This document shows positions 1 through 48,013 of a stretch of DNA of 48,013 bases, in pieces. Under the pieces are notes generated by a model that was given only the letters and a program-made list of their open reading frames with translations, ran no database searches and had not been told where the DNA came from. A program made the translations under genes and the position numbers. The stretch is taken from the NCBI GenBank assembly GCA_943704415.1, contig CALSCO010001705.1, positions 1 through 48,013 on the forward strand, read 5' to 3'. The DNA is from Parvularia atlantis (taxonomy: Eukaryota > Opisthokonta > Rotosphaerida). Positions within the stretch are counted from its first letter, which is position 1. The number at the start of each line of letters is the position of its first letter.

Positions 1-141
1 TTGAAACACGGACAGGTACTGACTCCTTTCCTGTGGATGTTGAATGAACGTGAATGAACTGAATGTTGTTTCTCATCCATTTTGTACTCAGGGGTACTTT
101 CTTTCTGTTGTACACGGCGGCCCACTGAAGCAATCAATTGA

Positions 142-1451
142 TCAAAAGTGGTCGGCCTTGATCGGCAGCGGCCCTTCTTGCCGGTCGCGCCCGCCTGTGC
201 CCACGGCGCTGGCCGCCGGGGCCGGCCCGGGCTCGACGGCGCCGTAGCGCAGCTCGCGCGCCGGCGCGCCGTCGAGGCTAGACATGACGTCAATGGTGTC
301 GTCCTCGGGCTCCTCGCCGCCCTCGTCCTCGTCCGGGTAGGCGTTGATCTGCGCGCGAAAGTTCCAGCGCGTGGCCTTGTTCTCGCTCTGGAGCAGGCGC
401 GCGGCGGCGGCCCGGTCGGTCGTCTTGGGCGGGAGGGCGCGCAAGATGAAGACGATGAGCCAGGTCGGGAGGAGCTCCGTCAGGAAGTAGTAGCTGAAGA
501 CGAGCTGCCAGGAGAGCGTGAGGTTGGGCGCAAAGGCGCTCGACAGCGTCAGGGCCGACCGCAGCGTCAGGAACACGGTGGCGAGCACGGTCACCCAGCC
601 GACCTCGCGCAGCTTGCGGTCGCGGCCCGGCGCCATCACCGGCGTCTGGCGCAGCAGCCAGTACAGCCGCCCGCCAAAGACCAGGAAGCCGAGCGCGGCA
701 AAGGCGATGATCACGCCGTAGAACGCCAGGTCGATCTGCTGCAGCAGCGCCTTGGAGTCCTCGCCCACGGTAGCGAGCAGCACCCTGCGCGTGGGGGGGT
801 CAGCGGCGGGGGGTGGAGGCGCCGCGCGCCCGCACCAGATCGTCAGCTGCATCAGGTACACGACCACGTTGACCGTGAGAAAGACCGCACGCAGGTGCCG
901 CGTGTACGACAGTGTCTGGTTGGACGCCTGCCCGACGATCTTGGCCCTGTGCGCGTGCACGCACGAGCCTGCATCAGCGCCGTTCCGTGCATGCTGCACG
1001 TGGGCGCGCGCACCAAAACAGGACCAGCAGCAGGTACGTTGAGAAGAAGAGGATCCCGGGCACGTCCGCCAGCACCACAAACAGCGGCGTCGAGCCGTCG
1101 ACGTCAAACACCGCGCCGGCAAACTGCGCCAGCACAAAGAAGAGCGCGCGCACTGCGGGTCCCGGGGCGGCGTGAGACGAGGGGAGGGCCCCGCACCGGC
1201 GCGGGGCACGCACGCGTGCTCATGATCACGGTGAGCAGCAGAAACAGCTTCTGCGTCGTCCACTTGAGGCTCGGCACGCGCCCATGGATCCGCGCCAGCT
1301 GCACCAGCGCCACCAGCGCCAGTAGGCCGTACAGGCCCGTCAGCACGCCCATCACTGCGCGCGTTCGCGGTCGGCGCGCGGTCGGCGGGGCGCGGCGAGC
1401 GCGCGGACCGATGTGCATCGGCCGACCCGAGTCATCATTGTCGTCGGCCAT
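142..1451 (-). CDS. TOM1/THH1 (tobamovirus-multiplication)-family seven-TM protein
   Basis: Multi-pass membrane protein of the plant TOM1/TOM3/THH1 family, known as a tonoplast/endomembrane protein; its cellular role outside plants is not established. Introns inferred at 1153-1213, 947-1013 and 785-835 leave about 376 residues. The N-terminal third carries the family signatures VPSLKWTTQKLF, then DVPGILFFSTYLLLVLFW, followed by AKIVGQA; later hydrophobic segments end in YYFLTELLPTWLIVFIL. The C-terminal tail is acidic and probably cytosolic. The 51-bp intron at 785-835 is a stop-free multiple of three; I call it an intron because it has a CTGAC motif and CAG acceptor and interrupts a membrane segment. 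The start MADDNDD lies only 16 bp after the stop of the upstream minus gene; a second in-frame ATG (MGVLTGL) about 100 bp downstream is an alternative start. Confidence 0.82.
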
Positions 1452-1467
1452 GATGGCAATCTTTGGT

Positions 1468-4400
1468 TCAGCGGCGCATGCGCGACGCGAGCTCAGACAT
1501 CATCGGGTTCGCGGGCGCCGCCCCGCCACCGCCGCCCGACGACGATGACGCCTCGCCACCGACCATCGGCTTGGACTTGTCGACCGTCACAACCTTCTTG
1601 AGCTTGCGACCCTGGTGAATCTGCGACAGCAGCGCGCCGCGGTCGCCCTCCGCCTGCGCGGGCGGCGCTAGTGCCGGCGGAGGCGGCGGTGGTGGTGCTG
1701 GAGCCGCCGGAGCCGGTGCTGGAGGTGCAGGCGCCAACGGAGGTGACGGAGCCGGTGCCGGTGCCGGGGGTGGAGCAGGCGCAGGAGCAGGCGCGGATCC
1801 AGCCGCACTAGCCGCCGCACCAGCCGACGTGCCACTCGTCGCCGCGAGAACAGACGGCCGCGAGGCGCCCCCGCCGCCGAGGCGAGGGCCGGTGTGGCCC
1901 CACTCGTCCTCGAACGGCATGAACGAGGCCGGCCGCACCTCGCCCCCCACCGGCCGCGTGTCAACGGGCAGCGCGTCCTCAGATAGACCACGGTTGCGCA
2001 GCACCTCCTGGCCGCGCCGCGCAAGGAAGCCTGAGGCCTCCAGGTTCTGCAGCGCCCGCGCCTCCTGCTCGGCCGCCAGCTCGGCCCGCCGCCGCCGCGC
2101 GTCCTCCAGCTGCTTGCGCCGCTTCTCCTCGCGCTTGGCCTCGAGCTCAGCGCGGCGGCGGTCGCGGCGGTCGCGCGGCCGAGGCGCCGTCGCAACGCCG
2201 CTTGCAGCCTCGACGTCCGCTGCACCAGCACCACCACCCGCGACGCGCTTGAAAAAGTGGATCTGACGGCCGAGCAGCGCCAGCACCTCGATGCCGAGCG
2301 CCATCGCCGCCACCGCCAGCCCGGCCAGGAACAGGAAAAACACATAGTCGTCCAGGCTCGCGCGGTCGGCCGGGCTGCGCGCGCGCACAGTCAGCCGCGC
2401 CGTTTGCTCCGCAGCAACCGTGCACGCACGTCTTGGCCGTGTACATGCCGTAGCCAAACAGCACATACACGTGCAGCAGCACGAGCAGGCCGATGTCGAC
2501 AAACTGCACCCAGACCAGCTGGGCCGGCACACCCGGTTCAGACGGCTCGCGCACGTGGCGCGCGAGGGCAGCGTTACCCGGTACGGCCGGATCACGTTGG
2601 TGAGCAGCGCCGAGATGATGATGACCGCGGCGATCGACGCGGCCGATGTGCCGGGCTGCGTGACTGAGCCGCGACGCGTGCGCGTGAGCTGCGGTGCCGC
2701 CCACGCTATACGCACCGAGAAACACAGCCAGCACGACCATGAGCAGCCGGCGGAGGTGGATGACCCAGTTCCACCAAAACTTGTCGGCGGCAAAGCTGCG
2801 CGCGCACCAGGCGTGAGCGACAGTGCGTCGCAAAGAGAGCGCGCGCACACCGGTACAGCGCCGTGATGAGCATGTGGCTCAGCATCGAGCTTTCGGGCAT
2901 CGTGCCGTCCGAGCTGATCTCGAGCGCCAGCGGGCCGAGCAGGTAGCGCTGGCGCGCACACGCACCGCTGTCAGCACGGCAGCCAGTCCCCACCCCACCG
3001 CCGACACCTTGTACGCGTAGTATGTCGCCTCAAACAACGGCAGCCCGCCCGAGTACACCAGGATCGCCACGACCGACAGCGGCAGCAGCGCTTTGTGCCC
3101 GTCCGCGGCGCACAACAGGTCTGCGCGCGTGCGCCGTCAGCGCACGGCCACGCAGCAGCTGCGAGCAGCGCGCACCGGGTGAGCGCGAAAAGTATAGCGT
3201 ATCGTCCGGCAGCGCACGGCAGTCGTAGTACAGGAACGCGGCGATGGTGAGCGGCATGTACGAAAACTCGACGTACGTGAGCAGCGCCGACAGGCACCCT
3301 GCCGGTAGCTGCGTCAGCCCGCGCAAGGACCGTGTGCGGCGCCGCGCACGCTTCAGCTGCACGGCCTGGTCGACCGACGTCCACAGGAAGCGGTCGGCGA
3401 TGAGCCGGTTGTAGGCGTACGTGCCCAGGAGAAGGCAGCCGGAGAGGAACGCAAAGACGAGCGGCATCACGAGCGTGAGGATCCTGGCGCACGCGCGCAC
3501 ACGCGAGGGCACGCGTCAGCGCCCCGGGCCCCGGCCCCCGGCGCGCTGTGTACCACAGCACGGGCCACGGCGACGCGCCCGAAAAGGCGCACTCAAACTG
3601 CGACAGCTCCCAGTTGATGTTGACGACCGAGAGGATCTGCGGCCGGGCGGCCCTGAGCCCCCGCACAGTGCACGAGCGCGCGCGCCGGCGCACCTCCAGG
3701 AAGGTCTGCGTCGTGTTCGAGTAGCCCAGGTTGATGAGCACGAGGAACGCCGTGTCTTGCAGGAAGAAGATCACGATCGGCAGCAGATGCAGCTTTGTCC
3801 ACACTGCGCCACGCGCCGCGTTAGCCCGGTAGCGTGCGCGCCAAAAGCGCACGCTTCGTCAGGTAGAACCACGCGATCCAGCTCAGGAACATCAGCACCA
3901 CGGCCAGCGCGAACGACGCCGAGCCAAAGTTGCACGGCAGGCACCTGATGCGCATCATCAGGCCCCTTCCCACATCACACGCCACACGCGCACCTCAGGT
4001 TGAGCTTGAAGTAGCCCGGCGCGCACTGCCCGCACAGCCGGCCCGTGTAGCCGTCCGCGCAGACGTTGTCGCCGCCGAGGCACGCGGCCGGCACGAGGCA
4101 CTTTGCAAACAGCGACGCGTCCAGGCTGCGCGGGCTGTCAGACGCGCCGCGCCGAGCACATCGCCGCGAGCACACACCGGTAGTAGCTGGCGGCCGCGGG
4201 CGGTACGACGACATCGGGCGCGCCGCACGTCGCTCCGGTCGGGCACGGCTGGCAGCTCGGCGCGGCGCCGTACGTGCCTGCGCGCGCCGGCCGGTCGGTG
4301 CTGGCTGCGTCCGCCTGCACCGCGCGCGCGCTGACGCACCGGCCGGGCACGCGCACACGAGACCTAGCAGCGGCGCGCTGAGGGTGCCGTTGGCGCACGG

Positions 4401-4910
4401 CAGGCACGTCTGTGAGTCGCGGTCGTAGAACGACGCGTCGTCGCACGTGAACAGCGCCGTCACCGTCACGTTCACGTCCTGCGCGCCGCCCGCCGTCAGC
4501 GCGGCGGCCCTGCCTGCACGCCGTGAGGCAGGAACCTCGACCAGTTCAACGACGTAGCCGCCCGCGGCCGTCGCGCGCGAGATCTGCACCACACCCGCTG
4601 GCTCGCCCGGCACGGGTACGCTCACGTAGCTCGCGCCGGCGGGCAGCCCCGTCGCCGTGAAGCTGACGTCGCCCTCTGCCGAGCCGCCGTCTGCCGTTGT
4701 GTCAACAACAGCGCGGGACGCGGCGCGACGCGACGCACTCGCGCCGAGCGTGATCCACAGCGCGCCAGCCGCCGGGAAGCCCGCCACGGCGACGCCGCTG
4801 CCGTTGCCCAGCAGCCCGGCGTACACCGCGCCCGGCAGCAGCGTCGGCGTGTCCGCGGCGCACACGCCCGCCGCGGCCAGCACCGCGACCACGAGCGCGA
4901 CAAGCCGCAT
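1468..4910 (-). CDS. Cys-rich multi-TM receptor-like protein with polyproline and WH2 actin-binding tail
   Basis: Domain order from the start at 4910: signal peptide (RLVALVVAVLAAAGVCA), an extracellular beta-rich stretch, then GCC2/GCC3 (ephrin-receptor-like) Cys-rich segments with CPAGTYGAAPSCQPCPTG and CGQCAPGYFK. The first three introns are near 4278-4337, 4175 and 4000. Roughly eight to ten TM segments follow (for example SFALAVVLMFLSWIAWFYL, IVIFFLQDTAFLVLINLG, FVDIGLLVLLHVYVLFGYG, FFLFLAGLAVAAMALGI). The cytosolic tail has a charged coiled coil (AELEAKREEKRRKQLEDA), a long Pro-Ala tract (about 1660-1810), and near 1560-1645 a WH2 motif, ALLSQIHQGRKLKKV, close to the verprolin/WIP type, ending in MSELASRMRR. 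WH2 binds G-actin and polyproline often binds profilin, so I infer a membrane-anchored actin regulator. The exact exon count through the TM region is uncertain; the tail itself is one uninterrupted frame. Confidence 0.75.
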
Positions 4911-4931
4911 CGCGTCGCGCGAATTCCCGTC
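4911..4931. promoter_or_regulatory. 21-bp spacer between divergent start codons
   Basis: Only 21 bp separate the minus-strand ATG (4910) of the WH2-tailed receptor from the plus-strand ATG (4932) of the secreted ependymin-like protein. No TATA or CCAAT motif is visible here. Core promoters must lie inside one or both coding regions, or one start is misplaced, though both proteins begin with convincing signal peptides. Confidence 0.6.
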
Positions 4932-5613
4932 ATGGCGCCCGTTGCTGTGGTCGCCATCGCGCTGGTTGCGCTCGTCGTTGGGGGCGCGCAGGCGCAGACG
5001 CCGCCGGTGCTGCTGCCGGCGTACGAGTGCACGTTCAACGCGAGCGGCATGGTGCCGCAGCCGTTCAGCTACGTCGGCCGCCTCTGGTACGACTACGCGC
5101 AGCTGTTCACGCGTCAGGACGTCGTCGTCGGCACGGCCACGTCGACGTCGTACCTCGACTACACGGCGGCGCTGGGCTACTCGGTGCAGAACGGCATGTG
5201 CTACGTCTACAAGAACACGAACGAGATGACCCCACCGGACGTGCTCCTGCTCTGCGAGACCGTGCGCTTCAACGGCACGACGACGATCAAGGGCCGCCCC
5301 GTCGAAGTTTGGTGCGTCGCGCTTTCTGCGGCACACGCCTGCTCACGCGCCCGCGCCTGCGCACAGGGAGGCCTACGACCCGTACTGGACGCTGGGCTCG
5401 ACGCTCGTGCAGTACATTGACCGCGCGACGTCCCAGCTCGTGCGCGTGATCAGCACCAGCCGCGGCATGGCCGTCACCATCGACTACGACGACTACGTCG
5501 TCGGCACGGTCGACCCGCGCATCTTCGCCATCCCCGACAACTGCGAGATTGCCGAGCGCCCGCCCCGGCCGCTCGACGTGCTGCCCCGCGCGCCGTTCGG
5601 CCTTCCGGCCTGA
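4932..5613 (+). CDS. Secreted ependymin/LolA-like fold protein (tentative)
   Basis: About 208 residues from two exons (intron 5312-5366 with GCTCAC branch motif). The start MAPVAVVAIALVALVVGGAQA is a clear signal peptide with cleavage near AQA. The body has a pattern I associate with ependymin-related/LolA-like secreted proteins: an early Cys (YECTFNAS), alternating hydrophobic strands, RLWYDYAQ, a Cys near NGMCYVY, GRPVEVWEAYDP, IDRATSQLVRV, and a terminal FAIPDNC. No membrane segment follows, so the product is probably secreted or lysosomal. Family assignment rests on strand pattern and cysteines only and is modest. It is divergently paired, 21 bp apart, with the WH2-tailed receptor, which hints at co-expression but proves nothing. 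A Pro-rich tail (ERPPRPLDVLPRAPFGLP) closes the protein. Confidence 0.6.
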
Positions 5614-5695
5614 TCGGGACGCCGTCGACAGTTTGTGTTTCCCTTGCTCTCTCTCTCTGTGTGCACGCTCGGAGAAGACCCGCCGACCGTGAGTA
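5614..5695 (+). promoter_or_regulatory. Pyrimidine-rich leader/promoter of the SEC20 gene
   Basis: The 82 bp between the ependymin-like stop and the SEC20 ATG hold a CT-rich run (CCCTTGCTCTCTCTCTCTG, 5641-5659), resembling a pyrimidine-rich transcription start. A GTGAGTAA directly before the ATG also resembles a splice donor, so a 5'-UTR intron cannot be excluded. Confidence 0.35.
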
Positions 5696-6684
5696 ATGGC
5701 GCCGGAGCTGGCCCCGCGCATCAACGCGCTCGCCAAGCGCACGGTGCGCGCCGCGGACGCACGCTTGGTCGGCCCGAGCTGACGTAGGCACACACCAGAT
5801 GGAGGTCGAGGCTGCCGTGCAGCGCCTCAGCGCCGACGCGGCGGGCGACGTGGCGCGGCTGGTCGAGGGCATCTGGTCACAGCTGCGCGCGTTCGAGCAA
5901 GAGCACCGCGTGCGTGCGCGCACCGCCTTGCGCGGGCTCGCGCCGCTCACGCCTGCGCAGACGCTGGCTGGCGAGGCCGAGCAGCTGGACGACGAGACGG
6001 TCAAGACCGCGATGCTCGAGAAACTGCGCCTGCGCAAGCAGATGCACCGGCAGTGCGGCTCGCGCTCGTGACACGGCGCGGCGCGCTCACCCGATGCGTA
6101 GGCTCGTGGTCTCGCTGCGCGCGGCCAACCTGCAGCTGCGCGACCGCGTCGCCCAGCAGCAGGCCCTCGAGCGCCAGCAGCTGCTCAGCGGCGGCACGCG
6201 CGTGGCCGAGGAGCGACAAAAGCTGTGCGGCGGTCGCGCGCGCGCTCGCGGATCCTCACCGCCCTGGCGCAGGACCAACGAGGCGCTCATCCGCACAGCT
6301 CAGTCGGTGACCGAGATGATGCGGCGCACGACTGGCCTGCTGCACCAAGAGGTCGAGCGCAGCAAGCAGACGGCGCAGGTGCTGGACGAGTCGTCGCGCA
6401 CGCTTGCGAGCACGCGCCACGAGGTGTGTTGCCGGCGCACAACGGGTTGTTCGCTCAGCCACTTGAGCGCGCGCACGCGCCAGCACGAGACGCTCCGCAG
6501 CACCGTGGGCGAGTCGCAGACGGCCGTGTCGCAGCTGTTCCAGCGCGACTGGGTCGACAAGCTCCTCCTCGGCTTTGCCCTCGCCGTCTTTGCGCTCGTC
6601 GTGCTCTACATCGTTCAGTCACGCCTCTTCCCCGGCGCGTTCTCTCTCTGGTCGGCCGCACGACCCGCCGGCGCTGCGCCGTGA
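5696..6684 (+). CDS. SEC20: Sec20/BNIP1-type SNARE
   Basis: Tail-anchored Q-SNARE for Golgi-to-ER retrograde fusion. Five exons with introns 5744-5798, 6053-6101, 6225-6272 and 6424-6483 give exactly 777 nt (258 residues), between human BNIP1 (228) and yeast Sec20 (383). The N-terminal half is helical and heptad-rich (VRLRKQ-type coiled coil, LRAANLQLRDRVAQQQALE). The Sec20 SNARE motif reads TEMMRRTTGLLHQEVERSKQ, then VLDESSRTLASTRHEHETL. It is followed by RDWVDKLLLGF and a C-terminal TM anchor (ALAVFALVVLYIVQSRL), the order expected for the Sec20 family. There is no ER-retrieval HDEL at the end; the tail is short and Ala/Pro-rich. The stop is 40 bp from the convergent CX9C gene. Confidence 0.88.
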
Positions 6685-6724
6685 ATGTACCTGCTGCTGT
6701 TGCGTGTGTACACAGGCCCCACGA

Positions 6725-7085
6725 TCAGATGCGCCGCAGCAGCAGCCGCAGCTTCTGGTTGATCGCCTTCTCGTTGTCGGCCGGGCGCTCCTGCGGGCGC
6801 GGTGCAGCGTCAGCCGGCGCACGCGCCCGCACACCGCCAGCAGCGCCGCACCGGCGGCGCCATCATGCAGTTGGTCAGCGCGCGCATTGGCTCGGCGCAC
6901 GGCCCGTACGGCTCGTACTGGTTGGCCGCGAGGCAGTTGACAAAGTCGCGCGCCTCGTCCGCGCACTTGATGTCCTCGACGTCGCCCTTCTCCGCCGCGA
7001 GCACGCGCCGCGGCTCCATCTGCGGCGGCAGCGGGCGCCGCGGCACGATCCGCGTCGCGAGGATGCGCAGCGGCCGCTCGCTCAT
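6725..7085 (-). CDS. Twin CX9C (CHCH) mitochondrial intermembrane-space protein
   Basis: Small 99-residue protein in two exons (intron 6791-6851). It has two CX9C motifs: [11 protein letters not shown] and [11 protein letters not shown], separated by 11 residues, the hallmark of helix-turn-helix proteins imported through Mia40 and oxidised in the intermembrane space. The C-terminal exon is basic ([16 protein letters not shown]). The loop length and basic tail look closest to CMC1-type cytochrome-oxidase assembly factors, but a CHCH protein of this size could belong to several families, so I give no symbol. I start at [12 protein letters not shown]; an upstream in-frame MPHLHS lies in the likely 5' UTR. 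It is divergent from UBA2 with 126 bp between starts. Confidence 0.78.
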
Positions 7086-7211
7086 CTGCGCGGCGCGAGC
7101 GCGTGAGCGATCGTGCGGGCACGGCGGCGAATGCAGATGCGGCATCCGACGGCCATGCGCGGCGGCGGCATGGGGCGGCTACACACAACAAAGTTGCATA
7201 TTTTCACCCAA

Positions 7212-9644
7212 ATGGCAGAACCCACCGCGCCGCTGCGGCGCGCGCTCGGCGCCGAGCTGTTTGAGCGCGTGCGCCGGGCGCGCCTACTCATGGTCGGCGC
7301 GGGCGGGATCGGCTGCGAGCTGCTCAAGGACCTGGTCATGGGCGGCTTCGAGGGGCACATCGAGGCGCGCACGCCGCGCATGCCCCGCACGGCCCGTACG
7401 GCCCGCAACGCTCACGCTCGCCGCGTCCGCGCCGCGCAGGTGGTCGACCTCGACACGATCGACCTGTCCAACCTCAACCGCCAGTTCCTCTTCCAGAAGC
7501 AGCACATCTCCAAGTCCAAGGCGCACGTCGCGCGCGAGTCGGCCCTGCGCTTCAACCCGGCCGCGCACATCGTCTCGCACCACGCGTCCATCATGGACAG
7601 CCAGTTCTCGCCCGAGGTACACGCGCCTGCTGCTCACGCCGCCCGTCCCGACCAACGCCGCGGCGCAGTTTGTCAAGCAGTTTGACGTCGTGCTCAACGC
7701 GCTGGACAACCTCGCCGCCCGCCGCCACGTCAACCGGCTCTGCCTCGCCGCCGAGGTGCCCCTGGTCGAGTCGGGCTCGGCCGGCTACCTCGGCCAGGTC
7801 ACCGTGATCCGCAAGGACACGAGCGAGTGCTTCGAGTGCCAGCCCAAGCCCGTGCCAAAGACCTTCCCCGTCTGCACCATCCGCAGCACGCCGAGGTGCG
7901 TGCAGCGCGGCACGCGCTGCGTGTGTGTTTGTCCTGACATTCGCTCGGCCCAAGCGCGCCCATCCACTGCGTCGTCTGGGCCAAGGACTACCTGTTTGCG
8001 CAGCTCTTCGGCAAGGCCGCGGACGACGAGGACGACGCACCGATCAACCCGAACGCGGAGAACGGTGGGCGCGGTCGGCGTGCGCGCGTTGGCGTGTGCT
8101 CACCACAAAGCGACGGCAGCCGAGGAGCTCCAGGCCCTGCGCCACGAGGCATCGGCCCTGCAGCGGCTGCGCGACCAGCTGGGCACGCCCGACTTTGCCG
8201 AGAAAGTCTTTCGCAAGGCACGCTACTCTGCGCGCGGTCGCGGGCGCCGCAGCTTCGCGCTGACCGGCGAAGCGCAGGTGTTTGATGCGGACGTGCAGCG
8301 CCTGGCGCGCATGGCCGACATGTGGAAGAGCCGCGCACCGCCATTGCCGCTGAGCTTTGACGCTCTCGCGCGCGCGCTCTCAAGCGGCGAGGCGCCCGCT
8401 GCGGGCGCGCTGCCCGACCAGCAGCTGTGGAGCATGGCCGTGAACGCGCGCGTGTTTGCCGAGAGTCTCTCGACGCTGTCGGCGCGCTACACCGCGTGCG
8501 TGCCGGGCCGTGTACACCTCTCCGCACCTTGACGCACGCACCAGAAGCGCGGCCCGCCCAGAGTGGTCGTTCGACAAGGACGACGCAGACATGCTCAACT
8601 TTGTCACGGCCACGACCAACCTGCGCGCGACCGTGTACGGCATCGACCGCCAGACGCGCTTCGCCGTCAAGTCGATGGCGGGCAACATCATCCCGGCCAT
8701 CGCGACCACGAACGGTGCAGTGCGCGCCTGCGGCCTGCGCGCCGCGCTCTGACGCACGCTGGCGCAGCCGTCATCGCCGGCCTGATTGTAATGGAGGTGT
8801 TCAAGCTGCTCGCGGGGCGCATGCGTGAGTGCACGACAACGTACATCGCGCACGGCGGCCGCCGGCCCAAGGCTCGCGCCGTTGCCGTGGTGGCATCCGG
8901 GCGCTGACTACGCCCGGCCGCCAGCTCCTCGTCAAAGAGAAGCTGCTCGAGCCCAACCGGCAGTGCTTCGTGTGCCAGAACCGGACGGTGACGCTGGACG
9001 TAAACGTCGGCACGTGGCGCGCCCCCACCGCGCCCGCTCATGCGCCTAACTCGCGCACCCGCAGCGACCGCCACGCTACGGCTCCTCGTGCAGGCCGTGC
9101 TGCAGAAGCAGCTGGCAATGGTCGAGCCGTCGGTGACGCAGGCGACGGCCGGTGGCGGCGGGCGGTGCGTGTGCTGCCGCACCAGTGGTTCCGCGGGCTG
9201 AGCACGCGCGCACACCAGGATGCTCTACGACGTTGAGTTTGACGACAACCTCGACAAGATGCTCAAGGCGCTCGGGATAGGCGACGGCGCGCTGCTGAGC
9301 GCCTCGGACGACACACAAGACTACCGCCTGGTGATGCACATCCGCCACCGGTGCGTGGCTCGCCAGGCCGCAGGGGCGCGTGTCGTCGCTGAGCGCCACG
9401 CAGCGACTTTGCCGACGCCGAGACCCTCTTTGAGCTGCACGGCGGGAGTACGCCGCCCGAGCCCGCCACCACGCCTGCGCCGACCGCTGCGCCCACATCT
9501 GCGCACGCGACCGGCAAGCGCAGGGCGCCCGACACGGCCGAGGGGCCGGCCGATGTCAACGACGACGAGACGATGGACCTGGTCGAGATCACCGAGCAGG
9601 ACGTGGCCGTAACCGCAAAGCGCGCGCGCACTGATGTGCTGTGA
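7212..9644 (+). CDS. UBA2: SUMO-activating enzyme catalytic subunit UBA2/SAE2
   Basis: E1 subunit that adenylates and thioesterifies SUMO. About 600 residues in roughly a dozen exons. The nucleotide-binding motif is [15 protein letters not shown]; then [16 protein letters not shown]; the catalytic cysteine lies in [12 protein letters not shown], followed by [19 protein letters not shown]. The second half keeps [41 protein letters not shown] and a zinc-type CFVC. The C-terminal ubiquitin-fold segment ([21 protein letters not shown]) is followed by an acidic, Ser/Thr-Pro tail and a basic KRARTDVL. At least three introns are GC-AG (7365-7439, 8218-8277, 8872-8924); two are stop-free multiples of three. 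GT-AG examples are 7617-7668, 7896-7954 and 9165-9218. The stop lies 17 bp from the convergent scaffold gene. Confidence 0.93.
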
Positions 9645-9661
9645 TCGCATCTACGTACAGC

Positions 9662-12600
9662 TCACAAAGACAGCTCGCTGTCGGCCCCGTGGTGCAGCTC
9701 GAGCAGGTATAGCGGCACGTAGGCCACCCCGGGCAGGCCCACGTACATGTCCATGACGCCGCCGCCTGCGTGTGCGCGCACACGTGTCAGCGCGGCTGCG
9801 TGCCTCGTGCGCATGCAAACCGCGCACCGTCGAGCGCAATGTGCGGGAAGACGACGCCGTCGTAGCCGCCGCGCTTGAGGTTGTCGAGATAGCGCGGCTG
9901 GCGACGCGTGAACTCCTTGAATGAGCGCTTGAACCTGCGCGCATCCGGATGAGGGTGTGCGCGCAAGGGGCTTGCAGGGCGCGCACCGGTAGCACTTTTG
10001 GAACCGTACGGCGCAGAGCATGACGACGGTGTGGCCGCGGCGCGACAGGGCGTCGCCCGCGTCGGCCGACGACGAGAAGACGAGCCGCTGCAGGTCGCGC
10101 TCGCCCAGCTCGTCGTCACGCTGCTGCGCCAGGCGGCTGAGCACGCTCCGCCGCCCCGTGAGGAACAGCAGCGATGCGCTCGCAAACTCGTCGCTGCTGA
10201 GCGCGCCCCGCCGCCGCTGCGTGAACAGCTTGAGCGCGCGGTCGAGCGTCGTCGTCGCGCGCTTGTCGATTGGCGCACGCGAGTCACCCAGGCGCACGTA
10301 GTCCTGCAGCGCCTCAAACTCGCGCGACGCCGGCTCCAGCAGAGCAACCTGGCCACGCAGGACGTGTCAAGAGTCGCCGCGCCACGCACGCACAGACGCA
10401 GACGCACGTCGGGCGTCGCCAGCCACGTCTGCGTGATTGACGCGGGCGACGGTGGCAGAGGTGCCAAGGGCACACGGGCGCCAGCGCCTGCGCCTGCGCC
10501 GTCTTGCGCCGAGTCCCGCGCGGGCACGCTGCGCACACGGGCGCCGCGCTCGTGGCCGTCCTGCGGCGAGTCGCGCGCGCCCTCGCCCTCCGGCAGCAGG
10601 TACCACCACAGGGGCTGGCTGTGGTCCAGCTGCGCCTCGGCCGCGCCCACCGTCGGGACCATGCGCAGCGTCTCGCCGGGCGCCGTCCGTGTCGCGCTGC
10701 CGTACTGGCGCGTCCAGGCCGACCGCTCGAGCGTGTCGTCGGCCGCGGCGCCCTCCTCGCCGTGCCGCGGCGCTGCCATGACGGCCGGCGCGCTGTGCGG
10801 CTGAATGGCTGCGGCGAGCCGGCGCCCCGCTGCGACCTCGTCCGGCGTGACCACGAGCCCGTCCAGCTGCAGACCGACCGGCACAAACCGCGCCCCGGCG
10901 AGGACGCTGGCGCGGTACGCAAGGCGCTGCACGATTAGCGCGTCAAGCGCCGCCGCCCCGCCTGCCGTCGCCACGGACGGAAGCGCGTAGTCGCGCCACG
11001 TTGCCGCCCGCGTGCTCGCGTTGTGCTCGGGCTCGGTGGTGCTGTACATGCGCGCGTTGCACGGGTTGCCCCTGTGCGGGCTGGTGTCAGCAACGCACTG
11101 CGAAAAAGTGCAGCAGCACGCCACCGCAGGTCGAGCTGCACGAGGCGCGGCAGCTGCGTCACAAACGGCAAGATCTGGTCGAGCTTGGCGATGCGGTTGC
11201 CGGCGAGCGACATGGCACGCACGCGCGGCAGGAATGCGCTCAGCGCGCCGTCGACGCCGTCCAGGCCGCACGACGACACGTTGAGCACCTCCAGCAGCGG
11301 CAGCGCCGGCAGCGCCGCGAGGCCGTGCAGCAGCGGCGTGCCTGCGAGGGTGAGGCTGCGCAGCGCCGGGAGGCCGGCGAGCCAGTGCAGCGTCGGGGCT
11401 GGCGCGAGGTCGCAGGCGGTGAGCGTGGTCAGGCCCACGCACAGCTCGGGCTGGCGGACGCCGTCGAGCGCGACACAGCCGCTCACGGCTAGGTCGTGCA
11501 CGAGCGGGATCATGCTGCCGTCGACCGCGCGCAGCTGCCGGCAGTTGACCAGGCTGAGCTCGCGCAGCTCGCAAAACACGCCGCGGCTGTCGAGGCCCTT
11601 GGGCGAGAGGCTGTCGGCTGTGGGATCGTTGTGCGGCGTGCGCGCAAACGAGACGATCGGGTTGCCGTCGAGCATGAGCCGGCGCAGCGCGGGCACGTGC
11701 GAGGGGAGAGCTGCCACCGTGCGCACGAGGTTGCACGACGCGTCGAGCACCTCGAGCGCGGGCAGGCACCGTGCAAAGTCCAGCTCGGTCAGGGCGTTGT
11801 ACGAGACCGACAGCTCGCGCAGGTTGACGAGCAGGCCAAAGTGCCACAGGTCGCGCAGGCCGTTGTGGTCCACGTGCAGCACGCGCAGCAGCGGCAGGTT
11901 GACGATTGGCGCGATCGCGTGCGCCGACGACAGCACGGGCGCGCTTGACTGGAGCAGCGCGTCCGTCGCGTCCGTCGCCGCCTCGCCGCCCTTCACGTCC
12001 ACCAGCGACAGCGCCACCAGTCCGCGCGGCAGACCCGCCAGGCTCGCGAGCGGGTTCATGTCGAGGCTGAGCCGCTGCAGCTGCGGTGTGCACGCGTCCA
12101 GGCCGGCCACGTCCGTCAAGTGCGAGCTGGCCAGGTTGAGCGCGGTGAGCGAGCCCCACGAGCGCGAGTCTGGCACGAGGCTGCGCAGGACGGTCTCGGC
12201 GAGGCCGGTTGCGCGCGCGGTGTTTGCCGTCAGCGGGTGCAGAGGTGTGACGTCGCGGCGCGCGGGCGTGCGGTCGAACCGGAGCGAGCTGCGCCGCTGC
12301 CCAAACGCTTCGGGCTCGGCAGGCCCGTCAGACGCGCGGAAGACGGACGGTCCAAATGCGCTGTCGACGGTGTCCGACCTGAGGCCGTCCTGCAGGCGCT
12401 CCATGTCGGGCTGTAGCGCCCGCTGGGTGCGGTTGAGGTCGTCCAGGTGGTCCTGCGGGATCTCGATGATCGGCTGCTGCTCCTGCTCCTGCTGTGGCGT
12501 TGGCAATGGCTCACGGGGCGTCGATGGCGGAGGGGAGAGCGATGGCGGTGCTTCCTGCTGACGGGGCGGTGCCTGCTGCGGCGGTTCGCGCGTAGGCTCC

Positions 12601-15275
12601 GGTTGCACAGGCTGCGGCTGCACAGGCTCCGGTTGCACAGGCTCCGGCTGCACAGTTTCGGCCTGCACCGACAGGTCGACCGCGGTGATGTCGGGCTGCA
12701 GCAGGTCCTGCGGCAGTATGCTGACGTCGATGGCCGGCTGCGCTCGTGGCGCCGGCTGCTGCTGCGGCTCAGCAGGGGCGACGGGGCCTTGACCCTCTTC
12801 GCCGACATCGGCAAACGGGTCCTCCTCGTCAGACGGCTGCGGCGCGATGCGCACCCATCGAAAGTTGTCGGCGTCGTAGCGGTAGTCGCCGACGGTTTGC
12901 ACGTTCTGGCCGCGCGCGGGATCAGCAACAGCAACGGCGACGGCAGACACAGCACCTGCGTCGGTTGCAGCAGCTTGACGCCGGCACTGTGGGCACGCAG
13001 ATCGGTCCGCGTCGACGCACTCGCCGGCTGCGCGGCCTGCGCCGTCTCGGCCGGCTTGGGCGGCGTGCTCACGTCCGAGACGTCGTCAATGTCGCTTGGG
13101 TAGCTGCTGCTGCTGTCGGACTTCTGCGGCGCCCGGCGGAGCGCTCAGCCGGGAGCACGGGCACCCGCGCACTGGCACACCTTGCCGGTGTCGGGCGTTG
13201 CTGTGGGCTTGGCGGCGGCGCTTGATCCCGCCGCGGGGGTGTGCTTGCGGACAAGGATCGGGTCGCGCCGCGCGGCCTGGCCAGACTGCGCCGACCCGGC
13301 GCTGCTGGGCGTCGAGCGCGTGGCCGAGGAGGACGACGAGGACGGCGTTGGGCGCGGCTGCGGAGTGCGGTGCGTGGCGGACGACGCAAGCTTCGCAGCG
13401 GCGGCGCCAGCCGTGGGCGGCGTGGCGTCGCGGCTGACACGCCCTGTCAGACGCAGCACGACTGGCCGCGTGCGAGCGCACCTTGCCGCGGCGATCACTG
13501 TCGTCTGCACGCTCGCCGGCGTCGACCCGGCCGTCGGCTGCGCGCTCTGCTCGCCAAACTGGCTGCGCAGCGCCTGCAGGTACTCGCTCGAGGGCGTGTC
13601 GTAGTTCCAGCGCTTGTGGAAGGTGCTGTCGCGCGGCGTCTGCTCGGTCCCTGACACGCTCAGCCGCGAGCGCTTGGCCGAGGGCGAGTCGTCCTCGGGC
13701 GGCGGCGCTGGCGTGTCGGTCTCTGGACAGGCAACGCGCTCAGACACCGCCGATGCGCATTCGCACCGAACGCCCGCACCCTCGCCGGCGGCCAGGATGC
13801 GCTGCAGCTCCTCCTGCTCCCACTGCTCGACAGCCGACTGCAGTGCCGCTCCTGCTGCAGACGGCGCTGGCGATGCGGCCGCTGGCGCTGCGGGCGAGGA
13901 GGAGGCAGCCGCTGAAGACGCGCCGAGACGCGCCACGGCCTCCTCGAGCGGCGTGCGCGAAAAGAGGTCGCGTAGCGTTGATGCGGTCCACGGCGACGAT
14001 GCGCTGCTGCTGCCTGTCACGTCCGAGATCTTGACTGACGCTACCCGAGCAAGTGAGCGCGAGGTCGCTGCCCGCTGCAGGTGCACACCAAACAGCTCAG
14101 TCTCGGACGCGTCCGAGTCGTGCGACGAGACACTGCCCACCGTCGCGTCCTCGATCGTCGGCAGGTCGCCCGGCAGGACCAGGTTGGACGCGTTGAGCAG
14201 CGCTTCGCGCAGCCGGTCGTCCTCGTCGTCGTCGGCCGCAGTCTCGGCGGCTTGCGGCAGGCGCAGCGGCGGCTGGCGCGCTTCGGCCGCGGTCGGCGAG
14301 GTCGGCGAGGTCGGCGAGCGCTCGCGGCGCGGCACGGGCCGGCCTTGCGTGCGTGCGGCGGTGAAGCCCGCGCGCTGCCGGCCGTCTGCGACGCTTGGCG
14401 TGGCTGCGTGCGCGTGCGCGCGTCAGCAAACGGATCCGGGGCACACGCGCGACGGCCGCTCACGCAGAAAGTCGTCCAGGCGAATGGGCTCGTTCATGAG
14501 CAGATCGTCGCCGTCGGCCGACAGGTTCAGCGGCGACGCCGAGAAGACCGAGTCGCCCTCGCCCTCGCCCGCGTCGTCCACGCCGCCGGGCGCCGCCGGT
14601 GTAGCCGCGTCGCTGGCCGAGAAGTCGAGCTGGCCGACGGCCGGTGTCTCGCCACGCCCCTGCGGGATCGACTCGCGGCGCAGCGGCTGGGCGAGCGCAA
14701 ACGGCGACGGCTCGGCCGCGGTTCTGCGAGCTTTCAGTGTCAGTCGGTGCACCCGCGGGGCGCGCCGGGCGCACGCACGGCCCGGGCGGCTGTACCGGGG
14801 CGACCGGCGTGGTGCGCACGGGCGAGAGCTGCTGCGAGAGGTCGCTGATAAAGTCGATCTGCGAGATCTCGAGCCCGCGCGCTGGCCCTGCGGCGTCGCG
14901 TGCGCGTGCGGGCGAGAGGAACGAGCGCGGCGGCGAGCGCCACATGCGCTGCTGCGTCTCGGGCGAGAGAACGCTGGCGAGGACGTCGGTGACCGGGCGC
15001 GCCGCCTGCGCGCGGGGCGGCGTCGCAGGCAGCGGCTGCGGCTGCGGCGGGAGCGGCTGGAGCAGGTCGGCGGCCGTTGCACGGCCGTTGCGCGCGGCGG
15101 GCTGGCGGCGCGGCGTGGGCGAGAGCGCGAAGACGCGCGGCGGTCCGATGGCGGCGACCGAGACACGCTGCACGATGAACGGGCTCGTGTCGGGCGCGGC
15201 GAGCACGGCCAGCGGCGAGCCGGCGGGCGGCATCGCCGTGCGGTCCGGCGGCGCGCGCTCAGGCGAGCCCATCAT
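9662..15275 (-). CDS. Nud1/Cdc11-like leucine-rich-repeat scaffold with ART/PARP-like C-terminal domain
   Basis: Very long protein (over 1,500 residues) read from MMGSPERAPPDR at 15275. The N-terminal 900 residues are low-complexity, Ser/Pro/Ala-rich and acidic with many SP/TP sites. At about 12,880-12,780 comes YRYDADNFRWVRI followed by DPFADVG, matching the signature before the LRRs of fungal Nud1/Cdc11 spindle-pole scaffolds. After a (QPEPV) Gln/Pro repeat follow about a dozen SDS22-type LRRs (LVNLRELSVSYNALTEL, VLDASCNLVRTV, VRAMSLAGNRIAKLDQI), about 12,160-11,130. The C-terminal 350 residues contain ASREFEALQDYVRLG, LVFSSSADAGDA, GHTVVMLCAVRF, GGYDGVVFPHI and a last exon GVAYVPLYLLEL, which I read as a PARP/ART-type fold lacking the HGT motif. 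Fungal Nud1 lacks such a tail; LRRC9-type proteins may be closer (from memory). The joining of N-terminal exons to the LRR part is inferred from splice phase. Confidence 0.62.
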
Positions 15276-15329
15276 GGCCGCGTGTCATCAACATTGACAT
15301 ATCGCATGTACGTAGGCAGGCAAGAACTC

Positions 15330-16036
15330 TCATTGGTGGTGCTGCATGGTCGCGACGTCGTTCACGATCACCTGCAGGTCCTCGTCGCGGAAGCCGTTGA
15401 GGCTGCACGCGCGGGAGCTGCTCAGCGCGCGCGTGGCGGCGGGGAGGCGAGCGCGCACCTCGGGATGACCGTCTTGGCCTCCTCGGATGTGCCCGGGCAG
15501 AGGTTGCAGAGCTGCGCGATCTCGAACGACTGCAGCGGCCGCTCGTTGTCGCCCAAGACGGCCCTCTGCAACGAGCTGCCGGATGCGTGAGCCGCGACCC
15601 TGTGCATCTGCGCGCGCATTACACCTCTTGAGCTGGTCCACGGTCGCGCGCTCGAAGCGGTTGATCTTGGTCACGTACAGCAGTGTCTCCTGGAACGGCC
15701 TGCGGAGGAGCGAGCGGGCCGGAGAGGGAGCGGGCGAGCGAGAGAGCGGGGCGGCTCAGCAATCGCCACCGACCCGGCCAGCGTGCGCGCACAGCGGCAG
15801 CGACTGCTCCGCGTCCGGGTCGTCCTGCAGCTTGCGGTCCTTGGCCGCCTGGAGCAGGAACTTGACCTCGGCGTTCATGAGGCACTCGGCCGTCTGGAAC
15901 TCTGCGGGCGGCGCAGACCGTTGGCGCAGCGGGCACGACTCGCGGGGCATCGCGCGCCCACACCCTTGCCGAGCGCGAGCTCGCGCGCGTCCAGCTCCTC
16001 GGCCACCTGGCGCTGCGCTCCCCCGGGCTTGACCAT
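15330..16036 (-). CDS. RPB4: RNA polymerase II subunit RPB4
   Basis: Subunit of the RPB4/RPB7 stalk of RNA polymerase II. Exons: start MVKPGGAQRQVAEELDARE, intron 15902-15963, then EFQTAECLMNAEVKFLLQAA, an intron of about 70 bp, PFQETLLYVTKINRFERAT, a further intron with GTGTAATG donor, then LQSFEIAQLCNLCPGTSEEA, and a final exon GFRDEDLQVIVNDVATMQ. These match the order of conserved helices in the RPB4 HRDC-like fold, including the E-L-NLCP-EEAK core and the terminal E-LQ-I-D- motif. Size (about 150 residues) is typical for the animal-type subunit. Its stop is 54 bp upstream of the next minus-strand gene's ATG; its start is 84 bp from the divergent eIF3g start. Confidence 0.9.
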
Positions 16037-16120
16037 GAGCAGCTGTGCGGCGGCCTGTGGCGCGGCGCGTCAGAGGCAAGCCGGAGCGACCACACCTGTC
16101 TACTTCGAATCTCGAGGACC

Positions 16121-17582
16121 ATGCCTGCGCCCGAACCGTGCGTTTGCCGCGTGCGCTGTCGCTTTGGGCCACTGACGCGGCGCGGCAGGACGAGCAGCGC
16201 CAGCCCGGCCGCCACGGGCAGCTCGCGCCGCGTGCGGTGGAGCGAGGACGTCGGTGTGCGCGGCCGCGTGGGGCGGGGCTGGCCGGGCTGAACGTGCGCG
16301 CGAGCAGAGGACGAGTTCCCGTCGACGACCGTGATTGGCCCGGACGAGAGCGGGCTCAAGACCGTGATCGAGCGGTTCCTGGACGAGGACGGCAAGAAAG
16401 TGCAGGTGCAGAGGGTGATGCCGCGCGCACGCGAGGCGCGGGTTGTGACGGGGCGCCGCCGCGACAGGTGACGCGTGTCATCCGGGTCAAGAAGGTGCAG
16501 GAGACGGTCAACCACGCCGTGGCCGCGCGCAAGCACTGGAAGAAGTTTGGCGAGGCGTCGGGGCTCAAGGTGGCGGCTGTTGCAGGGCGCGGGTGCACGC
16601 AGAGGGGGGGCTGACGGGCGCGCGGCGAGCAGCCCGGCCCGGACACGTCCACGACCAAGATCGACGACGAGCTCGTGCTCAAGCTGAGCGTCAAGTCGAG
16701 CATCGTGCGCGCGCGTGCGGGCGTGTGTGCGCGTGTGCGGTGACTCACTGTTTGTGCCGCGCAGCCCGTGCAGGAGGAGGCGCCGTCGGCCAGCGCACTC
16801 AGCGCGCTCAAGAACAAGGACAAGATGGTCGTCTGCCGCATTTGCAAGGGCGACCACTGGACGCTCAAGTGCCCGTACAAGGTGCGCGCCAGCTCGGTGG
16901 CGCGCGAGCGCGACCGAGCTGCGTGCTCAGCCGCGCGGCGGCCGCGCACAGGACACGCTCGGCGCGCTCACAGACATCACGGCGGACGAGGCCGAGGCCA
17001 GCAAGCCCGAGCCTGCCGGTGCGGCGCCGTGCCTTGCGCGCGCGCACACACGCGGCGTGTTGCTGACACGCTCGGCGGGCGCGCGTAGACGAGGCGCCGA
17101 AGAAGCCCACGGGCAAGTACGTTCCGCCGTCGCTGCGCAACCCGCAGACGGGCATGCGCCAGACCGACACCGGGTCCACGCGGCGGTCGGAGGAGAACAC
17201 GATCCGTGTGAGCAACCTGTCGGAGGACACGCGCGAGGGCGACTTGCAGGACCTGTTCCGGCCGTTTGGGCTGGTGACGCGCGTGTTCCTGGTCAAGGAC
17301 AAGATCACGGGCGCGTCCAAGGGTGCGTGCGGCGCGCGCGCCGGCCGGGCCTCGAGAGCCGACGCTGAGTGCGCTTTTGCGTATGCAGGCTTTGCCTTTG
17401 TGAGCTTCTCGTCACGCGAGGAGGGCGCGCGGGCGATTAAGTCTGTCAACGGGTACGGCTACGACAACCTCATCCTCAAGGTCGAGTGGTCCAAGTGCGT
17501 CACGCTGCCGCTGCTGGGCGCATCGGCGTGGACGTCTGACCGCGTCGCGCGCAGGCCGGCCGGTGATGCGCCCGCGTCGTAG
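16121..17582 (+). CDS. EIF3G: Translation initiation factor eIF3 subunit g
   Basis: RNA-binding subunit of eIF3, involved in scanning and reinitiation. Exons in order: MPAPEP (intron 16138 onward), RVRWSED, DEFPSTTVIGPDESGLKTVI, VKKVQETVNHAVAARKHWKK, TTKIDDELVLKLSVKSS, then the conserved zinc knuckle CRICKGDHWTLKC, APKKPTGKYVPPSLR, and an RRM with RNP2 IRVSNL and RNP1 GFAFVSFS, finishing VEWSKPAGDAPAS. This is the full eIF3g architecture (N-terminal eIF3-binding region, zinc knuckle, linker, RRM). About nine introns, one inside the RRM with a GCTGAG motif. The stop codon is 35 bp upstream of the start of the co-directional LTA4H gene, leaving almost no room for a terminator and promoter. Confidence 0.93.
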
Positions 17583-17617
17583 TGAGTGTGAGCTGCTGTG
17601 GGCGTGTCACATTCGCG

Positions 17618-20360
17618 ATGCCGCTCAGCCCTGACACGCACGCGCGCCTGGCGCGCCCTGACCCCAACAGCGCGGCCAACGCCGATGCCGTGCGCGTGCA
17701 GGTGGCGTGGCGGCCGTGCGCGGCCCTGCGCCTGACGCAGAGCGCGCTGGGCAGCACCTGCACTGGGACGCGGCCGTGAGCATGGATGAGCGCCGCATCG
17801 ACGCGACGGCCGCGCTGCGCTGCGTCGCGCTCGTCGACGGCGCCACCGAGCTTGTGCTCGACACGAGCCATCTGGCCATCGGCGGCGCGACGGACGCGGC
17901 CACGGGTGCGACGCTCGTCACACGCCTGGATGAGACGCACCCCAAGTTTGGCGCGGCGCTGCACGTCGCCTTTGCGCACCCGCTCGCGCTCGGCGAGACG
18001 ACGACCGTGCGCATCGTGTACAACACGACGGCCGAGTGCACGGCGCTGCAGTGGCTCGCGCCCGTGTGCGTCGCGGCAGATGGCGGATCGGGTGGCACGC
18101 GCGTGCGCTGACGGCCGACGCAGCCAGACCGTCGGCAAGCTGCACCCGTACATGTTCTCGCAGTGCCAGGCCATCCACGCGCGAAGCCTCGTGCCCGTGC
18201 AAGACACGCCCGGCGTCAAGTTCACGTACAGCGCGTCTGTGAGCGTGCCGCAGGCGCGTCGCGTCGCGCGCTGAACGTGCGTCATGTTGACGCGCCGTGC
18301 GCCGCAGCCCCTGACCGCGCTGATGAGCGCCGTGCGCACGGGCGCGACGGTGGCGGCGGACGGCACACGCGAGACCGTCACGTTTGAGCAGCGCACGGCC
18401 ATCCCCGTGCGTGCGCGTGGGCGCGCTCGGGCGTGCGCGCGCGCTGAACGCTCCTCGCGCAGTCGTACTTGCTCGCGATCGCTGTCGGCCACCTCAAGGG
18501 CGTGCGCGTGGGCCCGCGGTCGACCGTGTGGTCCGAGCCCGAGGTGGTCGACGCGGCCGCGTGGGAGTTTGCCGACACAGAGACGTTCATCGCGACGGGC
18601 GAGGCGCTGGTGAGGGCGCACCACGGCTCGTCGTCGCGACTGACGCGCTGCATGCGGCCAGGTCACGCCGTACTCGTGGGGCGTTTACGACCTGCTGCTC
18701 CTGCCCGGCTCGTTCCCGTACGGCGGGATGGAAAACCCGTGGTGTGCCGACGTGCGCGGGCGCATCGACCGCTCCCTGACCGCGCGGTGCAGCCTCACGT
18801 TCGTGACGCCGACCCTGCTCGCAGGCGATCGCTCGCTGGTGGACGTCGTCGCGCACGAGATCGCGCACAGGTGCGCGCTGCTTCTGTGCGGCCGGCTGCG
18901 CGTGACGAGCGACCGGCCGCAGTTGGTTCGGCAACCTCGTCACGACGTCGACGTGGGGTGCGGTCTGGTCGGTGCCGTTGTGGACCTGCAGCTGACGCCG
19001 CGTCCGCCCCCACAGAGCACTTTTGGCTGAACGAGGGTGTGCGATGCAGAGTGTGCACGCGTGCCGCGGCTGCTAAGCGCGTCGTGGCAGGGTTCACCGT
19101 CTTTCTTGAGCGCAAGATCGTCGGCAGGCTGCACGGCGACAAGATGCGCCACTTTTCGGCGCTGATCGGGTGGAACGCGCTCGACAGCAGGTGCACGCGA
19201 CGCGCCGGCGTGTCTGCGCCGGCTGACGGTGGGAGGACAGTGTACAACGCTTTGGCGAGACGAACGCGCTGACGGCGCTGGTGCCGGACCTGACCGAGAC
19301 GGACCCGGACGACAGCTTCTCGTCGGTGCCGTACGGTGCGCTGGCGGCGTTGGTGTGTGTCGGTGCGCGCGCTGAGGCTGACGGGCGCTGCAGAGAAGGG
19401 CTTCAACCTGCTGTTCCACTTGGAGCAGCGTCTGGGCGGCCCGGACGTGTTTGAGCCGTACGTGACGGCGCACGTCACCAAGTTCATGCACCACAGCATC
19501 ACCACGGCCGACTGGTACGCGTTCCTGCGCGAGTACGTGCAGAAGAACCATCCGGACAAGGTCGCCGTGCTGGACACCGTCGACTGGGAAGCGTGGCTGT
19601 TTGCGCCGGGCATGGTGCGCCGCGCACGGGTCGACCGCGCGCGCTCACTCGTTGCGCAGCCGCCTGTCCCACGCCCGTTCGACACGAGCCTCGCCGACTC
19701 CTGCGTGCGCCTGGCCGAGCGCTGGCAGGCGAGCCGCGCGGCGCACGACTTTGCCTGGGCCGCGGGCACGCTCGCCGGCTTCACGTCGGGCCAGAAGGGT
19801 GCGTTGGGCACGCCCGCCGCACACGCCAGACTGATCGCATGCACGCGCGCGCGCCGCAGTGTACTTTCTCGAGTGCATGCTCGCGCTCGACCCGATGCCG
19901 CACGAGCTGCTCGCGGCGATGGACGCGCACTACCAGCTGACGGCCGTGCGCAACGCCGAAGTACGCCACCGCTGGCAGATGCTGTGCCTGCGCGCGAGCT
20001 ACGAGCCGATCTACCCGCACGTCGTGCAGTTTGTGACCGAGCAGGGTGCGTGCCGCCCGCCCCTCGCGCGCCGACCGTGCTGAGAGCGCGCGAACGCAGG
20101 CCGTATGAAGTTTGTGCGCCCGCTCTACCAGTGCGTGCGCGCCCGGCCGCAGCGACGGCGGTCTGACGCGCGCCCGCCTCGCGCAGGGCCCTGCACGACG
20201 CCCGCAACGGCGCCGACCTCGCCCGCGCGACCTTCCTTGTGCATCGCGCGTCGTATCACCCGATCGCCGCTGGCCTCATCGTGCGCGGCCGGCGCGTCTG
20301 CCGGACCCGCGGCGGCTTGACGCACCCCCGCCCGCGCAGGAAAAAGCGATCCTGCGCTGA
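17618..20360 (+). CDS. LTA4H: Leukotriene-A4-hydrolase-type M1 zinc aminopeptidase
   Basis: M1-family zinc aminopeptidase of the LTA4H/aminopeptidase B branch. The order matches human LTA4[60 protein letters not shown]-type [15 protein letters not shown], the substrate loop [25 protein letters not shown], the zinc motif [19 protein letters not shown], and [20 protein letters not shown]. The C-terminal helical domain ends [33 protein letters not shown] is split by an intron whose junction restores HSWFGN. Catalytic Glu and both His ligands are present. The last intron places the stop at 20358-20360. Whether it has epoxide-hydrolase activity cannot be told. About fifteen introns, all short; one donor near 18,260 could be GC or GT, both in frame. 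Confidence 0.92.
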
Positions 20361-20467
20361 TGGCTGTGTTTCGTCGCTTGTCGCCGCGATGTACATCCAG
20401 CCGCACTGGGAAGGGGGGGAAACTGCGCGCGCGCCCGCATGCACGCGCGCTGCCTGTGCGACCCGGC

Positions 20468-21152
20468 TTAGTACGACGCGGCTTGGCCCTGCGAGCGAGC
20501 GCGCGCGCAGCGTCAGCATGCGGGAGGGCCGGGCCGTGCGGGCGGGCGCGTGCGGGCGCGCCTTCTTCTTTTTGTCGCCGCCAAGCTCAAAGTGCTTGCA
20601 CCGCTTGAGCGCGAGCTGCATCTTGTACTTGCACTCGTTGCACTCGAGGCGCAGCACGACCTTCTTCGTCGTCTTGGCCTGTGTGTGTGCGCACACGCTC
20701 AGCCCACGACGCACGGCGCACTGGCACGGCGCGCGCGCACCTTCTTCTTGAACACGGGCTTGGTCTGGCCGCCAAAGCCCTTCTGCTTCTGGTCGTAGCG
20801 GCGCTTGCCTGCGCGCGCGCACACCGTGTGTGAGGAGCGCACGCCGCGGGCCGCTCGGGCACACACCCTGTGCGAAGAGCGAGGCCTTGCCCGTCTTGTA
20901 CTGGGTGACCTTGTGCATCGTGTGCTTGCCGCACTTCTTGCTCTTGCAGAACGTGCGGCGCGTCTTCGGCACGTTGACCTTTCGCGAGCGCAACGCACAA
21001 GCGCGTTCAGCACCGCTTATTTCGCGGCCATCCATCCATCCATCTGTCCATCCATCCATCCGCCCGTGCGGCGGAGGGTGCATGTGCGCGGGCAGGCGAG
21101 CGGGGCGGCGGCAGGGGCGGCGCGAGTCGTGCGGTTCCCTGACGCGCACCAT
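20468..21152 (-). CDS. RPL36A: 60S ribosomal protein eL42 (L36a/L44)
   Basis: Reconstructed protein is 106 residues, the same length as the human orthologue: [80 protein letters not shown]. The zinc-ribbon cysteines are present. Residue 56 is Pro (QTKPVF), the state associated in yeasts with cycloheximide sensitivity. The first exon appears to hold only the ATG (21150-21152), followed by a 171-bp intron (20979-21149) with a CCAT repeat. The last intron (20489-20561) has a GC donor (AAG/GCGCGC), a CTGAC branch motif and a CAG acceptor. Without it the conserved KGQ ending would be lost and a long unrelated tail read. Divergent from CNOT9 (69 bp), convergent with LTA4H (107 bp). Confidence 0.93.
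20979..21149 (-). other. Long first intron of eL42 with CCAT repeat
   Basis: This is the longest intron I place in a small gene here, 171 bp against the usual 50-70. It separates the ATG from codon 2 and carries an interrupted (CCAT)n tract at 21028-21061 on the plus strand. Ribosomal-protein first introns often host regulatory signals or snoRNAs; I do not see convincing C/D or H/ACA boxes. The acceptor is AAAG rather than CAG. Confidence 0.6.
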
Positions 21153-21221
21153 GGTTGCAGGCACTCAATCGAAAGGGACGTGATACCAGTTGCCCATTGA
21201 CACTTACGCCCGCCTGTAGAC

Positions 21222-22875
21222 ATGTTCGCGACGCGCCAGCCGTGCGTCTTCCCGCCTGGCGCGCCGCCTCTTGCGACCTGACGGCGCGCGCGACCGCAGC
21301 TCGCTGTTCCCCGGCGTGGCCGCGCAACCCGGGTCCGCGCAGACTCAGGCGGCCGTCGTGCAGCAGCAGCAACAGCAGGCCGCCATCGGCATCCGCAGCC
21401 AATTTGGCCCGCCCGGCTCAGGCCTGCCGCCGCCGCCGCCCAGCGGGTACTACCCGAACGACATGGGTGCGTCGCCGCACTGCACCCGCGCACTCGCGCG
21501 CGCGCGCGCTCCGGATGAGCCTCACGCGGGCGGACGCGGCCACCACCCCTGAGCAGCCGGCGCCGTCGCCGCCGCCGGGGCGCCCTTCGCCGCCGACCGG
21601 GGCGTGCCGACGGTCGAGAAAGACAAAATCTACCAGCTGGTGCAGGACCTGATCGCAGCCGAGTCGCGCGAGGAGGCGCTGCTCGAGCTCAGCAAGAAGC
21701 GCGAGCACGTCCCCGAGCTGGCGCCGATCATGTGGCATTCGTTTGGTACGTCGCGCAGCCGGCCCGTCCGCGGCCCGCTCAGCCGCCGCATCCGCTGCCG
21801 CCCAGGCGTCATGTCGGCGCTGCTGCAGGAGATCGTGTCCATCTACCCGCTGCTATCGCCGCCCAACCTCACCGCGCACGCCTCCAACCGCGTCTGCAAC
21901 GCGCTCGCGCTGCTCCAGACCGTCGCCTCGCACAACGACACGCGGCCGCTCTTCCTAAACGGTGGCGAGACGCCCGTGGCGGCCGGCCGGCGCGCGCTGC
22001 TGACGCGCAGCGCAGCGCACATCCCCCTGTTCCTCTACCCGTTCCTGAACACGGTCAGCAAGACGCGGCCGTTCGAGTACCTGCGCCTGACGAGCCTAGG
22101 CGTGATCGGCGCGCTTGTCAAGGCACGCGCGTCTGGCCGTGCGGCGGCCATGTATGTGCCGTGCGCTCACCCGCCCGCACAGAACGACAGCTCCGAGGTC
22201 GTGCACTTCCTCCTCACGTCCGAGATCATCCCGCTGTGCCTGCGCATCATGGAGACGGGCAGCGAGCTGAGCAAAACGGTGCGCAGCAGCAGCAGCAGCA
22301 GCAGCAGCATGCCGGGCACCCGCGCCCGGCTCACGCGCCGCTGCACACCACAGGTCGCCATCTTCATTGTGCAGAAGATCCTTTTGGACGACATGGGCCT
22401 GCAGTTTGTGTGCCAGACGTACGAGCGCTTCCTGGCCGTCGCGTCCGTGCTGGCGATGATGGTGTGCTGCGCGCGATGGCCCACGCCCTGGCGCGCACAC
22501 CGCACTGACGCCGTCGCGCCCCACAGGTCCAGCAGCTGGTCGAGCACCAGTCGATGCGCCTGCTCAAGCACGTCGTGCGCTGCTACCTGCGCCTGGCCGA
22601 GAACGCGCGGTGCGCACGCCACGCACGGGGCGCAGCACGACCGCTGAGCATGGGAGGGGGCGCAGCGCACGCGACGCGCTCCGGCAGTGCCTGCCCGAAC
22701 CGTTGCGCGATGCGACGTTCAGCAACGTGCTCAAGGAGGACGTGGTGCGCCGGTCGATGGCCCGTCGACGCCGCGCCCGCCGCGCTGACACGCGCCCTTC
22801 GCGCGCCAGGCCACGAAGCGGTGGCTCGCGCAGCTCCTCCTTGCCCTGTCGGACAACGTCCTGCCGCACTCCTAA
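21222..22875 (+). CDS. CNOT9: CCR4-NOT complex subunit CNOT9 (Rcd1/CAF40)
   Basis: Armadillo-type subunit of the CCR4-NOT deadenylase complex that binds GW182/Roquin-type partners. Exon 1 MFATRQP, then a Gln/Pro-rich N-terminal stretch ([30 protein letters not shown]). The conserved core starts [166 protein letters not shown], and [18 protein letters not shown]. It ends SDNVLPHS with TAA at 22873-22875. All core helices of the family are present. The intron after ELSKT contains an AGC repeat. A perfect 6-bp hairpin sits 3 bp past the stop. Confidence 0.93.
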
Positions 22876-22877
22876 TA

Positions 22878-22893
22878 TGCCGCCTTCGCGGCA
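22878..22893 (+). other. 3'-UTR hairpin after CNOT9
   Basis: TGCCGC-CTTC-GCGGCA forms a perfect six-pair stem with a four-base loop directly after the CNOT9 stop codon. In a 142-bp convergent spacer it could influence 3'-end formation or mRNA stability. Its role is unknown and it could be chance in GC-rich DNA. Confidence 0.35.
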
Positions 22894-23017
22894 AGGCCTG
22901 CAAGTCGTCCCCCCCTTCTCCCACAAACGAGCACGCTGCGATAGCTGTACGGCTGTACGGTTCCACACACAAAAATGCGCCCCACTGCAACAGGCGGCAA
23001 GCCAAGAAAAAGCATCG

Positions 23018-23577
23018 TTACTTGCGCGGCGCTTCGTACGGCGGCGGCTTCTGCGATCGCGCTCAGCGCCAACGGCCGGCCGCCTGCGCGCGCACCTCGT
23101 ACACGACCTCGTCCTGTACGTCCTCCATCTGCAGCATCGTCTCGCGCTGCCTTGTGGCCCCCTCGAGCGCGCTCGTTGTGGCGGCCTTGGCCGCTTCGGC
23201 CTGCTGCGCGCGCGGGCGAACGGGTGTCGGTCACGTGCCCGCTGCCAGCGCGTGCGCGCCTTGGCCTTCTCCGTCAGCTGGATGTGCGTGTACCAGAAGA
23301 CGCCGACCATCGCGACGACAAAGCCGAGGGCGTTCTGCGTGTGCGCGTGCAGGTGAGACAAGGTCGCGCGATGCGTTCGCGTGCACCTGCGCCGTGACGA
23401 TTGACGCAAAGTACATCGCACCCAGCACAAACACGAAGATCGTTTTGACGTGCCCGACCACCTGGTACGTCACCGCGCTCGTCTTCTCCATCATGATGGC
23501 TGACGAGAAGTTCATCGGTGCGGCGCACGCGCTCGAGATGATGATCCAGTTCTGGCGGCCGAAGCTGAGCCATGCAA
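23018..23577 (-). CDS. TPT/SLC35-type nucleotide-sugar or triose-phosphate translocator, 5'-truncated
   Basis: C-terminal portion of a drug/metabolite-transporter-superfamily protein of the TPT/SLC35E type. Visible: NFSSAIMMEKTSAVTYQVVG and HVKTIFVFVLGAMYFASIV, matching the KTSAVTYQVVGHxKT motif of the family, then ALGFVVAMVGVFWYTHIQL, the last TM helix. A cytosolic helical tail (QAEAAKAATTSALEGATRQR) ends YEAPRK. Introns include 23204-23259 with a GC donor (AAG/GCGCGC) and one between VTAQ and NALGF. The N-terminal six or more TM helices (about 200 residues) expected upstream are missing: the reading frame stops at an 18-bp C/G run at 23578-23595. I infer either an assembly misjoin or a real truncation. 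Confidence 0.72.
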
Positions 23578-23595
23578 CCCCCCCCCCCCCCCCCC
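23578..23595. repeat. 18-C homopolymer between two 5'-truncated genes
   Basis: Eighteen consecutive C on the plus strand, the longest homopolymer I noticed in the window. It lies exactly where the minus-strand transporter and the plus-strand phosphatase both lose their N-terminal halves. It may be a collapsed region or misassembly rather than native sequence. Confidence 0.8.
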
Positions 23596-23601
23596 GCGCA
23601 G

Positions 23602-24279
<678 letters not shown>

Positions 24280-24292
24280 TGACCTGGCGTGC

Positions 24293-24688
24293 TCAGATCA
24301 ACGAACCGGCGGCGCGGGCCTCGCGCAGCTTGTCAATCTTGTCCTTGTTGACGATCTGCGCACGATGCGATGGGTCAGGCCTGGCGCGCGCAGTCAAACG
24401 GGCCGGGCCGCAGGGACGCACCATGAACTTGCGCGGGTACGCGGTCGGGTCGATTTCGTTCCACGGGTACAGGTTCTTGTTGGTGTAGACGTTGTTCGGG
24501 TCAAGCGCGAGGCGCGTCATGAAGTAGCCGCAGCCAGCCTTCCGGGGGTGCGCTGTTTTTCAGTTCACGGTGCGGCCACGTGCGAGCCACGCGCGCTCAC
24601 GCACCAGGGCCACGCCGACGACGCCGTAGATGGGGATCGCCTCCGGGACGAACCAAACCTTCATGAGACCGCGCAGCGAGGTGGCCAT
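24293..24688 (-). CDS. NDUFA4/B12D-family small mitochondrial membrane protein
   Basis: About 87 residues in three exons. MATSLRGLMKVWFVPEAIPI leads into a single TM segment (YGVVGVALAGCGYFMTRLAL), then DPNNVYTNKNLYPWNEIDP, matching the short NDUFA4/MLRQ/B12D family (one helix, then a conserved segment with N-x-PW). These proteins associate with respiratory complex I or IV. The last exon is basic (NKDKIDKLREARAAGSLI). Introns: one with GTGCGTGAG donor and GGAAG acceptor, one from GTGCGTCC to GCGCAG. Complex I versus IV membership cannot be decided. Stop is 74 bp from the convergent phosphatase stop. Confidence 0.75.
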
Positions 24689-25042
24689 GGTGCTGAGATG
24701 GGAGGCTGGGCGAGGCTGCGCGGCACAGTGAGCTACAGCAAGAGAACTCTTTTTTTTTTTTCCCCTCGCTCTCCGAAAGCGCCGCCGCTCCAACCGACAA
24801 GCCACACGAGCGCACGCGCGCTGCACGTGCACGCGCCATCCACCCACACCGACCGCCTGGACCGAGCACCGCGCCGCGCCACGCCGCGCGCGCCGCACGC
24901 GAACGGACGCGCCACGTGCGTCCATCCCACGTGGGTTCACATCGAATGTCGACGCGATGGACCAGAGTGACAGCGGCGCAGCGCGTCACGGACGCATCAT
25001 CGGCGGCCGCGCAGTTCGCGCGGTGCCTGCTCCCGTTGAGCC
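24689..25042. promoter_or_regulatory. 354-bp divergent spacer (NDUFA4-like / ankyrin gene)
   Basis: The longest gene-free stretch in the window. It holds a T12 run at 24750-24761, poly(dA:dT) being a common nucleosome-excluding promoter element, then GC-rich sequence without a convincing ORF. A possible upstream ATG at 24957 (MDQSDSG) reads into a frame ending before 25,170 and could be a leader exon. Confidence 0.45.
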
Positions 25043-26939
25043 ATGCTCGAGCGGCTGCCCAGCGAGCTGCTCGTGCTGCTGCTCAGCTTCGTGGATGAGC
25101 CGCTGGCGCTGCTCGTCGGCTCGCGGCGCGTGCTCGCCGTGTGGGCCAGCGGCGCCGTCGTGCAGCTAGCCTGGTGGGCGCACCGCGGACGGCACCGGCG
25201 CGCGCGCCTGTGCGCGTCGTGGTGCCTGCAGCACCCGCCCATCGCGTGCGTATTCGACCCGGGCACGGCCCAGGTCGAGCCCGACGACGTGGTCGAGCAC
25301 CTGGTGCTGCTAGCGGGCGCGGCGTCCGTGCACACGCGCCAGACCGAGGCCCACGCGCTCGGCATCGTTCGGGCGTACCTCGCCCGGGGCGTGTTTGTGC
25401 TGACGCTGCGCAACGCCGTCGTGCTGCACCACTGCGTCCAGTTTGGGCTGCTGCTGCTCGCGCGCTGCCTGTTTGAGACGATGGTGCGCGCCCCGAACGA
25501 TCGTGCCAGCCTCACGCGCGCGCGCAGACGCCCGACGACCGCGTCGAGCTCACGCTCTACATTGACCTGATGGACCTCGCCGTCAGCCGCGGTCACGCCG
25601 AAATGGTCGAGCTGCTGCTCGGCTTCGGTTTGCCGCCGTCGTGGATGGCGCTGACGACGGGCGCGATGACGGCGCAGGCACGCGCTCGGCACGTGCTGTG
25701 CGACGCGCACTGACAGACGCCGCCGCCGCGTGACAGACGCGCGCCGTTCGCCTCCTGCTCGGCGCCGAGGACCCCGGCCCGGAGCTGCCTCTGCTGCGCT
25801 GGGCGCTCGCGTACCTCGTCGAGCGCGGCAACGGCCTCGCGGTCGAGCTCATGCTCGACTGCGCCCGCGCCGTCGGCCGCCCGGCCACGGCCGAGATCCT
25901 GCACCACGCGCTCATGGTCGCAGTCAACGTCGGCAGCGGCGCGGTCGTGCGGGCGCTGCTGCTGCACGGCGCCGACGCGACCGGTGCGCGCGCCCAAGTG
26001 GGGCCGCCCGTGCGGTTGATGACGCGAGCGCTGGCAGAGCAAAACTGGGAGGCGTGGTACGCGTGCGCGCACCGCGGCGCGATGGACGTCACGACGGCGA
26101 TGGTCGACCTCGCGCCCATGCCCTCGCTCGTCTGGTGCACGGCGCACGGCTCCGAGTGGTCGCGCCTAATGAAGGACCTCGTGCGGGCCGGCCGCGACGA
26201 CCTGCTCGACCGGTGCCTGCGCCAGCTCCACCCGGCCTTCCCGTTCAACTCGGCGCGGCTGTCGGACGTGCTGGTGCGCGTCGCGGCGTGCGCTTGCTGT
26301 GTGTCGCGTGCTCAGCCGCGCGTGTCGCAGGTCGAGGCCGCGCGCATCGGCCACGTGCCGTGCGGCCGCCTGCTGCTCGCGGCCGGCGCGCTGCCCTTCG
26401 CGACCGTGATCGAGCCCGGCCGCGCGCTGCTCGAGGCCGCCTTTCACGGGCACGTCATCTTCATCAAGCTGCTGCTCGAGGTGGCGTTGCTAGGCGGGCA
26501 GCGAGCCGCACAGCCATTGATTGACGCAGCCCGCAAACGCAGTGCGAGCGCCCCACGTGCGGCTTCCAGCTCGGCCCGCTGCTCACCGACGCTGTGATGA
26601 TCGCCGCCGACCGCGGGCACTTTGCGCTCGTGCGCCTGCTCTTGCACGTGCAGGACGACGTCGCGGGCGGCGTGATGGACAGGTGCGGCCGGGTGCAGCA
26701 CCAGCGGCCCAGCTGACGCAGTGTCGCCGCGCAGCCTCAAGTGGTTCCGCGACGGCGTCAACAAGGAGATCCTGCGCGACGAGTGCCTGCGCGTGCTCAC
26801 GGCGCGCGACCTGCTCAGCCGGCGCTCGAAGGGCCGCGCGGCGCGGTGCAGCAGCGCGGCGGCGTCGCTCTCGGACCTCAACCTCAACCTCCTGCTCGGC
26901 AGCAGCAGCAGCGGCGCGCTTGACGCGCGCGACCTGTGA
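25043..26939 (+). CDS. F-box-like / ankyrin-repeat protein
   Basis: The N-terminus LERLPSELLVLLLSFVDEPL resembles an F-box, which recruits SCF ubiquitin ligases; this match is modest. The rest has spaced ankyrin-like units: AVSRGHAEMVELLLGFGLP, GAVVRALLLHGADATG, CAHRGAMDVTTAMVDLAP, LVRAGRDDLLDRCLRQL, AAFHGHVIFIKLLLEVA, AADRGHFALVRLLLHVQ. The C-terminal exon (SLKWFRDGVNKEILRDECLR) ends with a Ser-rich tail. Introns include 25678-25734 with a GC donor (CAG/GCACGC) and an intron before TPDDRVELTL. Such F-box/ankyrin proteins are abundant in amoebae and other protists, and their substrates are unknown. An AATAAA lies 18 nt past the stop. It ends 37 bp from the convergent EMC2 stop. Confidence 0.65.
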
Positions 26940-26957
26940 CTGCTGTCCTTGCACCGC

Positions 26958-26963
26958 AATAAA
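26958..26963 (+). terminator. AATAAA polyadenylation signal candidate
   Basis: AATAAA begins 18 nt after the ankyrin gene's TGA, within the 37-bp convergent spacer. It is the only well-placed canonical hexamer I found, so most genes here must use variant signals. Confidence 0.5.
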
Positions 26964-26976
26964 ATGCCCCACGCAC

Positions 26977-28035
26977 TCACGATGACGACGCCGCGAGGGA
27001 CGACAGCGCGTCACTCACGACTGGCGCCGTCGCTGCGCCCTTGTACGCCTCCAGCAGCAGGCCCGTGACGAACTGGTCCAACTCGGCCACGCGCGCGCCC
27101 TCGACCTCGCGGCTCTTGCTGTCGGCAAGCGCCTTGCAGCACTGCGCGGGGTACACGACGCCGTCAGCCGCGTCTCCAAGGGCCCGTCGTTCGGTGAGCG
27201 CGCACCATCTTCAGGCCCCACATCGCGCGCACGCTGCCGCGGTCGAGCTCGAGCGCGCGGCAGAAGTACTTCTTGGCGATGAGCAGCTTGTCGACGCCGC
27301 CCTGCGTGTACAGCACCTTGCGCGCGACGCCAATGCATTAGCCATGGCGAACGCAAGCCGCATCACGCACGCTCGCGAGCTTGAGCTGCCGCGTCGCGCT
27401 CTGCGGCTCGAGCAGCACGAGCTCCTCGAGGCAGAATTGCGCCTGCGGGAGCATGTGCCTCGCCAGGTACAGCTCGCTCAGCTGCTCCCACGCCTCGGCG
27501 TCGGTCGTGAACACGTCGAGGTAGGCCACGAGCAGCTCGATGGCCGTCGCGACGTGACCCTGCGCCATCGCGAGTGCGACGCGGCGTTTCATCGCCGGCT
27601 GCAAGGTCGCGTCAGGAAACACGTGCCGCGGGCGGGCGAGAGGCGACGTGCCACGCAGAGCGGGTCGGTCTCGAGCATCGCGGCGTAGACCTCGGCCGCC
27701 TTGCCGTACTCGCCCTGGGCCTCGTGCAGCATGCCGCGCAGCCGGCGCACGCGCAGCGACGCCGTGCCGAAGCGGCGCTCGAGCAGCGCGAGCGTGCGCG
27801 TCGCGAGCGGCAGCTGCGCGGGCAGGTCGTCGAGCGCGGCCACGAGCATGTGCTCGTGCACCGTCCAGACTGGGGCGTCCGTCAGTGTCGCCTGCGTCGC
27901 GCGCGTCCGCGGCGCACCCTCGTCGCCCAGCACGCCCGTGTGCCGCGCCAGCAGCGCGCCGCCCAGCGCCAGCACCGTCGCCGCCCCGTCGCGCCGCGCC
28001 GCCGCCGCCTGAAGCGGCTCAAGCAGCTTGCGCAT
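26977..28035 (-). CDS. EMC2: ER membrane complex subunit 2 (TPR protein)
   Basis: Cytosolic TPR subunit of the ER membrane protein insertase. From MRKLLEPLQAAAARRDG: LRGMLHEAQGEYGKAAEVY, AAMLETDPLCVARR; next exon MKRRVALAMAQGHVATAIE, LLVAYLDVFTTDAEAWEQLS, ELYLARHMLPQAQFCLEELV, LLEPQSATRQLKLA; next KVLYTQGGVDKLLIAKKYF, CRALELDRGSVRAMWGLKM; last CCKALADSKSREVEGARVAE, LDQFVTGLLLEAYKG. The YTQGG..L.LARKYF..AL.L motif is diagnostic for EMC2/TTC35. Length (about 290 residues) matches the family. Stop TGA at 26977-26979. Divergent from the RNB exoribonuclease, 113 bp between the chosen starts. Confidence 0.87.
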
Positions 28036-28148
28036 GTCTCGGCCGTGTGCGTCCCGCTAAAACTTCACACTTTGCGCGGACAGCTGATGATGCGATTGCA
28101 AGCATGGCGGTGAGCGACAGCCACGCTGTCATTTATCGCGTCTCAGCC

Positions 28149-30456
28149 ATGCGCGCGCGCCTCGTGGCGTCGGTGCGGCGCCTCTCGTCGACGGCGGCGG
28201 CAGCAGCGGCGGCGCCTGAGCCGAGCGACTTCACCGACTTCACGGGCTTTGTGACACGCGCGCGCGCGCGGCTGCGTCACGTGCGCACCGATGCCAAGAC
28301 GCCCGCGCCGCCGCCGGCCGCCGAGCCGTTCACCGCGAGCGACCGCCGATGGATCGACGTTGTGCGGTGCGCGCTGGGCGGGCTGCTGCGGACGGCGCGG
28401 CTCACGCGGCGCAGGCGATCGGTGTACGAGCGCGACGCTGGGCTGCGCACGCGCGCGATTGTCATCGTCCGCGCGCTCGGCTTCCTCGACGCGATGACGC
28501 TGCTGCGCGCGCTGGGCGAGCTCGGCGACAACCAGTGGCCGGGCTCGCCAACGGTCGACGGGCGGCGCTTCTCGAGCGTGCTGCAGCAGTCGGCGCAGCA
28601 GCTCGTCGACGGCACGTGGCCTCTCTCTCTCTCTCCGCGTCTGCGCGCATCGTGTGCTGAACGACACGCGCAGCGTACAACGCCGGGCGGCGCAACGACG
28701 TTCTCGCCGAGCGCGATCGGCGCGACTTTGGCGCGACGCCCGTGTACACGATCGACGACGTTACGACGACCGACGTCGACGACGCCATCTCGATTGAGCC
28801 CAACGGCGACGGGACGACGTGGGTGCACGTGCACATCTCGGACCCGACCGCGCTCGTCCCCGCCAACAGCCCGCTTGACCTGGCCGCGCGGTGCGGTGCG
28901 CGCACGACATCGCTGCAGACCGTCTAATGTGTGCACTCGCGCCCCGCGCCCGCTGCAGCGCCCGCGGTGCGACAGTGTACCTGCCGTACACGCGCGTGCC
29001 CATGTTCCCTGAGCTGCTCTCGTGCGGCCTGTTCTCGCTCGAGCCCGGGCGCGAGGCCGAAGGCATGCCGGCGATGACCTTCAGCGGCAAGGTGCGGCGT
29101 CCGCACCCGTGCGGCCAGCGCGCTTGACAGTGCGCGGCTGTAGGTCGACGACGCAACGGGAGTGCTGGTCGACGCGCGCGTGACGCCGTCGATCGTCCGG
29201 CGCGTGCGCAAGCTCAACTTTGACGCGGTTGACGCGATGCTCGAGAGCGCGGACGAGAGCGAAAGCGAGAGCGAAAGCGAGAGCGAGACTAGGACGGCGA
29301 TGCAGACGCTGCTCGACCTGTCGGAGGGGATGATGCGCGACCGCTTTAGCCGAGGCGCGCTGCAGCTCAACCTGCCCGAGGTCAGCCCGTTCGCGCGGAT
29401 CGTGCGGATCGTGTACTCATGCAGGGGGGTTGGCGTTTGGCCGCAGAACAAGATCGAGATTGGCGCGGACAACGCTGTCAGCGTCAAGCCCGTGCACGTC
29501 TACCGCTCGTCGTCGTCGCAGATCGTCCGCGAGGTCATGCTGCTGGCGAACCGCGTCGCCGCCGATTACTGCCGCGCGGTCTGCGCCACTCGTGCGCGCG
29601 CAACATGCCGCTGATTGCGACCGTGGCAGGCGGGCATCCCCGTGCCGTACCGCGTACAGCCGCACAACCACCTGCCGCAGGCGGTCGTGACGCGGCTACA
29701 AGAGGCGGCGCTTGCGCGCGAGCCCATGTGCGCCTCGGCGTGCGGTTGCGGGCGCAGCGCCGGCGTAATGCACCGTTGCTCGCGCCAGGTACGCCGACTT
29801 TTCGCTGCTGTCGGGCTCGATCATGAACACGAAGACCACGACCGTGCCCGGCGCACACTGGACGCTCGGGCTGGCGTCGTACACCCAGGTACCTCGCGCG
29901 CGTCTGTCGCTGCGTGTGCATGCGCGCACTGAGCCCGTGCGGTGCAGGCCACGTCGCCCATCCGCCGCTACACGGACGTGCTGGTACACTACCAGCTCAA
30001 GGCGCACCTGCGCGGCGAGCGGCCGCCGTTCACGGCCGAGCAGCTCGACAACATTCTGTACCAGAATCAGCAGCTCGTGACCGAGGTGCGTCCCACACGT
30101 GCGCGTGTGTGCGTTGCTGACGGGCGCGCAAGGGGCGGCTGTTTGAGCGCTCGGCGCGGACGTTCTGCAACATCCGCTACTACGAGGGCATGCCGCAGGG
30201 CACGCCACTCGAGGGCGTGGTCCTGCGCTCGGGCGACGAGCGCAACGATCACATCGTGATGCTGCAGGACAGCGCTTTCACGCGTCAGTGCCGCCTTTCC
30301 CGCGCTAGGCCGGTGCGTGCGCAATGCGCTCGTGCGGTGCTGGCTGCGCTCATGGCGGGCGGCTGCGCAGGCCGGCGCAACGGTGCCGCTCGTGCTCTCG
30401 CTCGCCGACTCGCGCACACAACGGCTGTTCGTCACCGAGAAGGGCGGCGCAAAGTA
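28149..30456 (+). CDS. Mitochondrial RNB-domain (RNase II/R, Dss1-like) 3'-5' exoribonuclease
   Basis: The start MRARLVASVRRLSSTAAAAA is a typical mitochondrial presequence; an earlier in-frame ATG lies at 28104. The RNB domain begins YTIDDVTTTDVDDAISIEP, with the Asp cluster that binds Mg2+, continuing VHVHISDPTALVP, TVYLPYTRVPMFPELL, a Ser/Glu repeat (29255-29287), IVREVMLLANRVAADYCR, GIPVPYRVQP, NTKTTTVPGAHWTLGLASYT, and ATSPIRRYTDVLVHYQLKA, the conserved RNB terminus. It then has a short C-terminal beta region and stops at KGGAK. There is no cold-shock or S1 domain strongly visible. It resembles yeast Dss1 of the mitochondrial degradosome or bacterial-type RNase II. About ten introns. Convergent with the dehalogenase gene (50 bp). 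Confidence 0.82.
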
Positions 30457-30506
30457 GACAACGGGCATTCTCTTGGACATACGCGCAGCACGGTACAGCT
30501 CCCCGC

Positions 30507-31760
30507 TCACAGCTTCGCGGCGGGCGCCGGGTTCGCTTGGATGAACGCGTGGATCACCCGCGCGACCTCCTGCGGCTGGTCCTCCTGCACAAAGTGGCCG
30601 CCGTCCTTGATCTGCACGTGCTTCTGGTTGCGCGTGCCCGGCACGACGCCGATGAACGCGCGCTCGCCGCCCTTGGTGACCGGGTCCTGGTCGCTGAACG
30701 CTGCGGCGCGCGCGTGTGTCAGCGGCCCTGCGCAGCCGAGCTCTGGGCGCACCGCAGAGGAACGGCTTGTCGAACTTGGCCAGGACCTCCCACGCCTTCT
30801 TGTTGGCCTTGGCGTCGTCGTTGTCGGTGATCGGCACGAGCCTGACCACGCACGTCAGTGCGACGTGCACGGTGGGGCGACGCGCGAGACGGACAGCGGG
30901 AACTGCAGCGCGCCTGCCTGGAACGTCTTGTCGGGGAAGGGCGCGTCGTAGCCCTTCTTGATCTGCGCGACCGCGGCCTGAGCGTCGCAGAGGTGGGGTG
31001 GGAGCCCAGCCACCGCACCTCCTCCGTCAGCGGCTTGACGCAGCTGCGCTCAAACAGGAAGCCGACGTCGAGCTCGTCGGCCTGCTGGCTGAACGCGAGC
31101 CACGCCTTGAAGCCCGGGGTGGCGCCCTCGCCGCGCGGCAGGCCGCTGCGTCGCGCCCCACAGTGAGCGGCGCCGGAGCCGCAACGCGATCGGCGCGCAC
31201 GTGTTGGACACGACGACGCGCGCGAAGCGCTCCGGGTGCTTGGCGACGATGCGCAGGCCGAGCAGGCCGCCCCAGTCCTGGCAGAAGAGCGTGATGTCGC
31301 GCAGATTGAGCGCGCCGACGACGAGCGCCTCAAGCCACTGCACGTGACGCGCGTAGGTGTAGTCGGCGCGGCTCGTGGGCTTGTCGGAGCTGCGTGCGAC
31401 CGCGTCTGAGCCGAATGGTGAACGGCAGCAGCAGCAGCGGCACCGTCCGAAGCCGACGAGGTCGGGCGCGATGCAGCGGTAGCCGTGCCGGACCAGCGGC
31501 GGGATGACCTCGCGGTAGAGGAAGCACCACGACGGCTCGCCGTGCAGCAGCAGCACGACGGGCCCGTTGCGCGGTCCCTCCTGCGTGCGCGTCTTGTTGT
31601 CACTCGGGGCCCGCGTCGGCGCAGGGCATCTCTCACGCACGTCGAGATAGTGCATCCGCAGCGCGCCCGGCTGCACCGTCGCGTAGTGCGGCGCGAAGGC
31701 GAAGCCCGGCAGGCCGCGGAAGCGCTCGTCCGGCGTGCGCACCGAGGCGATCATCATCAT
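30507..31760 (-). CDS. Haloalkane dehalogenase-like alpha/beta hydrolase (DhlA/HLD-I type)
   Basis: Alpha/beta hydrolase close to bacterial haloalkane dehalogenases. Oxyanion motif [38 protein letters not shown]; nucleophile elbow [16 protein letters not shown], with Asp nucleophile and the following halide-binding Trp; cap [19 protein letters not shown]; acid region [12 protein letters not shown]; catalytic His in [14 protein letters not shown]. All catalytic elements are present, so it is likely active on a carbon-halogen bond or related ester; the natural substrate is unknown. The family is mostly bacterial, so lateral origin is likely, yet the gene has about six native-looking introns with CTNAC branch motifs, suggesting an old acquisition. 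I start at the [10 protein letters not shown] triplet of ATGs. Confidence 0.85.
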
Positions 31761-31860
31761 CGGGCCCCGGCGCAGCTGCTCTGAACTCACATCGGCGTGT
31801 ACACGTGCGTGGGCGCGGATGCAGCATGGCCGTGACGCTCACTGTTCGTCCTCAGACCGA

Positions 31861-32344
31861 ATGTCGGCCGCCGCACTCGTCGCCGCCGTGCAGCCGAGCC
31901 GCGCCGGGGCGGCCACGCGCGTGCGCTCGCTGTACCGCGCGTGGATGCGCGAGGTGCGTGGAATGCGCGGGCCTGCTGCTGCGAATTGAGGCGCGCGCGC
32001 GCGCGCGCGCGATGCTTGCGCAAAGGCGCCGCGCGCCGTGCAGATGTACCTGCTCGACATGCCCGTAGGGCGGTTCCGCGCGCAGGTGCGCGCCGAATTT
32101 GAGAAGCACCGGCACGTGCAGGTGCGGCTCGCGCCGCTCCCTTGTGCGATCGATGTACGCGCCTCACGCGATGCACGCGGGGCAGGATCTGGGCGTGATC
32201 AACGTGCTCGTCGCCAAGGGCCAGATGGAGCTCGACGAGACGGCCAACATCTGGAAGCAGAAGACGCACGTCATGCGCTACTTCAGCGACGTCCCGCCCG
32301 AGCCCAAGGACTTCCTCTCGCGCTTCTACGCCGGGCGGGTGTGA
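31861..32344 (+). CDS. NDUFA6: Complex I LYR-family subunit NDUFA6 (B14)
   Basis: LYR-motif subunit of respiratory complex I that binds acyl carrier protein. Exon 1 [17 protein letters not shown], then [12 protein letters not shown], with the L-Y-R motif in place. Exon 2 [20 protein letters not shown], exon 3 [33 protein letters not shown], a near-exact match to the conserved K-G-ELEET-VWKQRTHVMRFF terminus. It continues with [19 protein letters not shown], an extension beyond the animal protein. Two introns: one of about 80 bp with a (GC)n tract and one with CCTCAC branch motif. Start 100 bp from the divergent dehalogenase; stop 131 bp from VMA21. Confidence 0.92.
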
Positions 32345-32475
32345 GGCGCGGTCGTGCGCGCGCCGGGGGGGCCGATGCCGCTGTGCCGTGCGAAGCGCAG
32401 AGGGAGAGGAGAAGAACAGTCGGCACGTTCGCGGTCCACTGGCGGGCAGCGCCACAGCCACACACGCGGCGACCG

Positions 32476-32811
32476 TCACTGTCGCTTGGGCTTGGCGGCG
32501 GGCTCCTCGGCGTAGGCCGCGACGAGGTACGCGACGATGAGCACGTGGACGACGACGACGGCGGTGCCGGCGGCGTACACGCCGTTGCCTGCGTGCGCGT
32601 GCGTGCCGTGCGTGTGTGCCGCCGTGAGCGGGCGTCGTGGCGCGCGCGCCTCTCGCCGCACGCGCACACCGACCCAGACGTAGTGCAGCGACATGAAGAA
32701 GGCCGCGACGGGCCCCGCGATGAGCGCGATCGTGAAGAAGACGAGCTTGGCGACGAGGCTGGGCGTGACGGCGCCGCCGGTGTCGTCCTCGGCCGCGTTG
32801 CGTGTGTCCAT
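32476..32811 (-). CDS. VMA21: V-ATPase assembly factor VMA21
   Basis: Small ER membrane chaperone for assembly of the V-ATPase Vo sector. About 83 residues in two exons: MDTRNAAEDDTGGAVTPS, LVAKLVFFTIALIAGPVAAF (TM1), FMSLHYVW, intron of about 90 bp, GNGVYAAGTAVVVVHVLIVA (TM2), YLVAAYAEEPAAKPKRQ. The two-helix hairpin with F-F-T..L...P, the A-x-AVV-VH motif in helix 2 and the lysine-rich tail (an ER-retrieval-like end) match VMA21. The ATG at 32811 is preferred since no ATG lies further upstream in frame. The upstream region contains 11-bp tandem repeats. Confidence 0.83.
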   Translation of the reverse strand: MDTRNAAEDDTGGAVTPSLVAKLVFFTIALIAGPVAAFFMSLHYVWVGVRVRREARAPRRPLTAAHTHGTHAHAGNGVYAAGTAVVVVHVLIVAYLVAAYAEEPAAKPKRQ

Positions 32812-33141
32812 CGTGCTCGGTGCGGATCGCAATGTCAGTCGGTCGCTTCACATCCGTGTCATCTGCGTCGCATCCGCGTCGCATCCGCGTCGCATCCGCG
32901 TCGCATCCGCTGTCTCGGGCGCATGCGGCGCGTCCGCCGTCCTCTCGCCCGCTCCACCTTGGCCCACCGGCCGCGCCCATAAACAAGCCCCTTCGGCCGA
33001 GATGACGTCGCGGTGACGCCCCGCCCCGTGGCCACTCTGCACGCGTCGCGCGGCCTCCGCGCCTCTCTCTCTCTCGCGTCCGTCCCCTCCCGCTCGCCGT
33101 CCGCCGTCTCCCCGCGCGCGCACCCCCCCCTCCCCGGACCG
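32812..33141. promoter_or_regulatory. 330-bp divergent spacer with 11-bp repeats
   Basis: Between the VMA21 and LST2-like starts. It contains the 11-bp tandem repeat (32865-32908), pyrimidine-rich CTCTCTCTCTC (33063-33073) and CCGCCC/CCCC tracts nearer to the plus gene. No ORF here is convincing. Confidence 0.5.
32865..32908. repeat. 11-bp tandem repeat in a divergent promoter
   Basis: Four exact head-to-tail copies of GCGTCGCATCC, preceded by degenerate copies (CATCCGTGTCATCT). They start about 55 bp upstream of the VMA21 ATG. The 11-bp period is close to one helical turn, so it could place identical sites on one DNA face. Confidence 0.85.
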
Positions 33142-35656
33142 ATGGCCGAGGGCCTCGTGCTGCGTGCGTCTCGCGGCGCCCGCGCTCGTCGCCGATGCTG
33201 ACGGGGAGTGCGGACGGCGGCAGTGCTCGTCCCGGCCGCCCTCGCGACCGTCGCCGTCGTCGGCGCGGCGCGCGGCGTCGTGTACCTCCACGGCGTCCAG
33301 GGCATGGCCATCCGCCAGCGCCTGCGCCGGCCGCTCGTCAGCCACCGCATCCCCGAGCCCAACGGCGCGCAGCCGCTGTCGCTCGTGTACGAGCGCGACG
33401 AGCGGCTGTCGCGCATGCTGTGGCAGGTCACGCACCTGCGCAGCAACCCGCAGCAGAGCCAGGTGCGCGCCGTCGTCGTGTGACATCGCCGTGTGGCAAC
33501 ACCATGTGGCACTGCCGACGTGTGACATCGGGTCGCGAAGGCCGTCGTCGCCAAGTACAACCGCGTCCTGCGCGACTACCTCGCCCTCGTCGACCGTATG
33601 TGCGACGAGGCGCTCACGCAGCGCGCCTCGCGCCAGTACCGCGCCAACAGCGCCGTGTCCAACGCGAACGCGATCACGCTCGCCTTCTCGGACGACGTGC
33701 GCCGCACCGCGCCGTTCGCGTCGATCAACTCGTCTCACTCGCGCACGTCTCGTTCGCCAGGTGCTCCGCCTCGCCGTGCAGCTCGCGCACGACCGGCGCA
33801 ACCAGCCCGTGTCGCCGCTGCGCCCGGCCGCGCAACGTCTGGTTGAGGTGCGGCCCGCCCAGCTTTCAACGCGGCAGCTCGTCGCTAATCGCGCGCGTTC
33901 GCACCGCGAGCAGAAGTTTGACCTGCTGCGCGTCGTCCTCGTCGAGCAGAGCCTGCGCAACTGCACCAAGTACACCGACGAGGTCAAGGTGCGCGGCCGG
34001 CCGTGCTTCGCGAGCCCGCGTGTGCTGATTGAGCGCGACGACAAGGATGCCCTCATGGGCTTTGAGGATGCGTACGTCGACTTTGAGCAGCAGTACCTGG
34101 TCGCGCCCCCGTCGCACTACGTCAGTGCGCAGCAGGGCCAGGTGCGCGGCTGCGTCTGTACGTGACGTGTGTTTGTGCTGAGACTACCGCCGTGCGCAGC
34201 TGGCCGTCGTGCTCGCCGAGGCCGTGCGGCTCGCGCTCAAGCACGGCCTGATCGACCAGGTGCGCGCTGTGCACACCACAACTGCCTTGGCTCACGCACG
34301 CACAACTCTAGGACGACCTCGAGAGCATGGAGCCGAGCCTGTTCTTTGTCGTGCCGCGGCTCGCGCTCGTATAGTGCGTCTTGTCAGGTGAGTGAGTGCA
34401 CACGCAACTGACGCTGCGGCGCCGCAGCGGCCTGTACTACACCGACGCGATCAAGCTCGAGTCGCGCGAGTGCGCCGACATCTTCCGCCACCAGCTCGCC
34501 AAGCTGACGGTGCGGCGCTGCCTGGCCGCGAAGCATTTGATGCGAATGAACGTCGCGTGAAGGAGCTCAAGAAACGCCTGCGCGGCCTTGGCGAGTCGGC
34601 TGTGCGCGAGCTCGAGAAGGCGCTCGCCGACCGCATGGACGACGACGACGCGAGCTTCACGGCTTCGTCCGCCGCGCGCCGCTCGCGCCGCCTGGGCGTC
34701 GAGGACATCAGCGAGACCGACACGGACGCCGACGATGACGCCGCGCCGCGCAGCAGCGGCGGCGGTAGCAGCAGCAGCGGCAGTAGCAGCAGCGGTAGCG
34801 GCGGCAGCGGCAACGGCGGGCGCTTCCGGACGTACTTTGGCAAGCGCGTGGCGACGTCGGACGTGGACCGCGTGCACGCGGCCTTCATCGACGTGTGCGA
34901 GATCGCAGACCACATGCACAGCGGCCAGCAAGTCAAGGTGAGCGCGGAGGACCAACTTTATGGCGCTTGCTGACGGGAGCCGCGCGCACAGGTCCTGCGC
35001 AACGCCCTGCGCGTCGTCTTCGCCGCGTACCAGCACGTCGCCACGGCCGCGGGCGACGCGCCGGCGTCGCAGCAGCAGCCCGCACTGCACGGGATGGGCG
35101 TTGTGCCGACCGCCAGCGTGCTGCGCGTGAGCGCCGACGCGCGTGAGCTGCTGACCACGGGCGCCGTCTTCCTCAAGATGGGCCGCAAGCCCAAGTCCAA
35201 GCCGCACAAGCGCTTCCTGTGGCTGTCGGACAACCTGCGTGAGGTGCGCGGTCTCGTGCGCGACCGCGCTCGGCGGTCGGCTGACGTGTTCGCGCAGATC
35301 TTGTGGTGCTCGCCGTCCAAGGACTACTCGCCAAAGCCGTCGCGGCTGGCGGTCGACAGCGTGATTGTGCGTCGAGACGGGCGCGGCACGCGCTGCTGAC
35401 CTGCTCTGCGCGCGCACAGTCGGCCAACCGCGGCGGCACCCTGGCCAACGCGGCACAGAGCGGTGCGCCCGCTTTGCCGCAGCTGTTGTGGCCAACGCGG
35501 CGCGCAGACGAAGACCATGCGATCCTGCGCATAGTGGGCCTCACGCGCTCGCTCGAGCTGATCGCGCCCGCGACGACCTGCGCCGCATGGGAGGGCGCGC
35601 TGCAGGAGCTGCTGATGGCCACGCCGCGCCCGGGCCAGGCGACGCAGCTGTCGTGA
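33142..35656 (+). CDS. LST2/ZFYVE28-like protein with N-terminal TM and C-terminal PH-like domain
   Basis: The N-terminus has a hydrophobic segment (LVLLLVPAALATVAVVGAA). The body follows the lateral-signalling-target 2 N-terminal region: VYERDERLSRMLWQVTHLRS, VVAKYNRVLRDYLALVDRMC, LVEQSLRNCTKYTDEVKVRG, FEDAYVDFEQQYLVAPPSHY, LAVVLAEAVRLALKHGLIDQ, DDLESMEPSLFFVVPRLALV. The last two align with the animal motif ERALDFGYLTQDMIDDYEPAL. After it come a coiled coil, a Ser/Gly linker (about 34755-34825) and, instead of FYVE, a PH-like module: GAVFLKMGRKPKSKPHKRF, LWLSDN, ILWCSPSKDYSPKPSRLAVD, LRIVGLTRSLELIAP, WEGALQELL. Animal LST2 restrains EGFR signalling at endosomes; here lipid reading would be by the PH fold (inference). 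An intron at 34510-34562 restores frame between KLT and ELKKRLRGL. Confidence 0.7.
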
Positions 35657-35836
35657 ATGTGTGAAATGCTCAGACGAGAAGGGTTCGGCAAGCGGCGTGT
35701 CCGGGAGCAGCGAGCGGCACACAACGGGGCACAAGACACGTAAACACACAAAGAGGGGGGGGTGAAGGCTAGGCCGCGCGAAGAACAGTCACACATATCA
35801 GGGCCTCACGGCAGGGTGCGCGCCGACCGAGCCGCC

Positions 35837-38800
35837 TCAATAGAGCTTCTTCGCCTTCTTCGCCTCGGTCTGCTTCCACTTGGGCATCTTGAGGAACTCG
35901 TCCTTGGTCTTGCCAAAGACCTTGGGGAACTCGTCCTCGTTGAGGTGGTTCTGCGAGCGCGATGCCGCGTCAGTACCGTGTCCCGGGTTCCGGCGCAGGC
36001 GCGCCGCACCTCCAGGCTGCCGGCGTCGATACCCTCGGGCAGCGGGCGCTCAAGCAGCTTCTGCGGGCGCGAGCGCGAGGAGGGCGTCACACACGCGCTG
36101 CGCAGAGCATGGGGTGGGGGCAGCAAGCTCACGCACTGCGTACGGGTACGTCGCCGAGAACTTCTTGAGCTGATCGGCCACCGAGCCGGACGCGGCCGAG
36201 TTGCCAGACATGAGCGACTGCTTGAGCTTCTCGTAGTCCCGCACATTGGACGTCGCCTTGGCGTCGTCCCAGCCGACGAAGTACGCCTTGAACAGCGGCG
36301 GCTCGGTGCCCTGCTTGACGGTGATGATGGGCGTGTCCTGGCTGCGGGACGAGTCTGGGCAGCGCACCGGGTAAGAGCCGTCGCGACGGCGCAGGCACGG
36401 CCTTTGTGTCACATACCGGCCTTGAGGTACTGAAGGGCCGCCTCGAGCGACGACTTCTTCTCAATGTCGTTCGAGTCCACGCCGATCCACAGCCAGATCT
36501 CGTCGCGGCAGTCGAGCAGGTAGATGTCGTCGCTGATCTGCGTGTGCCGCGCGGGCGCGTGAGCCTGGGCGAGATGCGTGCTGCCAGCACCGCGCGCGCG
36601 CACGCACCAGGTCCGTCTGGTCCCAGTTGAACACCTCCTCGACCTTGAACGAGCCGGACGCGTTCGACATCTCAAACAGGCGCGGCTCCACGGCCGTGCT
36701 GGCGTCGCCCGAGCTGGCCAGGTACTCGCCCTTGCCGCCGAGCAGCGCCCAGAAGTCGTTCTTCTCCGCACCCTCAAACACGGTCTCGATCGACGACGCC
36801 GAGACGAGGCGCTCGGCGACGACCTTGGCCATGTCGCGCTCGTCACCCGTCGCGCCCTTGCCGTACCAGACGTACGTCGTGCCCTTCTTCTGCACGAGCA
36901 CGAACCTGCAGGCGTGGGCACAGGCACGTCAGGGCTCCCGCGGTACATGCCGCGCGCGCCGCACGCACGCGTCCGAGCTGCGCAGCGAGCTCGTCTTGCA
37001 GTCGACCTCGGTGGCCTTGGTGTTGTACACGTTGGTGCCGTTCACCTGGTACAGGCGAACGTCGGCACCACCAGACCTGCAGCGCGGGCGCCGTTGCGTC
37101 AGCTGCTGCGCGCCACCGCGCACGCCTCCCCTGTTGTACGCACGGCAGGCCCGTCGGCTGGGCGTTCTTGAAGCCCGAGTCGACACCGCCCTTGTGGATG
37201 ATGAACTTGCCCTTGAACAGGGCGAGGAAGTGGTCCGGCTCCTTGTTCTGCACGACGCGCACGACCGTGGCCGCGCCGCCGAGCTCGTCGTCGATGCCCT
37301 TGGCGAGGAGGGCCGAGGCGCCGCGCTCGTCCTGCGACGAGTCGTGGCCCTGCCAGAAGTAGCAAATGTAGAGCTCCTTGCCCTGCGCGTTCTTGTACGT
37401 GTAGAGCAGGATGTAGCTGTCGCCCTGGAAGAACTGGCCGTGCAGCTTCGGGTCGGTGACCTCGACCTTCTGGAAGTTCTCGACGCGCCAGAGCTTGATC
37501 TTGCCCGTGCCGTCGTCGACCATGGGCTGCTTGGGCGGGGCGCCCGGGGCGTGCAGTTTGCCAAAGTCGACGGCCTTCTGCTCAACCTTGGCGACGTTCT
37601 TGCCGGCCTTGACCTGCGATTTACGCGCGCGTGTGTGTGAGGGGATCGCCCAGGACGCGCCGCGCGCGGGTGGGTGGGTGGGCGCACGCACGGCGTAGTT
37701 GGGCGACGACTGGGGCGACGGCCAGACGGCAAACTGCTGGATGAAGATCGTCGTCTCGGCACCCTCGTTGAGGCGCGTGACGGGTGTGCTCATGGGGTAG
37801 CCCTTGTCGGTGATGAACTTGAGCGCGACGTTCCACGCGCCGTTCTTCTCCTCCTTGGTCGACTTCTTGCCGATCCAGACAAAGAGCCCGTTGCCCGTGT
37901 CGAGCACGTACGTCTCGTCCGACTTGAGCAGGTTCTTGTTGAGGGGCGCCGTGCCCGCGAGCGTCGTCTGCAGCTTGCCCGACGCGTCCGACACCTCGTA
38001 CAGCTGCACCTAGAGACACGCATGAGCGCGTGCGGCACACGCGGCGGCGCGCGCGGGGCGCGAACCTGTGCGTTCTTCTTCTTCTCAAACGCCTCGTCAT
38101 CCTCGTCGCCGGCGGCGATCGGGCCCTTGCTGCCGAGCTCGTTGAAGAAGTCGGTCTCATCGTCGTTCTTGTCGGCGTCTGCGCACGGCGGCCGGTCTGA
38201 GCGCGGGCGCGCGCGGCACGGCGATCGGGGGACCGCACCGATCACGATCACGGCCGCGCGGCCGCCACGCTCGTTGTCCTTCATGTCGCGCACGACGTCG
38301 AAGCCCTTGGCGCGCTCGGTCTTGTTGGACGTCTTGCCGTTCCACTGGAAGATCTTGAGGCCGCAGTCGAGGACTGTTTGTGCGCGGCGCGGGCGACAGC
38401 GGGTGAGCCGCCGCGCTCAGGCGAGGGCGAACGGGAGGGGGGAAACGCACTGAACACATCGCCCTGGTTGAGCGACTTGTGCGACAGTTCGACCTGCGCC
38501 ACACGGACGTTGCGCTTGCCCTTGACCTGCGCGATCGCGTGCGCGCGCGCGAGATATGAGCCACGTGCGGCACACGCGCGAGGGCGGGCAGCGCGCACGT
38601 GGAAGAGGCGCTTGGTGAACGCGTTGCGGTCGACGTGCTTGAAGCCCGACGAGATGCCGCCCTCGAGGTACTTGATGCCGCCGTAGGGCTTCCAGTACGA
38701 GAGGAAGAGCTGCGACTCGCTGCCCTGGACCTGCGATTGGGCAAATTGAGCCGGGCACGGGCCTCACGCCGCGGCGTCGCGCGCACCTCGCGGTGCTGCA

Positions 38801-39298
38801 CGGGCGCGCCGCCGAGATGGTCGTCCAGCTCGACTGTCTTGTACGCCGCCACGCCCTGCTCGTCCTGTGACGAGTCGGTGCCGAGCCAGCTGTGCGTGGG
38901 TGAGCGCACGTGGGAGGGTTCGGGATCGGCATCCCGCAACGCACAAGTGGATGTTCCACTTGAGCGCGCTCTGGACCTTCTCCGTGTGCAGGACGATGTA
39001 CCTGCGCGGGCGGGGCGCGCGGGCGGGATTGAGCACGTTGCCCCGGACGATAACAAAAAAGGGAAAAAGAAAACGCAACGCGTCGCCGCTGTAGAACTTG
39101 CCCAGCTTGGCCGGGTCGGTCTGGGGGATCACCTTGAGCTTCTCGATGCGGTAGACCTGTGCGCGGCACGTGCGGGGAGGGGGAGGGGGGGGGATCCGCG
39201 CCGTGAGCGGGACGCCGAACGAGGGAAGCAGAAGGACGCAGCACCTGGATGCCCTCCTTCTTGCCCGCGTCGGTGAACGCGACGTCCTTGGCGGCCAT
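35837..39298 (-). CDS. Villin (six gelsolin domains plus headpiece)
   Basis: Calcium-regulated actin capping/severing/bundling protein. From [19 protein letters not shown]1 [15 protein letters not shown] with [21 protein letters not shown]2 [32 protein letters not shown]3 [20 protein letters not shown]; a linker; G4 [28 protein letters not shown]5 [34 protein letters not shown]6 [20 protein letters not shown]. The C-terminal headpiece is complete: [16 protein letters not shown], then [20 protein letters not shown] and [15 protein letters not shown], with the W-K-Q and KKLY ending that binds F-actin. The [10 protein letters not shown] type-II calcium motifs are intact. About 14 introns. Divergent from DDX41 with 257 bp between starts. 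Confidence 0.93.
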
Positions 39299-39555
39299 TG
39301 TGTTTGCGGCGAATGCGACGGCTGTGCGGCGGCTGGGCTGTTGCCTGTGCCGATCGCGGCGCGGCGGCGCGTCAGTCGGCACGAGACGCTTCTCACGAGG
39401 CGACAAAAGACGAGTGAGAGGGAAACAGCGGCAGCGTCACGCGCGCCAATCAGAACGCGCCGCCGTGAGCCGATCAGGCAATTGTCGAGTGTCGATGACA
39501 TGAAGCGAGCACACGAGCAGCAGGTGTGGCGGCGTAGTTGTCGAGTGTCGACGAC
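39299..39555. promoter_or_regulatory. Divergent villin/DDX41 promoter region with CCAAT box
   Basis: 257 bp between start codons. Contains CCAAT at 39446-39450 (GCGCCAATCAG, a good NF-Y-like context) and the first copy of the 56-bp duplication next to the DDX41 ATG. No TATA box is seen. Confidence 0.5.
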
Positions 39556-42230
<2,675 letters not shown>

Positions 42231-42243
42231 CCATGAACGCGCA

Positions 42244-42256
42244 AAAAAAAAAAAAG
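42244..42256 (+). repeat. A13 run in the DDX41 3' region
   Basis: Thirteen A 14 nt past the DDX41 stop within the 50-bp convergent spacer before the hydroxylase stop. Could serve 3'-end formation on the minus strand (T-rich) or be simple slippage. Confidence 0.6.
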
Positions 42257-42280
42257 AGACTGCAGCAGCACGAGCACAGC

Positions 42281-43558
42281 TCACTTTGGCGCGCGGTCGG
42301 TGCCGTGCAGCAGGTCCATGAACGTAAACGGGAAGCCAAAGTTGACGTTCGTGAGCTCGTGATGCAGGTCGTGGTGGCGCGTGTCATACAGGCCGCCCGG
42401 GAAGCGCATGCGGATGCCGCAGCTGCGCGTTGACGTGAGTGCGCGGCTCAGAAGTTGCGCGACGTGCGCACTGGTCGAGGATGCCGGTGATGCCCATGAT
42501 GACCGCGTAGACGAGCACGGCCAGCCAGTGCATCGGCACGACGAACGGCGGCGTGAACAGGCTCAGGGTATAGTAGCCAAAGACCTTGCGCGTCGGCGCA
42601 TGAGCGAGCGGCGCATGAGCGAGCGGCGCATGAGCGAGCGGCGCATGAACGAGCGGCGCATGAGCGAGCGGCGCATGAGCGAGCGGCGCATGAGCGAGCG
42701 GCGCGAGTACGTCAGCGCGCGCACCTCTAGCGGGTGCACCATCATGTCGTCGAACGGCTCGGGCGACCTAGGCGGCGTCGGCCGTCAGCAGCCGCACGCG
42801 ACATGCGCAGGCCCACGGCGCGCGGCACTTGTAGAAGTGGTGGTACTTGTGCAGGAGGCCGTAGAGGAGCCTGGCGCGATCAGCAGCAACGGCGCGATCA
42901 GCAGCAACGGCGCAATCAGCAGCAACGGCGCAAGGTGCCGCCGGTTAAGCGCGACGTACCGCGTGTGCATCATGCGCTGCGGCGGGGCGGGCGTGCACGG
43001 ATCAGCCTCGCGGGCACGCGGGCACGCAGGGCGCCAGGACGCACGTGGTAGTAGTACTCGACGACGTTCTCCCACGCGACCGCGCCCACGACCGACGCGA
43101 TCAGGCCCAGCGGCGTCGCGTCGGCCCAGTCCCACAGCACGCGCGAGTAGCCGCGGGCGACCAGCTCGAAGCTGACGGCGGTGCACGCGCCGGCTGCCGC
43201 GCGATCGCCCGTTCAGCGCCGTCGTCGTCTGACTGACGGGGCGCGCGGCACCGAGCAGCACGTTGATCGTCGCGAACAGCGCGTGCCGCGGATGGCGCCC
43301 CACCTTGCCGCGGCCGAGCACGTCGCGCGCCGGCAGCCACCACACGCCCGCGCTCTCGACGAACGTGCGCCGCGCCGGCTGCGTCTTCCATCTGCGTGCA
43401 GCTCTCGATCAGCAGCTGCTCCGTCCGGCCCCCATCGGCGCGACGCACGACAACGCGCCCGCCGCATCGCCGCCGCCGTACCACACGAGCTGCAGCGCCG
43501 TCGACAGGCCGACGTAGAAGACGACCGTGAGCGCGCCGCCCGCGAGCGACAACAGCAT
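42281..43558 (-). CDS. Fatty-acid hydroxylase / sterol desaturase superfamily membrane enzyme
   Basis: Di-iron membrane oxygenase-type protein. Start MLLSLAGGALTVVFYVGLST; TVVFYVGLSTALQLVWYG is TM1; RTFVESAGVWWLPARDVLG; then a membrane stretch ENVVEYYYH, RMMHTR joined to LLYGLLHKYHHFYKSPEPFD, MMVHPLE, FGYYTLSLFTPPFVVPMHWL, AVLVYAVIMGITGILDQ, and LYDTRHHDLHHELTNVNFGF, PFTFMDLLHGTDRAPK. The HKYHH and RHHDLHH clusters are the expected iron ligands, with another His near MMHTR. The substrate is not readable: sterol, fatty acid, sphingolipid or alternative squalene epoxidase are all possible. Two introns are enlarged by minisatellites (15-bp unit at 42601-42705; 18-bp unit at 42873-42926). Confidence 0.78.
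42601..42705. repeat. 15-bp minisatellite inside a hydroxylase intron
   Basis: Seven tandem copies of TGAGCGAGCGGCGCA (plus strand), with one substitution in copy four. On the sense (minus) strand each unit reads CGCTCGCTCATGCGC and so repeats a CTCAT element resembling the local CTNAC branch motif. The host intron, roughly 42588-42727, is about twice the usual length. Confidence 0.9.
42873..42926. repeat. 18-bp minisatellite inside a second hydroxylase intron
   Basis: Three copies of GGCGCGATCAGCAGCAAC (third with G to A) and a partial fourth. On the sense strand the unit reads GTTGCTGCTGATCGCGCC, repeating GCTGATCG, again branch-motif-like, immediately before the CGCCAG acceptor joined to LLYGLLHKYHH. 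Confidence 0.85.
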
Positions 43559-43688
43559 CTCTGAGGATGGGTTCGGTTAGGGTGCACACAGAGAAGAAGA
43601 AGAAGAAACAAGGGTGTTTGAGGGGCGGCTCGTCCACGTCTCACGCGCGTCTCACTGGCGTCTCGACCACGTCGCGGCAGGCAAGCGA

Positions 43689-44643
43689 TCAGATGCCGAC
43701 CTGCAGCTTGTTGTGCATCTCAAACAGCTTGGTGTTGATCCCCTGCGCCGTCGGCCGGCGCTCGGGGGCCTGCGGGGCGCGCCGCCGCGCCGTGTCAGCC
43801 AGCACCTCGAAGGGCACCGCAGCGACGCACCTGCTGCAGCGACGCGTTGACGATCGCGTTGACCATCACCTCGACCTCGTTGTTGTCGTCGATCTGCAGC
43901 GGCGGGACGCGGCCACCGCCGCGCACGATCAGCTCGATCTCCTCGCCGGGCGTGTCCTCCCATGGGATCTGCGCAGACGCGTCAGGCGCGTCCGCAACGG
44001 CGGGGCGAACGCGCACACCTGGCGCGACAGCGTCTCCCACAGCACCACGCCCATCGAGTAGATGTCGCTGGCCTGGTCGTCGCTCACGGTCGTCGTCACG
44101 CCCTGCGCGTGCACCGTCCATGTTGACGCTTGGCGACCCACGCACAGCGCGACGCACCTTGATGTGCACGCGCGCAAAGACCTCTGGCGGCGCGTACTTG
44201 GGGCTGAAGCCGTTGATGATCGCAAACTTCTTCAGCGCCTCCTCGCCCGTGCGCGACAGGCCAAAGTCGCAGATGACCGGGTCCGGGTACGAGCCCGTCG
44301 CCGGCTCGCTCAGCAGCACGTTGGGCGACCTGCCGTCCGCGTCAGCGCGCCCCAAACGCGATGTTCACGCCGACGCACTTGATGTCGCGATGCGCAATGC
44401 CCAGCGAGTGGATCGCCGCCAGACCGGCCATCATGCCCTGGCACAGGTGCAGCGCCAGGCCCATCGGGAGCCGCGTCTTGTCCGCCTGAGGGCACCACGA
44501 CGTGCGAGCCGTCAGCACAGCCGCAGACTGCCGGCACCCCCGAGGGCGCACCTGCGCGTGCAGGAAGCGGAACAGGTCCGTCGGATACAGCCGCGTGACG
44601 ATCGTGCGCGGCTCGTCCGTGTAGCCTGCGGTCGGCGAGGCGT

Positions 44644-44711
<68 letters not shown>

Positions 44712-47700
44712 CGGCTCAGCAGAGGTGCGCACCGATCATCTTGATAATGTTGGGGTGGAACGAGAGCGACCACATGATCGAGACCTCTTGGTGGAACCGG
44801 TCCGCGTTGTCCTCCTCCGACATCGCTGGCCAGTCGGCGACCTGCTTTAGTGCAACCTCGATTGTGCCGTGGCGCAAGGCCAGCTGGTTGTCAAGCAGCA
44901 TGGCACGGAAGATCGTGCCGGCACCGCCAGCCTGTTGTCGTGCGTGTCAGCAGCCCTGCATGCGTGCGCAAGCAGTACCGTACCGTCAGGCGCGTCTCAG
45001 GGCGCAGGTCGGTCGTGTAGTTGAGCCGCAAGAAGCCCGGCAGTGCGACCTCCATCACCTGCGCTCGCGGCAGATGCGCGTGAGCAATGTCGCGACCAGT
45101 GGCGCACGCGGTCCGCACCGTGTTGATCATCGTCGCGTCGCCGCCAATCATCTGCGTCAGGCCGTTGTCGCCGTCGTTCTGGTAGCTGCCGATCATGATG
45201 TTGCTCGGGATCGCGCCCGGCCGGCTGACCGCGATCAGGCCTAGCTGCGAGCCCGTGCCTGCAAGCGCGCGCATGCGCGTCTGTCACACACAACGCCGCT
45301 CTGGATGCGAGCGCGTACCAAACTCCTCGATCATCTTCTTGCGTTGCGTCGTCTGGCGGCGGCGATAGAGCACAAACAGCACAGCGGCGATGATCAGGAT
45401 CAGCAAGATCACGCCCACCGACACGCCCACGGCCACGTAGGTGGTCGTGCCGCCTGGCCGTGCGCGTCGTCAGCCGGCGAGGGGCGCGCAAGGGGCTTCA
45501 CACGAGCGTACCGACAGTCGGCTCCTGCATCGCCACCGTTGCGATGATCTGCGACACGCCCGTTGGCTCGGCCACGCCGTCGCGGCCACCGCGGATCTTG
45601 ACCTCGTACTGCGTGCTCGGCAGAAGGGTCGAGACCAGGAACGTGCCCGTGCTGCCACTGGCCGTGATGTTGCCCAGGACCTCCTCGACGCCGACGGCCG
45701 CTCGACGCCGGCCGCTGCCCAGGTCCGCGTTGCTGCCGCTGCCGCTGCCAACCTCGCTCGGCCCGAGCGACGTGACCGTGATGAGGTACCAGTCTGCAAA
45801 CGACGGCGACGCGGCCGACCACAGTAGCCGGAAGCCCGACGCCGTCACGTTCGAGATCTGCAGGCCACTGGGCGGGCTGATGGCCGTCGTCGCGATGAGC
45901 TGCCCGCCAAAGTCGTCGTACACGCCGTCCGTGCCCGCGACCACGATGAAGTAGTAGGTCGTGAACTGCTGCAGCCCGCGCGCCGTGCTCGTTGTGATGT
46001 TGAGCACGCCGTTGGTGATCGTCTGGAACGTCGAGCCGTCGGCCGAGAGGCGCATCAGGTACCTGTTGGTGTCCGCGGCCGCCTTCCACTTGAGCGTAAT
46101 GGACGAGTCGGTCACGCTGGCCGTCGTCAGGTTAAAGACATGTCCACCCGACGGCAGCGCCGTGAACCGGCACGTCCCGTCGACCGAGCCCGACCATACG
46201 CCCGACGGCGAGCACACGCGCGATGGCTGGCGTCCACCCACGGGCAGGTAGCCCTGATTGCACGTCCCGTTGACCACCGTGCCCGGTGCCGTCTCGGGCC
46301 AGATGGCGTTGTCGTACGTGTCCTCGCGGCAAGGCGGGACGAGAAGCTGGCACGGGCTCGACACTTCACCCCAGCCGTTGTCGGTGCACGGGCGCGTCGG
46401 CGAGCCGAAGAAGCCGCTGACGCACGTGCCGTTGGCGACCACGCCCGCGCGCGTCGTCGGCCAGGTCGCGTCGGCCACCGTGTTCGAGCCCGACGTCAGG
46501 CAGATGATCGGCATGCACACGCCCGTGATCTCCGTCCATTCGCCCGTCGAGTTGCACACGCGGTACGGGTTGCCCGAGAACGTCGGCGGGCAGTCCACCT
46601 GGACCGTCTGCCCAAGGGCCTGCGCCTGCGGCCAGTCAGCCGAGCCCTCGGTCGTCGCGGGGCAGTATAGCATCTCGCAGGGCGACGAGATCGTGTCGTA
46701 CGCGCCGCTGAGGCCGCACGTGCGCTGCGGCAAGCCGCGGAAGCCCTCACGGCAGACGCCGATCGCCGCCGCACCGGCCGACACCTGCGGCCACTGTGCG
46801 TTGTCCTCGAGCACACTCGCGCAGAACAGCTGCTCGCAGTCGACGCTCAGCGTGTCCCACACGCCGTTAATGTTGCAGTCGCGCTTGGGCGTGCCGTTGC
46901 CGCCGTTGACCGCGTAGCCGGCCTGGCACGAGCCCTCGACCTGCGAAGTGCCCGCGTTCGCTTGCGGGAACGACAGCTTGGTAGTGTTGTACGCGCCGCA
47001 AGTGAGACGCACGCACGGGTTGACCAGCGATGCCTGGTCGTACGCCACGCTGCCCGTGCCAAGCGGGCACGCGATCGTCGGCGGGCCGCCGCTGCTGAAC
47101 GTCCAGCCATCGGCGCACGTGCCCACGGCGTTGCTACCCGAGTTGGTGTCCGGCACTGTCACGCTCTGCGTCGTGAAACCGGCGCACACCAGCTGCTGGC
47201 ACCTCTGGCCGTTGGGCGGGTCCTGCCACACGCCCGTGATCGAGCAAGTCCGGCTCGTCGTCCCGCCAAAGCCCGCCAGGCACGTGCCAGAGACGGTCGC
47301 ACCCGCCGCGGTCGCCTCCCACGCCGCGTTGAAGTCGCTGCTCAGCGCCTGGCAAAAGATCTGCGTGCACGCGCTAGAGATTTCGCCGTACTGGCCCGAG
47401 ATCAGGCAGAGCTTGGTCGGGGAGCCGGCCCAGCCGGCGTCGCACGTGCCCGAGACGGGCGTGGGATCGCCCGCCGGCGTGCCTCCAGGGAACGACGCGC
47501 GGTTGACCGTGTCGATCTGCGCTGCGCACGTGCGCTGGATGCACGGGTTGCTGATCGCGCTCCACACGCCCGTGATGAGGCAGTCGCGCGTCGGCGAGCC
47601 CGTGTATCCGTCCAGACACAGGCCCTGCACGTTCGACGTGCCCGCGGCCACCGACAGCCACGACGAGCTCGCGTCGTTGCTCAGCACCGAGCAGAAGATC

Positions 47701-48013
47701 TGCGTGCACGCGCCTGTGACCGGGCCCCATGTCCCACTGACCTGGCAGTTGCGCGTCGGCAGGCTTGCCGCGCTGTAGCCCGCGCGGCAACTGCTCGCCT
47801 GGACGCCCGTCTGGCCAGCAACCGCAGTCGACGGCCAGACCGCGTTGCTGGTCAGGTCACCCGCGGGGCAGGGGATAGCCGTGCACGGCGTGCCGGTGAT
47901 GGTCGAGCTCCACGCGCCGAGCGAGTTGCACAGGCGCTGCGGCGCGCCGGTAAAGTAGCCCGCAATGCATGTGCCGCTCGCGACCTGGTTGACCGTGCCC
48001 TGGGGCCAGCTCG
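43689..48013 (-). CDS. Receptor protein kinase: Sushi-like repeats, two FN3-like domains, TM, TKL/Tyr-like kinase (5' end outside window)
   Basis: The gene continues past 48013. In the window the ectodomain has eleven four-cysteine modules of about 58 residues (first partial) with pattern C-x-WP-G-x-G-x-C-x-GF-G-P-R-x-C-x-GxW-PC, Sushi/CCP-like, for example GTCVSGFFGSPTRPC. Two fibronectin-III-like domains follow (SSITLKWKAAADTNRYLMRL; SGFRLLWSAASPSFADWYLI). TM helix VGVILLILIIAAVLFVLY. A juxtamembrane stretch leads to the kinase: GGAGTIFRA loop, VALKQV lysine, HPNIIKMIG, IAHRDIKSPNVLLSE, ICDFGLSR, PKYAPPEVF, SDIYSMGVVLWE, ERRPTAQGI, ending QVGI. Catalytic residues are all present, so it should be active. 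HRDIK with SPN and the APPE loop suggests the tyrosine-kinase-like group. One intron carries a (CA)n tract. Confidence 0.88.
44648..44711. repeat. (TG)n/(CA)n microsatellite in a kinase intron
   Basis: About 64 bp of uninterrupted dinucleotide repeat. On the sense strand it is (CA)n between the donor GTGCGCACC after KMIG and the branch/acceptor GCTGACGCC...CGCAG before YTDEPRT. It roughly doubles the intron. Confidence 0.95.

Follow-up and report, generated by a model that had tools for sequence, protein, structure and literature searches.

The window analyzed in this study, a stretch of 48,013 nt of Parvularia atlantis (assembly GCA_943704415.1, contig CALSCO010001705.1), contains on its minus strand a spliced gene with a predicted coding span of 1468..4910, which begins with an ATG at 4910 and ends with a stop codon at 1470-1468. 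In the gene model its product, designated P0001 (893 aa), is encoded by 15 exons separated by 14 GT-AG introns of 43-70 nt each. The exons were read from the frame and the GT-AG sites, and some of the splice sites represent a choice among in-frame options; for the intron located after residue 473, two other donors would yield proteins of 896 or 907 aa. A preliminary description of this DNA had assigned a membrane part and a WH2 motif to a single minus-strand gene (4910-1468), and both the spliced model and the domain matches presented below are in agreement with this assignment.

The next gene on the same strand (145-1451, minus) encodes a protein with a THH1/TOM1/TOM3 domain (E 8.1e-25), and its candidate ATG at 1451 is placed 16 nt past the stop codon of the WH2 gene. 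On the other side, a small divergent gene (4932-5613, plus strand), encoding a secreted-looking protein, has a candidate ATG at a distance of 21 nt from that of the WH2 gene; its first exon produced no Pfam match. Further genes of the plus strand are Sec20-like (5697-6684; E 5.4e-12) and ThiF/E1-like (7107-7685; E 3.4e-23).

The N terminus of P0001 is a signal-peptide-like hydrophobic segment (residues 1-18; 4857..4910, minus strand, as are all features of this gene), with a hydropathy of 2.34 over residues 1-19. A Cys-rich region (residues about 140-259; 3932..4445), recognized from the sequence and by Pfam, includes a DUF7630 domain (PF24633; residues 217-259), which is encoded by positions 4109-3932, spanning an intron, and was detected with E 8.1e-9 (35.9 bits, over the cut-off of 27). 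The gene model and hydropathy are therefore consistent with the signal peptide and Cys-rich ectodomain that had been proposed. The Cys modules had been ascribed to GCC2/GCC3, an identity that is not supported, since the profile of this family (PF07699; GCC2_GCC3, now Ephrin_rec_like) gave no match in P0001 at E up to 10 and DUF7630 was found instead. PF07699 does match other proteins of the same genome. In the Pfam scan of P0001 at E up to 0.1 two families were identified, DUF7630 and WH2.

The ectodomain is followed by a predicted nine-pass membrane core (residues about 264-625; 2275..3931), delimited by hydropathy, loop charges and alignment to a paralog and other relatives. The number of transmembrane (TM) segments, within the range of eight to ten given previously, is a reading of the hydropathy profile, in which the segment limits were set by hand and a single segmentation was used; a multi-pass core is nevertheless well supported. 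With this nine-segment reading, the five inner loops contain 16 K+R residues vs 9 D+E, the corresponding numbers for the four outer loops being 4 and 11. Because the inner loops are positive and the outer loops negative, the tail of P0001 is predicted to be located in the cytosol. A comparison of the core profile with sequences of solved structures returned one match only (E 0.82), which was taken as chance.

We also searched for relatives of the core. In the genome of P. atlantis (G000) a search with the core produced 12 matches, of which 11 represent the gene itself and one, weak, lies on contig C545. A paralog on contig C508 (locus L029, about 3590-5650, plus strand), comprised of the core and a short tail that lacks WH2, was found through DUF7630, where it scored below the cut-off in the genome scan. 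A model of the C508 gene was built that runs from the region encoding the Cys-rich part as far as the stop codon. Its predicted product exceeded the cut-off for DUF7630, with no further Pfam family matched at E up to 0.1, and was 27% identical to the P0001 core across 424 positions (pairwise E 1e-32). The introns at residues 350 and 395 of P0001 coincide with C508 introns in both column and phase; a third intron agrees in column but not in phase, and no coincidence was seen for the ten remaining introns compared. TM9 can be aligned between the two proteins, and the part of P0001 that does not belong to the family thus begins downstream of TM9, within an uninterrupted exon. Another member of the family, on C600, was found through PF07699. 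The weakly matching C545 locus (L020:1197-5243) is an intron-free frame of 1,348 aa, in which an ANF-receptor ectodomain and Ephrin_rec_like modules are joined to the same core; this layout is reminiscent of a class C GPCR but with a different core.

Outside this genome, none of the 7,988 candidates scored in a homology search with the whole P0001 reached an E of 0.001, a failure that was probably caused by the Pro/Ala tract of the tail using up the words. A search with residues 140-645 identified one relative (P0002), and a five-row family profile added two more, P0003 and P0004. In profile comparisons the family alignment covers 407 columns of P0003 (probability 99.6) and 363 columns of P0004 (99.0), values that are not independent, because both proteins had been found with the same five-row alignment. 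P0003, which aligns to the family profile, matches TRP (PF06011) with 38.1 bits (cut-off 28.5). No match to PF06011 was obtained in P0001 (Pfam, E up to 10). The scan of its genome with this profile was likewise negative, but so were all the control genomes. NCBIfam, scanned at E up to 0.1, contained no match for either P0001 or P0004, and an AlphaFold2 model of P0003 built with three sequences (mean pLDDT 32.6) was useless. These alignments place the core in a larger family of membrane proteins that are Cys-rich and possibly TRP-like.

All six relatives (P0002-P0004 and the proteins of C508, C545 and C600) share with P0001 a Cys-rich module, whose DUF7630-like end is placed directly before TM1, and the same multi-pass core. 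Their ectodomains differ, including an ANF receptor in C545, TIG in P0002, and Ephrin_rec_like in P0003, C545 and C600. They also differ from P0001 at the opposite end, as WH2 was seen neither in the outside relatives (0/3, Pfam) nor at the other family members of the same genome (0/3). Scoring was in each search confined to the candidates with the most words in common, and the absence of a WH2-bearing relative is therefore weak evidence; since no relative with the same layout was found, conservation gives the function of the fusion no support. Behind the TM part of P0004 there is a TIR match of 22.7 bits (under the cut-off of 28), which may mean that the family has another type of cytosolic output. 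The preliminary description knew of no family with such a layout. For the layout as a whole this was not contradicted by the literature, judged by titles, but the membrane core is itself a member of a family seen in other sequences.

The last exon (1468..2374) encodes TM9 together with the complete tail, in a single frame uninterrupted by stop codons. Its translation (301 aa) was scanned with Pfam and modeled from the single sequence with AlphaFold2 (mean pLDDT 65.2), which predicted the TM9 helix with confidence. Downstream of TM9, a charged helix of 60 residues (660-719; 1993..2172; residues 68-127 of the exon) was predicted, with pLDDT mostly of 87-97 in this block. The charged stretch had been described as a coiled coil; its charge and one long predicted helix are borne out, and the coiled coil itself is doubtful because of poor heptads, no register having more than 4 strongly hydrophobic residues at the 19 a/d positions. 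It may form a single helix instead. The Pro/Ala tract reported in the tail is also present (residues about 785-831; 1657..1797) and includes a run of seven Pro. Its G+C content is 0.94, 0.86 and 0.60 at the first, second and third codon positions, respectively; the third position varies while the other two do not, a pattern which fits that of translated sequence.

These features bear on the question of whether membrane part and WH2 tail could derive from different genes or mRNAs and have been joined by an error of the gene model or of the assembly. The genes are closely packed at this locus, with the next candidate start codon (1451) only 16 nt beyond the stop, and the gene model was read from the genomic sequence. 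The shared open frame had been used as an argument against such an artefact. That TM9 and the tail occupy one exon (2374-1468) was confirmed, but a frame of 301 open codons is expected from the base composition with a probability of ~0.009, which is not very rare, and its openness alone is weak evidence. Against an artefact, TM9 aligns to the core family, it is followed by the tail without a stop, and the codon-position pattern of the Pro/Ala tract fits translation. Moreover, if the tail had a gene of its own, this would have to begin within the exon, and the membrane gene would require a further exon elsewhere that escaped detection. An artefact of this kind is, in our opinion, quite improbable.

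The WH2 motif (PF02205; residues 834-860; 1570..1650), consisting of a helix and LKKV, is located close behind the Pro/Ala tract. The preliminary description had placed WH2 at the end of the tail, and the Pfam profile identified it there with 41.3 bits in the whole P0001 (cut-off 23.1) and 43.2 bits in the last exon alone. A scan of the 16.25-Mb genome with the same profile listed seven matches, each over the cut-off, the best of them (46.8 bits) at the window locus; none of the 14 control genomes contained a match. Given these scores, a chance match is excluded. An alignment of the seven loci revealed a hydrophobic helix followed by an LKKV-type motif; in the single-sequence model of the P0001 exon this short helix was predicted with a pLDDT of only 55-57. 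Among the sequences of solved structures, 12 distinct ones matched the whole P0001 at E up to 1, including a WH2 peptide of WIP (2a41; E 0.008). The top match in this search, to proline-rich stretches of p53 (E 0.0058), was taken for low complexity. The surroundings of the other six WH2 loci are in most cases Pro-rich or Gly-rich. A strict scan of the 3,200 bases upstream detected 6 hydrophobic segments in the window gene vs 1, 0, 0, 1, 0 and 0 at the other loci; of the seven WH2 loci listed, the window gene alone shows a visible link to a multi-pass protein.

No second WH2 was recognized in P0001 by its profile (Pfam, E up to 10). The protein ends with a segment starting with ANPMM (1471..1512), recognized from the AlphaFold2 model and from alignment, whose function is putative; it contains a short helix (residues 290-300 of the exon; pLDDT about 71). 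The NPM motif and a helical-looking end are common to three of the seven WH2 tails, namely those of the window gene, L023 (C245) and L026 (C363). Shuffled sequences yield a C-terminal NPM at frequencies of 0.008, 0.001 and 0.024, and the motif was picked after being seen, so this sharing carries little weight. The order of elements in the tail resembles that of Ena/VASP, and the short basic terminal helix might be likened to the F-actin-binding helix that follows the WH2-like site there; an Ena/VASP-like end or a degenerate second WH2 would, at this level, be resemblances only.

The short, amphipathic-looking helix placed after WH2 might also be regarded as the C-like part of a WASP-family-like Arp2/3 activator built into a receptor, and the Arp2/3 subunit ARPC2/P34-Arc is present in the genome (E 2.4e-17). 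The C terminus, however, reads RMRR, the terminal helix is followed by neither an acidic stretch nor a Trp, and the only Trp of the tail (residue 750) is found upstream of the Pro tract, which makes an Arp2/3 activator highly improbable.

Polyproline placed before WH2 is an arrangement known from factors which take up profilin-actin and monomers; polyproline with just one WH2 is more usual for delivery of monomers or for elongation. Profilin is encoded in the genome (E 3.1e-23). We lean slightly towards the view that P0001 is a receptor-like scaffold which gained a polyproline-WH2 output, concentrates profilin-actin and monomers at the membrane, and favors filament growth when clustered. The Cys-rich ectodomain and nine-pass core would have been inherited from the wider Cys-rich family, the cytosolic end having acquired the polyproline-WH2 module. 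Binding of a ligand at the surface, or clustering, would gather several tails, the proline tract of which would recruit profilin-actin, while WH2 would hold an actin monomer by its barbed-end cleft. The clustered tails could then hand over monomers to barbed ends in the vicinity, in a similar way to Ena/VASP when it is clustered. We infer ligand sensing, clustering, and binding of profilin and actin from the layout of P0001; likewise, the net effect may be elongation, nucleation or anchoring.

According to the portion of the literature considered, the assembly of actin by Ena/VASP is enhanced by clustering, likely on membranes, BimA, a membrane-bound protein having WH2 motifs as well as a proline-rich stretch, needs oligomerisation, other nucleators have WH2 in tandem, and nucleation by such proteins is tied to oligomerisation, clustering or tandem WH2 motifs (PMC9569871). 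As P0001 has polyproline and one clear WH2, a membrane-tethered monomer feeder appears likelier than a nucleator in the strict sense. Of the membrane-embedded actin nucleator suggested earlier, the membrane core with a WH2 tail is retained; with one clear WH2 and no acidic Arp2/3-binding end, nucleation itself is not supported.

Several features argue against the favored reading: the single clear WH2, the poor heptads, the lack of a conserved layout, the low-to-moderate confidence of the predicted WH2 and C-terminal helices, and the negative result for TRP in P0001 itself. The same protein might only tether or buffer actin, holding monomers or linking the membrane to the cortex and starting no filaments, as could be expected with no second HMM-level WH2, no acidic end and weak heptads. 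A parallel is provided by the receptor HPO-30, whose tail, in the part of the work consulted, binds actin and inhibits polymerization (PMC10411975). The Pro tract with its run of seven Pro close before WH2 has, in contrast, the order usual for elongation or nucleation factors, seen also in BimA and Ena/VASP as outlined in PMC9569871, and a purely tethering tail is conceivable rather than likely. A broader proposal, which we find unlikely, is that P0001 senses a ligand as a channel or receptor, possibly TRP-like, and that its cytosolic tail is itself the actin-assembly factor, so that one polypeptide would unite outside signal, core and actin output. P0001 would then be one case of a modular scaffold family in which ectodomains (ANF, TIG, Cys repeats) and cytosolic outputs (WH2 in P0001, TIR perhaps in P0004) are exchanged.

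Cells usually link surface receptors to actin via chains of adaptors and GTPases. If the favored reading, a scaffold with a monomer-delivering tail, is true, a receptor with its own polyproline-WH2 tail would constitute a very short route from an outside signal to actin, with no separate adaptor, and a widespread, uncharacterized Cys-rich membrane scaffold could be rewired by exchange of its tail.

The tail of P0001 resembles WASP/WAVE in having polyproline followed by WH2, and differs in lacking an acidic C-terminal region. With Ena/VASP it shares the succession of a proline-rich stretch, a WH2-like monomer site and a short basic helix near the end; P0001 differs from Ena/VASP in that it has no EVH1/WH1, no C-terminal tetramerisation coiled coil, and is covalently placed on a membrane core. 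Matches to WH1/EVH1, GBD, SHD and FH2 were absent from P0001 in Pfam at E up to 10.

BimA of Burkholderia, an analogue and not a relative, is similar in that a proline-rich stretch precedes WH2 in a membrane-anchored, clustered protein; judged by the description in a review, it is a trimeric autotransporter of bacterial origin which has two or more WH2 motifs and whose activity requires a coiled coil (PMC9569871). HPO-30 of Caenorhabditis elegans is, like P0001, a multi-pass receptor-like protein, with a disordered cytosolic tail that acts on actin directly; in the sections of the report considered, it is described as four-pass and claudin-like, binding F-actin and the WAVE complex, with monomer binding not detected (PMC10411975). 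In the literature on membrane proteins with WH2, judged by titles, we found no multi-pass core or receptor combined with WH2, and the claim that the layout corresponds to no described family was not contradicted.

Plant class I formins are comprised of a signal peptide, an extracellular domain, a TM segment, and a cytosolic proline-rich region with an actin-assembly domain, and thus unite, like P0001, an extracellular part, a membrane segment and a proline-rich actin output in one protein; as drawn in that source they are single-pass with an FH1-FH2 output, whereas P0001 is predicted to be nine-pass with WH2 (PMC9232206). Membrane-anchored actin assembly, as far as these accounts describe it, already has precedents in class I formins and BimA. 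On the sequence evidence from one genome, the novelty of P0001 would lie in the combination of a multi-pass core with a WH2 output.
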